In this document: positions 1-64,000 of the stretch, piece after piece
Position numbering within the stretch: the stretch's first letter is position 1
How the letters are laid out: the number at the start of each line of letters is the position of its first letter
Source of the DNA: Blattabacterium cuenoti
Lineage (GTDB): Bacteria > Bacteroidota > Bacteroidia > Flavobacteriales > Blattabacteriaceae
Length of the DNA stretch: 64,000 nucleotides
Assembly (NCBI RefSeq): GCF_014252355.1
Contig: NZ_CP059217.1
Location: 413,273 to 477,272, forward strand
Direction: 5' to 3'
Program-made: the position numbers and the translations under genes
Notes under the pieces: model-generated
What the model saw: the letters and a program-made list of their open reading frames with translations, nothing else
Database searches by the model: none
What the model was told of the DNA's origin: nothing

Positions 1-1
1 A

Positions 2-769
2 GAAAAAAATATTGGATCTAATGATGTCAAACATATTTATTACGTAGTAAATAAAAAAAATAATAAATATTTTACTTTAAAAAAAATAATGGATGTTAAT
101 CCAAATATATATGGAATTATTTTTTGTCAAACAAGAAAAAAAACTAAAGAACTAGCTAATTCTTTAATTAAAGATGGATATAATGCTGATGCATTATATG
201 GAGATTTAACTCAATTTCAAAGAGAATCAGTAATGAATAGATTTAGAAATAAAACTTTACAATTACTTGTAGCTACAGATGTAGCATCTCGTGGATTAGA
301 TGTTCACGATATAACTCATGTTATAAATTATAATATTCCAAATGAAAGTAAAATTTATGTTCATAGAAGTGGAAGAACTGGAAGAGCTGGAAATTCTGGT
401 ATTTCAATATGTATTCTTCATACTCATAAAGAAACTCGTTATTTAAAAGAATTTGAAAAAAAAATTGGAACAAGTTTTCAAAGAATTACTATACCAACAG
501 ACAAAGAAATATGCGAAAAACAATTACTAAATTTTATCGATAAAGTTAAAAATGTATCTGTAGATAATAAATTAATAAACATTTTTTTACCAACCATAGA
601 AAATCAATTAGGATCCTTCAATAAAGAAGAATTAATAAAACGTTTATTTTGGATTGAATTTAGTCGATTATTTTATATTTATAAAAATTCTAAAGAAGCA
701 GTATTATCTAAATCATCGTGTGTAGTAAAAAAAAGTGCATCTAGATCAACAAAAAAAGTAAACTATTAA
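2..769 (+). CDS. deaD: DEAD-box RNA helicase, C-terminal part (5' end outside window)
   Basis: ATP-dependent RNA helicase of the DeaD/CsdA type, which remodels RNA during ribosome assembly and mRNA turnover. The frame is open from base 2, before the first ATG at 89, and the residues upstream of that ATG read as normal helicase sequence, so the gene begins outside the window. Only the second RecA-like domain is visible: motif V (ATDVASRGLDV) and motif VI (HRSGRTGRAG) are intact. After the RecA domain about 100 residues follow, ending in a short Lys/Ser-rich tail (KKSASRSTKK). I see no clear DbpA-type RNA-binding domain, which many free-living Bacteroidetes homologues have, so the C-terminus may be shortened. 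It is followed 33 bases later by aroC on the same strand. The family is certain; the exact orthologue is less so. Confidence 0.9.
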   Translation, partial: EKNIGSNDVKHIYYVVNKKNNKYFTLKKIMDVNPNIYGIIFCQTRKKTKELANSLIKDGYNADALYGDLTQFQRESVMNRFRNKTLQLLVATDVASRGLDVHDITHVINYNIPNESKIYVHRSGRTGRAGNSGISICILHTHKETRYLKEFEKKIGTSFQRITIPTDKEICEKQLLNFIDKVKNVSVDNKLINIFLPTIENQLGSFNKEELIKRLFWIEFSRLFYIYKNSKEAVLSKSSCVVKKSASRSTKKVNY

Positions 770-802
770 GTTATTATTATCAAAATTAAAAATTTTTATT
801 TA

Positions 803-1879
803 ATGTCTGGAAATACATTTGGAAAATTATTTAAAATAACGACTTTTGGAGAAAGTCATGGAAAAGCATTAGGTGGAATTATTGATGGATGTCCATCTGG
901 ATTAAAACTAAATATCCATTTTATTCAAGAAGAACTTAATCGAAGAAAACCAGGTCAATCTTCTATTGTTACTTCAAGACAAGAATCAGATCAAGTCATT
1001 TTTTTGTCTGGACTTTTCAATGAAATCACTACAGGAGCTCCAATTGGATTTATTATTTATAATAATAATCAAAAATCTAAAGATTACGAACATATTAAAA
1101 ATGTATATAGGCCTTCACATTCTGATTTTACTTATGAAAAAAAATATGGTATAAGAGATTATAGAGGGGGAGGGAGATCATCTGCTAGAGAAACAATATG
1201 TAGAGTTGTGGCAGGTTCTATTGCAAAACAATTAATAAAAAAAATTAAAATTATATCTTACGTTTCTTCTGTTGGACAAATATATGTAGATAAATCTTAT
1301 AGTGATCTCAATTTTGAAAATATAGAAAAAACTCCTATTAGATGTCCAGATATAGATATAGCAAAAAAAATGATATCAAAAATTAAAGAAGTAAAAAAAG
1401 ATGGAGATTCTATAGGAGGAACTATTACTTGTATTATTCAAAATGTTCCAATAGGGTTAGGAGAACCTGTTTTTGATAAACTACATGCAGAATTAGCGAA
1501 AGCAATGTTATCAATTAATGCAGTAAAAGGATTTGAATATGGTAGTGGATTTTTTGGATCTACATTAACAGGATCAAAACATAATGATTTATTTAATCAA
1601 GATGAAAGTACTAAAACTAATTTTTCTGGTGGAATACAAGGTGGAATATCAAACGGAATGGATATATATTTTAAAATAGCGTTGAAACCAGTTGCTACAA
1701 TTATGAGAACACAACAAACTATTGATCAAAATGGAAATATAGTATTTATGAAAGGAAAAGGAAGACATGATCCTTGTGTTTTACCTAGAGCTATTCCTAT
1801 TGTAGAAGCCATGACTGCATTAGTTTTAGCAGATTATTGGATGTTGTATAAATTATATAAATATTTTGCAATCAAATAA
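803..1879 (+). CDS. aroC: Chorismate synthase
   Basis: Converts 5-enolpyruvylshikimate 3-phosphate to chorismate, the last step of the shikimate pathway, using reduced FMN in the cytoplasm. The protein has 358 residues, a normal length. The N-terminal signature FGESHG contains the active-site His19, and the C-terminal signature GRHDPC is at about residues 320-325, followed by [12 protein letters not shown] conserved Arg-rich segment ([14 protein letters not shown]) lies near residues 119-132. The start is an ATG. miaA follows 8 bases downstream. aroE of the same pathway lies at about 40.2-41.0 kb, so the symbiont probably makes aromatic precursors itself. No lesions are seen. Confidence 0.97.
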
Positions 1880-1887
1880 ACAATAAC

Positions 1888-2829
1888 TTGAAATATAATT
1901 TTTTAGTTGTTATTCTAGGTCCAACGAGTATTGGTAAAACACAAGTTGCTCTTTTTTTAGCAAAAAAATTTAGGACTCAAATTTTATCTTGTGATTCTAG
2001 ACAATTTTATAAAGAATTAAAAATAGGAACAGGTGTTCCTAATGAAGAAGTTTTAAATTCCATTCCACATCATTTTATTGGCCATTTATCTATACATGAT
2101 TATTATAATGCTAAATTTTTTGAAAAAGACGCAATAAACAAATTAAAAACATTATTTATACAACATTATATTTTAATTATGGTTGGTGGATCTAGTTTAT
2201 ACGAAAAAGCCGTTACAGTTGGTTTATCTAAAATTCCAAATATTAATCAAAATATAAGAAATGAATTAATATTAAATTTTAGAAAACATGGTATTTCATT
2301 TTTACAACATGAAATTACAAAATATATCAAAAAAATACCTAATATAGATATACAAAATCCATTTCGTTTAATTAGATATTTAGAAATTATCAAATCTACT
2401 AGACATACACCATCATTTTTTTTTAATCAACAAAAAGTAAAAAGAAGTTTTTATACTATAAAAATAGGGTTAATATTATCAAAAAAAGAAATACATGATA
2501 AAATTAATCATAGAGTAGATAATATGATCAAACTTGGATTATTGGATGAAGCTAAATCTTATTACCAATATAGACATTTAAACAGTTTAAATACTATTGG
2601 ATATAAAGAAATATTTAATTTTTTATCACAAAAAACAAAAGGAAATATATATAATACTATTGATGAGATTAAAATACATACCCGACAATATGCTAAAAAA
2701 CAACTTACATGGTATAAAAAAGATAGTGATATCACTTGGTTTAGTCCACAAGAAAAAAATCAAATTGTATCTTTTATTTTAAAACAAATGGGTAATACTG
2801 GATTTGAACCAGTGACCCCCTGCGTGTAA
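1888..2829 (+). CDS. miaA: tRNA dimethylallyltransferase
   Basis: Transfers a dimethylallyl group to A37 of tRNAs that read codons starting with U. The P-loop GPTSIGKT is at residues 11-18 and the substrate-binding motif DSRQ at residues 36-39. The start is a TTG only 8 bases after the aroC stop; no ATG precedes the P-loop, so this weak start is probably real. The 3' end is odd: no stop codon occurs before the tRNA-Val gene on the opposite strand, and the frame runs about 40 bases into it. The last 13-14 residues (MGNTGFEPVTPCV) are therefore the antisense translation of tRNA-Val. At 313 residues the protein is about 10 longer than usual. The core looks intact. Confidence 0.93.
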   Translation: MKYNFLVVILGPTSIGKTQVALFLAKKFRTQILSCDSRQFYKELKIGTGVPNEEVLNSIPHHFIGHLSIHDYYNAKFFEKDAINKLKTLFIQHYILIMVGGSSLYEKAVTVGLSKIPNINQNIRNELILNFRKHGISFLQHEITKYIKKIPNIDIQNPFRLIRYLEIIKSTRHTPSFFFNQQKVKRSFYTIKIGLILSKKEIHDKINHRVDNMIKLGLLDEAKSYYQYRHLNSLNTIGYKEIFNFLSQKTKGNIYNTIDEIKIHTRQYAKKQLTWYKKDSDITWFSPQEKNQIVSFILKQMGNTGFEPVTPCV

Positions 2830-2864
2830 AACAGATGCTCTAAACCAAACTGAGCTAATCACCC
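2789..2864 (-). tRNA. tRNA-Val (anticodon TAC)
   Basis: On the minus strand the sequence folds as a cloverleaf. The 7-bp acceptor stem pairs GGGTGAT with ATTACCC (with a G-U), the D arm starts TAGCTCAG, the anticodon loop is TTTACAC, and the T arm contains GGTTCAAATCC with a CTGG/CCAG stem. The discriminator is A and CCA is not encoded. The anticodon TAC reads GUN valine codons. The 3' half is overlapped antisense by the end of miaA. A second tRNA-Val with anticodon GAC lies at 41.2 kb. Confidence 0.93.
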
Positions 2865-2902
2865 AATCACAATAATACATAAAAAAAATAACAAAATTAT
2901 TT

Positions 2903-4144
2903 TTACATGAAAAAATTCAATAATATTTCTGAAACTGTAAAAGTACTACCACTAATTAAAATTAAATCTTGTTGTTTAGAGTTATATTTTGCATTTGAAA
3001 ATGCATCTTTAACGGAATAAAAAAATTTTACATATTTATTATTTTTTATTTTTACTAATTTTTTTAAATATTTAATAGATAATTTTCTATCTATATTTGG
3101 TTGACAAAAATAATAAAATGCATCAGAAGGAAAATATTGTAATATTTTTTTAACATTTTTATCTTTTACAAATCCTAATACTAAATGTAATTTGTCATAA
3201 AATTCTTTTTTTAATTGTTGAGTAATTATTTTTATTCCTTCTTCATTATGTGCTATATCACAAATAATTTTTGGATTTAATTGTAAAATTTGCCAACGAC
3301 CTTTAATACACGTATTTTTATTAACATTGAGAAACCCATTTTTTATAGATTTATTAGAAATAATAATATTTTTTTTATTTATTAACAAGTTAACAATGCT
3401 TAACACAAGTTGTTTATTATAATTTTGATAAATTGATTCACATGGAATTGTATACATGGATATATTTTTTCGTTTTTTTATAAAATAAATTGGAGCATTT
3501 TTATTAAATGCTTCTTGTAAAAGAATACGTTTAATATGATTTTTACAAAATCCAATAATAACTGATGTATTATTTTTAATAATTCCAGCTTTTTCTAAAG
3601 CAATTTTGGATAAACTATTGCCTAAAATTTTTGTATGATCTTTACTTATATTTGTAATCACAGAAATTTCTGGAATTATTATATTTGTTGAATCTAAACG
3701 CCCACCTAACCCTGTTTCTATAATTGCCATAAATACTTTTTTATTCTTAAAATATTCAAAAGCTAAACCAGTATTAAGTTCAAAAAAAGAAATTTTTTCT
3801 TTTTCTATAATTTTTTTATTTTTTTTAATAAATTCTATAATAAAGTTTTTATCAATTAATTTACCATTACAAGAAATTCTTTCTCTAAAATTTATTAAGT
3901 GAGGAGAAGTGAATAATCCAATATTATATTTTTCTTCTTGCAGTATAGAATATAACATATGTGCAGTAGATCCTTTTCCATTTGTTCCAGCTATATGAAT
4001 GCTTTTAAAATAATTTTGTGGATGGCCTAAATAAGAACAAAAATTATGAATTCTTTCTAATCCAGGTTTATAATAATTTTTTTCTTTATCTTGATAAGAA
4101 GGAAAACGATTAAATATCCATTGAATAGTTTCAGTATAATTCAC
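2903..4144 (-). CDS. folC: Dihydrofolate/folylpolyglutamate synthase
   Basis: Adds glutamate to folates (and in many bacteria to dihydropteroate) using ATP. It belongs to the Mur-ligase family. The P-loop GTNGKGST is at residues 53-60, followed by TSPHLINFRERI, the family's folate-binding region. GLGGRLDSTN and a conserved Asn-Ile-Ser-Lys-Asp-His segment (ITNISKDH) come next, and the C-terminal ligase domain contains DIAHNEEG. The length of 413 residues is normal. The start is GTG (revcomp of CAC at 4142-4144). It is divergent from glnS, with a 67-base AT-rich gap that must hold both promoters. A 5-formyl-THF cyclo-ligase is also present at 48.4 kb, so some folate metabolism is retained. Confidence 0.95.
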   Translation of the reverse strand: MNYTETIQWIFNRFPSYQDKEKNYYKPGLERIHNFCSYLGHPQNYFKSIHIAGTNGKGSTAHMLYSILQEEKYNIGLFTSPHLINFRERISCNGKLIDKNFIIEFIKKNKKIIEKEKISFFELNTGLAFEYFKNKKVFMAIIETGLGGRLDSTNIIIPEISVITNISKDHTKILGNSLSKIALEKAGIIKNNTSVIIGFCKNHIKRILLQEAFNKNAPIYFIKKRKNISMYTIPCESIYQNYNKQLVLSIVNLLINKKNIIISNKSIKNGFLNVNKNTCIKGRWQILQLNPKIICDIAHNEEGIKIITQQLKKEFYDKLHLVLGFVKDKNVKKILQYFPSDAFYYFCQPNIDRKLSIKYLKKLVKIKNNKYVKFFYSVKDAFSNAKYNSKQQDLILISGSTFTVSEILLNFFM

Positions 4145-4211
4145 TATTTATAATTTTTTTATAAAAAATCACTAAATTTACGATTTTTAAACTAAAAATT
4201 ATATTAAAAAT

Positions 4212-5864
4212 TTGAATTTTATTGAAAGAATAATAGAGGAAGATATTAAACAAGGATTACCTATCCATAATATTAAATTTAGATTTCCTCCAGAACCAAA
4301 TGGATATCTTCATTTAGGACATGTAAAAGCTATTTATTTAAATTTTTGTTTAGGACAAAAATATAAAGCTCCAGTGAATCTTAGATTTGATGATACAAAC
4401 CCTAATATTAGATATGTAAATAAATATGTAGAATCTATTAAAAATGATTTAATATTTTTAGGATTTAAATGGGATAAAGAATGTTATGCCTCAGATTATT
4501 TTAAAATATTATATGAATTAGCAATACGATTGATTAAAAATCATAAAGCATATGTTGATAATCAAACTCAGTATATGATTCAAATTCAAAGAAAAAATCC
4601 TATTGATAAAGGAATTAATAGTATTTTTAGAAATCGATCGATAGAAGAAAATTTATATCTTTTTGAAAAAATGAAAAATGGATTCTTTAAAGAAGGTACT
4701 TGTGTATTGAGAGCAAAAATTGATATGAGTTCTTCTAATATGAATATGAGAGATCCAATTATGTATAGAATATTAAAAACAAAACATTTTCGTACACAAA
4801 ATAAATGGTGTATATATCCTACTTATGATTGGACTCATGGACAATGTGATTATATAGAACAAATATCTCATTCTCTATGTTCATCAGAGTTTGAAAATAG
4901 ACGTCCTCTATATAATTGGTATTTAGATCAAATTTTTGATAACAAATATAGAAAACCTAAACAAATAGAATTTTCAAGATTAAATTTAAAAAATACAATT
5001 ACTAGCAAAAGACAAATACAAAAATTAATTGATCATAAAATTATTAATTATTGGAATGATCCAAGAATATATACTATATCAGGATTACGTAGAAAAGGAT
5101 ATACTGCTTTAGGGATCAACAATTTTATTAAAAATATAGGTGTCACAAAAAGAAATAATGTAATTAATACATCTCTTTTGGAATTAAAAGTTAAAGAACA
5201 CTTAAATAAAATTGCTTATAGAGTAATGGTTATTTTCAATCCTATTAAATTAATTATAGATAACTATCCAGATAATCATACAGAATGGTTATCTTCACAA
5301 AATAATCCAGAAAATATACAATTTGGATTTAGAAAAATTCCTTTTTCTAAATTTTTATATATAGAAAAAAATGACTTTTTAGAAAAAAAAATAAATAATT
5401 TTTTTCGTCTTTCAATTGATCAACAAGTTAGATTAAAAAATGCTTATATTATAAAAGCTCATTCGGTAATTAAAGATAAAATAGGCAATATTATAGAAAT
5501 ACATTGTTTATATGATCCAAAAAGTAAATCTGGTACTAATATTAATCAATATAGTAGTAAAAAGATAAAAAGTACTTTACATTGGGTATCTATTGAACAT
5601 TCTATTAATATAGAAACATATATTTATCATCCACTTTTTCAAGTAAACAATAAAAATTGTCATTTTTTGGATAAAAAAAATATCAATTATAAATCTATAG
5701 AAAAAATTATTGCTTATGCAGAACCCATTTTAAAAACAGCAAAAATAGGAGATCATTATCAATTTCAAAGAATTGGTTATTTTTACGTAGTTGCTGATAA
5801 AAATAAATTAATTTTTAATCAAACTGCTCCTTTAAAAGAAAAAAATAAAAAAGTCAAAAAATAA
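4212..5864 (+). CDS. glnS: Glutaminyl-tRNA synthetase
   Basis: Class I synthetase that charges tRNA-Gln. The HIGH signature is HLGH (residues 34-37) within EPNGYLHLGH, and Glu-Pro-Asn rather than the GluRS pattern identifies it as GlnRS. The KMSKS-type loop reads TSKRQ. The C-terminal half is the beta-barrel anticodon-binding region. The length of 550 residues is typical. The start is TTG; no ATG lies before the conserved N-terminus (the next Met is far inside), so TTG is likely used. It converges on rpoC with only four bases between the stop codons. No lesion is seen. Confidence 0.95.
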   Translation: MNFIERIIEEDIKQGLPIHNIKFRFPPEPNGYLHLGHVKAIYLNFCLGQKYKAPVNLRFDDTNPNIRYVNKYVESIKNDLIFLGFKWDKECYASDYFKILYELAIRLIKNHKAYVDNQTQYMIQIQRKNPIDKGINSIFRNRSIEENLYLFEKMKNGFFKEGTCVLRAKIDMSSSNMNMRDPIMYRILKTKHFRTQNKWCIYPTYDWTHGQCDYIEQISHSLCSSEFENRRPLYNWYLDQIFDNKYRKPKQIEFSRLNLKNTITSKRQIQKLIDHKIINYWNDPRIYTISGLRRKGYTALGINNFIKNIGVTKRNNVINTSLLELKVKEHLNKIAYRVMVIFNPIKLIIDNYPDNHTEWLSSQNNPENIQFGFRKIPFSKFLYIEKNDFLEKKINNFFRLSIDQQVRLKNAYIIKAHSVIKDKIGNIIEIHCLYDPKSKSGTNINQYSSKKIKSTLHWVSIEHSINIETYIYHPLFQVNNKNCHFLDKKNINYKSIEKIIAYAEPILKTAKIGDHYQFQRIGYFYVVADKNKLIFNQTAPLKEKNKKVKK

Positions 5865-5868
5865 TAAA

Positions 5869-8800
5869 TTATGATGATAAAATTTCAAAAGAAATATTTT
5901 CATAATCTTTTATTCCAGTTCCAGCAGGAATTTTATGACCAACAATAACATTTTCTTTTAATCCATTCAAATTATCTGTTTTACTACTTATTGCAGCTTC
6001 ACTTAATACTTTTGTCGTTTCTTGAAACGAAGCAGCTGAGATAAAAGATTTAGTTTGTAAAGCTGCTTTAGTTATACCTTGTAATATAGGTCTTGCTATA
6101 GCAGGAATTGTGTTACGAGTAATTAATAATTTTTTATTTTTATATTTTAATATAACATTTTCATTTCTAAATTTTCTATAACTAATAATATCTCCTACTT
6201 TAAAATTATTAGAGTCACCTGAATTGACTACAACTAACATTTGAGATATTTTATGATTTTCCTCTAAAAAATCATCTTTATATTCAATACTGCCTTCTAA
6301 AAATTTAGTATCTCCAACATCTATAATTTCTACTTTTCTCATCATTTGAAGAACAATGATTTCAAAATGTTTATCATTTATTTTTACTCCTTGTAAACGA
6401 TATACTTCTTGTATTTCATTAATTAAATATTTTTGAACAGCGATAGGTCCTCTTATATTCAAAATATCATTTGGAGTTACTGCACCATCTGATAAAGGCA
6501 TTCCAGCTTTCACATAATCATTTTCCTGAACTAATAGTTGATTAGATAATTTTACTAGATATTTTTTAATTTCTCCAGTTTTAGATTCTACAATAATTTC
6601 TCTATTTCCTCTCTTTACTTTTCCATGACTTACTATTCCATCCATTTCTGAAACTACTGCAGGATTAGAAGGATTTCTAGCTTCAAATAATTCAGATAAA
6701 CGGGGTAATCCACCCGTAATATCCCCAGATTTAGCAGTTTTTCTTGGAACTTTTACTAAAATTGTACCTGCTTCTATCAATTCATTATCTTTAACCATTA
6801 AATGGGATCCTACTGGTAAATTATATATTTTTAATTCTTCATTATTATGATCATTAATAATTTTTAATGTAGGAATTAAATTTTTATTTCTTACTTCTGT
6901 AATTACTTTTTCTTGAAATCCTGTTTGATCATCTTTTTCGACTTGAAACGTTACACCTTGTTCTAAATGTTGATAAATAATTTTACCAGAATATTCTGCA
7001 ATAATTACTGCATTATATAAATCCCATCTACATATTATATCTCCTTGTTTTAATTTATCTTTATGTTTAACATATAAAGTAGCTCCATAAGGAATATTTT
7101 TCACCATTAACAAAGAATTAGAAGACTTTTTTTTATTAAAAAGTTTCATTTCAGTTGTACGAGAAACAACAATTTCTCTTTTTTTTCCATAATTAGTTTT
7201 GACTGTTTTTAAATCATCGAATTCTACGATACCATCATAATTAGCTTTTATTGTTGATGATTCAGAAATATTACCAGCTGTTCCTCCAACATGAAAAGTT
7301 CTCAAAGTTAATTGAGTACCAGGTTCACCTATTGATTGTGCTGCAATAACACCAACAGCTTCACCTTTTTTAACTATTTTTCCAGTAGATAGATTTCTTC
7401 CATAACATTTAGAACAAAGACCCATTCTGGCTTCACAAGTAAGTGGAGAACGAACATATACATAATCAATTCCAGATTGTTCTATTATATATGCAATTGT
7501 TTCATTAATCATTTGTCCAGATGATACAATGATTCTGTCTTCTTTTGGATGATAAATATCATTTAATGATATTCTTCCTAAAATTCTATTAAATAAAGAT
7601 TCTACTACTTCTTCATTTTTCTTTAAATATGTAATTTTTAATCCTCTTAAAGTATTACAATCTTCTATTTTAATAATTACATCTTGTGCAGCATCTACTA
7701 ATCTTCTTGTTAAATATCCAGCATCAGCAGTTTTTAAAGCAGTATCTGCTAATCCTTTTCTAGCACCATGAGTAGAAATAAAATATTCTAAAATAGAAAG
7801 ACCTTCTCTAAAATTAGATAAAATAGGATTTTCAATAATTTCTCCACCTGAGGATCCTGTTTTTTGAGGTTTTGCCATTAATCCACGCATTCCAGAAAGT
7901 TGTCTAATTTGTTCTTTAGATCCTCTAGCTCCAGAATCTAACATCATATAAACGGGATTAAATCCTAATTTATCTTCACGCATATGTTTCATTACTTGTT
8001 CTGTCAACATTAAATTAGTATTTGTCCATATATCAATTACTTGATTATATCTTTCATTATTAGTAATTAATCCCATATTGTAATTACTTTTCACATTATC
8101 TACTTGTTGAATAGCATCTAAAACCATATTTTTTTTATCACTTGGAATAATAATATCACCTAATCCAAAAGATAATCCACCTTTAAAAGCATTATAAAAT
8201 CCTAATTCTTTAATGTCATCTAAAAATTTAGCTGTTATAGGAACATTTGTTAAATATAAAATTTTACCTATTATTTCTCTTAAAGTTTTTTTTGTAATAG
8301 ATTTATTAATAAATCCTACTGTTTTAGGAACTACTTGATTAAATAATACTCTACCTACAGTTGTTTGTATTAATTGATTCATTAAAGTATTATCTGAATT
8401 TCTAATATTAACTTTTACTTTAATAATTGCATGTAAATCTACAATATGTTGATTATAAGCAATTTCAACTTCTTCTGGAGAATAAAATTTCATTCCTTCT
8501 CCTTTTACTTTTATTGTACTATTATAAGATGTTAATTCTTTAGTCATATAATATAATCCTAATACCATATCTTGAGAGGGTACAGTAATTGGGTCTCCAT
8601 TAGCAGGGTTTAAAATATTATGAGAAGCTAACATCAAAATTTTTGCTTCTAAAATTGCACCAAAAGATAATGGTAAATGAACGGCCATCTGATCTCCATC
8701 AAAATCTGCATTAAAAGCAGAACAAACTAAAGGATGTAATTGAATAGCTTTTCCCTCTATTAATTTTGGTTGAAAAGCTTGAATCCCTAATCTATGTAAA

Positions 8801-10119
8801 GTTGGCGCTCTATTTAATAAAATTGGATGCCCCTTTAATACATTTTCTAAAATATCCCATATCATAGGATCTCTTCTATCTATAATTTTTTTTGAAGATT
8901 TGACCGTTTTTACTACCCCTCGTTCCATTAATTTTCTGATAATAAAAGGTTTATATAATTCTGCTGCCATATCTTTGGGAATACCACATTCATGCAATTT
9001 CAAATTAGGACCTACAACAATGACAGATCGTGCAGAATAATCAACTCTTTTACCAAGAAGATTTTGTCTGAATCTTCCTTGTTTTCCTTTCAAAGAATCT
9101 GATAAAGATTTTAAAGGTCTATTTGCTTCAGATTTTACTGCTGACATTTTTCTTGAATTATCAAAAAGAGAATCTACAGATTCTTGAAGCATTCTTTTTT
9201 CATTTCTCAATATGACCTCAGGCGCTTTAATTTCTATTAATCTTTTTAATCTATTATTTCTAATTAATACACGTCGATATAAATCGGTCATATCAGAAGC
9301 AGCATAACGGCCACCATCTAATGGAACTAAAGGTCTTAATTCAGGAGGAATCACAGATAAAACATGAATAATCATCCAAGTAACATTACCCCCATTTTTT
9401 TTACCTTCCTTAAAAGATTCTACTACTTGTAATCGTTTTAAAGCTTCCAATCTTCTTTGTTTAGATGTTTCATTATTAGCTGAATTTTTTAATTTTGATG
9501 ATAAAGAATCTAAATCAATACGACTTAACATATTCTCTATACATTCAGCTCCCATTTTAGCTATAAATTTATCTTTATTTGTATCTTCTAAAAATTGATT
9601 ATCTTTTGTAATTGTAGTTAATATATTTAAATATTCTTCTTCAGTTAAAAAAGTACCATATTTTAATGGATTATTATTTTCATCAACTGCTATACCACTT
9701 TGTAATACTACATAACGTTCATAATAAATAATCATTTCCAATTTTTTAGAAGAAAGTCCTAATAAATATCCTATTTTATTAGGAGATGTTCTAAAAGACC
9801 ATATATGTACAACTGGAACAACTAAACTTATATGCCCCATTCTCTCTCTTCTAACTTTTTTTTCAGATACTTCTACTCCACATCTATCACAAACAATTCC
9901 TTTGTATCTAATTCTTTTATATTTGCCACAAGCACATTCATAATCTTTTACAGGGCCAAAAATTCTTTCACAAAAAAGACCATCTCTTTCTGGTTTATGT
10001 GTTCTATAATTAATAGTTTCTGGTTTTAATACTTCTCCATGTGATTCTTTTAAAATGGATTCTGGAGAAGAAAGTCTAATAGTAATTTTCTTAAACTTAT
10101 GATTTTTTTTATTATTCAT
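5869..10119 (-). CDS. rpoC: RNA polymerase beta' subunit
   Basis: Largest catalytic subunit of RNA polymerase. The N-terminal zinc site uses Cys62, Cys64, Cys77 and Cys80 (CAC...CDRC). The catalytic Mg-binding loop NADFDGDQM starts at residue 470, with Asp472, Asp474 and Asp476. A second Cys cluster ([11 protein letters not shown]) lies in the C-terminal half. The 1416-residue length matches Bacteroidetes beta'. It is last in the secE-nusG-rplKAJL-rpoBC block, 16 bases after rpoB, and is probably cotranscribed. The reading frame is clean. Confidence 0.99.
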
Positions 10120-10135
10120 TTTTGTTTAAAATTAT

Positions 10136-13100
10136 TTATTCCTCTAAATGAATATCTAATCCTAATCCTTTTAATTCATAACATAACACATTAAATGATT
10201 CCGGATTATTAGGATCTGGCATAGGATCTCCTTTTACTATAGCTTCATAAGTTTTTGCTCTACCTACAACATCATCTGATTTTACTGTTAACATTTCACG
10301 TAAAATATTAGATGCACCAAATGCTTCCAAGGCCCAAACTTCCATTTCTCCAAATCTTTGTCCTCCAAATTGAGATTTTCCACCTAAAGGTTGTTGAGTA
10401 ATAAGGGAATAAGGGCCTATTGATCGTGCATGCATTTTATCATCTACCATATGTCCTAATTTTAACATATATATAACACCAACTGTAGCAGGTTGATCAA
10501 AACGTTCTCCAGTTCCTCCATCAAATAAATAAGTAGTTCCAAATTTAGGAATATTTGCTTTATTTGTATATTCTGTAATATTATCGATAGTAGCCCCATC
10601 AAATATAGGAGTAGAAAACTTAACATTCAATTTATATCCTGCTAAACCTAAAACTGTTTCATAGATTTGTCCTATATTCATTCTAGAAGGAACACCTAAA
10701 GGATTTAATACTATATCTACTGGTGTGCCATCTTCTAAAAATGGCATATCTTCTTCACGTAAAATACGGGCAACTACACCTTTATTTCCATGTCTTCCAG
10801 CCATTTTATCTCCTATTTTTAATTTTCTTTTTTTTGCTATATAAACTTTAGCCATTTTAATAATTCCAGATGGTAGTTCATCTCCTACGGAGATAGAAAT
10901 TTTTTTATGTTGAAAAATATTATATGCATTTTTTATTGCAATTTCATAATTATGAAATATCTCAGAAATTAAATTATTAATTGTTATATCATTAGTCCAA
11001 TCATAATGATTAACTATTAAATAATCTTGTATGCTATTTAATAATTTCATCGTAAATATCGTTCCTGATTTGATAATTTCTTTATTATTTTCATAATAAT
11101 AAATTTTTTTAGATATTTTACCATTTAATATGGAAAATAATTTTTTTAATAATTTATTTTTTAATTCAATAAGTTCTTTATTATATTCTTTTTCTATTTT
11201 ATCTATTTTGATTTTATCCTGAATTCTAGATTTTTTATCCTTTATACTTCTAGTAAATAATTTAGTATCAATAACAACTCCAAATAAAGAAGGCTCTGCT
11301 CTTAAAGAAGCATCTTTTACATTTCCTGCTTTATCTCCAAAAATAGCTCTTAATAATTTTTCTTCAGGTGTAGGATCAGATTCTCCTTTAGGAGTAATTT
11401 TACCTATCAAAATATCTCCTGGGTTTACCTCTGCTCCAATTCTTATAATACCATTTTCATCTAAATTTTTTGTAGCTTCTTCACTAACATTAGGAATATC
11501 ATTTGTTAATTCTTCCATTCCTAATTTTGTATCCCTAACATCTAAAGAATATTCATCAATATGAATTGAAGTAAACCAATCTTCGCTAACTACTTTTTCA
11601 GAAATTAATACAGCATCTTCAAAATTATATCCATTACAAGGAATAAATGCTGCTCTTAAATTTCTACCTAAAGCTAATTCTCCATTTTCTGTAGCATATC
11701 CTTCACATAAAATTTGCCCTTTTTTAACTATCATTCCTTTTCTAACAATAGGTTTTAAATTAATACAAGTATTTTGATTTGTTTTTCTAAACTTAACTAA
11801 ATTATACGTTTTAATTTTGGAGTCAAAACTAACTAAATTTTCTATTTTAAGTCGTTTTTGAGAAATAATAATTTTTTTTGCATCTACATAATCTACATGT
11901 CCATCATATTTGGCATGAATTAAAATTCTTGAATCTTTAGCTACTTGTTTTTCTAAACCCGTTCCTACAATAGGAGTTTCTGGTTTTAATAATGGAACAG
12001 CTTGTCTCATCATATTAGATCCCATAAGTGCTCTATTAGCATCATCATGTTCTAAAAAAGGAATTAAAGAAGCAGATATAGAAGCAATTTGATTAGGTGT
12101 TAAATCGATATAATTCACTTCATTAGGAGTTACTATCGGAAAATCCCCATCTTTTCTAGCAATGATTCTATTAGATAAAAAATTTCCATATTGATCTATA
12201 GCATTTGCTTGAGCTATAATTTTTCCTTCTTCTTCTTCAGCACTAAAATATTGTATTGATTTCATATTGACTTTTCCATGATTTCCTAATCGATAAGGAG
12301 TTTCAACAAATCCCATTGGATTTATTTTTGCAAAAACAGCCAGAGAAGATATCAATCCAATATTTGGGCCTTCTGGAGTTTCTATTGGACATAATCTTCC
12401 ATAATGAGAATAATTAACATCTCTAACTTCAAATCCAGCTCTTTCTCTAGATAATCCACCAGGACCTAATGCTGATAATCTTCGTTTATGAGTAATTTCA
12501 GACAATGGATTAGTTTGATCCATAAATTGAGATAATTGGTTTGTCCCAAAAAAAGTATTAATTACAGAAGATAATGTTTTAGAATTAATCAAATCTACAG
12601 GCATAAACACTTCATTATCACGCACATTCATTCTTTCTCTAATTGTTCTAGCCATTCTAGATAATCCAATACTAAACTGTGTTAATAATTGTTCTCCTAC
12701 AGTTCGAACACGTCTATTAGATAAATGATCTATATCATCTACCTCTCTTTTTGAATTTGATAAAGCATTTAAATGTTCAACAATAGCAATAATATCTTCT
12801 TTAGTTAAAACTAAAGACGATTGATTAATATTTAATCCCAGACGTTTATTTAAACGATATCTGCCAACTGGTCCTAAACTATATCTAGTATCAGAAAAAA
12901 ATAATTTATCTATAACTCCTCTAGCCGTTTCTTCATCTGGCGGATCAGAATTTCTTAACTGTCTATAAATATATTCTACAGCTTCTTTTTCAGAATTAGT
13001 AGGATCTTTTTGTAAAGTATTATAAATAATAGAATAATCTTTATTTTTTCCATATTTTTTATGTACTAAAATAGTTTTTATATCATGTTCATAAATAATA

Positions 13101-13948
13101 TTTATTTGTTCTTTTTCTATAAGAATATCTCTTTCAATTAAAATTTCATTTTTTTCCAACGAAATTACTTCTCCAGTTTCTTCATCTACAAAATCTTCAT
13201 GCCAAATATTAAGCACTCTAGCAGCTAATACTTTACCTATTAAATTATTTATATTAATTTTTTCTATGATTATTTCTTCTGCTAAATTAAATATTTCTAA
13301 TATATCTTTATCTCTTTCATAACCAATAGATCTAAGCAAAGTAGTCATTGGTAATTTTTTCTTTCTATCAATATATGCATACATGACATTATTAATGTCT
13401 GTAGCAAATTCAATCCAAGAACCTTTAAATGGAATAATTCGAGCTGAATATAATTTAGTTCCATTAGAATGATGAGATTGACTAAAAAATACTCCAGGAG
13501 AACGATGAAGTTGAGAAACAATAACACGTTCAGACCCATTAAAAATAAATGAACCTGATGGTGTCATATATGGATATGTTCCAAGATAGACCTCTTGATA
13601 TACAGTTTCAAAATCTTCGTGTTCAGGATCTGTACAATATAATTTTAATTTTGCTCTTAAAGGAATACTATATGTTAATCCTCTTTCCAGACATTCTTCT
13701 ATTGAATATCTAGGAGAATCTATAGTATAACCTTTGAATTCTAAAACAAAAGAATTTCTAGCATCTGAAATTGGAAAAATTTCATTAAATGCTTTAAACA
13801 AACCTTCATTTTTTCTATTCTCTGGTTTTGTATCAATTTGAAAAAATTCTTTGAATGATTGTATTTGAATATCCAAAAAATCAGGATAATCTACATTTCT
13901 TTCGACTGAAGCAAAAGAAATTCTATCTGAATTTTTCTTTGTATTCAC
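10136..13948 (-). CDS. rpoB: RNA polymerase beta subunit
   Basis: Second catalytic subunit of RNA polymerase. Its 1270 residues include the rifampicin-binding region ([16 protein letters not shown], then LSALGPGGL), the [18 protein letters not shown] block, and the C-terminal [20 protein letters not shown] block that contacts beta'. A Lys/Asn-rich stretch in the middle (Lys-Ile-Glu-Lys repeats, residues roughly 905-1010) has drifted strongly, as is common in this variable region in AT-rich symbionts. The start is ATG, 52 bases downstream of rplL. Wild-type-like residues are seen in the rifampicin pocket, although I did not compare every position. Confidence 0.99.
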
Positions 13949-14000
13949 CTGTATTAACAGTAATTTAAATTTCTAATAAAAATATTTTGCACATTTGAAT

Positions 14001-14393
14001 TTATCTTAATTCAATATTTGATCCTATATCTTCAAATTTTTTTTTGATTATTTCTGCTTCTTTTTTATCTACAGATTTTTTAATTATTTGTGGAATATTA
14101 TCTACTATTTCTTTAGATTCTTTTAATCCTTTACCAGTGATTTCTTTTACTAATTTTACTAAAGATAATTTAGAATTACCTAAAGATTTTAAAACTAAAT
14201 CAAAAACATTTTTTTCTTCTTGGTTAGTAGAAATATTATTTCCTATTTTGTCAGCATTTATAGTAGAAGCATTGTTTAATGATGAAGTAATAGTAGTAGG
14301 TTCAATGCCATAATCTGTTTTTAACAATTTTGCTAATTCATTAATTTCTTTTACAGTCAAATTAACTAATTGTTCTGCTAATTTTTTTATCAT
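14001..14393 (-). CDS. rplL: 50S ribosomal protein L7/L12
   Basis: Stalk protein of the large subunit that recruits translation GTPases. The N-terminal dimerisation segment KKLAEQLVNLTVKEINELA is followed by an Asn/Ser/Thr hinge and the C-terminal domain (LVKEITGKGLKESKEIVDNIP). I chose the ATG at 14391-14393, which gives 130 residues starting MIKKLAEQ, because family members begin close to this point. A TTG four codons further upstream (14405) keeps the frame and would add MNNK. The hinge is Asn/Ser-rich rather than Ala-rich, consistent with AT mutation pressure. Confidence 0.97.
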   Translation of the reverse strand: MIKKLAEQLVNLTVKEINELAKLLKTDYGIEPTTITSSLNNASTINADKIGNNISTNQEEKNVFDLVLKSLGNSKLSLVKLVKEITGKGLKESKEIVDNIPQIIKKSVDKKEAEIIKKKFEDIGSNIELR

Positions 14394-14427
14394 CTTATTA
14401 TTCAATTTATCTTTATCTTAATCTTAT

Positions 14428-14949
14428 TCAATTTGTCAGTTTTTTTAATGAATCAAAAATTTTAAATAATTGATCTTTACCTAAAGATAACAAAATCTGT
14501 TTTATTGGATATTGAATCGAATGAATAAGATCTAAAATTAAATCTTTTTTGGATTTTAAATTAATTAATATATCTAAATCTTTATTTCCAAAATAAAAAG
14601 ATTCCTCTATATATGCCCCTTTTAAAGAAGGTTTTTCTAAATTTTCATCAATATGAAATTTTTTTATAATTTTAGATGGTATATTTCCTGAATTAGAACA
14701 TAAAATAGATGTATTTCCTTTTAATAATGGAGACAATGGTAAAAATTTGTTATTTTTTTTAAAAGCTTGTTCTAAAAGAGTATTTTTAACTACTATCATT
14801 TTTACATTAATGGTGGTATAAAATTGTTTTCTTAAATTACAAATTTGATTAGAATTTAATCCTGATATATCCATTATATAAATGGAATTATTATTATGTA
14901 ATAATGAATATAAATTTAAAATATATTTTATTTTTTGTTCCTTTTTCAT
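14428..14949 (-). CDS. rplJ: 50S ribosomal protein L10
   Basis: Base of the L12 stalk. The 173-residue protein begins MKKEQK and contains the L10 pattern around VKNTLLEQAFKK and LLKGNTSILC, with the C-terminal helix that anchors L12 dimers (LLSLGKDQLFKIFDSLKKL). It lies between rplA and rplL in the canonical order, with gaps of 5 and 22-34 bases. The sequence is diverged but full length. Autoregulation by L10-L12 binding to the leader is known in E. coli; I see no leader structure here that would support it. Confidence 0.96.
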   Translation of the reverse strand: MKKEQKIKYILNLYSLLHNNNSIYIMDISGLNSNQICNLRKQFYTTINVKMIVVKNTLLEQAFKKNNKFLPLSPLLKGNTSILCSNSGNIPSKIIKKFHIDENLEKPSLKGAYIEESFYFGNKDLDILINLKSKKDLILDLIHSIQYPIKQILLSLGKDQLFKIFDSLKKLTN

Positions 14950-14954
14950 TATTT

Positions 14955-15656
14955 TTATTTAAATGCTAAACTTTTTAAAGTTATTAAAATACTATTACTC
15001 ATAGTAGATGATATATATATTTTATGAATTCCATCAAATGCACTTAGACTCTCTTTACTATTATAAATTATTTGTTTAAATAGTGCATTGGCATTATCTA
15101 ATAAATAATTGGAAGAAAAAGAAATTTTTCCAATAGAAGAATGTATAATTCCATAATGATCCGATTTAAATGATCTTTTTCCAGATTTAATTTCTTGTAT
15201 AGCTTTACATGGATCATTAGTTACAGTCTCTAATTTAGGATTTGGCATTAAACCTTTTGGGCCTAATATTTTTCCTATATCTAATAATTTATGCATAATA
15301 GATGGAATAGCTATAATAATATCTACATTGGTCCAACCAGATTTAAGTTTATTAATATAATCTAATCCAACATAATCTGCACCAGATTCTTTAACTTTTA
15401 GTTCTTGTTCTTTAGGAACTAATGCTAAAATCCTAATATGTTTTCCTAATCCATGTGGAAATTTAATAATACCTTTTAAAATTTGATTTTTATAACGTTT
15501 ATTGATCTTTAAACGAATAGCAAGATCTATAGAAGAATCAAATTTAACAAAAGTAATTTTTTTAATCATAGATATTCCTTCTTCTAAAGAATATTCTTTT
15601 TTTTCTATTTTATTTAAAAATTTTTTTTTATTTTTTGTTAATTTTTTTTTTGTCAT
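14955..15656 (-). CDS. rplA: 50S ribosomal protein L1
   Basis: Forms the L1 stalk at the E site. It has 233 residues. The signature region ADYVGLDYINKLKSGW followed by GPKGLMPNPKLETVT, then the KSGKRSFKSDHYGIIHSSIGK segment, is typical of L1. The N-terminus is Lys-rich (MTKKKLTKNKKKF). It starts with ATG 12 bases after rplK and is followed closely by rplJ, so it is part of the same transcript. No lesion is seen. Confidence 0.97.
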   Translation of the reverse strand: MTKKKLTKNKKKFLNKIEKKEYSLEEGISMIKKITFVKFDSSIDLAIRLKINKRYKNQILKGIIKFPHGLGKHIRILALVPKEQELKVKESGADYVGLDYINKLKSGWTNVDIIIAIPSIMHKLLDIGKILGPKGLMPNPKLETVTNDPCKAIQEIKSGKRSFKSDHYGIIHSSIGKISFSSNYLLDNANALFKQIIYNSKESLSAFDGIHKIYISSTMSNSILITLKSLAFK

Positions 15657-15668
15657 TATTATTTTTAT

Positions 15669-16100
15669 TCACATAATATCAATACCCATAGATTTTGCAG
15701 TTCCAATAATCATAGAAATAGCAGATTTAATAGAATAACAATTCATATCTTTTATTTTATTATTAGCAATAATTTTAATTTTATCCATACTTATTGTCCC
15801 TATTTTATCACGATTTGATTCTTTTGATCCTTTTTTTTTATCTATTAAATTAAGTAATTGAATAGATACTGGAGGTTGTTTAATTATAAAAGAAAAAGAT
15901 TTATCTTGATAAAGACTAATAATAACTGGGCATAATTCACCTTTCCATTCTTTAGTTTTATTATTATATTGTTTACAAAATTCCATAATATTTACTCCTG
16001 AACTACCTAAAATAGGACCAATAGGAGGTGATGGATTAGCTTGACCTCCGTATATTTTTTGAATTTTTATTTTTTTTATCAAATGTTTATGATTTATCAT
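15669..16100 (-). CDS. rplK: 50S ribosomal protein L11
   Basis: Part of the GTPase-associated centre with L10/L12. Its 143 residues contain the N-terminal GGQANPSPPIGPILGSSGVN pattern, which is the L11 hallmark, and the C-terminal RNA-binding domain with GTAKSMGIDI at the very end. Its ATG overlaps the nusG stop by 4 bases (ATGA type), which suggests translational coupling. Full length. Confidence 0.97.
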   Translation of the reverse strand: MINHKHLIKKIKIQKIYGGQANPSPPIGPILGSSGVNIMEFCKQYNNKTKEWKGELCPVIISLYQDKSFSFIIKQPPVSIQLLNLIDKKKGSKESNRDKIGTISMDKIKIIANNKIKDMNCYSIKSAISMIIGTAKSMGIDIM

Positions 16101-16663
16101 AAAATTTTTTCTATTTGTGTAAAATTTAATTCTAATGGAGTTTTTCTACCAAAAATAAGAACAGATAATTCTAATTTTCTTTTTTCTTGATTTATTTTTT
16201 CAATAGTTCCATTAAATCCATTAAAAGGCCCATCTATTACTTTAATAGTTTCTCCAACTAAAAAAGGTAAATTAATATTTACATAATGTTGAGATAACTT
16301 GTCCATATTTTCATTGCCTCCTAACCCTAACATTTTATCAACTTCTTCTTTTCTCATAGGAACGGCATCCCCTCCTTTTTTATCACTTAAAAAATTAATT
16401 ACTCCAGGGACATTTTTGATAGCATGAACAGCTTTTAATTCAAGAAATGCTTCTATCATAACATATCCTGGATAATGAACTTTTTCTCTATGAATTTTTT
16501 TTCCTTTTCTCATATGAATCACTTTTTCAATAGGCACTAATACTTTTCCTATGTGTTCTTGAAATCCATTATTTTTTATTTCATGTTCTATATATGATTT
16601 AACTTTATTTTCTTGTCCACTAATAGTTTTTAAAACATACCATTTTCTTTTTAAATTTCCCAT
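16097..16663 (-). CDS. nusG: Transcription termination/antitermination factor
   Basis: Binds RNA polymerase and increases processivity; it also couples transcription to translation. It has 188 residues. The NGN domain starts KRKWYVLKTISGQENKVKSY and contains HYPGYVMIE and the HAIKNVPGVINFL segment. The C-terminal KOW domain is visible as VIDGPFNGFNGTIEKIN. It lies between secE (19 bases upstream) and rplK (4-base overlap). Length and motifs are normal. Confidence 0.97.
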   Translation of the reverse strand: MGNLKRKWYVLKTISGQENKVKSYIEHEIKNNGFQEHIGKVLVPIEKVIHMRKGKKIHREKVHYPGYVMIEAFLELKAVHAIKNVPGVINFLSDKKGGDAVPMRKEEVDKMLGLGGNENMDKLSQHYVNINLPFLVGETIKVIDGPFNGFNGTIEKINQEKRKLELSVLIFGRKTPLELNFTQIEKIL

Positions 16664-16682
16664 GTTAATTTTTTTTTTAATT

Positions 16683-16868
16683 TTAAAAAGAAAAAATTTT
16701 TTTTATAAAAAAAATGAAAATTTGATCTACTCCATATAAAAATATGGAGAATAATATTGACATAAAAAATACTACAAAGGTAGTTTGTTTTAAAGTTTTC
16801 CAATCAGTCCATGTTATATGATGAAATAATTCATTATATATTTCTATAAAATAAGAAGTTTTTTTCAC
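16683..16868 (-). CDS. secE: Preprotein translocase subunit SecE
   Basis: Small membrane subunit of the SecYEG channel. The family pattern is an amphipathic helix (SYFIEIYNELFHHITWTDW) followed by one transmembrane segment (about FVVFFMSILFSIFLYGV). No ATG exists near the start. A GTG at 16866-16868 gives 61 residues beginning VKKTSYFI, the usual length of the family, and is my choice. A GTG nine codons upstream (16893-16895) gives 70 residues, but that codon is made of the last three bases of the tRNA-Trp gene. Which one is used decides whether secE overlaps the tRNA. It precedes nusG as in most bacteria. Confidence 0.9.
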   Translation of the reverse strand: MKKTSYFIEIYNELFHHITWTDWKTLKQTTFVVFFMSILFSIFLYGVDQIFIFFIKKIFSF

Positions 16869-16892
16869 AAAAAAATAATATTTATTTTTTTG

Positions 16893-16966
16893 CACGGATG
16901 GTAAGAATCGAACTTACGACCTTCGGTTTTGGAGACCGATGCTCTACCTATCTAAGCTACATCCGT
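16893..16966 (-). tRNA. tRNA-Trp (anticodon CCA)
   Basis: A minus-strand cloverleaf with acceptor stem ACGGATG/CATCCGT, D arm TAGCTTAG...GGTAGAG, anticodon stem TCGGT/ACCGA with loop CTCCAAA, and T arm GTAAG/CTTAC around TTCGATT. The discriminator is G, as expected for tRNA-Trp. CCA is not encoded. It lies between tuf and secE, its classical position in many bacteria. Confidence 0.95.
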
Positions 16967-16992
16967 GTAAATGTTTATTTATATTTAATTTA

Positions 16993-18180
16993 CTAATTAA
17001 TAATTGATACAACTTGTCCTGCTCCAACTGTTTTTCCTCCTTCTCTAATAGCAAAACGTAAATTTTTACTTAACGCAATTGGTTGATTTAAAGTAACTTC
17101 CATTGATATATTATCTCCTGGCATTACCATTTCCACTCCATCTGCTAACTGAATTTCACCAGTAACATCTGTAGTACGTAAATAAAATTGTGGTCTATAT
17201 TTATTATGAAATGATGTATGTCTTCCACCTTCTTCTTTTGTTAAAATATATACTTTTGCTTTAAATTTTTTATAAGGATTAACTGTCCCAGGCGATGAAA
17301 TTACCATTCCACGTCTAATATCTTTTTTTTCTATACCACGTAATAATAATCCCACATTATCTCCAGCTTGTCCATTATCTAAAATTTTTCTAAACATTTC
17401 TACTCCAGTTACTGTAGATGTTAATTTTTTTTCTCCAAGCCCAATAATTTCTACTATATCTCCAGTATTAATTATTCCACTTTCTATTCTACCAGTAGCA
17501 ACTGTACCTCTTCCTGTAATTGTAAATACATCTTCTACAGGCATTAAAAATGATTTATCTATTTCACGAATAGGATTTGGAATATATTCATCTAATACAT
17601 TCATCAAATCTTTTATTTTTTCAATCCATTTTTTATCTCCATTTAATGCACCAAGTGCAGATCCTTGTACAATAGGAATATTTTCTCCATCGTATTCATA
17701 CTTGGATAATAATTCTCTGATTTCCATTTCTACTAGTTCTAATAATTCAGGATCTTCTACTTGATCTACTTTATTTATAAAAACAACAATTTTAGGGACT
17801 CCTACTTGACGTGCTAATAAAATATGTTCTCTAGTTTGTGGCATCGGACCATCTGTCGCTGCAACAACTAAAATAGCTCCATCCATTTGAGCTGCCCCTG
17901 TGATCATATTTTTAATATAATCTGCATGTCCAGGACAATCAACATGTGCATAATGACGTTTAATAGTTTCATATTCTACATGAGAAGTATTTATAGTAAT
18001 TCCTCTTTCTTTTTCTTCAGGTGCATTATCAATTGCATCAAAACTCTTTTCTTCAGCTAATCCAATTTCTGATAAAACTTTGGTTATAGCAGCTGTTAAC
18101 GTAGTTTTTCCATGATCTACATGACCAGTAGTTCCTATATTTAAATGTGGTTTATCTCTTTTAAATTTTTTTTTTACCAT
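16993..18180 (-). CDS. tuf: Elongation factor Tu
   Basis: GTPase that delivers aminoacyl-tRNA to the ribosome. The G1 loop GHVDHGKT is at residues 19-26, followed by [12 protein letters not shown] and [16 protein letters not shown] (G4), and the C-terminal domain ends [14 protein letters not shown] chose the ATG at 18178-18180, giving 395 residues with the standard [20 protein letters not shown] start; an upstream TTG adds only two residues. Only one copy is seen here. It lies between a tRNA-Thr and tRNA-Trp, and the downstream secE/nusG/rpl genes may share its transcript. Confidence 0.98.
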
Positions 18181-18200
18181 GATCAATTAATTAAAAAACA

Positions 18201-18272
18201 AGCCAATGGCGGGATTTGAACCCGTGACCTCTTCCTTACCAAGGAAGTGCTCTTCCACTGAGCTACATTGGC
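18201..18272 (-). tRNA. tRNA-Thr (anticodon GGT)
   Basis: Acceptor stem GCCAATG/CATTGGC, D arm TAGCTCAG, anticodon stem CTTCC/GGAAG with loop TTGGTAA, and T arm ACGGGTTCAAATCCCG. The anticodon GGT reads ACC and ACU. The discriminator reads T on the tRNA strand. It is the last of four tandem tRNAs directly upstream of tuf. Confidence 0.94.
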
Positions 18273-18287
18273 CATAATAAAATCAAG

Positions 18288-18361
18288 AGCGGAAGACGGG
18301 ATTCGAACCCGCGACTTTCAACTTGGAAGGCTGATGCTCTTGCCAACTGAGCTACTTCCGC
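18288..18361 (-). tRNA. tRNA-Gly (anticodon TCC)
   Basis: Acceptor stem GCGGAAG/CTTCCGC, D arm TAGCTCAGTTGGCAAGAGC, anticodon stem TCAGC/GTTGA with loop CTTCCAA, and T arm GCGGGTTCGAATCCCGT. The anticodon TCC reads GGA and GGG. A second tRNA-Gly with anticodon GCC follows mutS at 25.5 kb. Confidence 0.95.
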
Positions 18362-18374
18362 ATTTTTTAACAAA

Positions 18375-18458
18375 TGGGGAGAGCAGGATTCGAACCTGCG
18401 AAGGCAATGCCAACAGATTTACAGTCTGTCCTCGTTAACCAAACTTGAGTATCTCCCC
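18375..18458 (-). tRNA. tRNA-Tyr (anticodon GTA)
   Basis: A class II tRNA with a long variable arm. Acceptor stem GGGGAGA/TCTCCCC, D arm starting TACTCAAG, anticodon stem CAGAC with loop TGTAAAT, a variable arm around TTGGCATTGCC, and T arm GCAGGTTCGAATCCTGC. The discriminator is A. Anticodon GTA plus the long arm identifies Tyr. Confidence 0.95.
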
Positions 18459-18500
18459 TACATACACTACAGCATATTTACTATTTAGTCTTTTTTAAAA

Positions 18501-18574
18501 AGCCGGTAGAGGGATTCGAACCCACGCCCCCGAGATTACAAATCACGTGCTCTGACCAACTGAGCTACACCGGC
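18501..18574 (-). tRNA. tRNA-Thr (anticodon TGT)
   Basis: Acceptor stem GCCGGTG/TACCGGC (one G-U pair), D arm TAGCTCAGTTGGTCAGAGC, anticodon stem CGTGA/TCTCG with loop TTTGTAA, and T arm GTGGGTTCGAATCCC. The anticodon TGT reads ACA and ACG. It is the first tRNA of the Thr-Tyr-Gly-Thr-tuf series in the direction of transcription. Confidence 0.95.
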
Positions 18575-18656
18575 TTGTTTAATGGATTACTAATAAAAAA
18601 TCATGTAATCACAAATCTATAGAGATTTTTATAAATCTCAAAAAAATAATAATTTT
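18575..18656. other. Spacer with three alternating complementary segments
   Basis: An 82-base AT-rich gap between the end of lspA and tRNA-Thr. Segments AAATCT (18613-18618), AGATTT (18623-18628) and AAATCT (18633-18638) are arranged so that the middle one can pair with either neighbour. The pairing with the right-hand partner extends to 7 bp (GAGATTT/AAATCTC, 18622-18639). No U-run follows on the minus strand, so it is not a canonical intrinsic terminator for lspA. It may be the lspA 3' UTR, the tRNA promoter region, or chance in AT-rich DNA. Confidence 0.35.
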
Positions 18657-19325
18657 TTAAAAAAACTTTATTTTTTTAATTTTATTTTTGAAAAAAAATA
18701 ATAAAATTATTCCTAATGTTATTAATATATCAGCAAAATTAAAAATAAATTGAAAAAATTTTATTTTATATCCTCCAATAATAGGAATATTATAAGGTAT
18801 ATATGTATCAATTATAGGTAAATAAAACATATCTACTACACAACCATTCATGAATGAAGCATATCCTCCTTTTTGATTGAAACAAATAAAATTATTAAAA
18901 TTAGAAATTTCTGAATATGAAACCCATTTGTGAATTGTGTGATTATAAATAGTTCCAGTATTAAATAATAGTCCATATAAAGCACTATCAAAAAAATTTC
19001 CAATAGAACCTGAACATATTAAAACTAAAGGAAAAATTAAATAATTTGAATATTTATTATATTTATATTTTTTATAAAATATTATAATAAAAGATAAAAT
19101 TATTATAATAAATATTAAACGAAGTATACTTAAATATAATTTTCCACTATATCCAGGTAAAAGATAATATCCATAAGCCATTCCAGGATTTTCTACAAAA
19201 AAAATCCAAAAAAAAGAAAAAATATAAATACCAGAGCCAGGAATGAAATGAGTTTTAACATAAATTTTTATAAATTGATCTATTAAAATAGATAAAATAC
19301 TAATACTACAAAGAATCTTTTTCAC
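18657..19325 (-). CDS. lspA: Lipoprotein signal peptidase (signal peptidase II)
   Basis: Membrane aspartyl protease that removes the signal peptide of lipid-modified prolipoproteins. It has 222 residues with transmembrane segments near residues 3-20, 62-85, 95-112 and 190-215. The signatures are FFVENPGMAYG, GSIGNFFDSALYG (first catalytic Asp region), VVDMFYLP, and FNFADILITLG (second Asp). A long loop between these is typical of Bacteroidetes LspA. The start is GTG, 3 bases after ileS. At least one substrate candidate, the small lipoprotein at 27.3 kb, lies in this window. Confidence 0.93.
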   Translation of the reverse strand: MKKILCSISILSILIDQFIKIYVKTHFIPGSGIYIFSFFWIFFVENPGMAYGYYLLPGYSGKLYLSILRLIFIIIILSFIIIFYKKYKYNKYSNYLIFPLVLICSGSIGNFFDSALYGLLFNTGTIYNHTIHKWVSYSEISNFNNFICFNQKGGYASFMNGCVVDMFYLPIIDTYIPYNIPIIGGYKIKFFQFIFNFADILITLGIILLFFFKNKIKKIKFF

Positions 19326-19328
19326 AAT

Positions 19329-22300
19329 TTAAATTTTTTTAATTATTATATATATTAATTCTTTACCAAGAATTATTTTTTCTCCTATTTGTTTTACATT
19401 ATTTTTATTATATTCTTTTATTAATAAATTATTTGATAAAGTTTCTTTACATATATAATTTTTATATTTATTAATAATAAATATTAATTTTTTATTATTT
19501 ATATAAATTATTATTAATATTTTCTCAGTGACTATACAATTATTAATTTTTCTTAATTTTTGAATATTTCTTATTAAATCTCTGATTATGCCTTCTTCTA
19601 AAAGAGAATTGGAAATATTTAAATCTAATGCTACAGTCACATCTTCATTAGATAAAATATCCCAATATTTTACACATTTATTAATGATTTTAACATCTTT
19701 AATAGATAACAAAATATTTTGTCCTTTTAAATAAATAGTATATTGTTGATTTTTTTCAAAGTCTTCAATGTCTTTGGTATTTAATTTTTTAATAATATTA
19801 GCTATTTTTTGAGTTAAATTTCCAAATTTAGGTCCTAATAAATTATAAGCAGGTTCAATTGTTTTCTTTATTATATTTGAATATTTATTATAAATATTAT
19901 CAACTATTTCAACATCTTTTATATTAATTTCCATTTTAAAAATATTTGCATATTTTGTAAAATGAATTTTATTTTTTTTGTCTTTAATTCCAATAATAAT
20001 ACGTTGTAATGGCTGCCTGATTTTAATGTTATTTTTTTTTCTGAGTGAAAACACTAAATTAGTAATCCTTTGAATTAAAATCATTTTTTTTTCTAATTGA
20101 TTATTTATTAAATGATAATTATACGTTGGAAACTTACTAAGATGAACACTTTTAAAATTATCTTGTTTTGTAATAGAATTAAGATCTAAAAATATTCTTT
20201 CAGCAAAAAAAGGTATAATAGGGGAGCTTAATTTAGCAACAGTAATTAAACTATTATAAAGAATTTTATATGCTGTTACTTTAGTTTCTGTATAATTTTC
20301 CTTCCAAAATCTTCTTCTACATATTCTAATATACCAATTACTCAATTTATTTAAAACAAATGAAAAAATAATACGAACAGCTTTAGTAGGATTATACTTA
20401 GAATAATAATAATCCACCATTTTAATCATGGAATTTAATTCAGAAATAATCCATAAATCTAATTCTTTATAATCATTATTTTCCTCATTTTCCTCATTAT
20501 CATATAATAAAATATTATTATCAATAACATTATAATTAAATCCATCAATATTTGCATAGATTGCAAAAAAAGAATAAATATTATGAAGTGTTCCAAAAAA
20601 TTTATTAATTACTATATTAATTTCCTTTTTATTAAATTTTAAATTATCCCAAGGTTCAGAACTAAATATAATATACCAACGAATTGCATCTGCTCCGTAT
20701 TCATTAATTAAATGAAAAGGATTAATAGTATTTCCCTTACTTTTTGACATTTTTTTACCTTTTTCATCTAATATTAATCCAGTAGATAAAACAGTTTTAT
20801 ATGCAATAGAATTAAATAATAAAGAACTAATAGTATGTAATGTAAAAAACCATCCTCGTATTTGATCTGTTCCTTCTGCAATAAAATCTGCTGGAAATAA
20901 AATATTTTGATCTATTAATGTTTTATTTTCAAATGGATAATGATATTGTGCATATGGCATAGCTCCAGAATCAAACCAAACATCTATTAACTCTGGATAT
21001 CTAGTCATAGGCAAGCCATTTTTAGATACTAGAATTATTTGATCTAAAAATGGTGTATGCAAATCTATGTTTTCATAATTTTCATTACTCATATTTCCTG
21101 GAATAAATTTATGTAAAACATTTTTTTTCATTAATCCATACTTAATAGATTTTTCTATTTCTAAATATAATTCTTCTATTGAGCCTATTACTATATTTTC
21201 TGTCCCATCTTTAGTTCTCCAAATTGGCATAGGAGTCCCCCAATATCTAGAACGAGATAAATTCCAATCTTTTACATTATTTAACCAAGATTCAAAACGT
21301 TTGTTTCCAATATATTTTGGAACCCAATGAATTTTTTGATTCAAATTAATCAATTTATTTTTCATGTGATTAGTTCGTATAAACCAAGAATCTAACGGAT
21401 AATAAATAATTGGTTTATTAGTTCGCCAACAATGTGGATAATTATGAGTATATTGATATGCTTTAAATAATTGATTGTTATCTTTTAAAAGATTAATAAT
21501 TTGTTTATCTATTGATAATAATTGATGTTCTTGTTTTTGTAAATAAATATTAAATTTTTTATTAAATTCTTGTTTTATATATTTTCCACTAAACATAGTG
21601 GGGCAATTTTTTAAGAATTTTCCTTTTAAATCAACTAATGGAACTGGTATATTTTTTTCATTTAATACTAAAATAGAAGGTAAATTATGTTTTATAGCAA
21701 TTTCAAAATCATCGATTCCAAATGTTGGAGCTATATGAACAATTCCAGTTCCTTCTTTTGTATTTACATAGTTATCTCCATTTACCACTTTAAAAGCATT
21801 TTTCTTTTTTGAAGAAGGAAAAGGAGGAAACCATGGAAATAATTGTTCATATTTTGATCCAATTAAATCTTTGCCTTTAAATTTATATAAAATACAATAA
21901 GGTATTTTATTATTTTTAATTGATAATTTATTAATATCATTATAATTAATAACTTTATAATATTTTTCTATTGGCAATATTTTATTAATTAAATTTTCAT
22001 AAAAAATTATATTTTCTATTTTATCATTATTATTTATAGCAACTAATAAATAATATATATCAGATTTAATAGCTAACGCTATATTAGAAGGTAAAGTCCA
22101 TGGAGTTGTAGTCCATGAAAGAAAATATATTTTACCTACAATATTATTACTAATTTTACTTGGTATTGGTAAAGAATCTTTTTTAGATGTTAATTTAAAA
22201 ATAGGAGTTAAAGTAGTAATTTCTTTATATGCTCCTGGAAAATTTAATTCATGATAACTTAATCCAGTTCCAGCAGCTGGTGAATAAGGTTGAATAGTCA

Positions 22301-22847
22301 TTCCCCTATATATTAAATTATTTTTATATAATTTTTTAATTAACCACCAAATAGTTTCTATATATTTTGTATTATAAGTAATAAATGTATTATTATGATT
22401 TAACCAAAATCCTATTTTTTTTGTAAAATCAACCCATTTTTTTATTGATTTATTAACTAAAGATTTACAAGTATTATTATATGTATTTATACTAATCTTT
22501 TTTCCTATATGATCTTTATTGATTCCTATTTGTTTTTCTACACTTAATTCAATTGGTAATCCATGTGTATCCCAACCAGGATTGATAATAATTATTTTAC
22601 CTTTTAGGGCATAATATCTACAAAAAATATCTTTAATTGTTCTTGCTATAAAATGATGTATACCTGGATCTCCATTCATAGATGGAGGGCCTTCATATAC
22701 AATATATAAAGACTTTCTACTATGATTAGAAATATTTTTATATTGAAAACGTTTTTGAAAAAAATTATTTTTTTCCCAAAAAAATAAAATTTCATTAGAA
22801 ATTTTATTTAAATCTAAATTATTATATTCTTTAAATTTTATATTCAT
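19329..22847 (-). CDS. ileS: Isoleucyl-tRNA synthetase
   Basis: Class I synthetase that charges and proofreads tRNA-Ile. It has 1172 residues. The HIGH-type signature reads GIHH in GDPGIHHFIARTIKD, the variant seen in Bacteroidetes and eukaryote-like IleRS. The KMSKS loop is KKMSKSKGNTINPF. The CP1 editing insertion (WTTTPWTLPSN) is present between them. The C-terminus is very Asn/Ile/Lys-rich and strongly diverged but without stops. The start is ATG; the divergent mutS begins 47 bases away. lspA follows directly, and ileS-lspA adjacency is widespread in bacteria. Confidence 0.97.
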   Translation of the reverse strand: MNIKFKEYNNLDLNKISNEILFFWEKNNFFQKRFQYKNISNHSRKSLYIVYEGPPSMNGDPGIHHFIARTIKDIFCRYYALKGKIIIINPGWDTHGLPIELSVEKQIGINKDHIGKKISINTYNNTCKSLVNKSIKKWVDFTKKIGFWLNHNNTFITYNTKYIETIWWLIKKLYKNNLIYRGMTIQPYSPAAGTGLSYHELNFPGAYKEITTLTPIFKLTSKKDSLPIPSKISNNIVGKIYFLSWTTTPWTLPSNIALAIKSDIYYLLVAINNNDKIENIIFYENLINKILPIEKYYKVINYNDINKLSIKNNKIPYCILYKFKGKDLIGSKYEQLFPWFPPFPSSKKKNAFKVVNGDNYVNTKEGTGIVHIAPTFGIDDFEIAIKHNLPSILVLNEKNIPVPLVDLKGKFLKNCPTMFSGKYIKQEFNKKFNIYLQKQEHQLLSIDKQIINLLKDNNQLFKAYQYTHNYPHCWRTNKPIIYYPLDSWFIRTNHMKNKLINLNQKIHWVPKYIGNKRFESWLNNVKDWNLSRSRYWGTPMPIWRTKDGTENIVIGSIEELYLEIEKSIKYGLMKKNVLHKFIPGNMSNENYENIDLHTPFLDQIILVSKNGLPMTRYPELIDVWFDSGAMPYAQYHYPFENKTLIDQNILFPADFIAEGTDQIRGWFFTLHTISSLLFNSIAYKTVLSTGLILDEKGKKMSKSKGNTINPFHLINEYGADAIRWYIIFSSEPWDNLKFNKKEINIVINKFFGTLHNIYSFFAIYANIDGFNYNVIDNNILLYDNEENEENNDYKELDLWIISELNSMIKMVDYYYSKYNPTKAVRIIFSFVLNKLSNWYIRICRRRFWKENYTETKVTAYKILYNSLITVAKLSSPIIPFFAERIFLDLNSITKQDNFKSVHLSKFPTYNYHLINNQLEKKMILIQRITNLVFSLRKKNNIKIRQPLQRIIIGIKDKKNKIHFTKYANIFKMEINIKDVEIVDNIYNKYSNIIKKTIEPAYNLLGPKFGNLTQKIANIIKKLNTKDIEDFEKNQQYTIYLKGQNILLSIKDVKIINKCVKYWDILSNEDVTVALDLNISNSLLEEGIIRDLIRNIQKLRKINNCIVTEKILIIIYINNKKLIFIINKYKNYICKETLSNNLLIKEYNKNNVKQIGEKIILGKELIYIIIKKI

Positions 22848-22894
22848 AAATAAAAAAATAATCTATTTATATTATATAAAACAATCTCCATTTT

Positions 22895-25519
22895 ATGAAT
22901 AAAAAAAAAAATACCCATTCAATAATAAAAAAGAACGAAACTCCATTAATGGAGCAATATAATGATATAAAATCTAAATATATAGATAGTATTTTATTAT
23001 TTCAAGTAGGAGAATTTTATGAAATTTTTGGACAAGATGCAATTATTTGTTCTAAAATATTAAATATTGTTTTAACAAAACGATCAAATAATAATATTAA
23101 ATTAGCTGGATTTCCATGTCATTCATTATCAACATTTTTACCAAAATTAATACAATCTGGATATCGTGTTGCTATTTGTGATCAAATAGAAACAAAAAAA
23201 GGCAAACATATAGTAAAAAGAGGTGTTACACAAATAGTAACTCCTGGTGTTATACTTGATGAAAATATTTTAAATAGAAAATCTAATAATTTTTTAGCAT
23301 CTATATTTTTAAATAATAATAATATTGGATTAAGTTTTATAGATATTTCTACTGGAGAATTTTTTATAACAGAAGATACTCAAATTAATCTTTTACAATA
23401 TTTAGAACGTTTTAAGCCAAGTGAAATTATTTTTCAAAAAACAGATCAACAATTATATAAAAAATTATTAAAATATCATTATTATACATATCCTATAGAA
23501 AATTGGATGTTTGATTATTCCTTGTCTTATGAAAAATTAACAGATCATTTTAAAACTAATTCATTAAAAGGATTTGGAATAGAAAATATGAAATTAGGAA
23601 TAATAGCTTCTGGATCAATATTAAATTATTTATATAATAATCAATATACACAATTACATCATATTAATCATATAAAAAAAATTAAAAAAGAAAATCATAT
23701 GTGGATTGATGATTTTACTTTTAAAAGTTTAGAAATATTTAATAGTCAAAATAAACAAGGCATATCTTTATTAGATGTAATTGATCAGACATTAACTCCT
23801 ATGGGGAGTAGATTATTAAAACATTGGATATCTTTTCCATTAAAAAATATTTTACAAATTAAACAACGTCAAAATACAGTAAAAGAATTATATCTTAATA
23901 AATCACTATTATATTTTATTAGAACCAAATTAAAAGATATTTATGATATAGAAAGAATAATTTCTAAAATATCTATTGGCAAAATATCACCAAGAGAAAT
24001 ATTAACATTACATAAATCTATAATTGGGATTATACAAATACGAAAAAAAATATTATCATATAATCAAAAGGATTATAATAATTTATGTAAAATTATATCG
24101 TCATTTCAAAATATAGAATTTATATCTAATAAAGTTGTAAATCTTTTTCAACCAAATCCTCCACATAATATAGATAAAGGAAATATAATTGCTAATGGTG
24201 TTTCTCAAGAATTAGATAAAATACGATTAATGTACTTATCTCAAAAAGAATATTTAAATAAATTATGTGAAATAGAAAAATTAAAAACAGGAATTTCAAC
24301 TTTAAAAATTGGATATCATAATTTATTTGGATTTTATTTTGAAATTAAAACTACAAATAAAAAACAAATTCCATCTTATTGGATCCTAAAACAAACATTA
24401 AGTAATGCTAAAAGATATATAACTGAAAAATTAAAAATTTTTGAACATAATATTTTAAATGCAGAACAAAAAATTATTTCTATAGAAAAAGAAATTTTTT
24501 ATAACATAATTCAAAAAATGACAAAAGAAATTAAACCTTTACAAAAAAATGCAAAATTAATATCTGAATTAGATGTATTATGTTCTTTTTCTAAATCTGC
24601 ATTAGATAATAATTATGAAAAACCAAATATTGATAATTCTTTAAAATTTTTTATAAAAGAAGGAAGACATCCAGTTATTGAAAAACAATTCCAATCTAAA
24701 ATAGATTATATACCAAATGATATAATTTTAGATAAAAAAAAGCAACAAATTATGATTATAACTGGCCCTAACATGTCAGGAAAATCAGCTGTTTTACGAC
24801 AAACTGCTATTATTATATTAATGGCACATATTGGTAGTTTTATTCCTGCTAAATATGCACAAATTGGATTAATAGATAGTTTATTTAGTAGAGTAGGTGC
24901 ATCTGATAATATTTCTTTAGGAGAATCTACTTTTATGGTAGAAATGAATGAAACAGCAAATATATTAAACAATATTTCTAAAAGAAGTTTCATTATTTTA
25001 GATGAAATTGGAAGAGGAACTAGTACATATGATGGAATTTCAATAGCATGGGCAATTATTGAATTTTTACATCAAAAAGATTTAAAACCTCTTACACTAT
25101 TTGCAACTCATTATCATGAATTAAATAATATAAATAATTATTTAAAAAGAACAAAAATATTTCATATTTCTATTAAAAAAAATCAGAATAATATTATTTT
25201 TATGCGCAAATTAATTTCTGGTGGATCTGAACATAGTTATGGAATTTATGTAGCAAAAAAATCTGGTATGCCTATATCAATAGTAATAAGAGCTAATGAA
25301 TTACTAAAACAATTTACAAAAACAAAAAATTTTTTAAAAAAAAATACAATCAATGAGATTACTTTGGATGATATATATAAAAAAAAATGTCTTTTTTTGT
25401 TAAAAAAAATAATATATTGTTTACATTCAATAAAAAATATTAATAATATAACTACAGAAACCGCACATATTAAAATACAAGAAATAATAAATTTATTTAA
25501 TAATAATTTGCGAGAATAG
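22895..25519 (+). CDS. mutS: DNA mismatch repair protein MutS
   Basis: Recognises mismatches and small loops. It has 874 residues. The mismatch-binding N-terminal domain contains the Phe-x-Glu motif in VGEFYEIFG (Phe that stacks on the mismatch). The ATPase domain has Walker A GPNMSGKS at residues 624-631, Walker B ILDEIGRGTSTYDG, and FATHYHEL. The stop codon is odd: the last codons run into the first 10 bases of the downstream tRNA-Gly gene, and the TAG stop is bases 8-10 of the tRNA. mutS retention is variable among insect symbionts; whether mutL exists cannot be seen here. Confidence 0.97.
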   Translation: MNKKKNTHSIIKKNETPLMEQYNDIKSKYIDSILLFQVGEFYEIFGQDAIICSKILNIVLTKRSNNNIKLAGFPCHSLSTFLPKLIQSGYRVAICDQIETKKGKHIVKRGVTQIVTPGVILDENILNRKSNNFLASIFLNNNNIGLSFIDISTGEFFITEDTQINLLQYLERFKPSEIIFQKTDQQLYKKLLKYHYYTYPIENWMFDYSLSYEKLTDHFKTNSLKGFGIENMKLGIIASGSILNYLYNNQYTQLHHINHIKKIKKENHMWIDDFTFKSLEIFNSQNKQGISLLDVIDQTLTPMGSRLLKHWISFPLKNILQIKQRQNTVKELYLNKSLLYFIRTKLKDIYDIERIISKISIGKISPREILTLHKSIIGIIQIRKKILSYNQKDYNNLCKIISSFQNIEFISNKVVNLFQPNPPHNIDKGNIIANGVSQELDKIRLMYLSQKEYLNKLCEIEKLKTGISTLKIGYHNLFGFYFEIKTTNKKQIPSYWILKQTLSNAKRYITEKLKIFEHNILNAEQKIISIEKEIFYNIIQKMTKEIKPLQKNAKLISELDVLCSFSKSALDNNYEKPNIDNSLKFFIKEGRHPVIEKQFQSKIDYIPNDIILDKKKQQIMIITGPNMSGKSAVLRQTAIIILMAHIGSFIPAKYAQIGLIDSLFSRVGASDNISLGESTFMVEMNETANILNNISKRSFIILDEIGRGTSTYDGISIAWAIIEFLHQKDLKPLTLFATHYHELNNINNYLKRTKIFHISIKKNQNNIIFMRKLISGGSEHSYGIYVAKKSGMPISIVIRANELLKQFTKTKNFLKKNTINEITLDDIYKKKCLFLLKKIIYCLHSIKNINNITTETAHIKIQEIINLFNNNLRE

Positions 25520-25582
25520 CTCAGTTGGTAGAGTACAACCTTGCCAAGGTTGGGGTCGCGGGTTCGAATCCCGTTTCTCGCT
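25510..25582 (+). tRNA. tRNA-Gly (anticodon GCC)
   Basis: Acceptor stem GCGAGAA/TTCTCGC, D arm TAGCTCAGTTGGTAGAG, anticodon stem CAACC/GGTTG with loop TTGCCAA, and T arm CGCGGGTTCGAATCCCGT. The anticodon GCC reads GGC and GGU. Its first 10 bases also encode the end of mutS on the same strand, so tRNA processing cuts inside the mutS transcript if the two are cotranscribed. Confidence 0.95.
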
Positions 25583-25591
25583 TTTATAAAT

Positions 25592-25677
25592 GCCCAGGTG
25601 GTGGAACAGGTAGACACACAGGACTTAAAATCCTGTGATCATTATCGATCGTACGGGTTCAAATCCCGTCCTGGGTA
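25592..25677 (+). tRNA. tRNA-Leu (anticodon TAA)
   Basis: A class II tRNA with a long variable arm. Acceptor stem GCCCAGG/CCTGGGT (first pair G-U), D arm GGTGGAACAGGTAGACAC, anticodon stem CAGGA/TCCTG with loop CTTAAAA, a variable arm with GATCATTATCGATC, and T arm ACGGGTTCAAATCCCGT. The discriminator is A. The anticodon TAA reads UUA and UUG, the most used Leu codons in this AT-rich genome. The 3' end is overlapped antisense by guaB. Confidence 0.95.
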
Positions 25678-27137
25678 CTTTTAGAATTAAAATAATTTGG
25701 AGATTCTTTAGTTATGCTGACGCTATGTGGATGATTTTCTTTTAATCCAGAATTAGTAATTTTTACAAATCTTCCTTTTTTCATTAATTCTTGAATAGTA
25801 GTGACTCCACAATATCCCATTCCAGAACGTAATCCTCCACAAATTTGATAAATTATATCTTTAATTTTTCCTCTATAAGGAACTCTTGCTTCTATTCCTT
25901 CTGGTACATATTTTTCATTAAAATGTAAATATCTATCTTTACTTCCTCGATTCATAGCAATTAGAGACCCCATTCCTACATAAGTTTTAAATTTTCTACC
26001 TTGATAAATAATTTCTTCACCAGGAGCTTCATCTGTTCCAGCAAATAAACTACCAATCATTACAGCACTGGATCCTGCAGCAATAGCTTTAACAATATCA
26101 CCAGAATATCTTATTCCTCCATCAGAAATGACATTAACATTTTTATCTTTAGCATATTTACAAACATCAAGTATAGCAGTAATTTGTGGCATTCCTACTC
26201 CAGAAATAACTCGTGTAGTACAAATAGATCCAGATCCAATTCCAACTTTTACAATTGTTGTTCCAACATCAATCATTTCTTTAGCACCTTCCATTGTGAC
26301 TATATTTCCAGCAATTAATACAAGTTGTGGAAAATTATTTTTGATTTTTTTAATCATATCTAATACACATTTAGAATGTCCATGTGCTGAATCAATAGAT
26401 ATTATATCTACACCTTCTTTTACTAAAGAATCTATTCTCTCTAAAGAATTTTTTTCTATTCCTATTGCAGCTCCTACTCGTAAACGACCTTTAGAATCTT
26501 TACATGCATTTGGATATTTAATTATATTATCAATATCTTTAATAGTTACTAATCCAACTAACTTTTTAAAGTTATCTACAAGTGGTAATTTTTCTACTTT
26601 TTCTGTTAATAATATTTTTTTAGCTTTTTCTAAAGTAATATTTTTATTAGATACAATTAATTTATTTTTTGTCATAACATTTTCTACTAAAGAATTAATA
26701 TCCATTCTATATTTTATATCTCTTTTAGTTATTATTCCTATTAATGTATTATCATTTTCAACAACAGGAAATCCAGAAATATGATGTTTTTTCATTAATA
26801 ATTGAGCCTCATAAAGTGTAGAAAATCTTGATAAAGTAATAGGATCATCTATAATTCCACTTTCACTTCTTTTTACCAAAAAAACTTCTTTAGATTGATT
26901 TTGTATATTCATATTTTTATGAATAATACCAATTCCACCTTCTCTAGCTATTGAAATCGCTAGAGAAGATTCAGTTACAGTATCCATTGCTGCACTGATA
27001 ATAGGAATATTCATTATTATATCAGATGTTAAATGAGTTTTTAAAGAAACTTCTGATGGAAGAATAGAAGAATAAGATGGTATTATAAGAACATCATCAA
27101 AAGTTAATGCTTCTTTTAAAATTTTATTTTTTATCAT
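25659..27137 (-). CDS. guaB: IMP dehydrogenase
   Basis: Oxidises IMP to XMP, the first committed step to GTP. It has 492 residues. The N-terminal catalytic part (LTFDDVLIIPSYS) is interrupted by a pair of CBS domains (about residues 90-205), and the catalytic loop GSGSICTTRV carries Cys306. The C-terminal part has a NAD/IMP-site GMGSLIAMNRGSKDRY segment. The usual C-terminus (ITKESPNYF) is followed by nine extra residues because the original stop is missing. The frame ends in a TGA inside the antisense strand of tRNA-Leu. The start is ATG. Apart from the tail the protein looks intact. Confidence 0.97.
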   Translation of the reverse strand: MIKNKILKEALTFDDVLIIPSYSSILPSEVSLKTHLTSDIIMNIPIISAAMDTVTESSLAISIAREGGIGIIHKNMNIQNQSKEVFLVKRSESGIIDDPITLSRFSTLYEAQLLMKKHHISGFPVVENDNTLIGIITKRDIKYRMDINSLVENVMTKNKLIVSNKNITLEKAKKILLTEKVEKLPLVDNFKKLVGLVTIKDIDNIIKYPNACKDSKGRLRVGAAIGIEKNSLERIDSLVKEGVDIISIDSAHGHSKCVLDMIKKIKNNFPQLVLIAGNIVTMEGAKEMIDVGTTIVKVGIGSGSICTTRVISGVGMPQITAILDVCKYAKDKNVNVISDGGIRYSGDIVKAIAAGSSAVMIGSLFAGTDEAPGEEIIYQGRKFKTYVGMGSLIAMNRGSKDRYLHFNEKYVPEGIEARVPYRGKIKDIIYQICGGLRSGMGYCGVTTIQELMKKGRFVKITNSGLKENHPHSVSITKESPNYFNSKSTQDGI

Positions 27138-27296
27138 ATAAAAATTGAATTTATAATATTCTTAATTATTAATTTTTAAAACTAAAAAAATATTTTAATT
27201 TTTTTTTGTTATATATATTTTTTCATTTAAAATTTTTATATAAATTTGCTTTGAATGAATATTAAATAATTTTATTAGAATAAAATATTATTAATT

Positions 27297-27626
27297 ATGA
27301 TCAAAAAATTAAAAATTACTATTATTACAATTTGTTTAGCATTATCTTTATTTGTAAGTAGTTGTAATAAATCTAAAAATGAAAATCCTCCTACAATAAC
27401 TGAGGATGATAAAACTATTAATACAACAAATAATGAAAATACAACAAATGATAATACTACTACAACATCTCCATCTCCATCAAATTCTCTTGATGAAGAA
27501 TCATCAAAAACTACTGATGAATCTTCTATCAATTCTGGCTCAAATAAAGATGAAAAAGATAAAATAAATAATACAACAAAAGAATCAGAAATAGAAGATA
27601 AAGAACATGAAAAAAATAGTAAATAA
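27297..27626 (+). CDS. Small Thr/Asn/Ser-rich lipoprotein
   Basis: I recognise no family. The 109-residue product starts with two Lys, a hydrophobic stretch (about residues 7-20) and a lipobox LFVSSC with Cys24, so it should be lipid-modified and cut by LspA. The mature part is almost wholly low complexity: Asn/Thr/Ser with Glu/Asp/Lys, ending in charged residues (EIEDKEHEKNSK), with no aromatic residues after the signal peptide. Such a chain is probably disordered and surface- or periplasm-exposed. The minus-strand frame over the same DNA is Val/Ser/Phe-rich with no signal, so the plus strand is preferred. The gene is divergent from guaB, with a 159-base spacer, and is followed by an unusual C-free spacer. 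Confidence 0.7.
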   Translation: MIKKLKITIITICLALSLFVSSCNKSKNENPPTITEDDKTINTTNNENTTNDNTTTTSPSPSNSLDEESSKTTDESSINSGSNKDEKDKINNTTKESEIEDKEHEKNSK

Positions 27627-27743
27627 TAATTATTATTTTATTGGTGATTATATTATAAGTTAGTTAGTTTAGTTATTAGTTATAAGTTAGTTTAATTAGT
27701 TAAGGTAATGTAAAATAGTGTAATGTAAGGTAAAGTAAATAAT
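27607..27743 (+). repeat. C-free stretch with imperfect TTAGTT and GTAATGTAA repeats
   Basis: From 27607 to 27743 the plus strand contains no C at all. It covers the end of the lipoprotein gene and most of the spacer to rplS. TATAAGTTAGTT occurs at 27654-27665 and again at 27681-27692, and GTAATGTAA occurs at 27705-27713 and 27720-27728, with further partial TTAGTT units between. A pyrimidine-rich run follows at 27744-27780. The function is unknown; slipped-strand expansion of short units is one explanation. Confidence 0.6.
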
Positions 27744-27779
27744 TCTTTTTCTTATCTCTTTTCTTTATTTTTACTTTTT

Positions 27780-28103
27780 TTATATTATTTTTGCTTTTTT
27801 ACCTTTAAGTGATCTAATATAATAAATTTTTGATCTTCTTACTTTTATTTTTTTATTTATTTCTATTTTTTTGATGTTAGGTTGATAAAGATAAAATATT
27901 CTTTCTATTCCTATAGATCTACTTATTTTTCTAACAGTAAAAGTTTTTGTATATCCATTACCTTGTTTTTTAATAACAATTCCTTTAAAATTTTGAAGTC
28001 TTGTTTTTTCACCTTCTTTAATTTCAAAAAAAACAGTAATAATATATCCAGAATTAAAAAAAGGTATATTTTTTTTTAATTGATGTTTAAAATTATTTGA
28101 CAT
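27780..28103 (-). CDS. rplS: 50S ribosomal protein L19
   Basis: Protein at the 30S-50S interface. Its 107 residues contain the L19 pattern: a basic N-terminus, VFFEIKEGEKTRLQNFKGIVI, the TFTVRKISRSIGIERIF segment, and the basic C-terminus KVRRSKIYYIRSLKGKKAKI. It is one base downstream of the phosphoglucosamine-mutase-like gene and probably cotranscribed. Full length. Confidence 0.96.
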   Translation of the reverse strand: MSNNFKHQLKKNIPFFNSGYIITVFFEIKEGEKTRLQNFKGIVIKKQGNGYTKTFTVRKISRSIGIERIFYLYQPNIKKIEINKKIKVRRSKIYYIRSLKGKKAKII

Positions 28104-28104
28104 A

Positions 28105-29508
28105 TTATTTTATTTTATTTAAAATTTCTTTATATAATAAATGAACTCTAGTTTTATAAGGACTTTCTATATGTATTCTTATAATATTTTCAGTATTAGA
28201 TTTTCTTATATGAATCCATTCTTTTGTTTTCAAAAAATTTATTTTTAATCCATCTTGAAAATTCATATTTTGGCCAATATATAATTGTTTTAATTTTGCT
28301 AAAATTTTATAAATATTTTTATTATTATCCAATTTAATTTTTTTCTTATACATATAATAATTAGGATATTTTTTTTTTAATTTTGTTAATGGAATTTTAT
28401 CTAATTTAGCTATATAAGTTAAAAATAATGATATTCCTAATAATGCATCTCTTCCATAACGCAACGGAGGATAAATAATTCCACCATTTCCTTCTCCACC
28501 AATAACAGCATTTACTTGTTTCATTTTATTAATTACGTATACTTCTCCTACTGGTGTTGAATAATAAGGAACACCTTTCATAATAGATAAATCTTTTAAT
28601 ACTTGAGAAGAAGATAAAGTAGAAACAACTGGACCTAAATGATATTCTAAAATATAATCAGAAATTGATACTAATGTATATTCTTCTCCAAAAAAATTTC
28701 CATTTTCACAAATAAAAACTGCTCTATCAACATCTGGATCAACAGAAATACCTAAATCAGCATGCATTTTTGGAACCATTTCACAAATTTGTTTCAAATT
28801 TTTTTTTATAGGTTCAGGATCATGTGTAAAGATTCCATTAGGGGTACAATGTATTTTTATAACTTTAACTCCAAGTTCTTCTAATAACATTGGAATGGCT
28901 ATTCCTCCTGTTGAATTAATTCCATCTACTACAATAGTAAATTTAAATTTTCTAATAATATTTTTATCTACTAATGGAAGAGATAAAATAGATTGTATAT
29001 GTTTATAAATATAATTATTATCATATACACAATTACCCCATTTTTCATATGGAACAAAATGAATTTTTTTTTTTTTCACTATAATAGAAATTTGATTAAA
29101 ATCTTTTTCAGATAAAAATTCTCCATTAGCATTAAATAATTTTAAACCATTCCAATTTTTTGGATTATGACTAGCAGTTAACATTACCCCTCCATCTACT
29201 TTTTCATTTAAAATAGCAAAACCAACAGTAGGTGTAGTAGTAAGTCCAATATCAATAATATTTATACCAAAATGTTTAAAAATAATAATAATAAATGTTT
29301 GAAATGATATTGAGGTTATTCTACCATCTCTTCCTAAAATAATACACAATTTATGTTTTCGTTTTCTTTTTAACCATGTAGAATATCCTGCTGCAAAATT
29401 CATAATTTCTATAAGAGTAAAATTTTTATTGATTTCTCCTCCTAATGTTCCTCTTATCCCAGATAAAGTTGTTACAAGTGTCAAAAATAATTGGATTTTA
29501 ATATACAA
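28105..29508 (-). CDS. glmM: Phosphoglucosamine/phosphohexose mutase
   Basis: Member of the alpha-D-phosphohexomutase family. The best guess is phosphoglucosamine mutase, which makes glucosamine 1-phosphate for peptidoglycan. The SGIRGTLGG N-terminal motif, the phosphoserine loop TASHNPKNWNG (Ser113 counted from the TTG), the metal-binding DPDVDRA, and the sugar-binding GEGNGG (GEXNGG type) are all present. There are 467 residues. The only in-frame start near the N-terminus is a TTG at 29506-29508; other non-ATG starts are possible. The family also contains phosphomannomutases, so substrate is inferred from the wall-synthesis context (murA and ddl in this window). A 457-base spacer lies upstream. 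Confidence 0.85.
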   Translation of the reverse strand: MYIKIQLFLTLVTTLSGIRGTLGGEINKNFTLIEIMNFAAGYSTWLKRKRKHKLCIILGRDGRITSISFQTFIIIIFKHFGINIIDIGLTTTPTVGFAILNEKVDGGVMLTASHNPKNWNGLKLFNANGEFLSEKDFNQISIIVKKKKIHFVPYEKWGNCVYDNNYIYKHIQSILSLPLVDKNIIRKFKFTIVVDGINSTGGIAIPMLLEELGVKVIKIHCTPNGIFTHDPEPIKKNLKQICEMVPKMHADLGISVDPDVDRAVFICENGNFFGEEYTLVSISDYILEYHLGPVVSTLSSSQVLKDLSIMKGVPYYSTPVGEVYVINKMKQVNAVIGGEGNGGIIYPPLRYGRDALLGISLFLTYIAKLDKIPLTKLKKKYPNYYMYKKKIKLDNNKNIYKILAKLKQLYIGQNMNFQDGLKINFLKTKEWIHIRKSNTENIIRIHIESPYKTRVHLLYKEILNKIK

Positions 29509-29814
29509 AAATAAACAAAAAATTTTTAAAAAATCAAGAATATTTATTATTGAGACAAATAAATCTTAAAAATATATAATTGGTATAACAATTATTATTA
29601 CAGTAATTATATTAATAATATATTATTATGAAATATGAATATTTTTAATAAAAAAATTAATATTTATAATGTATTTATTTTGCATGGCATGAATAATATA
29701 TAACAAAATTGTTTATATAAATTATTTTAGTTTATTATTTATTTTACTTATAAATTTATCAAAAAAAATTATTTTTTTAGACTAAATTCAACATTATATA
29801 TTGTATTATATTAT

Positions 29815-29943
29815 TTATTTTAATCCAAAAAAAAGAAAAAATTTAAATAATAATAACACTACTAAACAAATATTGTATTTTATCATTTTTAAACTGTTTA
29901 CAAAATTATTTTGATTAATAAGATAAGACCAACCCCCCCCCAT
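29815..29943 (-). CDS. Doubtful 42-aa membrane peptide starting at a G9 tract
   Basis: A minus-strand frame opens with ATG at 29941-29943, whose G is the first of a nine-G run. It reads MGGGWSYLINQNN and ends with a hydrophobic segment (ICLVVLLLFKFFLFFG). It resembles a one-pass membrane peptide, but low-complexity AT-rich DNA easily encodes Phe/Leu-rich segments. One G more would end the frame after nine residues. I recognise no family and hold this only as a candidate. Confidence 0.15.
   Translation of the reverse strand: MGGGWSYLINQNNFVNSLKMIKYNICLVVLLLFKFFLFFGLK
29933..29941 (+). repeat. Homopolymeric C9 tract
   Basis: Nine consecutive C residues (G on the minus strand) in a spacer that is otherwise nearly pure A/T, 24 bases after the dnaB stop codon. 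Such tracts mutate by slippage. They can also mark an assembly or polymerase artefact. Confidence 0.9.
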
Positions 29944-29965
29944 ATAAAATTCAATTTTAATTAAC

Positions 29966-31450
29966 TTAATTAGGAGGTATAGAATCATCAATAAAACTAT
30001 CATTACTATTAACAACCAATTTATTATCATTATTATGTATTATTTTTTTTGAAAATAATGATGATTCATTATTATTTTCCAAATCAATAAATTTTGATTG
30101 ATTACTAATAAATTTAAGACGAAATTTATCTAATCCTCCATTTCTATGCTTAGATAAAATAATTTCTGCTTGACCTATACAAGATTCTTTTCCATATGTA
30201 TCCCATGTATCAAATCCATAATATTCAGGTCTATAAATAAATAATACAAGATCTGCATCTTGTTCTATAGAACCTGATTCACGTAAATCCGAAAGTATAG
30301 GTCTTTTTCTTCCACTTCTCATTTCAACTGCTCTAGATAATTGCGATAATGCTATAATTGGAATATCTAATTCTTTTGCTATTGATTTTAAACTTCTAGA
30401 AATAATTGAAATTTCTTGTTCTCTATTTCTTATTACAAAATTAGAAGGATTATCATGAATACCCATTAATTGCATATAATCTAAACATACTAATTTGATT
30501 CCATGTTTAGAAATTAAATGACGACATTTTGCCCGAAAATTAAATAAAGATAAGGATGGAGTATCATCAATAAGTAAGGCAGATTCTTTTAATTTTTTTG
30601 TTTTATAAAATAAATATTTCCAATCTAAATCTGAAAGATTAGACTTTTTTAATTTATCTGATGAGATTCCAGTTTCTGAAGCAATTAATCTTATTATCAA
30701 TTGAATAGAAGACATTTCTAATGAAAAAACTGCAACTGGAATATTTTGATCTAATATGATATTTCTAATAATAGATAACATAAAAGTTGTTTTTCCCATT
30801 CCTGGTCTAGATGCTAATATAATTAAATCTGAATTCTGAAATCCAGAAGTAATTTTATCTAAATAATAAAATCCAGAAGAAATACCACTTAATCCATTTT
30901 TATTTTTTCCTATTTTTTTTATTTTATTAATTGCTTGTATAATAAGTGATCGTGTATTTTCATATTTTTTTTTATTTAAATATTTTTGATTAATATCAAA
31001 TAATTCAGATTCTGCTTTATCCAATAATTCAAAAACATCAGTGTCTTCATTATAACAATGTTCTATAATATTTGAAGATATATTAATTAATTTTCGTAAT
31101 AAAAATTTTTGCAGAATTATACGGCTATGATATTCTACATGAGCAGAAGAAATTACTTTTTGTGTTAATTCTATTAAATATAATTCTCCACCTATAAAAC
31201 TTAATTTACCTTCTTTACGTAGTTTATTAGAAACAGTATATAAATCAATTGGATTAGAATTATGATATAAATCTTGAATAGATTTAAATATATATTGATG
31301 TTTTTTTTTATAAAAAACTTCAGGAAAAATTAGATTCATTATTTCATGCAATCCTTGTTTATCAATCATGATTGATCCTAATATAATTTTTTCTAAATCA
31401 ATAGATTGAGGTGGAATTTTTCCTTTTTGAAGAAAATGGGAATCATTCAT
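29966..31450 (-). CDS. dnaB: Replicative DNA helicase
   Basis: Hexameric helicase that unwinds DNA at the replication fork. The N-terminal domain begins KIPPQSIDLEKIILGSIM. The RecA-like domain has Walker A SRPGMGKTTF, Walker B VCLDYMQLM, the SRSLKSIAKEL segment, and the DLRESGSIEQDADLVLFIYR motif. I chose the ATG at 31448-31450, giving 494 residues starting MNDSHFLQKG; a TTG five codons upstream is also in frame. The C-terminal 30 residues are Asn/Ser/Asp-rich and not conserved. No intein is seen. Confidence 0.96.
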   Translation of the reverse strand: MNDSHFLQKGKIPPQSIDLEKIILGSIMIDKQGLHEIMNLIFPEVFYKKKHQYIFKSIQDLYHNSNPIDLYTVSNKLRKEGKLSFIGGELYLIELTQKVISSAHVEYHSRIILQKFLLRKLINISSNIIEHCYNEDTDVFELLDKAESELFDINQKYLNKKKYENTRSLIIQAINKIKKIGKNKNGLSGISSGFYYLDKITSGFQNSDLIILASRPGMGKTTFMLSIIRNIILDQNIPVAVFSLEMSSIQLIIRLIASETGISSDKLKKSNLSDLDWKYLFYKTKKLKESALLIDDTPSLSLFNFRAKCRHLISKHGIKLVCLDYMQLMGIHDNPSNFVIRNREQEISIISRSLKSIAKELDIPIIALSQLSRAVEMRSGRKRPILSDLRESGSIEQDADLVLFIYRPEYYGFDTWDTYGKESCIGQAEIILSKHRNGGLDKFRLKFISNQSKFIDLENNNESSLFSKKIIHNNDNKLVVNSNDSFIDDSIPPN

Positions 31451-31537
31451 ACTGATTATGCTCAAATTTATAAAGTAATAAATATTTTGAAATAAAAAAA
31501 TAAATGAATAATTCCAAAAAACAATTATTAATATATT

Positions 31538-32494
31538 TTAATTATCGTAATATCCTATAGATATATATTTTGTTTTTCTATTTTTAATTAATTTATCTAT
31601 TTGTATAGAAGATAATTCTTTATAATATTCGATAATTTTTTCCTTTATAGCTAAATAGGCTTCATTAGGACAAAAATGTGCTCCTCCTAAAGGTTCTTTA
31701 ATAATATCATCTATAAGATTTAAGTTTTGCATATCATAAGAAGTTAATTTTAAAGATTTAGCAGCATTTTCTTTATGTTTCCAATCACCCCAAAGTATCG
31801 TAGAACAACTTTCAGGAGAAATTACAGAAAACCATGAATTTTCCATCATAGATATTTTATCTCCTATTCCAATACCTAATGCACCTCCACTAGCTCCTTC
31901 CCCAATAATAAAAACTATTATAGGAACTTTTAAACACATCATTTCGCAAATATTATTTCCAATTGCTTCTCCTTGTCCTTTCTCTTCAGCTTCAATTCCT
32001 GGATACGCACCAGGAGTATCTATAAATGATACAATAGGTTTTTTAAATTTTTCTGCTAATTTCATTAAACGTAATGCTTTTCTATATCCTTCTGGATTAG
32101 GCATTCCAAATCTTCTATATTGTCTATCTTTGGTATTTTTCCCTTTTTGAGTTCCAACAAACATATATGTTATATCTTCTATTTTGCCAAATCCTCCTAT
32201 TATAGCTTTATCATCTCCAATATGTCTATCTCCATGTAATTCTATAAATGATTCTTGTTTTGTAATAGATAATATATAATCTAACGAATATGGTCTATTT
32301 GGATGTCTAGATAATTGAACTCTTTGCCAAGGAGTAAGATTTTTATGTACATGTTTAATAGTTTCTTCTAATTTAAATTGCAATTGTAAACGAATTTTTT
32401 TCATATCAATTCCGCTTTGTTTTTCTATCATCATGCAATTAATATATTGATCCTGAATATTTTTTATAGGAAGTTCAAAATCTAAATATTCCAT
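31538..32494 (-). CDS. accA: Acetyl-CoA carboxylase carboxyltransferase alpha subunit
   Basis: Carboxyltransferase half of acetyl-CoA carboxylase, which makes malonyl-CoA for fatty acid synthesis. Its 318 residues contain [22 protein letters not shown], the GDRHIGDD motif, [20 protein letters not shown], and [15 protein letters not shown] (the oxyanion-hole region). It is 10 bases after sdhB on the same strand. The accB, accC and accD partners are not in this window. Confidence 0.96.
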
Positions 32495-32504
32495 ATTTAA
32501 TATT

Positions 32505-33269
32505 TTATCGTATAAAAGATGTAATATATTCTTTATTAAGAAAAGAAATATTTTCAGTAGAAATTCCTTTTGGACAATCTATTTCACATGCCATAGTATT
32601 TGTACAACTTCCAAACCCTTCTTCATCCATTTTTTGGACCATATCTAATACTCTTTTTTTTCTTTCTATTTTTCCTTGTGGTAATAAGGCTAAATGAGAA
32701 ATTTTAGCTGCAACAAACAACATTGCAGATTTATTTTTACATGTTGCAATACAAGCGCCACAACCAATACAAGATGCAGAATCAAAGGCTTTATCTGCAT
32801 CAGATTTAGCAATAGGAATTAAATTGCCATCTATAGTATGCCCAAATGTTCCAACTGAAATAAATCCTCCAGACATCATAATTCTATCTAAAGAAGATCT
32901 GTCTACTATTAAATCTTGAATTATTGGAAATGATTTTGCTCTCCAAGGTTCAACATAAATGATTTCATCATTGCAAAAATTTCTCATATGTAACTGACAA
33001 GTAGTTGCAAGATTTTCAGGGCCATGAGCTCTTCCATTAATATATAAAGAACACATGCCACAAATACCTTCACGACAATCATGATCAAAAGCAATTGGAA
33101 ATTCTTTTTTTTCTAATAAAATATTATTATTCAATATATCTAACATTTCTAAAAATGAACTATCAGGAGAAATATCATAAATTTTATATGTTTTAAAATA
33201 GCCATTTGACTTGTTATTTTTTTGCCTCCATACTTTTAACGTAAAATTAAGAGATTTTTTTGCTTTCAT
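32505..33269 (-). CDS. sdhB: Succinate dehydrogenase iron-sulfur subunit
   Basis: Carries electrons from SdhA to the membrane subunit. The N-terminal 2Fe-2S site is CREGICGMC followed by a Cys about 20 residues later (TTCQLH). The C-terminal domain holds [12 protein letters not shown] and a Cys-x-x-x-Cys-Pro cluster (ACEIDCPKG) for the 4Fe-4S and 3Fe-4S centres. The 254-residue length and the sequence are of the Bacteroidetes succinate dehydrogenase/fumarate reductase type. It is 11 bases after sdhA. Confidence 0.96.
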
Positions 33270-33280
33270 AAATCTATTTT

Positions 33281-35311
33281 TTATACATAAGAACGAGTCT
33301 TTAACTTTACAAAGTTGAATATTAAATTTTCTTTATGCATTATTTCTTCTTTAATTGATTTATTTTGTTGATATTCCCATATAGAAACATATTTATAATT
33401 TTCATCATTTCTCATAGATTCTCCATCTTTTGTTTGATATTCTTCTCTAAAATGACTTCCACAAGATTCGTTTCTATTTACAGCATCCATAGCCATTAAT
33501 TCACTTAATTCTAAAAAATCTGCAATTCTTATCGCTTTTTCTAATTCGTAATTCATCCCATCTTGAATATTACCTGGAACAAAAATATTGTTCCAAAAAA
33601 TATTTTTTAATTCTTTTATTTTTGTTATCGCTTTGTATAAACCTTTTTTATTTCTACTCATTCCAACATATTTCCACATTATATGTCCAAGATTTTTATG
33701 AATATAATCAACAGAAATATTTCCTTTTTTAGATAAAATTTTTAAAATGTTATTGTAAACTTGTTTTTCTGATTTTTTAAATTCTTCATGATCAGTAGAT
33801 ATTGTATTGTTTTTATTTAAAAATTGAGATAAATAATCAGATATAGTATAAGGGATAATAAAGTATCCATCTGCTAATCCCTGCATTAATGCAGATGCTC
33901 CAAGTCTATTAGCTCCATGATCAGAAAAATTAGCTTCACCTATCACATAACATCCTGGGATAGTTGACATTAAATTATAATCTACCCATAATCCTCCCAT
34001 AGTATAATGAGCCGCAGGATAAATTTTCATAGGAATATCATATGGATTATCTCCAGTAATTCTTTCATACATATGAAATAAATTTCCATATTTTGATTCT
34101 AAAATTTTTTTACCATAATATTTTATTTGTTTTTCACTAGGATTTGTAATTCCTAATTCCTTACTTTTTTCTAATCCATAAAAATTGATAGAATGATAAA
34201 AATCTAAAAAAACACCTTCCATTGTATCATTATTTTCAATTCCAAATCCTGCATCACATCTTTCTTTTGCAGAACGAGATGCAATATCTCTTGGCACTAA
34301 ATTTCCAAATGAAGGATATTTTCTTTCAAGAAAATAATCTCTATTTTTTTCTGGTATATTTTGAGTATATTGTTTACCATTTCTTATATTAATAGCATCT
34401 TCAATGTTTTTTGGAACCCAAATTCTTCCATCATTTCTCAATGATTCAGACATTAATGTTAATTTAGATTGAAAATTACCATGAATTGGAATACATGTTG
34501 GATGAATTTGTGTATAACATGGATTAGCAAATCCAGCTCCTTTTTTATGAACCCTCCAAATAGCGCTAGCATTAGATCCCATTGCATTAGTAGATAAAAA
34601 AAATACATTACTATATCCTCCAGATGCAATAATTACGGTATGTGCTGCATGTCTTTCAAGTTTTCCAGAAACTAAATTTCTAGTAATAATACCTCTTGCT
34701 ACTCCATCTATTACTACTAAATCCATCATTTCATGACGATTATACATTATTATTCTACCTTTTCCAATTTGTCTAACCATTGCTGAATAAGATGCAAGTA
34801 ATAATTGTTGACCAGTTTGTCCTTTGGCATAAAATGTTCTAGAAACTTTAGTCCCTCCAAAAGATCGATTTTCTAAATATCCAGCATAATCTCTAGCAAA
34901 TGGAACCCCTTGTGCAACACATTGATCTATAATACTTGAAGAAATTTCTGCTAAGCGATATACATTTGCTTCACGTGATCTATAATCACCTCCTTTAATA
35001 GTGTCATAAAATAATCTATCAATTGAATCATTATCTCCTTTATAATTTTTTGCGGCATTAATTCCACCTTGAGCTGCAACAGAATGAGCTCTTCTAGGAG
35101 AATCTTGATAACAAAAAACTTTAACTCTATATCCTAATTCAGCTAAAGATGAAGATGCTGATGCCCCTGCTAATCCAGATCCTACAATAATAATATCTAA
35201 ATGCTTACGATTTTGAGGAGATATTACTTCTAAAGTAGATTTATAATTATGCCATTTTTCATTTAATGATCCAACTGGAATTTTAGAATCTATTTTATAA
35301 GATATTTTCAT
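33281..35311 (-). CDS. sdhA: Succinate dehydrogenase flavoprotein subunit
   Basis: Catalytic subunit that oxidises succinate to fumarate. It has 676 residues. The FAD-binding fold starts [20 protein letters not shown], the covalent-FAD His lies in [16 protein letters not shown], and the substrate-site HPTCIP and the [11 protein letters not shown] segment are intact. The second FAD region reads [20 protein letters not shown]. The length is typical of the long Bacteroidetes form. It is 8 bases after sdhC, in order sdhC-A-B. Confidence 0.97.
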
Positions 35312-35319
35312 AAAATCAA

Positions 35320-35970
35320 TTATGAATCAAACAAACAAAACCAAATAGCAATAAAAGAAAAACCTAAACATATAAACCAAAAATAATAAAATCCAAATTT
35401 TTTAATCCATAAAAAGTTTTTTTTATTAGATAATCCTAATGATTGAAAAGATGATGTAAATCCATGATTCAAATGCAGACCTAAAATAAAAAAAGAAAAT
35501 ATATATATAAATGTATATATAGGATATTTAAATAATGTAGTAACTATTTGATAATCTGATATTACTCCTTTAATATTATTATAATATCTCATTGGAATTG
35601 TAAAATTTATTAAATGTAATATTAAAAATCCTAATATTAACAATCCTGTATATATCATATTTCTACTACTAAATGTTGTTATATATTGTTTCATGGAATA
35701 ATCGATACTATCTTTTGCTAAATTATTTTTTATATGCAATTTAATACCAAAAATAATATGAATTACAAATCCTAACGCTAGAATAAATTCTAAAATTTTT
35801 ATGCACAAATTATTTCTCATAAAAAAAACTACATTATTAAATGATGTTTCTCCATTAAAAAGAAATAAATTGATACTTAAATGTAATAATAAAAATAACA
35901 TAAGAAATATACCAGTTATTCCCATTATTACTTTTTTACCTATAGAAGATCTAAAAAAATGAAAAATCAT
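35320..35970 (-). CDS. sdhC: Succinate dehydrogenase cytochrome b subunit
   Basis: Single large membrane anchor with five transmembrane segments (about residues 12-35, 55-75, 100-122, 150-170 and 190-212), the type B form with two hemes that transfers electrons between quinone and SdhB. His residues in the helices ([32 protein letters not shown]) are good candidates for heme ligands. The ATG start gives [20 protein letters not shown], typical of the family. It begins the sdhCAB-accA transcript. Confidence 0.94.
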
Positions 35971-35983
35971 CTATCAAATATAT

Positions 35984-37138
35984 TTAATTTTTTATTTTTA
36001 TAAAAGCATCTATTAATAAATCAATATCTTTTTTTTCATTAAAAAAACCAAAAGAAATTCTTATTGGAGTCATTTTTCTTAAAAATTTTTTATCAGCAAT
36101 ATATTGTATTACATGAGATACTTGTTTTACATTATATGAATTACATGAACTTCCTTTAGAAATTGCTACACCCATTAAATCTAAATGAAAATAAAGTAAA
36201 TGATCCTTTTTTGGATAAAAAATATTTAATATAGATGGTATACTTTGATTTGTATCGGATAATCCATTAAACACAATATTTGGAATATTTTTTTTTAATT
36301 CTGAAATACAATACCATTTTAATTCTTTCATTTTTTTTGCATAATTATAAAAACTACATGATGATAAATTTAAAGCCTCTGATAATCCAATAATACCATA
36401 CATATTTTCTGTACCAGGACGAATACCATATTCTTGATATCCACCTGTTATTAATGGTTTCATTTGTTTTATTAATTCTTTTCTAATAAAAATAAAACCA
36501 ATACCTTTTGGACCGTAAAATTTATGTGCACTAGCCGTTGCAAAATCAAAGGGAGCAAATTTCATATTTATTGGATAATTACCTATTATTTGAATAGTAT
36601 CAGAATGAAAATAGGCATTATATTTTTTACATAAATTTCCAACACTATCAATATCTAATAAATTGCCTATTTCATTATTAGCATGCATTAAACTAACGAG
36701 AATTCGTTTATTATAATATTTTTTCAATTTTTTTTCTAAATCATTTAAATCTAAACTACCCTTATTATCAATATGTATAAATTCCACATATACATTATAC
36801 TTTGAGGATAAATCTAAAATTGTTTTCAATACTGAAACATGCTCTATAGGTGATGTTAAAATATATTGTATTTTTAAATATAAAACAGACGATCTTAATA
36901 TCAGATTATTTGATTCTGTTCCCCCAGATGTAAAAATAATTTCAGATGGATAAGAATTAATATTTTTAGATATTTTGAGTCTAGATTCTTCAATTATAGA
37001 TTTAGATCTTCTACCATAACTATGTTGTATCGATGATGGATTTCCAAATGAATTATCTTTTAAAGCATTTACCATAACTTGTATAACCTCTTTTTTAAGC
37101 GGAGTCGTCGCTGCATTATCTAAGTAAGCAATTTTCAT
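35984..37138 (-). CDS. iscS: Cysteine desulfurase (IscS/NifS family)
   Basis: PLP enzyme that mobilises sulfur from cysteine for Fe-S clusters and tRNA thiolation. It has 384 residues: N-terminal YLDNAATTPL, PLP-binding SAHKFYGPKG (Lys near residue 200), the GGYQEYGIRPGTENM segment, and an active-site Cys in SKGSSCNSY. The substrate-Cys loop and length fit the IscS/NifS class I type better than SufS. It lies 13 bases upstream of sdhC, whose product chain needs Fe-S clusters. The symbol is by family; the scaffold partner is not in the window. Confidence 0.88.
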   Translation of the reverse strand: MKIAYLDNAATTPLKKEVIQVMVNALKDNSFGNPSSIQHSYGRRSKSIIEESRLKISKNINSYPSEIIFTSGGTESNNLILRSSVLYLKIQYILTSPIEHVSVLKTILDLSSKYNVYVEFIHIDNKGSLDLNDLEKKLKKYYNKRILVSLMHANNEIGNLLDIDSVGNLCKKYNAYFHSDTIQIIGNYPINMKFAPFDFATASAHKFYGPKGIGFIFIRKELIKQMKPLITGGYQEYGIRPGTENMYGIIGLSEALNLSSCSFYNYAKKMKELKWYCISELKKNIPNIVFNGLSDTNQSIPSILNIFYPKKDHLLYFHLDLMGVAISKGSSCNSYNVKQVSHVIQYIADKKFLRKMTPIRISFGFFNEKKDIDLLIDAFIKIKN

Positions 37139-37337
37139 AAAGTAAAAACATAAAAAATTGATTTCAAAAAAATATAATAATTATATATAAAAAAAATAAT
37201 TAAATATTACATTCATACCTAATCTATCATAATATAAATTATAACTTATGTTTTTTACTTTACTGTTATAAATTTAACTGTATATTTTGATAAGTTATCA
37301 TGAAATTAATACAATCGTAATAAAGAAAAAGAAACGT

Positions 37338-38306
37338 ATGAAAGATTCTATTACCTCATTCATTGATAAATATTTTCTTCATTTTAATGCACTTTCTTTA
37401 TCCGAAGCTGCTAAAGCATACAAAAATCATATTCAAAATAATGGCAAAATGATGATAACTTTAGCAGGTGCTATGAGTACTGCAGAATTAGGAAAAATTT
37501 TAGCTGAAATGATTAGAAAAAATAAAGTCCATATTATTTCCTGTACTGGTGCTAATTTAGAAGAAGATGTTATGAATTTAATAGCACATTCACATTACAA
37601 AAAAATTTTAAATTATAGATTTTTAACTCCATTTGAAGAACAACAATTTTTAAAAAAAGGATTTAATCGAATAACAGATACTTGTATTCCAGAAAAAGAA
37701 GCTTTAAAAAGGTTTCAAAAATCTATCTTTAATATATGGAATATAGCTAAACAAAAATCTAAAAAATATTTTCCACATGAATATATTTATCAACTATTAT
37801 TAGAACATCAATTAGAACCTTATGATATACAACCAAAAGATAGTTGGGTCTTAGAAGCGGCTAAAAAAAATTTACCACTGGTAGTACCAGGGTGGGAAGA
37901 TAGTACAATTGGAAATATTTTTACTTCTTTTTGTATAAAAAAATTTTTTTCATCTTCTATTATGAAAACTGGAATAGAATATATGATTTATTTAGCAAAA
38001 TGGTATCAACAAGAATCTAAAAAAAATAAAATAGGGTTTTTTCAAATAGGTGGTGGAATATCAGGCGATTTTCCTATTTGTGTAGTTCCTATGCTTGCAC
38101 AAGATTTAGGACTTCATCAAACACCATTTTGGTCATATTATTGTCAAATTTCTGATTCTACTACGAGCTACGGATCTTATTCAGGAGCTGTTCCTAATGA
38201 AAAAATTACTTGGGGCAAATTAGATCAAAATACTCCAAAATTTATTATTGAATCAGATGCTACTATTGTTGCTCCACTAATTTTTGCATATGTATTAAAT
38301 ATGTAA
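37338..38306 (+). CDS. Deoxyhypusine synthase-like protein
   Basis: Homologue of deoxyhypusine synthase, which in eukaryotes and archaea moves the aminobutyl group of spermidine to a lysine of eIF5A. Family features seen: SLSEAAKAY and TLAGAMSTAELGKIL near the N-terminus, an NAD-site stretch GFFQIGGGISGDFPI, a conserved DSTTSYGSYSGAVP, and the catalytic lysine in ITWGKLD (Lys294 from my start; Lys311 from the upstream TTG). I prefer the ATG at 37338 (322 residues); TTG at 37287 adds 17 poorly conserved residues. Bacteria have no eIF5A, so the substrate is unknown. Some bacterial members make homospermidine or related polyamines. The gene looks intact. Confidence 0.85.
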   Translation: MKDSITSFIDKYFLHFNALSLSEAAKAYKNHIQNNGKMMITLAGAMSTAELGKILAEMIRKNKVHIISCTGANLEEDVMNLIAHSHYKKILNYRFLTPFEEQQFLKKGFNRITDTCIPEKEALKRFQKSIFNIWNIAKQKSKKYFPHEYIYQLLLEHQLEPYDIQPKDSWVLEAAKKNLPLVVPGWEDSTIGNIFTSFCIKKFFSSSIMKTGIEYMIYLAKWYQQESKKNKIGFFQIGGGISGDFPICVVPMLAQDLGLHQTPFWSYYCQISDSTTSYGSYSGAVPNEKITWGKLDQNTPKFIIESDATIVAPLIFAYVLNM

Positions 38307-38358
38307 TTTATTTATTAATTTAATGAACTAAACTATAAACTAAATATATAATCATTTT

Positions 38359-39807
38359 ATGAAAAATTCATATGATATTGTAATTATTGGCTCAGGTCCA
38401 GGTGGCTATGTATCTGCTATTAGAGCTAGTCAACTAGGATTTAGTATTGCTATTATAGAAAAAAATCAAAATTTAGGTGGGACTTGTTTAAATGTAGGAT
38501 GTATTCCATCTAAATATTTATTACATTCTTCAAAATCTTTTTTTTTATCTAAAACAGAATATCACTCATATGGAATTATTTATGATAAGTTATATGTAGA
38601 TTTCAAGAAAATGATGAAAAAAAAAGATCATATTATTAATAATCTTAATATAGGATTACAATTTTTAATGAAAAAAAATAAAATAGATATATATCATGGA
38701 TTAGCTACTTTTAAAAATAAGAATTTAATATCTGTTACAATACAAAAAAATAATACTTCTATTAAGAAAGAAATTGAATTTAAATATTGCATAATAGCTA
38801 CTGGATCTGAATCACAAAATTATCCTAATTTATCAACCAATAATAATAAAAGAATTTTATTTTCTAAAGATGCACTATCTATAAATACAATTCCAAATAG
38901 ATTAATCGTTATTGGAGGAGGTGTTATTGGAATAGAATTAAGTTCAATTTATCAAAGATTAGGTAGTAAAGTGATTATTCTTGAGACAATGGATAAATTA
39001 ATTTCAAATATGGATCATTCTTTAAGTGATTCAATCAAAAAAATATTAGAAAAAAAATCTATTCAAGTAGAAACTTCTTTATTGATTGATAATATTGAAA
39101 TATTGAAAGATAATACAGGAATATGCATATCTGTAATCAAAAAACATAATGGTGTAAAAAAAATGCATCATTATATAGGAGATTATTGTCTTTTATCTAT
39201 AGGCAGAATTCCACATACCCAATATCTTAATTTGGATCAATTAGGAATTAAACAAGATGATAAAGGTTTTATTTTAGTTAATCAACATTTACAATGCACC
39301 ACAGTTAATAATATTTATGCTATAGGTGACGTTATTGGAGGAAAAATGTTAGCACATAAAGCAGAAGAAGAAGGATTATATGTAATAGAATATTTAGCTG
39401 GCCAAAATCCAAATAAATTAAATTATAATCTAGTACCTACTGTTATATATACTTATCCTGAAGTATCTAGCGTTGGAAAAACTGAAGAAGAAGTTAAAAA
39501 GGAAAAAATAGAATATAACATGGGAATTTTTCCAATGAAAAATTTAGGAATATCAAAAATAATTGATAATGATAGTTTTAATCATTGTTTTGTAAAAATA
39601 ATTTCTAAAAAATCTACAGATGAAATATTAGGAATTCATATGATAGGACCTAATGTTTCAGAAATGATTATGGAAGCTGCTATTGCAATGGAATTCAGAG
39701 CTTCTTCAGAAGATTTATATAGAATTTGTTATCCACATCCTACTTTTAGTGAGTCTATTAAAGAAGCTGCATTAATGACTTTTGCAAAAAAATCGATACA
39801 TATCTAA
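38359..39807 (+). CDS. lpdA: Dihydrolipoyl dehydrogenase
   Basis: E3 flavoprotein of 2-oxoacid dehydrogenase complexes and possibly the glycine cleavage system. It has 482 residues. The FAD fold is DIVIIGSGPGGYVSAIRASQ, the redox-active disulfide is GGTCLNVGC (Cys43 and Cys48), the NAD fold is LIVIGGGVIGIELSSIYQRLG, and the C-terminal His-Glu pair region is HPHPTFSE (seen as YPHPTFSESIKEA). It follows the deoxyhypusine synthase-like gene by 52 bases on the same strand. E1 and E2 genes are not in the window. Confidence 0.96.
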   Translation: MKNSYDIVIIGSGPGGYVSAIRASQLGFSIAIIEKNQNLGGTCLNVGCIPSKYLLHSSKSFFLSKTEYHSYGIIYDKLYVDFKKMMKKKDHIINNLNIGLQFLMKKNKIDIYHGLATFKNKNLISVTIQKNNTSIKKEIEFKYCIIATGSESQNYPNLSTNNNKRILFSKDALSINTIPNRLIVIGGGVIGIELSSIYQRLGSKVIILETMDKLISNMDHSLSDSIKKILEKKSIQVETSLLIDNIEILKDNTGICISVIKKHNGVKKMHHYIGDYCLLSIGRIPHTQYLNLDQLGIKQDDKGFILVNQHLQCTTVNNIYAIGDVIGGKMLAHKAEEEGLYVIEYLAGQNPNKLNYNLVPTVIYTYPEVSSVGKTEEEVKKEKIEYNMGIFPMKNLGISKIIDNDSFNHCFVKIISKKSTDEILGIHMIGPNVSEMIMEAAIAMEFRASSEDLYRICYPHPTFSESIKEAALMTFAKKSIHI

Positions 39808-39837
39808 TTTGATAATCCAATTACACCATATTTCTTT

Positions 39838-40164
39838 TTAGTTATGATGTAAAAAATTTTTTTTCTTTATAAGATTTTCTTTTGTTTCCACATTTTGTTC
39901 ATTTAAAATACAACAATTTACTGGACATACTGTTGCACATTGTGGAACATCATAAAAACCTATACATTCTGTACATTTATCAGGAACTATAAAATAATGA
40001 TCCTGTTCTTTTGGATTTTGATAGATAGAATTTTTATTATCCTTTAATAAAGAAGTTCCTTCTGACATCCTCCATTTTGTACCACCTTCATAAATTGCAT
40101 GATTAGGGCATTCTGGCTCACATGCGCCGCAATTAATACATTCTTTGGTAATTATTAGAGACAT
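39838..40164 (-). CDS. Two-cluster 4Fe-4S ferredoxin
   Basis: Small electron carrier with 108 residues. The first cluster is [12 protein letters not shown] (Cys9, 12, 15 and 19); the second has the alternative spacing [18 protein letters not shown]. The insertion between Cys residues in the second cluster is typical of the long bacterial 2[4Fe-4S] ferredoxins related to the Allochromatium type. The C-terminal 20 residues are Lys/Asn-rich. It converges with lpdA, a 30-base gap. Its partner is unknown; possible donors are pyruvate:ferredoxin oxidoreductase-type enzymes or Fe-S assembly. Confidence 0.92.
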
Positions 40165-40211
40165 TTAATTGATTTATTTCTTTTTTCTTTTATTTTTTTT
40201 ATTATCGTATT

Positions 40212-41003
40212 TTATTTCATCCATATTTTCCATGATTCTTCTGCTTGAATATGTAACATTTTTAATCCATTTCTAATAATAGCATTATATTGTTTACCTT
40301 TTTTTAAAAATACGGTTTCAATTGGATTATAAACTAAATCATATAAATAATGTTTATCAGTTAAATATTTATACGGAAATTTTGGAAAACATTGAATTAA
40401 TGGATATGTTCCTACAGGAGTACAATTTATAATAATTTTATACATATTTAAAAGTTTTTGATTTACATCTTCATATGATAAATAATTATTATTTTTTTTA
40501 TTTCTAGAAATCCATTTATGTGGAATATTTAACTTTTCTAATACAAATGCAACAGATAATGATGCCCCACCAGTTCCTAATATTAATGCTTTTATAATAT
40601 TATTTGTTGTGATTCTGCTGTAGCATAACTGTTTATGTTTGTTGAGATCTTCCATAAAAGAACGTTCAAATCCTATTATATCCGTATTATATCCAACAAG
40701 ATATTTTTTATTTTTAATAATTTTGATTTTTACAACATTAACAGAACCTATTTTAGCTGATTCTTCACTAAGATCATCTAAAAATGGAATAATTGTTTTT
40801 TTATATGGAATAGTTACATTAAATCCTTTTAAATTTGGAATTTTTAAAATACATGAAATTTTATTAATATTAGAGATATCAAAAATCTCATAATTAGCAT
40901 AATTAATAGATTCTATATGAAATTTTTTTATAAAAAAATCTTTGGAAAAGGAATAAGATATATCTTTTCCTACCAATCCAAATAAATATGTTGTTTTCAA
41001 CAA
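40212..41003 (-). CDS. aroE: Shikimate dehydrogenase
   Basis: NADPH-dependent reduction of 3-dehydroshikimate to shikimate. It has 263 residues: N-terminal FGLVGKDISYSFSKDFF (substrate Ser pair region), FNVTIPYKKTIIPFLDDLS with the catalytic Lys, a GTDIIGF-like NTDIIGFERS, and a nucleotide fold LILGTGGASLSVAFVL. The C-terminus ends in the usual Gln-containing helix (NGLKMLHIQAEESWKIW). The start is TTG; the second codon is also TTG. It is 7 bases after rpsU. Together with aroC it supports a working shikimate pathway. Confidence 0.94.
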   Translation of the reverse strand: MLKTTYLFGLVGKDISYSFSKDFFIKKFHIESINYANYEIFDISNINKISCILKIPNLKGFNVTIPYKKTIIPFLDDLSEESAKIGSVNVVKIKIIKNKKYLVGYNTDIIGFERSFMEDLNKHKQLCYSRITTNNIIKALILGTGGASLSVAFVLEKLNIPHKWISRNKKNNNYLSYEDVNQKLLNMYKIIINCTPVGTYPLIQCFPKFPYKYLTDKHYLYDLVYNPIETVFLKKGKQYNAIIRNGLKMLHIQAEESWKIWMK

Positions 41004-41010
41004 AATTGTT

Positions 41011-41208
41011 TTATTCTTCTTTTAATTGTTTTATTTTTTCTCTGTATATAGCTCTTAAAATTTCATTTCTACGATATTCAGAAGGCTTTATAAATTGTTG
41101 TTTTTCTTTTAATTCCTTTAACACTTTTGTTTTATCAAATTTTTTTTTGCTTTTTTTTAAAGCTTTTTCAATAGATTCTCCTTCTCTTACAGTTGTAATT
41201 AATATCAT
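41011..41208 (-). CDS. rpsU: 30S ribosomal protein S21
   Basis: Small basic protein of the 30S platform near the anti-Shine-Dalgarno region. Its 65 residues begin MILITTVREGESIEKALKKS and contain the family stretch KKFDKTKVLKELKEKQQFIKPSEYRR. Length is normal. It lies 27 bases downstream of tRNA-Val(GAC) and 7 bases upstream of aroE, all on the minus strand. Confidence 0.95.
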   Translation of the reverse strand: MILITTVREGESIEKALKKSKKKFDKTKVLKELKEKQQFIKPSEYRRNEILRAIYREKIKQLKEE

Positions 41209-41235
41209 AAATATTATAATAATGACGAAATATAG

Positions 41236-41310
41236 TGGACACTATCGGATTTGAACCGACGACCTCTACTCTGTCAAAATAGTGCTCTTACCCTACTGAG
41301 CTAAATGTCC
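41236..41310 (-). tRNA. tRNA-Val (anticodon GAC)
   Basis: Acceptor stem GGACATT/AGTGTCC (with a G-U), D arm TAGCTCAGTAGGGTAAGAGC, anticodon stem CTATT/AGTAG with loop TTGACAG, and T arm GTCGGTTCAAATCCGAT. Discriminator A. The anticodon by loop position is GAC (Val GUC/GUU); GTC (Asp) is not possible because it is not in the centre of the 7-base loop. I give Val with good but not complete confidence. Confidence 0.85.
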
Positions 41311-41370
41311 ATAATATTACTAATTTTAACAAAATTAAATATTTTTTCATGATTCACAAAACATAAAAAT

Positions 41371-43485
41371 ATGTCTTTTCATGTATTTGAAAAATCTATA
41401 GTAAACTTAGGTATAAGTTCACATAAATATCAATTATTTAATATTGAATTAAATATACGTACATATGAAGACTTAATTTTTTTCTATCCAAAAAAATATA
41501 TTTATTCTCCTTTATTAAGGAATATATCAAAATTAAAATCTTATATAAATATTAATTCTATTCAAATACAAATCATAGGTATGGTAACAAAATTTGAAGA
41601 GATACAATATAATAAATTTAAAAAAAAAATATTAATAGCAAATTTAGAAGATAAAACAGGATTCATTGAATTAGTATGGTTTAAACAAATAAATTTTTTT
41701 AAAAAAAATATTAAAAAATATGCATTAATGTTAGTATCTGGTAAAATCAGTTGTTTTAGAGAAAAAATTCAAATTATTCATCCTGAAATTCAATATATTA
41801 ATGATCATAATTATATATATAACCCTATATATCCTATTTATTATATTCCAAACAAATTGAAAAACTATGGCATCAATAATTCTTTTCTACGAAAAATATT
41901 AAGAAAATTGATAAAAGAATTAAAAAATGATTTAGATATAATAGATAAATTTTTAATTCATCAAAATAAGAACTTGATGAAAAGAACAGATGCTTTAATA
42001 CAAATACATTTTCCACAATCATTAAAAATATTATCGCAAGCAAGATATAGAATGAAATTTGAAGAATTGTTTTTTTTAAAATTATCTCTTTTATCAAAAA
42101 ACAAAACAAAAAATATTTCAGATAGTTATTCTTTTTCAAAATTAGGAAGTCATTTCGAAAAATTTTACAATTATTTTTTACCTTTTTCTTTAACAGAAGA
42201 ACAAAAACGAGTGTTTAGAGAAATAAGACATGATCTTAAACAACCTAAACAAATGAATAGATTATTACAGGGAGATGTTGGATGTGGTAAGACTATAATT
42301 GCTATATTAGCTATGTTATTAGCATTAGATAATGGATTTCAATCTTGTTTAATGGTCCCAACTGAAGTATTAGCTATACAACATTATTCATATATTAAAA
42401 AAATGTTTATTGGAATTGGTATTAACATTGGATTATTAACCAGTTCTACACCTAAAAAAACTAAATATACTATATATAACGATATATTAACAGGAAAAAT
42501 TTCAATTTTAATAGGAACTCATTCATTAATTCAAGAATCTATTAAATTTCACAATCTTGGATTAGCAATAATAGATGAACAACAAAGATTTGGAGTAGAA
42601 CAAAGATCTAAAATATGGAGTAAAAATACAAAACCACCTCATATACTCATTATGACAGCTACTCCAATTCCACGAACTTTAGCAATGACAATGTATCATG
42701 ACTTAAAAATCTCCATTATTAAAGACATACCGTTAAATAGAAAACCTATTATTACTATACATTTATTTAATAATAAAGATAGAAATAAAGTAATTAACAT
42801 AATAAAACAACAAATTTTAATAGGAAGACAAGTATATATAGTTTATCCTATTATCAAACACACATCATCAAATAATCAATATAAAAGTTTAATGGTAGGG
42901 TATAAACTATTAAAAGATAAAATATTTCATAATATTAAAAATAAAATTGGAATTTTATATGGACAAATGAGTTATCATGAAAAAAATTTACAAATCAATC
43001 GATTTTTACGTGGAGAAACTAAAATTATGGTTTCCACTACAGTAATAGAAGTAGGAGTTGATGTTCCTAATGCATCAGTTATGTTAATTGAAAATGCAGA
43101 TTGTTTTGGATTATCACAATTACATCAATTAAGAGGTAGAGTTGGTCGTGGCCCACATCAAAGTTATTGTATTATGATGACGGATAAAACAATTAATTTA
43201 GAAAGTTATTATAGAATTAGAATAATGTGTAAAACTCATGATGGATTAGAAATTGCTAAAGAAGATTTAAATTTGCGAGGAAGTGGAGATTTAACAGGAA
43301 CTAAACAAAGTGGTAAAACTTCTTTAAAAATTGCAAATCTTATCAAAGATCAGGAATTAATGAACAAAATAATTCCAATTGTAAAAGATTTTGTGGATAA
43401 ATATCCAAATTTTTTATCATATTATTATGTGATAAAAAATTACTTTTATAAAAATTATCAATCTTTTTGGAAACATATAGGATAA
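41371..43485 (+). CDS. recG: ATP-dependent DNA helicase RecG
   Basis: Fork-reversal and recombination helicase. It has 704 residues. The N-terminal wedge/OB region (about 1-240) is strongly diverged. The helicase core shows Walker A GDVGCGKT (301-308), VPTEVLA (motif Ia), motif II DEQQRFGVEQR (402-412), motif III TATPIPRT, and motif VI LHQLRGRVGRG, with the C-terminal NLRGSGDLTGTKQSG. Motif II usually reads DEQHRFG; here His is replaced by Gln405. The rest is intact, so the gene is likely functional. ATG start. Confidence 0.95.
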   Translation: MSFHVFEKSIVNLGISSHKYQLFNIELNIRTYEDLIFFYPKKYIYSPLLRNISKLKSYININSIQIQIIGMVTKFEEIQYNKFKKKILIANLEDKTGFIELVWFKQINFFKKNIKKYALMLVSGKISCFREKIQIIHPEIQYINDHNYIYNPIYPIYYIPNKLKNYGINNSFLRKILRKLIKELKNDLDIIDKFLIHQNKNLMKRTDALIQIHFPQSLKILSQARYRMKFEELFFLKLSLLSKNKTKNISDSYSFSKLGSHFEKFYNYFLPFSLTEEQKRVFREIRHDLKQPKQMNRLLQGDVGCGKTIIAILAMLLALDNGFQSCLMVPTEVLAIQHYSYIKKMFIGIGINIGLLTSSTPKKTKYTIYNDILTGKISILIGTHSLIQESIKFHNLGLAIIDEQQRFGVEQRSKIWSKNTKPPHILIMTATPIPRTLAMTMYHDLKISIIKDIPLNRKPIITIHLFNNKDRNKVINIIKQQILIGRQVYIVYPIIKHTSSNNQYKSLMVGYKLLKDKIFHNIKNKIGILYGQMSYHEKNLQINRFLRGETKIMVSTTVIEVGVDVPNASVMLIENADCFGLSQLHQLRGRVGRGPHQSYCIMMTDKTINLESYYRIRIMCKTHDGLEIAKEDLNLRGSGDLTGTKQSGKTSLKIANLIKDQELMNKIIPIVKDFVDKYPNFLSYYYVIKNYFYKNYQSFWKHIG

Positions 43486-43810
43486 ATTCACTTAATTAAG
43501 TTATTCATGACATTAATTGATTATTAATTATTAAATTCATACGATATACCCTTTTTTTTCATAAAAATTTAAAAAAACATTGTATAATAATGTTTTATAT
43601 ACATTATCTTTATCTACTAATGTAGATTATATTTTGGTATAATTAGTTTAAAAAAATTTATCAACTGATTATCAATAATAATCAAACTAATAAATTATAT
43701 TAACGTATACAGATGATAAATTTTTATTATGAAATCAAAAATTTACAAAATAATTATACTTACATATAATTAACAATTTTAATATTATATATAAAATCAA
43801 CTCACTCAAT
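43486..43810. other. AT-rich spacer between recG and the DUF4290 gene
   Basis: A 325-base gap with no open frame of interest and no tRNA. It holds a perfect inverted repeat AAAACATT/AATGTTTT with a 7-base loop (43574-43596), which could be a weak recG terminator, and a second small one TGATTAT/ATAATCA (43666-43684). The promoter of the DUF4290-murA genes must lie in its right half. Otherwise I see nothing. Confidence 0.6.
43574..43596 (+). terminator. Possible recG terminator stem-loop
   Basis: An 8-bp perfect stem AAAACATT/AATGTTTT around loop GTATAAT, about 90 bases after recG. The stem is weak (one C-G pair) and the following bases are ATATAC, so only the T-run inside the stem could act as the U-tract. 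A chance inverted repeat is possible in DNA this rich in A and T. Confidence 0.25.
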
Positions 43811-44449
43811 ATGGAATACAATACTAGTCGTTTTCAATTGATTATTCCAGAATATGGACGAAATATTCATAAAATGATCGCTTACGCAATTAAAATTAAA
43901 GATAGAAAAAAAAGAAATCGTTGTGCATGGAGTATTATTAGATTAATGATTGTATCAAATACTCATCATTATGGTGGTGGTAATAATGGTAATAATGGTG
44001 GTAAAATAATTCCATTCTATCAACATAAATTATGGAATCAGTTATTAATTATGTCTAATTATAAATTAGATATTGATAGTCCTTTTCCTAAACCAAATTC
44101 AGACAAACAAATTAAAATATTTTGTAAAAAAGTAATATATCCAGAATATTTAACTAGCTTTAGATACTATGGAAAAATTATAAGATATATGATACCTATA
44201 GCAATTAAATGTAAAAATCAATATAAACAAGAAGGATTATTTTATGCTATAGCAAATACTATGAAAAAAAATTATTTAAGATGGAATAGAACTTTAGTAG
44301 AAGATCATGTTATTTTTAAAGATTTAAAACAACTTTCAAAAGGAAAAATATGTTTAATGAATAATACATATCCATTATTACAATGTTCTTATTTATTAAA
44401 TCAAAGAAAAAATAAAAACTTTTTAAAAATAAAAAAAAGAATAACATAA
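43811..44449 (+). CDS. DUF4290 domain protein
   Basis: A Bacteroidetes-specific protein of unknown function, recognised from the N-terminus (MEYNTSRFQLIIPEYGRNI, then HKMI) and the segment HKLWNQLLIMSNYKLDID. It has 212 residues and no membrane segment. Residues 55-64 are GGGNNGNNGG, encoded by GGT and AAT triplets, where family members usually have a short Pro/Phe-containing loop. The C-terminal 25 residues are Lys/Asn-rich. It ends one base before the murA ATG. This neighbourhood with murA is common in the phylum and suggests a role near cell-wall synthesis, but that is only context. Confidence 0.85.
   Translation: MEYNTSRFQLIIPEYGRNIHKMIAYAIKIKDRKKRNRCAWSIIRLMIVSNTHHYGGGNNGNNGGKIIPFYQHKLWNQLLIMSNYKLDIDSPFPKPNSDKQIKIFCKKVIYPEYLTSFRYYGKIIRYMIPIAIKCKNQYKQEGLFYAIANTMKKNYLRWNRTLVEDHVIFKDLKQLSKGKICLMNNTYPLLQCSYLLNQRKNKNFLKIKKRIT
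43973..44002 (+). repeat. GGT/AAT triplet repeat inside the DUF4290 gene
   Basis: Ten in-frame triplets that are all GGT or AAT, in an order that looks like duplicated units GGTAATAAT. They encode the Gly/Asn stretch at residues 55-64. In-frame slippage would change only loop length. Confidence 0.85.
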
Positions 44450-44450
44450 T

Positions 44451-45779
44451 ATGGCCATTTTTAAAATTCAGGGAGGATTTTCTTTAAAAGGAAAAATACA
44501 ACCACAAGGAGCCAAAAATGAAGCCTTACAAATATTATGTGCAACTCTTTTAACTTCAGAAAAATTAAGAATTAAAAATATACCAGAAATAGAAGATGTA
44601 AAATGTTTAATGAAAATATTAAAAAAACTAGGAGTAACTATTGAATATAATGGAATTGGAGATTATACATTTCAGGCAAATGAAATAGATTTAGATTATT
44701 TAAATACAAAAGATTTTATAAAACAAGGACAATTAATTAGAGGATCTATCATGATTGCTGGACCTTTATTAGCTAGATTTAGAAAAGTGTGTTTTCCTAT
44801 TCCAGGAGGAGATAAAATTGGTCGTAGACGTCTAGATACACATCTTAAAGGATTTAAATTATTAGGCAGTAATATTAATTTTTTTAAGGAACATCAATAT
44901 TTTAAATTGCATACTTCTCATTCTTTAAAAGGAAAATATGTTTTATTAGAAGAGGCCTCGATTACTGGAACCGCTAACATCATTATGGCTTCTACTTTAG
45001 CTAAAGGTAAAACAGTAATATATAATGCTGCTTGTGAACCATATATTCAACAATTATGCAAATTGTTGAATAAAATGGGTTCTAAAATAAGAGGAATAGG
45101 ATCAAATTTAATACATATTCTTGGCGTAAAAGAATTGGGTGGAGGCTGTCATACTATTTTACCAGATATGATAGAAATAGGAAGTTGGATTGGATTATCT
45201 GCTATTACAAAATCTGAAATTACTATTAAAAACGTTAGTTGGAAAAATCTTGGAATTATTCCAAATACATTTAAAAAAATGGGAATACAACTAGAAAAAA
45301 AACAAGACGATATTTATATTCCAGCTCAAAATTCTTATCATATTAAAAAACTTATCAATAATTCTATATTAACTATTTCAGATTCTCCTTGGCCGGGATT
45401 AACCCCAGATTTATTAAGTATACTCACTGTAGTTGCTACACAAGCCAAAGGAAGTGTATTAATACATCAAAAAATGTTTGAAAGTAGATTATTTTTTGTA
45501 GATAAATTAATTGAAATGGGAGCACAAATTATATTATGCGATCCTCATAGAGCAACTGTAATAGGCTTAAATCATCAATATCCTTTAAAAGGATCAGTAT
45601 TAAGTTCTCCTGATATTAGAGCTGGAATTTCTCTTCTGATAGCCGCACTTTCTGCCACAGGAACTAGTATTATAAAAAATATAGAACAGATAGATAGAGG
45701 ATATGAAAAAATAGATGAAAGATTAAGAATATTAGGTGCTCAAATATTCAGAATGGATCATGCTTTTATATATGAATAA
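44451..45779 (+). CDS. murA: UDP-N-acetylglucosamine 1-carboxyvinyltransferase
   Basis: First committed step of peptidoglycan synthesis. It has 442 residues. Lys22 in GAKNEAL is the conserved substrate-binding lysine. The catalytic loop reads PGGDKIGRRRLDTH, with Asp121 at the place of the E. coli Cys115. Asp at this site is known from Mycobacterium and Chlamydia and makes the enzyme insensitive to fosfomycin, so activity is expected. C-terminal features such as PDIRAGISLLIAALSA are present. The start is ATG one base after the DUF4290 gene. Confidence 0.96.
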   Translation: MAIFKIQGGFSLKGKIQPQGAKNEALQILCATLLTSEKLRIKNIPEIEDVKCLMKILKKLGVTIEYNGIGDYTFQANEIDLDYLNTKDFIKQGQLIRGSIMIAGPLLARFRKVCFPIPGGDKIGRRRLDTHLKGFKLLGSNINFFKEHQYFKLHTSHSLKGKYVLLEEASITGTANIIMASTLAKGKTVIYNAACEPYIQQLCKLLNKMGSKIRGIGSNLIHILGVKELGGGCHTILPDMIEIGSWIGLSAITKSEITIKNVSWKNLGIIPNTFKKMGIQLEKKQDDIYIPAQNSYHIKKLINNSILTISDSPWPGLTPDLLSILTVVATQAKGSVLIHQKMFESRLFFVDKLIEMGAQIILCDPHRATVIGLNHQYPLKGSVLSSPDIRAGISLLIAALSATGTSIIKNIEQIDRGYEKIDERLRILGAQIFRMDHAFIYE

Positions 45780-45880
45780 AACTCACTTTTATATAACTAA
45801 TTCATACATATATGATGGGTCCTAAATTTATTCATAAAATCCATTAACTTTATTATGCATGTTAATTAGTCATAAAAATT

Positions 45881-46363
45881 ATGAAAAAATTTGAGTACAT
45901 TACTAAAACAGGATTGAAAAAATTACAGAAAGAAATTGAAAGATTAGAAAATATAGAACGTCCAAAAATATCTATACAAATAGCAGAAGCTAGAGATAAA
46001 GGAGATATTTCGGAAAATGCAGAATATGATGCGATCAAAGAAGCACAAAGTTTTTTAGAAATGAATATTGCTAAATTAAAAAAAAAATTATCTAATGCAA
46101 GAATTATAGATGAATCTAAAATTAATAAAACAAGAGTTTCTATTCTTTCTACAGTTAGAGTAAAAAATTTAACATATGGGGGAGAACAAATTTATACGTT
46201 AGTTCCAGAAGGAGAAACTGATTTAAAATTAGGAAAAATATCAATTAATACTCCTATATCTTCTGGATTATTAGGTAAACAAGTTGGACAAATTGCTCAT
46301 ATAAAATTACCTAATAATATGGTTTTGGATTATAAAATATTAAAAATAGAATTTAGTGAATGA
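45881..46363 (+). CDS. greA: Transcription elongation factor GreA
   Basis: Rescues backtracked RNA polymerase by stimulating transcript cleavage. It has 160 residues. The N-terminal coiled coil (about 5-75) carries the acidic tip in GDISENAEYDAIKEAQ, where Asp/Glu residues reach the active site, and the C-terminal FKBP-like domain ends around VLDYKILKIEF. Length is standard. Its TGA overlaps the ATG of the HIT gene (ATGA), so the two are probably translated together. Confidence 0.96.
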   Translation: MKKFEYITKTGLKKLQKEIERLENIERPKISIQIAEARDKGDISENAEYDAIKEAQSFLEMNIAKLKKKLSNARIIDESKINKTRVSILSTVRVKNLTYGGEQIYTLVPEGETDLKLGKISINTPISSGLLGKQVGQIAHIKLPNNMVLDYKILKIEFSE

Positions 46364-46773
46364 ATAACATATTTTCAAAAATTATTATGAATCAAATACC
46401 TTGTTATAAGGTAGCCGAAACTGTTAATCAGTTAGCATTTTTAGATATATATCCAATTAAAATTGGACATACTTTAGTCATACCAAAAAAAAATATAGAT
46501 AATATATTTTCTCTTAATGAAAAAGAATTTTTATCTATTATGTCATTTACAAAACAAGTTGCTATTGGAATAAAAAAAATTATTCCTTGTAATAGAATTG
46601 GAATGTTTATTATGGGGTTTGAAATACCTCATGCACATATTCATTTAATTCCAATGGATAAAGAAAGCGATGCCAATTTTTCAAAAAAAAAAATAAAATT
46701 ATCAGATAAACAATTGAACATTATATCAGAACAAATTAAAATGGCTATTAATTTATGTATTACAATGAAATAA
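46360..46773 (+). CDS. HIT family nucleotide hydrolase
   Basis: A histidine-triad protein that hydrolyses purine nucleotide-amidates or dinucleotides. It has 137 residues. The HIT motif is HAHIHLIPM, with His91, His93 and His95. The N-terminal CYKVAE and IGHTLVIPKK are typical. It is coupled to greA by a 4-base overlap, an arrangement frequent in Bacteroidetes. Its 3' end overlaps the far end of the broken coaX on the other strand by about 20 bases. Confidence 0.94.
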   Translation: MNNIFSKIIMNQIPCYKVAETVNQLAFLDIYPIKIGHTLVIPKKNIDNIFSLNEKEFLSIMSFTKQVAIGIKKIIPCNRIGMFIMGFEIPHAHIHLIPMDKESDANFSKKKIKLSDKQLNIISEQIKMAINLCITMK

Positions 46774-47526
46774 AATTTTTAATCCTTTTATTGTATGCAA
46801 TTTATCTTTAATATGTATATTTTTAGTTAAAGGACTATAAATATGAGATAATCCTCCAGTTGCAATAACAAAACAATTTGTGTTCAGTTCTTGATTAATT
46901 CTTTGTATAAGCCCTTCCACCATACTTAAGTATCCATAAATTATTCCACTTTGTATACATTTATTTGTATATATACCTAATACTTTTGTCGGTTTTTTTA
47001 ATTTAATTTGTGTAATAATTGTGCCGTATTTTATATTAATGCAGATAAAGAACTATTTACACCAGGAGCTATAATAACTCATTGAATAGATCCATATTGA
47101 TTTATACATGTTAAACTTAATGCAGTACCAAAATATATTACTAAAGTAGTTTTTTTCTTTATATAAAGAATATGACGCAATAGCATTTGCATATAAATCT
47201 GTTCCTAATTGATAAGAATAATGTTTAACCGGGGAATAATAATATCTATCGACTATCATAGGCATAATCTTATGTATTTCATATAAAGATTGTTTTACAA
47301 TATTTGTTAGTATAGGTACAACTGATCCGATGACTATATTTTGTATTGATTTTGAAATAATACCATATTTATGATAATTTTTTTTAAATGAAAAAATATA
47401 TTCATCTAATGATCTATAAGGTTTACTATTAATTATCCAAGATAGATTACATTTGAGGTTTTTATAATTATTATTAAATAATCCAAAACGAATACTAGAA
47501 TTTCCAATGTTTATTGTTAACAACAT
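46753..47526 (-). pseudogene. coaX: Type III pantothenate kinase, broken
   Basis: A remnant of the enzyme that phosphorylates pantothenate, the first step to coenzyme A. The first frame (ATG at 47524-47526) reads MLLTINIGNSSIRFGLF and later GTDLYANAIASYSLY. It then leaves the family sequence at a T7 run (47150-47156; A7 on the coding strand). One frame over, the family sequence resumes as TLVIYFGTALSLTCIN, is stopped by TGA at 47079-47081 (SIQ-stop-VIIAPGVN), and shifts again around 47031-47044. A third frame reads KPTKVLGIYTNKC, GYLSMVEGLIQRIN and VIATGGLSHIY to a TAA at 46753. Two frameshifts plus a nonsense codon make a product very unlikely. The usual catalytic Asp of the first motif is Asn here. 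The gene is still easy to read, so the loss is recent. Confidence 0.9.
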
Positions 47527-47564
47527 TTTAATGAATAAAAAAACGTATTTTGAGTTATAAAAAT

Positions 47565-48362
47565 ATGTCTATATTTTTTCACAAAAAATTGTTTGATAAA
47601 AAACATGGAAATGGACTCCCAATAATTTTTTTGCATGGATTTATGGAAAATATGAATATTTGGAATAAGATTGTTAATGTTCTTTCTATAGAACATAACA
47701 CAATTTTAATTGATTTTCCGGGCCATGGAAAAACTAAATTTGTAGAACAAAAAAATAGTAAAATTTTAACAATGGAAAATTTATCATTTTCATTAGAATT
47801 TTATTTAAAAAAAAATAATATCAACAAGGCATTTTTTATAGGACATTCTATGGGTGGATATGTTGCTTTAGCACTTGCCGAAAAATATCCTGAAATATTT
47901 TTAGGATTATGCTTACTTCATTCTACAGCCCAATCAGATGATGAAAAAAAAAAAAAATATAGAATTAATTCAATTCCAATGATTATTAATCATTATTCAT
48001 TATTTGTTACTCGTAGTATTGAAAAATTATTTAATGTTAATAAATTACATTGTTTTAAAGAAGAAATTGATTATATAACACAAATAGCATTATGTATTCC
48101 AATCAATTGTATTTTATCTATTATGAGAGGTATGTTAATTAGAAAAAATAGAATAAATGTTATAAAAACAACTACGTTTCCAAAATTATATATTATAGGA
48201 TCATATGATTCAATCCTTCAAAAAAAAATTCTTATTGACGAATCTAAACTAGGCTATAATACTTTTTATCAAGAAATTCCAACAGGACATATGGGCCCAA
48301 TAGAAAATCCACAATATATTATCAAAATACTACAAAATTTTATATATAATCAAATATTATGA
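47565..48362 (+). CDS. Alpha/beta-fold hydrolase
   Basis: A serine hydrolase of the alpha/beta fold. The oxyanion region is IIFLHGFMENMNIW, the nucleophile elbow is GHSMGG (Ser95 from my start), and the catalytic His lies in TGHMGPIENP near the C-terminus. The substrate is unknown; MenH-like, esterase and lipase relatives share this pattern. I chose the ATG at 47565 (265 residues); TTG at 47550 would add five. It is divergent from the dead coaX with about 38 bases between starts, and overlaps the next gene by 4 bases. No signal peptide, so cytoplasmic. Confidence 0.88.
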   Translation: MSIFFHKKLFDKKHGNGLPIIFLHGFMENMNIWNKIVNVLSIEHNTILIDFPGHGKTKFVEQKNSKILTMENLSFSLEFYLKKNNINKAFFIGHSMGGYVALALAEKYPEIFLGLCLLHSTAQSDDEKKKKYRINSIPMIINHYSLFVTRSIEKLFNVNKLHCFKEEIDYITQIALCIPINCILSIMRGMLIRKNRINVIKTTTFPKLYIIGSYDSILQKKILIDESKLGYNTFYQEIPTGHMGPIENPQYIIKILQNFIYNQIL

Positions 48363-48982
48363 ATAATAAAGAATTTATGAGAAAAAAATATTTTTTTTGT
48401 AGAAAACATTTTTCTAAAACCAAAATATTATTCAATAGTCATAAAATATTCATGCAATTGAAAAAATTAATGATATGGAATAAAACTTATTATCATATTT
48501 ATTTGCCTATAAAAACAAACAATGAAATTGATACATTCACTATTATCAATTTTCTTATTAAGAAAAAAAAAATTGTAACAATTCCTTATTCAAATTTTGA
48601 CACAAAATGCATAGAAAATTGTTTATTTAACCATAAAATTGCTAAAAATACAAAAAAAAATAAATATGGAATTATTGAACCAATAAAAAAAATTATACTT
48701 CCAAATGATTTTATTGAAGTAATTTTTATTCCATTGATCATATTTGATTTAAAAGGATATAGAATAGGTTATGGAAAAGGATTTTATGATAAATTTATTC
48801 AATTATGCAGAAATAATATTATCAAAATTGGTCTTTCTATTTTTCCTCCTATTAGAAACATACAATCATTGCATAAAAATGATCTTAGACTAGATATTGG
48901 AATTACTCCAAATAAAATATTTTTTTTAACTAAAAAATACTTTAAAAATATCCCATATAATAATTATAAACATTATACATGA
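48359..48982 (+). CDS. 5-formyltetrahydrofolate cyclo-ligase
   Basis: Converts 5-formyl-THF to 5,10-methenyl-THF using ATP, clearing a folate by-product. It has 207 residues. The first ATP-site region is Lys/Arg-rich, and the family signature is clear at the C-terminal side: FIPLIIFDLKGYRIGYGKGF followed by YDKFI, and then LRLDIGITPNKI. Its ATG overlaps the hydrolase stop (ATGA). Its 3' end overlaps the 3' end of rseP on the other strand by 57 bases. Confidence 0.9.
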   Translation: MNNKEFMRKKYFFCRKHFSKTKILFNSHKIFMQLKKLMIWNKTYYHIYLPIKTNNEIDTFTIINFLIKKKKIVTIPYSNFDTKCIENCLFNHKIAKNTKKNKYGIIEPIKKIILPNDFIEVIFIPLIIFDLKGYRIGYGKGFYDKFIQLCRNNIIKIGLSIFPPIRNIQSLHKNDLRLDIGITPNKIFFLTKKYFKNIPYNNYKHYT

Positions 48983-50275
48983 TATAATAAAAAATCCAAT
49001 TATATTACTTTTTTCAACAAATTTTTCAGAAATTGTTTTAGTAGTAATTATTTCAATAATAATCAATAAAATATAACCTCCATCTAGTGATGGAATTGGA
49101 AAAAAATTTACAAATGCTAACCAAATTGATAAAGTACCTGTTAATACCCAAAATACTTCCCAATTCCATTCAGAAGGAAGTTCTTTTGCTATTGAAAAAA
49201 AACTACCAAGTTGTTTATAAGCTTTAGTTTTAAAATAAAAAACATTTTTAAAAAATAAAATTTGATTTTTAAGTACCATATAGGTATGTATTGCCCCATG
49301 ATAAATACATCCTAACATAGAATATGTTTTTTTTTCAAAAGAAAAAATTTGATCCATATCTACAAAACTTTTCAAATAAATTCCTATAATACCTTTGTTA
49401 TCTAAAATAAGTTGTTTGTTCATTAATTGTTCATTTCTATTAAAAGAAATAGAAACAAGTTTATTTTTATTTTTATATAAAATATCTTTAATTTGATCTG
49501 AAAATAAAATTAAATCTGAATTAATTGATAATATTTCATCATTTTTTTTAAGTCCACATTTATACGCTAAAGAATCTTTAATAACAGAATTTATTATTGG
49601 AGGAACACGAGGTTTTATGATAAAATTAAATTCTTTTTTATCAAAAATAATTCTTTTTTTTTCATTTTTTAATGACAAATGAATAATGTTTCCCATACGA
49701 TCAACTGTAATATCTTCACCCAATAAAATTTCTTTTGAAATATCATTGAAATATGGAATAAATTTACCATTTACAAATAATATTTTATCTCCATTTTGCA
49801 ACCCTATTTCTTTTCCTAAAGAATCAACTTCAATTCCATATTTAACATTTTGAGTAGGTAACTTTACTTCTCCATATAAAAATAATAAACCAGAAAAAAT
49901 AAAAATTGATAATAATACATTGAAAATAATTCCTCCCGATACTATTAATAATCTTTTTATTGAAGATTTAGAACAAAATTTTATATTATTATTTGATATT
50001 TTTTCTCTTATTGAAGAATCAACACGCATATTCTGTTCTTCTCTACTCATTCCATATATTTTAACATATCCACCTAAAGGGACCCATCCTATTCCATAAA
50101 TAGTTTTTCCTATTTTTTTTTTACAAATAGAAAACCAAGGATCAAAAAATAAAACAAACTTTTCTACATGTACTTTAAAAAGTTTAGAAAATGCAAAATG
50201 ACCTAATTCATGAACAATTACTAAAATAGAAATACATAGTAACATTTGTATGGTTTTCACCAAAATTTGTATCAT
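48926..50275 (-). CDS. rseP: Site-2 membrane protease RseP
   Basis: Intramembrane zinc protease that cleaves membrane-bound anti-sigma factors or signal-peptide remnants. It has 449 residues. The zinc motif HELGH (His22, Glu23, His26) is in the first transmembrane segment. Two diverged PDZ-like regions follow (about residues 125-200 and 215-290), and the second zinc-ligand region is NFFPIPSLDGG in the third membrane segment. A last membrane helix ends the protein. It converges with the cyclo-ligase gene with a 57-base overlap, so the last 18-19 residues are encoded opposite another gene. ATG start. Confidence 0.94.
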   Translation of the reverse strand: MIQILVKTIQMLLCISILVIVHELGHFAFSKLFKVHVEKFVLFFDPWFSICKKKIGKTIYGIGWVPLGGYVKIYGMSREEQNMRVDSSIREKISNNNIKFCSKSSIKRLLIVSGGIIFNVLLSIFIFSGLLFLYGEVKLPTQNVKYGIEVDSLGKEIGLQNGDKILFVNGKFIPYFNDISKEILLGEDITVDRMGNIIHLSLKNEKKRIIFDKKEFNFIIKPRVPPIINSVIKDSLAYKCGLKKNDEILSINSDLILFSDQIKDILYKNKNKLVSISFNRNEQLMNKQLILDNKGIIGIYLKSFVDMDQIFSFEKKTYSMLGCIYHGAIHTYMVLKNQILFFKNVFYFKTKAYKQLGSFFSIAKELPSEWNWEVFWVLTGTLSIWLAFVNFFPIPSLDGGYILLIIIEIITTKTISEKFVEKSNIIGFFIISCIMFIIIIWDIFKVFFS

Positions 50276-50382
50276 AAATGATTATAATTAAAAAAGAAAA
50301 TAAATTTAAATATTTTTAATCATTAAAAATATATTTTATTTAGTTCTTCTATTTATATTTATTATAATAAAATTGCATAATT

Positions 50383-50628
50383 TTGAATTTATCTGACCTT
50401 AAAACAGGAGAAAAAGGAATTATAAAAGGATATAAAAATAATAATTTTCCAATTAAATTATTGGAATTAGGAGTATTACCAGGTGTAAAATTTGAAATTA
50501 TTTTTATATCTATTTTTTCCGATTCATTATGTATCAGTTATGATTTATCTTGTTTAGCATTACGTAAACAAGAAGCAGAGAATATCCTCGTAGAACCTAT
50601 TAATTTATGCAAAAAAAAAATAAATTAG
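50383..50628 (+). CDS. feoA: Ferrous iron transport protein A
   Basis: Small SH3-like partner of FeoB. It has 81 residues. The start is TTG (MNLSDLKTGEKGIIKGY), with no ATG upstream in the frame. The family pattern LLELGVLPGVKFEII is present. It overlaps feoB by 22 bases, so the two are translationally linked. Divergent from rseP with a spacer of about 107 bases that must contain the promoter. Free-living bacteria control it by Fur; I see no clear Fur box. Confidence 0.92.
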   Translation: MNLSDLKTGEKGIIKGYKNNNFPIKLLELGVLPGVKFEIIFISIFSDSLCISYDLSCLALRKQEAENILVEPINLCKKKIN

Positions 50629-52667
50629 TTCTTATTGGAAATCCCAATGTTGGCAAAACATCTTTATTTAATCAATTAACTGGATTAAATCAAAAAGTAG
50701 GAAATTATTTAGGTGTAACCGTTGATAAAAAAATAGGATATTTCTATCATCATAAACTATCTTATCAAATCATAGATCTTCCTGGAACGTATAGTCTTTA
50801 TCCATCATCAAAAGATGATGAAATTATTGGAACTATTTTAAATAATGAAAAAAATAAAGATTATCCAGATATAACACTTTTTATAGCAGATTCTTCAAAT
50901 TTAAAAAAAAGTCTATTATTATTTAAACAAATACAAGATTTAGGCATACCAATTTTATTGATTTTAAATATGCTTGATGAAGCAAAAAGAAAAGGAATTA
51001 TTTTAAATGTAAAAAAATTGAAACAAATTCTTTCTACAGAAATAGTATTAATTAATGCTAGAACAGGAGAAGGAATTATCAAATTAAAAAATAAAATCAA
51101 TTTTTTAAACGCAAAAAAAAAATTTATTCGTTATCATAATAATTCTACGTTTTTGTCTTCTTCAATTCTGTATTTAAAAGCTGTTAAAAAAATTCAACAA
51201 TATTATAATATTAATATTTATAAAGCTTGGTATTATTTAGCATGCCAAAATTTAGAACAACATACATATATCAAACAAATTAAAAATAAATATAATATTA
51301 TTTCAAAAAGATTACAAGTCAAAGAAATTTTTAACAGATATGAAGAAATAGAAAAAATTATTTCCCAAACGGTTCACATTTCTTGTCATGAAAAAACAAA
51401 AAAAATTATTAATTTTTCAAACAAAATTGATAACTATTTTTTCATTCATCCATTTTGGGGGTATTTTATTTTTTTTTTATTTCTATTTTGTATTTTTCAA
51501 AGTATTTTTATTTGGGCAAGTCTACCAAAAAAATTATTAGAATTTTGTTTTTTATTTATTCAAAAAAAATTAGAAAACGTTTATCCTGGTCCTATCAATG
51601 ATTTTATATTACATGGAATTTTACCAGGGATTAGTATTATTTTCACTTTTATTCCACAAATTGTTATTCTATTATTTTTTATTCTTCTTATGGAAGAAAC
51701 AGGTTATATAAATAGAGTGATATTTTTAATGGATAGACTAATGCGACCTTTCGGATTAAATGGTAAAAGCGTAGTCCCAATTATTTCTAGTCTTGCTTGT
51801 GCTATTCCTGCTATTCTTTCTTCTAGACATATTGAAAATTATAGAGAACGATTAATCACAATCTTAGCAACTCCTTTTATTACCTGCTCAGCTAGATTAC
51901 CAGTGTATTCACTGATTATTTCTATTATTATTCCAGATAAACAATGGTTAGTTTTTCATTTAAGAGGAATTGTTTTAATGGGAATGTATTTATTAGGATT
52001 TTTAACTTCATTAAGTATTTCCATGATTTTTCATATTTTTTTAAAAAAAGATTATAAAAGTCATCTAATCATGGAAATGCCAACATATAAATGGCCAATT
52101 TTAAATAATATATTAATATCATTATGGATTCATATCAAATCATTTATTTTTCATACTGGAAAAATGATATTACTAATTAGTGTATTAATTTGGAGTTTAG
52201 GAAATATAGGCCCTTCTAATACAACAATAAATAAATACTTTATGATACAAAAACAAAACTTAAATCATTCTTACTTAGGTATTATAGGCAAAAAAATCGA
52301 ACCATTTATTTCTCCATTAGGATATGATTGGAAAATAGGAATAGGATTACTTTCTTCTTTTGTTGCTAGAGAAGTTTTTGTAAGTACAATGGCTACCGTG
52401 TATAGTATAGAACAAAATAATTATCATCATCCGTTAAAAGAAAGAATGAAAAAAGAAATTGATGTAAATAGTAAACAACCTATTTATAATTTAGCTACAG
52501 GATTTTCTTTATTATTTTTTTATGCATTTTCAATGCAATGTATGAGCACATTATCTATTATAAAAAAAGAAACTAAAACATGGAAATGGGCAATTATACA
52601 ATTTATTTTAATGACTTTTTTAGCTTATAGTTCTTCTTTTATTATTTTTCAAATTTTAAAAACATAA
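50607..52667 (+). CDS. feoB: Ferrous iron transporter FeoB
   Basis: Membrane protein that imports Fe2+ with a cytoplasmic GTPase domain. The G1 loop is GNPNVGKTS (residues 11-19), the G3 region is DLPGTYSLYP, and G4 is NMLDEA (Asn-x-x-Asp). The transmembrane part starts near residue 280 and contains the two Gate motifs, visible as SLACAIPAILSSRHI and FVAREVFVSTMATVYS. There are 686 residues, normal length. Upstream overlap with feoA and a 1-base gap to the 49-residue Cys-rich ORF downstream suggest one operon. Confidence 0.96.
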   Translation: MQKKNKLVLIGNPNVGKTSLFNQLTGLNQKVGNYLGVTVDKKIGYFYHHKLSYQIIDLPGTYSLYPSSKDDEIIGTILNNEKNKDYPDITLFIADSSNLKKSLLLFKQIQDLGIPILLILNMLDEAKRKGIILNVKKLKQILSTEIVLINARTGEGIIKLKNKINFLNAKKKFIRYHNNSTFLSSSILYLKAVKKIQQYYNINIYKAWYYLACQNLEQHTYIKQIKNKYNIISKRLQVKEIFNRYEEIEKIISQTVHISCHEKTKKIINFSNKIDNYFFIHPFWGYFIFFLFLFCIFQSIFIWASLPKKLLEFCFLFIQKKLENVYPGPINDFILHGILPGISIIFTFIPQIVILLFFILLMEETGYINRVIFLMDRLMRPFGLNGKSVVPIISSLACAIPAILSSRHIENYRERLITILATPFITCSARLPVYSLIISIIIPDKQWLVFHLRGIVLMGMYLLGFLTSLSISMIFHIFLKKDYKSHLIMEMPTYKWPILNNILISLWIHIKSFIFHTGKMILLISVLIWSLGNIGPSNTTINKYFMIQKQNLNHSYLGIIGKKIEPFISPLGYDWKIGIGLLSSFVAREVFVSTMATVYSIEQNNYHHPLKERMKKEIDVNSKQPIYNLATGFSLLFFYAFSMQCMSTLSIIKKETKTWKWAIIQFILMTFLAYSSSFIIFQILKT

Positions 52668-52668
52668 C

Positions 52669-52818
52669 ATGACAAATTATATTTTACAATATATGATACT
52701 TGGCTTTATTTTCATACTTTCTATAATTTATTTTTTAATTTTTTTTTGTAAAAAATTTATTTTTTTTTTTAAAAAAAAAAATAAATGCGATAAAAAATGC
52801 AATTGCAATAAACTATAA
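52669..52818 (+). CDS. FeoB-associated Cys-rich membrane protein
   Basis: A 49-residue product, too short for ordinary gene-finding cut-offs. It starts one base after feoB. It has one transmembrane segment (MILGFIFILSIIYFLIFF), then a Lys-rich stretch and a Cys-rich tail: Cys27, Cys40, Cys44 and Cys46 in CDKKCNC. This matches the layout of small FeoB-associated Cys-rich membrane proteins that commonly follow feoB, which supports a role in iron transport. The frame passes through T11 (52760-52770) and A11 (52771-52781) runs, so it depends on exact run lengths. I prefer it to a chance frame because of the Cys pattern and operon position. Confidence 0.7.
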   Translation: MTNYILQYMILGFIFILSIIYFLIFFCKKFIFFFKKKNKCDKKCNCNKL

Positions 52819-52834
52819 AATAAATAATGTTGTA

Positions 52835-53833
52835 TTATAATCTATTTGATGCATTAAATTCTATTGAAAAATAGATAAATTTTTTAAAAAATTCTGATAA
52901 AGAATATCCTGCATTTTGTAATTGTTTTGGAAAAATACTCTCATCTGAAAAACCTGGAACTGTATTAATTTCTAGAAAAAAAGGCTTGTCATTCACAATA
53001 ATATATTCTGCCCTTGAAATTCCTCTTAAATTCAAGATTTGACAAACTCTTTTTGCTGTATGTTTAATTTGGGTTTCTATTTTTTTTGATATTCTTGCTG
53101 GAGTTATTTCATGAGATTGTCCAGAATATTTTGATTCAAAATCAAAAAAATCATTTTTACTAATAATTTCTGTAATCGGTAAAACTGTTATGTTGTTATT
53201 AAAAGCAATCACTCCTACAGATAATTCTATACCAGCAAGATAAGATTCAATAAAAATTTCTTCATCTTCTTGAAACGCTTTTTCCATGGATGTTAATAAT
53301 TGATATTTATTATAAACTTTGGATACTCCTAAACTAGATCCAGATTTATTCGGTTTTACAAAACATGGAAGTCCTACTTTATCTAAAATTTTGTTTTCAC
53401 AAAAAACTTGATTTTTGTTCACAAAAAAAGATGTAGCAGTATTAATTCCATATTCTTTTAATAATGTCAAACAATAAATTTTATTAAAAGTAAGATTTGA
53501 ATGATGAAAATTACATCCTGTATATGGTATTTTTAATAAATAAAAATAAGCCTGAATGATGCCATCTTCTCCTGGAGTTCCATGTATTGCATTAAAAACA
53601 CAATCAAATTTTAAAATATTTTGTTTAGATAAACGAATAGTAAAATTATGTCTATCCACTAAATATTTTATATTGTTTTCATCTTTAAAAAACCATGTAT
53701 CTCTAAAAATATATACTAAATATGGATCAAATTCATCTTTATTTAAATGTTTCAATACAAATTTTCCACTTTTTAAGGAAATTGGAGCCTCATCTGTATT
53801 TCCACCTACTATGATAGCTATTTTTTTCTTCAT
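52835..53833 (-). CDS. ddl: D-alanine--D-alanine ligase
   Basis: Makes the D-Ala-D-Ala dipeptide for peptidoglycan. It has 332 residues in the ATP-grasp fold: N-terminal IIVGGNTDEAPISLKSG, NAIHGTPGEDG, ATP-binding KPNKSGSSLGVSKV, and the Mg/substrate-site FLEINTVPGFSDES at the C-terminal side. The start is ATG. The divergent PASTA-protein gene begins 20 bases away. A ddl/PASTA/rluD neighbourhood is usual in this phylum. Confidence 0.95.
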   Translation of the reverse strand: MKKKIAIIVGGNTDEAPISLKSGKFVLKHLNKDEFDPYLVYIFRDTWFFKDENNIKYLVDRHNFTIRLSKQNILKFDCVFNAIHGTPGEDGIIQAYFYLLKIPYTGCNFHHSNLTFNKIYCLTLLKEYGINTATSFFVNKNQVFCENKILDKVGLPCFVKPNKSGSSLGVSKVYNKYQLLTSMEKAFQEDEEIFIESYLAGIELSVGVIAFNNNITVLPITEIISKNDFFDFESKYSGQSHEITPARISKKIETQIKHTAKRVCQILNLRGISRAEYIIVNDKPFFLEINTVPGFSDESIFPKQLQNAGYSLSEFFKKFIYFSIEFNASNRL

Positions 53834-53853
53834 TTTTTATTTATTTTATTAAT

Positions 53854-54729
53854 ATGAAATATTATAAATACTGTTTAATTTTTATTATAAATTTATTCAT
53901 CGCTATATATATACTATATAATATTCTTCATTTAGCGTTAAACTGGGTTCAAGTTTACACAAAACATGGTTCATATGTTATAGTTCCGAATATTCATAAT
54001 TTAACAATTAAACAATCTATTTCCTTGTTAAATAAATTAGGATTAAAATATGAAATATCTGAATCAGAATATAATCCATCTTTTAAACCTAATCAAATAT
54101 TATATTTTTTACCAGAAGCTGGTAATCATGTTAAAATAGGCAGATCCATATATATACAAGTAAATGCAAAAAATTACACAACTACAGTTTTGCCTAATAT
54201 TTTTAATAAAAATAAACGAATAGCTATCAAACTTCTTCATGCTAATCATATTGATGTAGAACAAATAAAATATATAAACAATATATCTAAAAATACTATT
54301 TGCAAGGCATTATTTAAAGGAAAAAATATTACATCTGGATTTGTATTGCCAGTGAAAAATAAAATTACTTTAATTGTTGGAAATGGATTTTTTGTAAAAA
54401 AAAATTATTTTTTGATTCCAAATATTAATGGGCTACCTATTAAAAATGCTATACAATTATTAAAAGAAAAATTATTTACTAATATTCATGTTGTATACTA
54501 TGATAACATTTATTCTTTATATAATAATGAAACATTTTACGATAATTCATTTATATATCGTCAATATCCTAATCCAGGACAAATAACTTATGATAAAAAT
54601 ATTTCTATATACCTGTGGATTACTAACTATAATAATACCAATAATCATAATAATGAAGAAGAAATAGATATTTCAGAAAATAATAATCAAGATAAATATA
54701 ATTTTAATGATATAAACAATAATAACTAA
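53854..54729 (+). CDS. PASTA-domain membrane protein
   Basis: A protein with an N-terminal membrane anchor (about residues 6-30) and three PASTA-like repeats outside (about 40-105, 110-178 and 185-252), each starting with a V/I-P-N-I motif (VIVPNIHNLT, TVLPNIFN, LIPNING). PASTA domains usually bind muropeptides or lie in penicillin-binding proteins and Ser/Thr kinases; no enzyme domain is attached here. The tail (about 253-291) is Asn/Asp/Glu-rich low complexity. It lies between ddl and rluD, which suggests a cell-wall role. ATG start. Confidence 0.88.
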   Translation: MKYYKYCLIFIINLFIAIYILYNILHLALNWVQVYTKHGSYVIVPNIHNLTIKQSISLLNKLGLKYEISESEYNPSFKPNQILYFLPEAGNHVKIGRSIYIQVNAKNYTTTVLPNIFNKNKRIAIKLLHANHIDVEQIKYINNISKNTICKALFKGKNITSGFVLPVKNKITLIVGNGFFVKKNYFLIPNINGLPIKNAIQLLKEKLFTNIHVVYYDNIYSLYNNETFYDNSFIYRQYPNPGQITYDKNISIYLWITNYNNTNNHNNEEEIDISENNNQDKYNFNDINNNN

Positions 54730-54748
54730 CTCAATAACATTTATATAT

Positions 54749-55744
54749 ATGAAAAAATTAAATTTTGTTGTAAAAACAACACAAAAATTAATACGAATAG
54801 ATAAATACTTAAAACAATATTATATAAAAGATATTAGCCGAAATCAGATTCAATATGCAATAAAATCAGGAAAAATATTAGTAAACAAACAATACATTAA
54901 AAACAATTATATAGTCAAACCTTGTGATTATATAGAAGGCACAATTAATCCTTCAGTAGAAGTTCATATAGAAGAATATAATAATATTCATGAAGAAAAC
55001 ATTCCTATTAATATTATTTATCAAGATGAAGATTTAGCTGTTATTAATAAACCTGCTGGAATGGTAGTACATCCAGGAATTAAAAATCAAACTAGTACGT
55101 TAATTAATGGAATTATTTATCATTTTAAAAAAAATATTAATTTATATCGATGCGGATTAATTCATAGAATAGATAAAGATACTTCTGGATTATTAGTTTT
55201 TGCTAAAAATGAATATACACAAGAATATTTATCTAAACAATTTTTTCATAAAACTGTAAAAAGACAATATATTGCTTTAGTATGGGGAAATTTAAAATAT
55301 CAACAAGGAACTATCAGTGGTTATATAGGCAAAGATCCTAAAAACAGAATAAAAATGAAATTATTTAATCAATTTTCCATTGGAAGACAATATTCCATTA
55401 CTCATTATAAAGTTATAGAAAGATTTAAACATTTAACTTCTATTATATGTTGTCTAGAAACTGGAAAAACACATCAAATTAGAACTCATTTCAAATTTTT
55501 AGGACATCCTATATTTAATGATAAAATATATGGAGGTAATAAAATTCCAATACAAAATTCAAATAAATATATAACTTTTTTAAAAAATTGTCTAAATATA
55601 TTAAACAGACAAGCATTACATTCTTGTTATCTTTCTTTTGTTCATCCTAAAAATCAACAAATATGTTCTTTTATATGTCCAATTCCTAAAGAATGGAGTT
55701 TATTATTACAACAATGTAGATATTATTATAAATTCGTAATTTAA
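54749..55744 (+). CDS. rluD: 23S rRNA pseudouridine synthase (RluD family)
   Basis: Makes pseudouridines in 23S rRNA helix 69. It has 331 residues. An S4 RNA-binding domain comes first (IRIDKYLKQYYIKDISRNQI). The catalytic motif is HRIDKDTSGLLVFAK with Asp142. The C-terminal TGKTHQIRTHFKFLGHPIFN is conserved. It follows the PASTA gene by 19 bases. RluC/RluD subfamily choice is from neighbourhood and the S4 domain. Confidence 0.92.
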   Translation: MKKLNFVVKTTQKLIRIDKYLKQYYIKDISRNQIQYAIKSGKILVNKQYIKNNYIVKPCDYIEGTINPSVEVHIEEYNNIHEENIPINIIYQDEDLAVINKPAGMVVHPGIKNQTSTLINGIIYHFKKNINLYRCGLIHRIDKDTSGLLVFAKNEYTQEYLSKQFFHKTVKRQYIALVWGNLKYQQGTISGYIGKDPKNRIKMKLFNQFSIGRQYSITHYKVIERFKHLTSIICCLETGKTHQIRTHFKFLGHPIFNDKIYGGNKIPIQNSNKYITFLKNCLNILNRQALHSCYLSFVHPKNQQICSFICPIPKEWSLLLQQCRYYYKFVI

Positions 55745-55773
55745 ATACTTGATTTAATGAATAAATTAACTAA

Positions 55774-57177
55774 TTATAATAAAATATTATTTAATAATAT
55801 ATAAGATATAGAAAAATAAATTAATAGTCCAAAAACATCTACCAATGTTGCTACAAAAGGAGCTGAAGAACTTGCTGGATCACCTCTAAATTTTTTAATA
55901 ATAAATGGTAACATCGATCCACTAAACGTTCCCCATAATACAACTCCAATTAAAGATAAATAAACAGTAATTCCTATTAATATAAAATGATCACCATAAT
56001 TAAATAAACGAAAATAATGCCATGTTAAAATTCGTATAAATCCTGTGAATCCTAAAAATCCTCCCAAAAAAAAACCACATATTATTTCTCTCTTCATTAC
56101 AATCCACCAATCTTTAATTTTGATCTCTCCTAAAGCCATTGCTTGAATAATTAATGTAGAGGCTTGAGACCCACTATTACCTCCACTAGAAACTACTAAA
56201 GGTATAAATAGAGATAAAACGACAGCTTTTTCTATAAAATTAGAAAAATGTTGCATGACTGTAGTAGTAAACATTTCTCCTATAAATAACAATATTAACC
56301 AACCAGCTCTTTTTTGAATTAATTTATACAAAGGTACTTTCATATAGGATTGATTTAACACTTCCATTCCTCCAATTCTTTGAATATCTTCTCTATAATT
56401 TTCATTTGAAACCCATAATATATCATCTATAGTTACTATTCCTAACAATATTTGTTTATCATCTATTACCGGTAAAGAAAATCTATTATTCATAGAAAAT
56501 ATTTTAATAGCTTCTTCTTCAGTATTAGTTACACTCAAAGCAGCACTATATTGCCCATCCATTAAGTTATAAACTTTTGTATTTGGATCTACTAACAGAA
56601 ATTCTCGTATTTTGATATCGTCTAATAATTTTCCTTGTTCATCAACTATATATATAATTTCTATTGCTTCATTATTATTTTTTCCTTCTTTTCTTATATA
56701 ATCTAAAACTTCTTGTATACTCCAAGTATTTTTAACTGAAATATAATATGGGATCATTAATCTTCCAACACTATTTTCAGGATATCCTAAAGAAACTAAT
56801 GTTTTTTTTTTTTCTTCTTTTGATAAATATTTTATTAAATCTTTTAAAGAATCTTTAGAAAGATTTTCTAAAAAAGAAACACGATCATCTACAGATAGAT
56901 TATTTAAAAAATGAAATTTTTTAATTGGTGAAAGTCCTTCTATGATTTTCTCTTTTATAGGAAAATCTAAAACTCTAAAAATAGAAGATGCTTTCTTATT
57001 GTTCAATAAACTAAAAAAATAAATCACATCATTTGGATAATCTTGAAATATTTTTATTAAAGAACTAATAGTTTGATTATTTAAAAATTTTTCATTGAAA
57101 TAATTTTCTAAACCATTAGCATTATATTTTATTTTTGTAGTCATTGTAATCAAATTATTATAAATTTCATAAAACAT
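55774..57177 (-). CDS. mgtE: Magnesium transporter MgtE
   Basis: Mg2+ channel gated by intracellular magnesium. It has 467 residues: an N-terminal MgtE domain (about 30-130) with the LSKEEKKKTLVSLGYPENSVGR connector near its end, two CBS domains (about 135-262), a connecting helix, and five transmembrane helices from about 285. Conserved pore residues are seen in SSGGNSGSQASTLIIQ and PFVATLVDVFGLLIYF. The start is ATG. It converges on rluD with a 29-base gap. No lesion. Confidence 0.95.
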   Translation of the reverse strand: MFYEIYNNLITMTTKIKYNANGLENYFNEKFLNNQTISSLIKIFQDYPNDVIYFFSLLNNKKASSIFRVLDFPIKEKIIEGLSPIKKFHFLNNLSVDDRVSFLENLSKDSLKDLIKYLSKEEKKKTLVSLGYPENSVGRLMIPYYISVKNTWSIQEVLDYIRKEGKNNNEAIEIIYIVDEQGKLLDDIKIREFLLVDPNTKVYNLMDGQYSAALSVTNTEEEAIKIFSMNNRFSLPVIDDKQILLGIVTIDDILWVSNENYREDIQRIGGMEVLNQSYMKVPLYKLIQKRAGWLILLFIGEMFTTTVMQHFSNFIEKAVVLSLFIPLVVSSGGNSGSQASTLIIQAMALGEIKIKDWWIVMKREIICGFFLGGFLGFTGFIRILTWHYFRLFNYGDHFILIGITVYLSLIGVVLWGTFSGSMLPFIIKKFRGDPASSSAPFVATLVDVFGLLIYFSISYILLNNILL

Positions 57178-57291
57178 TGTTTTTTTTAAGTAGATTATTC
57201 ATAGTTTTAAAATTTGTAAAATTACGTAATAATATTATTGTTATATATATATATAACATTATAAATGATTATAAATTCAACAACAATTAAT

Positions 57292-60105
57292 ATGGATTAT
57301 AATTTTAAAAACATTGAAAAACGTTGGCAAACATTTTGGACACAGCACAAAATTTTTTGTACTGAAGATAATAATAATAATAATAATAATACATATTATA
57401 TATTAAATATGTTTCCTTATCCATCTGGTTCAGGCTTACATATAGGACATTGTATTGGTTATATTGCTTCAGATATATATGCAAGATATAAACGTTCTAA
57501 AGGATATAATGTTTTGAATCCAATAGGATTTGATTCATTTGGGTTGCCTGCAGAACAATACGCAATTAAAACTGGGCAACATCCTTCTTATACTACTAAT
57601 AAAAATATAAATAAATATCACGATCAAATTAATAAACTTGGAATTTCATTTGATTGGGATCGTAAATTATGTACTAGTGATCCTACCTTTTACCGTTGGA
57701 CTCAATGGATGTTTATTCAAATATTTAATTCATGGTATGATAAAGATAAAGATAAAGCAAAATCTATAGATTGTTTAGTTGAAAAATTTAATAAAAACGG
57801 AAATTTAATAGTTAATGCTAGTACTACATATAAAAACAAATTTAATTCAAATGAATGGAAATCTTATTCTGCTTTAAAAAAAGAATCTATATTATCATAT
57901 TATCGTTTAGCATTTCTTTGTAAAGAAACAGTAAATTGGTGTCCAGAATTAGGAACAGTTTTAGCAAATGATGAAATAATCAATGGAAAAAGTCAAAGGG
58001 GCGGATATAAAATTTACAAAAAAAAAATGTTACAGTGGAATATCCGAATTACTGCTTATGCAGAACGATTATTAAAAGGATTAAAAGTAATTCAATGTTC
58101 TGATTCTCTTAAAAAACTTCAATATTCTTGGATAGGTAAAAAATATGGACTATCATTAAAGTTGGATCTTGTTTTTAATAAAAACAACATTAAACATATA
58201 GAATCTGTTATATTTTTTCCAGAAATGATATTTGGAATAACTTTTATTATAATGTCTACAGATCATCCGTTAGTTGATAAAATATCTATAGGAGACTATA
58301 AAAGTCAAATTCTTGATTATATTAATCAAGAAATTTCTTTAGAAGACAAAATTTCTGGAATGTTTACAGGAAATTACGTTATTCATCCTTTAATAAATAA
58401 CAAAAAAATACCTATTTATGTTAGTCATTCTTTTCCAGTTGATAATAAATATAAATCAATAGTAGGAATTCCAGGACATGAAAGACATAGCAATCAATTT
58501 GCAAATGTATTTGGATTAGATATAATCAAAGTATTATCAAATGATGATTTAAAAAAACAATATGATACACCACCATGTCTTATAAATTCTGGATTTTTAA
58601 ATGGATTAAAATCCAAAGAAGCTAAAGAACAAGTTATTAACTTTTTAGTAAAAAAAAAGACAGGGGCTCCTATAATCAGTTATCGATTGCGTGATGCAGT
58701 CTTTTCTCGACAAAGATACTGGGGTGAACCAATTCCTATTTATTTTAAAAATAATATTCCGACTCCAATACCGATACACAAACTTCCTTTAATTCTTCCT
58801 AAAATTATTAAATATCATCCTAAAAATGGACAATCTCCATTAATTAGAGCAGAATATTGGGCATGGGATGAAAAAAATTTAAAAATTGTTAATCAATCTT
58901 TAATTGATAATAAATCTGTATTTCCTATAGAAGTTCATACTATGCCAAGTTGGGCTGGATCAAGTTGGTATTTTATACGTTATATGGATGTTAATAATGA
59001 TAATTTTTTTGTAGATAAAAAAAAAGAAAAAATTTGGAAAAAAGTTGATTTATATATTGGTGGATCTGAACATGCAACAGGACATTTAATTTATTCTAGA
59101 TTTTGGAATAAATTCTTAAAAGATCGAGGATGGATTACTTCAGAAGAACCTTTTAAAAAAATAATTAATCAAGGAATGATTCTAAATTATTCTGCTATTA
59201 TATTTAAATTGATCAGAAAAAATATATTTATTTCTTATGGATTAATAAATAAAATTAATTATTCATATTTACAAGAAATATATATAGATACAAATTTAGT
59301 AAATTTAAAATATGAATTAGATTTAAAAAAATTTAAAACATATCATACAGAATTTGAAAATGCAAAATTTTTTTTAGAAAACGGAGTTTTTTTTTGTAAA
59401 AAAAAATTAGAAAAAATGTCTAAATCTAAATATAACGTTATCAATCCTGATAATATTTGCAAAAAATATGGATCAGATATATTTAGACTGTATGAAATGT
59501 TTTTAGGTCCAATTGAAAAATCAAAACCTTGGGATGCATCTAAAATTAATGGTGTAAAAAATTTTTTAAAAAGATTTTGGAGATTATTTCATAATGAAAA
59601 TGGTATTTTAAATATCAATCAAGAGACTCCAACTATACAAGAACAATATATTTTACACGAAACTATTAAAAAAGTTACAAAAGAAATACAATTATTTTCT
59701 TTCAATACTTCTATCAGTTATTTAATGATTATTGTGAATAAACTAACTAAATTACAATGTAAAAAACAACAAATATTAATTCCATTAATCAAAATGACGG
59801 CTCCTTTTACACCTCATATAGCAGAAGAAATATGGAATAAATTAGGAAACAAAAAATCAATAATTTTTTCTTCATTTCCTATTTTTAATCCAATATTTAT
59901 TAAAACCACTACTATTACATATCCTATCATGGTTAATGGAAAATTCAAATTTAAAGAACAATTTGACCACAATCAAAAATTATATATAATAAAAAGACAA
60001 ATTTTAAATAATCCTAAAATAAAATTTATGTTGCAAACAAAAATTTTAAAAAAAATTATTATTATTCCAAATAAAATTATAAATATTTTATTTATCAATC
60101 AATAA
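57292..60105 (+). CDS. leuS: Leucyl-tRNA synthetase
   Basis: Class I synthetase that charges tRNA-Leu. HIGH is LHIGH in PSGSGLHIGHCIGYIASD, and KMSKS is EKMSKSKYNVINPDN. The editing domain is present in the middle, and SRQRYWGEPIPIYF follows it. I chose the ATG at 57292 (937 residues, MDYNFKNIEKRWQTFW), which fits the family's N-terminus; an ATG nine codons upstream also exists. Residues about 27-33 are seven Asn encoded by AAT repeats just before the conserved YYILNMFPYPSG. An insertion of about 60 poorly conserved residues lies between the zinc/catalytic parts and KMSKS. Probably functional. Confidence 0.96.
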   Translation: MDYNFKNIEKRWQTFWTQHKIFCTEDNNNNNNNTYYILNMFPYPSGSGLHIGHCIGYIASDIYARYKRSKGYNVLNPIGFDSFGLPAEQYAIKTGQHPSYTTNKNINKYHDQINKLGISFDWDRKLCTSDPTFYRWTQWMFIQIFNSWYDKDKDKAKSIDCLVEKFNKNGNLIVNASTTYKNKFNSNEWKSYSALKKESILSYYRLAFLCKETVNWCPELGTVLANDEIINGKSQRGGYKIYKKKMLQWNIRITAYAERLLKGLKVIQCSDSLKKLQYSWIGKKYGLSLKLDLVFNKNNIKHIESVIFFPEMIFGITFIIMSTDHPLVDKISIGDYKSQILDYINQEISLEDKISGMFTGNYVIHPLINNKKIPIYVSHSFPVDNKYKSIVGIPGHERHSNQFANVFGLDIIKVLSNDDLKKQYDTPPCLINSGFLNGLKSKEAKEQVINFLVKKKTGAPIISYRLRDAVFSRQRYWGEPIPIYFKNNIPTPIPIHKLPLILPKIIKYHPKNGQSPLIRAEYWAWDEKNLKIVNQSLIDNKSVFPIEVHTMPSWAGSSWYFIRYMDVNNDNFFVDKKKEKIWKKVDLYIGGSEHATGHLIYSRFWNKFLKDRGWITSEEPFKKIINQGMILNYSAIIFKLIRKNIFISYGLINKINYSYLQEIYIDTNLVNLKYELDLKKFKTYHTEFENAKFFLENGVFFCKKKLEKMSKSKYNVINPDNICKKYGSDIFRLYEMFLGPIEKSKPWDASKINGVKNFLKRFWRLFHNENGILNINQETPTIQEQYILHETIKKVTKEIQLFSFNTSISYLMIIVNKLTKLQCKKQQILIPLIKMTAPFTPHIAEEIWNKLGNKKSIIFSSFPIFNPIFIKTTTITYPIMVNGKFKFKEQFDHNQKLYIIKRQILNNPKIKFMLQTKILKKIIIIPNKIINILFINQ
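57370..57390 (+). repeat. (AAT)7 triplet repeat inside leuS
   Basis: Seven exact AAT copies in frame, coding for a run of Asn about 15 residues before the HIGH signature. It sits in a loop at the end of the first helix, so small changes in copy number should be tolerated. In-frame slippage is the likely origin. Confidence 0.95.
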
Positions 60106-60224
60106 TTTTATATAACAATATTGAAACATAAAATGTAGATTTGCATTCAAATAAAAATACAACATTCGTTATTATTTTTTTTAATTTTTTCATACCAGAT
60201 GTATAAGTGAAAAAAACTTTTATT

Positions 60225-61658
60225 ATGTCAAAAAAAAATCCAATGGAAACTGGTACAGTTAGTTTTTTTAGTTGTATAGAAAAAAATTTTGATAAAGCAA
60301 CTCCATTTCTTTCTATTGAACAAGGTCTGTTAGAACAAATTAAAGCTTGTAACGCAGTATACAAAATTCATTTTCCAGTTAAAATAAATAATAAAATCAA
60401 AGTTATTGAAGCTTATAGAGTTCAACATTCTCATCATAAATTACCATGTAAAGGGGGAATTAGATATAGTACGAAAGTAACTCAAGATGAAGTAATGACT
60501 TTAGCTGCATTAATGACGTATAAATGTGCGATAGTAGATGTTCCTTTTGGAGGAGCCAAAGGTGGAATTAAAATTGATCCACAAAGTATTTCTATGGAAA
60601 CTTTAGAAACAATTACTCGTCGTTATACATCTGAACTTATTAAAAAAAATTTTATAGGACCTGGAATTGACGTCCCTGCTCCAGATTATGGAACAGGAGA
60701 ACGAGAAATGAGCTGGATTCTTGATACATTTCTTTCATTATCTACACCAGGTGAAGTAGATGCTTTAGCATGTGTTACTGGTAAACCTATTTCTCAGGGA
60801 GGTGTACGTGGAAGAAAAGAAGCAACAGGATTAGGAGTCTTTTATGGAATTAGAGAATTGTGTAGAATGAAACAAGAAATGAATTCTATAGGATTAGATG
60901 TTGGATTATGTGGAAAACAAGTTATAATCCAAGGATTGGGAAATGTTGGATATCATGCTGCAATTTTTTTTCAAGAAGCTGGTGCATTGATTGTTGGATT
61001 AGCTGAAAGAGAAGGAGCAATTTATAATCAAAAAGGTTTAAATGTAAAAGACGTCATTATGCATTTAAAAAATACAGGTTCTATATTAAATTTTCCAAAT
61101 GCAAAAAATATTGATAGTGCAGAAAAAGCATTAGAATTAGAATGTGATATTTTAATTCCTGCTGCTTTAGAAAATGTAATACATAAAAATAATGCACATA
61201 ATATTAAATCAAAAATTATTGGAGAAGCTGCTAATGGACCTATTACACCTGAAGCGGATGAAATTTTAGAAAAAAAAGGAATTATTATTGTTCCGGATAT
61301 TTATTTAAACGCTGGTGGAGTAACAGTATCTTATTTTGAATGGTTAAAAAATCTTAGTCATGTTCGTTATGGTAGAATGGAAAAACGTTTTAGTGAAAAT
61401 ATGAATTCCGAACTGTTACAAGTTATTGAAAATATTTGCAAACAAAATGTTCCAACAACAGAAAAAAAATTGATTTTAAGAGGTGCTAGAGAAATAGATT
61501 TAGTCCGTAGTGGATTGGAAGATACTATGATCGAAGGATTTCATAAAATTAGAGATTTACAATATACATTAGGAATAAACAATTTACGAACTACTGCATT
61601 TGTTTTGGCTATCAAAAAAATTATAGATTCTTACGAAAAATTAGGAATTTTTCCATAA
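60225..61658 (+). CDS. gdhA: Glutamate dehydrogenase
   Basis: Reversible amination of 2-oxoglutarate with ammonia. It has 477 residues from the ATG at 60225 (GTG at 60207 adds six). Substrate-binding KGGIRYSTKVTQDEVM and the catalytic-lysine region PFGGAKGGIKIDPQ are intact, followed by GPGIDVPAPDYGTGEREM and the nucleotide fold IIQGLGNVGYHAA. It is of the Glu/Leu/Phe/Val dehydrogenase family. In cockroach Blattabacterium a GDH is thought to fix ammonia from host nitrogen waste; that role here is an inference. 37 bases before pyrH. Confidence 0.95.
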   Translation: MSKKNPMETGTVSFFSCIEKNFDKATPFLSIEQGLLEQIKACNAVYKIHFPVKINNKIKVIEAYRVQHSHHKLPCKGGIRYSTKVTQDEVMTLAALMTYKCAIVDVPFGGAKGGIKIDPQSISMETLETITRRYTSELIKKNFIGPGIDVPAPDYGTGEREMSWILDTFLSLSTPGEVDALACVTGKPISQGGVRGRKEATGLGVFYGIRELCRMKQEMNSIGLDVGLCGKQVIIQGLGNVGYHAAIFFQEAGALIVGLAEREGAIYNQKGLNVKDVIMHLKNTGSILNFPNAKNIDSAEKALELECDILIPAALENVIHKNNAHNIKSKIIGEAANGPITPEADEILEKKGIIIVPDIYLNAGGVTVSYFEWLKNLSHVRYGRMEKRFSENMNSELLQVIENICKQNVPTTEKKLILRGAREIDLVRSGLEDTMIEGFHKIRDLQYTLGINNLRTTAFVLAIKKIIDSYEKLGIFP

Positions 61659-61695
61659 TCTTCTAACAAAGAAAAGATAAAGAAATAAAATATTC

Positions 61696-62406
61696 ATGAA
61701 GTACAAAAGATCATTATTGAAATTAAGTGGAGAAGCACTAATGGGAAATAACGAATATGGCCTTCATTCAAATAGGCTCAAACAATATGCAGAAGAAGTG
61801 AAAAATGTAGTAAAAATGGGTGCTCAAGTAGCTATAGTTATAGGAGGCGGTAACATATTTAGAGGATTTTCCAGGATAAAAGAAAATATAATTAATCGTA
61901 TAGGTGGAGATTATATGGGGATGTTAGCTACCGTAATAAACGGAATTGCATTTCAATCTTATTTAGAAAACGTAGGAATATGTACTTATATTCAAACGGC
62001 TATTCGAATGGATCCTATAGCAGAACCTTTTTTTAAAGACAGAGCAATTCGTCATCTAGAAAAAGGTAGAGTCGTAATTTTTGTTGCTGGTTTAGGAAAC
62101 CCTTATTTTACAACAGATACAGCTGCAGTATTACGTGCCATAGAAATTCAAGCTGATGTTTTATTAAAAGGCACTAAAGTAGATGGAATTTATACTGAAG
62201 ATCCAAAAAAAGATAAAAATGCAAAAAAAATAAAAAATATATCTTTTGATATGGTGTATAAAATGGGAATAAAAGTAATGGATACAACCGCTTTTATTTT
62301 AGGAAATGAAAATAATTTACCTATTATTATTTTTGATATAAACCGTATAGGAAATTTTAAAAAAGCAATATCTGGAGAATCAATTGGGACCATTGTAACC
62401 AACTAA
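61696..62406 (+). CDS. pyrH: UMP kinase
   Basis: Phosphorylates UMP to UDP; a hexamer of the amino-acid kinase fold, specific to bacteria. It has 236 residues. RSLLKLSGEALMG opens the protein, VIGGGNIFRG and GNPYFTTDTAAVLRAIEI follow, and the region KVDGIYTEDPKKDKNAK is typical. ATG start. It is followed by frr 18 bases later, the almost universal pyrH-frr order. Confidence 0.97.
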   Translation: MKYKRSLLKLSGEALMGNNEYGLHSNRLKQYAEEVKNVVKMGAQVAIVIGGGNIFRGFSRIKENIINRIGGDYMGMLATVINGIAFQSYLENVGICTYIQTAIRMDPIAEPFFKDRAIRHLEKGRVVIFVAGLGNPYFTTDTAAVLRAIEIQADVLLKGTKVDGIYTEDPKKDKNAKKIKNISFDMVYKMGIKVMDTTAFILGNENNLPIIIFDINRIGNFKKAISGESIGTIVTN

Positions 62407-62424
62407 ATAATAACAAATAATATT

Positions 62425-62982
62425 ATGGAAGATATAAATGAAATTTGTTCTTCTTGTCAAAAAGATATGAATAATATTTTAAAACAATTTAAAAATGATA
62501 TTATTCGCATTAGATTGGGAAGTCAATCATTATTATCTTTTTTAGAAAAGATTAAAATTAAATATTATGATGATTTTGTAGATTTAATTAAAATTGCCAA
62601 TATTTCTATTTTAGATAATATGAATTTAACTATTCGTCCATGGGATAAATCTTTAATTTCAATCATAGATAAAGCAATTATAGATTCTAATTTAGGGTTG
62701 ATGCCTACAAATAAAGGAGAATATATACATATTAAAATTCCTATAATGACGGAAGAAGGTAGAAAACATTTGATCAAAAAAATTAAAACTGAAACAGAAC
62801 AATCAAAAATACTGATTAGAGTTATAAGGAAAAAATATAATCAGATGATTAAAAAGAAGATAAATTTATCTCAAGATATATTAAAAAAAGGAGAACATCA
62901 TATACAAAAAATAACAAATAATTATATTCAAAAAATTAATGAAATTTTTATTTTAAAGGAACAAGAAATATTACAAATATAG
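62425..62982 (+). CDS. frr: Ribosome recycling factor
   Basis: Splits post-termination ribosomes together with EF-G. It has 185 residues in the three-helix/beta-barrel form. The region IRPWDKSLISIIDKAIIDSNLG is the strongest match, followed by IPIMTEEGRKHLIKKIK. The usual Arg after the conserved helix (R-N-I-R region of E. coli) is seen as IRVIRKKYN. Length is normal. It follows pyrH, and asnS begins 24 bases later. Confidence 0.95.
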   Translation: MEDINEICSSCQKDMNNILKQFKNDIIRIRLGSQSLLSFLEKIKIKYYDDFVDLIKIANISILDNMNLTIRPWDKSLISIIDKAIIDSNLGLMPTNKGEYIHIKIPIMTEEGRKHLIKKIKTETEQSKILIRVIRKKYNQMIKKKINLSQDILKKGEHHIQKITNNYIQKINEIFILKEQEILQI

Positions 62983-63006
62983 TATTATAATGAAATTTAT
63001 CCATGA

Positions 63007-64000
63007 ATGATTAAAAAATATTCAATTAAAAAATTATTGGATCAGCACAACCTTTTTTTAAACAAAAAAGTTATAGTAGAAGGGTGGGTACGTTCATTTA
63101 GAAATTATATGTTTATATCATTAAATGATGGTTCTACAATTAAAAATATTCAAATTGTTGTATCATCATCAGAAAAATTAAAAAAGAATTTTTTAAAACA
63201 AATAACAATTGGAACATCTCTTCATGTTATAGGAATTATAACTAATAGTATAGGAAAAGAACAAGTAATAGAGTTACAATCTGATTTAATTAAAATTTAC
63301 GGAAAAGTAGATCATTTATTATTTCAACAATCTATATTACAACCTAAACAACACAGTTTAGAAAAACTTAGGACACAAACACATCTAAGATTCAGAACTA
63401 AGGTCTTCAGTTGTGTTATGCGTATTCGTCATCATATAGCTTTTTCTATTCATAAATATTTTAATGAAAATGGATTTTTTTATATTCATACACCTATTAT
63501 TACTACTTCAAATGCAGAAGGTGCTGGAAATATGTTTCAAGTAACTACTTTGGATCTAAAACATATTCCATGGACACATGATAAAATAATAGATTATCAA
63601 AAAGATTTTTTTAAATGTAAAACATATCTTGGAGTATCTGGACAATTAGAAGCAGAAGCTGCATCGTTAGCATTAGGCAAAGTTTATACTTTTGGTCCAG
63701 TTTTTAGAGCAGAAAATTCAAATACTTCAAGACATTTATCGGAATTTTGGATGATAGAACCAGAAATAGCATTTTATCATTTAGAAGAAAATATGAATTT
63801 GGCAGAAGAGTTTTTAAAATATATTATTCAATATATAATTGAACATTGTGTAGATGATTTATATTTTTTAACAAATTATATGTCAAAAAATGAAGAACAA
63901 TCTTTATTAAAACAATTGGAATCTTTATTAACCATTAATTTTGAAAAAATTAGTTATACTGAATCTATAGATATTCTTAATAAATCTATACATAATAACA
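63007..64000 (+). CDS. asnS: Asparaginyl-tRNA synthetase, 5' part (3' end outside window)
   Basis: Class II synthetase for tRNA-Asn, cut by the window end after about 331 codons without a stop. The start is the ATG at 63007 (MIKKYSIKKLLDQHNL). The N-terminal OB fold reads VIVEGWVRSFRNYMFISLND. Motif 1 region is IHTPIITTSNAEGAGNMF, and motif 2 is FGPVFRAENSNTSRHLSEFW. A long insertion (KHIPWTHDKI and onwards) after GAGNMF is typical of Bacteroidetes AsnRS. This separates it from AspRS, which has no such TTSNAEGAG signature. Confidence 0.95.
   Translation, partial: MIKKYSIKKLLDQHNLFLNKKVIVEGWVRSFRNYMFISLNDGSTIKNIQIVVSSSEKLKKNFLKQITIGTSLHVIGIITNSIGKEQVIELQSDLIKIYGKVDHLLFQQSILQPKQHSLEKLRTQTHLRFRTKVFSCVMRIRHHIAFSIHKYFNENGFFYIHTPIITTSNAEGAGNMFQVTTLDLKHIPWTHDKIIDYQKDFFKCKTYLGVSGQLEAEAASLALGKVYTFGPVFRAENSNTSRHLSEFWMIEPEIAFYHLEENMNLAEEFLKYIIQYIIEHCVDDLYFLTNYMSKNEEQSLLKQLESLLTINFEKISYTESIDILNKSIHNN

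Follow-up and report, generated by a model that had tools for sequence, protein, structure and literature searches.

Recent inactivation of coaX, the gene of type III pantothenate kinase, in a Blattabacterium genome from a genus without detectable coaBC

The analyzed stretch of DNA (64,000 nucleotides, hereafter the window) originates from the 567,420-bp genome (G000) of a Blattabacterium, a cockroach symbiont. Between two conserved flanking genes its minus strand carries a disrupted coaX, the gene of type III pantothenate kinase, and the locus comprises the following features.

46360-46773, plus strand: gene of a HIT-family protein, conserved flank, the 3' end of which overlaps the end of coaX by 21 bp
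46753-47526, minus strand: 774-bp pseudogene of coaX (type III pantothenate kinase), in the same length class as the intact orthologues
47157-47526, minus strand: N-terminal part of coaX in the original frame, with ATG at 47526 and intact motifs NIGNS, GSVVP and LGTDLYAN
46753-47012, minus strand: C-terminal part of coaX, again in the first frame, with KPTKVLG, IYGYLSMVEG and VIATGGLSHIY
47550-48362, plus strand: gene of a MenH-like alpha/beta hydrolase, the second conserved flank, divergently transcribed from coaX

The type III pantothenate kinase model matched both the N-terminal (E 3.4e-15) and the C-terminal part (E 7.7e-10) far beyond chance. Of the two frames occupied by the pieces, one holds both the N-terminal (residues 1 to ~128) and the C-terminal part, and the other the middle ~45 codons. 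The search of the whole 567,420-bp genome with PF03309 produced three colinear stretches at this locus, covering profile positions 1-205, i.e., the whole domain, and returned no match anywhere else. The position of the pseudogene is identical to that of the intact coaX copies of other Blattabacterium genomes, of which it is a direct orthologue. These intact copies correspond to the CoaX family (PF03309, TIGR00671) in sequence, length and the motifs NIGN, DxGT and ATGG, and differ from canonical CoaX in having Leu in place of the PAN-motif Arg and G-IIAPG in place of GG-I-PG; the copy in the window, unlike them, is disrupted. Window positions 47527-47575, a spacer of about 50 bp that separates coaX from the MenH-like gene, are identical in G000 and its sister genome G013, despite the shredded coaX next to them in the latter, and probably serve the hydrolase gene as a conserved promoter.

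Codon-level comparison with the 45 intact Blattabacterium orthologues revealed five disabling changes, all of them inside 144 bp of coaX.

47150-47156, minus strand: net +1 frameshift at an A7 run (T7 on the plus strand)
47133-47135, minus strand: GAT to TAT (changed base 47135), replacing by Tyr the Asp of the DFGTA (DxGT) motif, which is Asp in 45/45 intact orthologues
47079-47081, minus strand: TGA stop at the codon for the invariant Gly in G-VIIAPG
47031-47033, minus strand: TAA, a further premature stop, at a codon that specifies Gly (LIGNT) in most intact relatives
47013-47014, minus strand: insertion of 2 bases (position ambiguous by a few bases), after which the first frame is regained

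The first-pass annotation of the window had described consecutive, broken pieces of type III pantothenate kinase on one strand, which the model matches, the colinear PF03309 stretches and the lesions bear out; its frameshift at the A7/T7 run and its TGA codon were both placed correctly. It had also put a second frameshift at 47031-47044. Such a frameshift does exist, but elsewhere: 47031-47033 is an in-frame TAA, and the frame returns near 47013-47014. This TAA was absent from that reading, as was the replacement of GAT by TAT (changed base 47135). No continuous frame spans the gene, which is interrupted by two frameshifts, TGA and TAA, while the surrounding 8.5 kb is normal coding sequence. 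Judging from these lesions, no active CoaX could be made from this copy, because two uncompensated in-frame stops and two frameshifts are combined with the loss of the catalytic-motif Asp. Thus, coaX of the window is a real pseudogene and, as an event, an ordinary case of symbiont gene loss.

The breakage, already called recent in the first-pass annotation, indeed left few other marks on the gene. Only 6 of the 326 genus-invariant bases are changed in the window copy, vs 88 of 326 in the copy of G013, whereas intact relatives on long branches (n = 7) show 10-27 changes in about 335 invariant bases. The flanking genes of G000 and G013 differ with dS of about 0.23, so that about 29 changes would be expected in the window coaX under neutral decay since the split from G013, while 3 private changes were found (P about 1e-9). 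Hence coaX of the window remained under selection until recently and was inactivated recently, since its private changes are so much fewer than neutral decay would leave. The shredded coaX of G013 shares three of the lesions, namely the Asp to Tyr replacement, the TAA codon and the TA insertion, which raises the idea that the two losses were one ancestral event. By our own rough estimate, based on the decay of the G013 copy (G to T at 13/52, GG to TA at 4/18, and 24 insertion blocks), the joint chance of an independent origin of these three common states is 1-2%. Such a single loss, however, conflicts with the strong constraint on coaX of G000 after the split.

Within the genus, coaX is intact in 45 of the 49 genomes. 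Its site in the genomes without it was located by means of the flanking HIT gene: G013 retains the shredded remnant at the same place between the HIT and MenH-like genes, while in G022 and G029 coaX is cleanly deleted between the HIT gene and the hydrolase gene. The tree of six flanking proteins (FastTree) unites G000 with G013 as sisters, G022 with the coaX-intact G010 (support 0.93) and G029 with the coaX-intact G008 (0.97). It appears from these sequences that coaX was lost in Blattabacterium at least three times, and independently, because G022 and G029 each group with coaX-intact relatives. All four genomes without an intact coaX rank among the five smallest of the set (561-568 kb). Stepwise gene loss is known in Blattabacterium (PMC9603385), and the present case is alike in that a lineage-specific loss in small genomes is superimposed on a genus-wide one. 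The intact coaX genes evolve under purifying selection (dN/dS 0.04-0.32 in 13 pairs), so that CoaX is of use in the 45 genomes even without CoaBC.

The remaining genes of the pathway were sought in the same genomes. In the genome of the window coaX is broken, coaA was not found and coaBC is undetectable, while two genes are present and intact:

C1:341702-342163: coaD
C1:405026-405571: coaE

The genome search proposed in the first-pass annotation for coaA/coaX, coaBC, coaD and coaE had therefore a divided outcome, with coaD and coaE found and the others missing or broken. Both coaD and coaE occur in 49/49 Blattabacterium genomes. No CoaA match above the curated cut-off was obtained in any of the 49; the weak TIGR00554 matches have E of about 1e-4 in Blattabacterium and reach 46-57 bits in free-living relatives, at a cut-off of 235 bits. 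The type II kinase profile (PF03630) gave no match in Blattabacterium, yet it gave none in the control genomes either. With CoaA below the cut-off in the whole genus and the coaX remnant as the only PF03309 match, no second pantothenate kinase of type I or III was found, in keeping with the condition named in the first-pass annotation. CoaBC (TIGR00521) was above the cut-off in 0/49 Blattabacterium genomes and in 14/14 controls, and its CoaB domain (PF04127) showed no match at all in the 49 and was again present in 14/14 controls. Throughout the order coaBC exceeds the cut-off in 115 of 148 genomes, every one of them outside Blattabacterium, and nearly all complete relatives hold it; the genomes outside the genus that do not are mostly incomplete ones, the 0.3-Mb G064 and the family f10. 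A weak TIGR00521 match in G021 (E 3.3e-4, one stop) was considered as a possible coaBC and rejected, as the reading frames there encode a cation-efflux-like protein, a short unknown protein and MurA.

The full set leading from pantothenate to CoA (PanK, CoaBC, CoaD, CoaE) is thus not encoded in the genome of the window. The first-pass annotation attributed this incompleteness to the coaX lesion, which is not supported: since none of the 49 genomes has a detectable CoaBC, CoA synthesis from pantothenate appears to have been interrupted at its second step, downstream of coaX, throughout the genus and before the loss of coaX in the window. In the literature CoA is listed among the products the symbiont can make (PMC6039017), and pantothenate is a required nutrient in a metabolic model (PMC3819652). 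The freely readable full texts on Blattabacterium that were searched contain no mention of coaX loss or coaBC absence; a prior mention elsewhere is possible.

Considering this gene content, we regard it as probable that the symbiont, its coaX being recently inactivated, finishes CoA from 4'-phosphopantetheine (or dephospho-CoA) of the host, and that coaX had become dispensable and was repeatedly lost. The host would supply one of these two compounds, which CoaD and CoaE would convert to CoA; since these are the only enzymes of the pathway left encoded in the lineage of the window, the precursor would have to be 4'-phosphopantetheine or a later intermediate. Every Blattabacterium would already rely on a precursor that enters after the CoaBC step, and it is because of this dependence that coaX would be dispensable and could have been lost on at least three independent occasions. 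The need for a phosphorylated precursor or CoA intermediate from the host, foreseen in the first-pass annotation, is accordingly kept here as the best reading of the gene content. Mycoplasmas that possess only PPAT and DPCK are likewise thought to salvage 4'-phosphopantetheine (PMC8721197). Against simple dispensability, it leaves unexplained the purifying selection on coaX in the 45 coaBC-less genomes, and a non-homologous replacement of CoaBC is possible.

The other explanations differ, above all, in whether the gene is dead. A sequencing or assembly error concealing an intact coaX could be imagined, as there is a single assembly, all lesions are crowded within 144 bp of an otherwise nearly pristine gene, and one of them sits in a homopolymer. 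We consider it highly improbable, since an error would have to produce two indels, two stops and a catalytic-residue change jointly, the surrounding 8.5 kb is normal coding sequence, and the Asp to Tyr, TAA and TA states recur in the separately assembled G013, where coaX is clearly dead. Even harder to credit is that the breaks are real and tolerated, working CoaX being restored by transcriptional slippage at poly-A. Such a rescue was proposed for frameshifted genes of Blochmannia and Buchnera (PMC3017870), which are alike in being AT-rich insect symbionts and in the type of lesion found at the A7 run of coaX, and breaks confined to homopolymers (A9-A12 runs, the rest conserved) do exist in the same pathway, in coaD of four genomes and coaE of three. 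Slippage at the A7 run, however, cannot repair TGA and TAA, both of them in the correct frame of the middle part, nor the second indel, which is not homopolymeric, nor the lost Asp of DxGT. Genes correctable in this way have single homopolymer indels only and are otherwise in frame; coaX of the window, unlike the Blochmannia and Buchnera cases (PMC3017870), has extra stops and a non-homopolymer indel, as befits a real pseudogene.

Two further explanations accept the inactivation and assign to CoaX a function that the selection on it would reflect. The pathway could be split between the partners: CoaX would make 4'-phosphopantothenate, PPCS and PPCDC of the host would process it, the product would return to CoaD and CoaE, and the lineage of the window would have ceded the kinase step to the host. 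This would account for purifying selection on coaX while coaBC is absent, and insects are expected to encode both PPCS and PPCDC. We nevertheless hold it to be unlikely, since one doubly charged intermediate must be exported and another imported, and to our knowledge no transporter for either is known; besides, a host capable of the later steps has no need of a symbiont kinase. Less probable still is a shift of substrate, whereby CoaX would phosphorylate pantetheine and form with CoaD and CoaE a complete salvage route bypassing CoaBC, lost in the lineage of the window. The three genes without coaBC are just the set needed for pantetheine salvage, and in the PAN motif (hGhDR) of Blattabacterium the Arg that contacts pantothenate is replaced by Leu (LGTDL; LGVDL in G014), similarly to mycoplasmas with the same gene set. 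The replacement, however, is older than the absence of coaBC: free-living relatives that keep coaBC have LGTDL (G051), LGADL (G058) or MGTDI (G086 and G174), and none of the four has CoaA above the cut-off. Therefore, the loss of this Arg as an adaptation to coaBC loss was rejected, because relatives retaining coaBC carry Leu or Ile as well. Moreover, type III pantothenate kinases tested so far do not use pantetheine, and CoaX of B. subtilis does not use it in vivo (PMC11487621). Whichever of the two routes CoaX may serve, it is now closed in the lineage of the window. A more general formulation, which we offer tentatively and with some doubt, is that the genus runs CoA synthesis without CoaBC, that CoaX is mostly selected for a non-textbook reaction, be it pantetheine phosphorylation or the kinase step of a host-shared pathway, and that the lineage of the window has just abandoned this step.

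The retention of CoaX without CoaBC has a parallel in eight mycoplasmas, and those with PanKIII, PPAT and DPCK, lacking CoaBC, have the Arg of the PAN motif replaced by Leu or Ile (PMC8721197). They resemble Blattabacterium both in the gene set (coaX, coaD and coaE, no coaBC) and in this replacement, while other mycoplasmas keep PPAT and DPCK only, as does the genome of the window. Unlike Blattabacterium, mycoplasmas belong to an unrelated phylum, and their gene set varies by species, whereas the absence of coaBC is uniform in the 49 genomes; in the Blattabacterium line, furthermore, the Arg change predates that absence. Blattabacterium thus represents a second, unrelated instance of CoaX without CoaBC, and the pattern is of note because coaBC is absent genus-wide while coaX is mostly kept under selection and dropped in at least three lineages. 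This is a well-studied genus of obligate symbionts which the literature credits with CoA synthesis, yet CoaBC is undetectable in 49/49 genomes. Its coaX-intact and coaX-less lineages provide a natural experiment on which CoA intermediate passes from the insect cell to the symbiont.

Several side observations concern the same genes and the same pair of genomes. A further group without CoaBC may exist in family f10 of this order, where G057, G071, G082 and G090 (1.6-1.8 Mb) have coaX and no coaBC match; the PAN motif of G057 is the canonical GEDR. In Blattabacterium, coaD is frameshifted at one conserved poly-A run in G006, G012, G023 and G027 (L102, L099, L101 and L100, respectively) and conserved in the rest, which suggests that the break is recurrent or tolerated by slippage, and coaE of G002, G031 and G034 (L103, L104 and L105) has frame breaks at A9-A12 runs and is otherwise conserved; these homopolymer breaks resemble the slippage-correctable genes of Blochmannia (PMC3017870). 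The coaX remnant of G013 (L096 3677-4600) is enlarged, having gained 147 bp in 24 insertion blocks, seven of which measure exactly 4 bp, vs one 2-bp deletion, and 4 of its 18 conserved GG pairs have become TA. Across the full window 166 insertion and 120 deletion events separate it from G013, so the coaX locus is an outlier. Window positions 29509-29965, between two reading frames, are a second region of strong divergence from G013 and may represent a decayed gene; the mismatches there amount to 23%, with 13 insertion and 5 deletion events.
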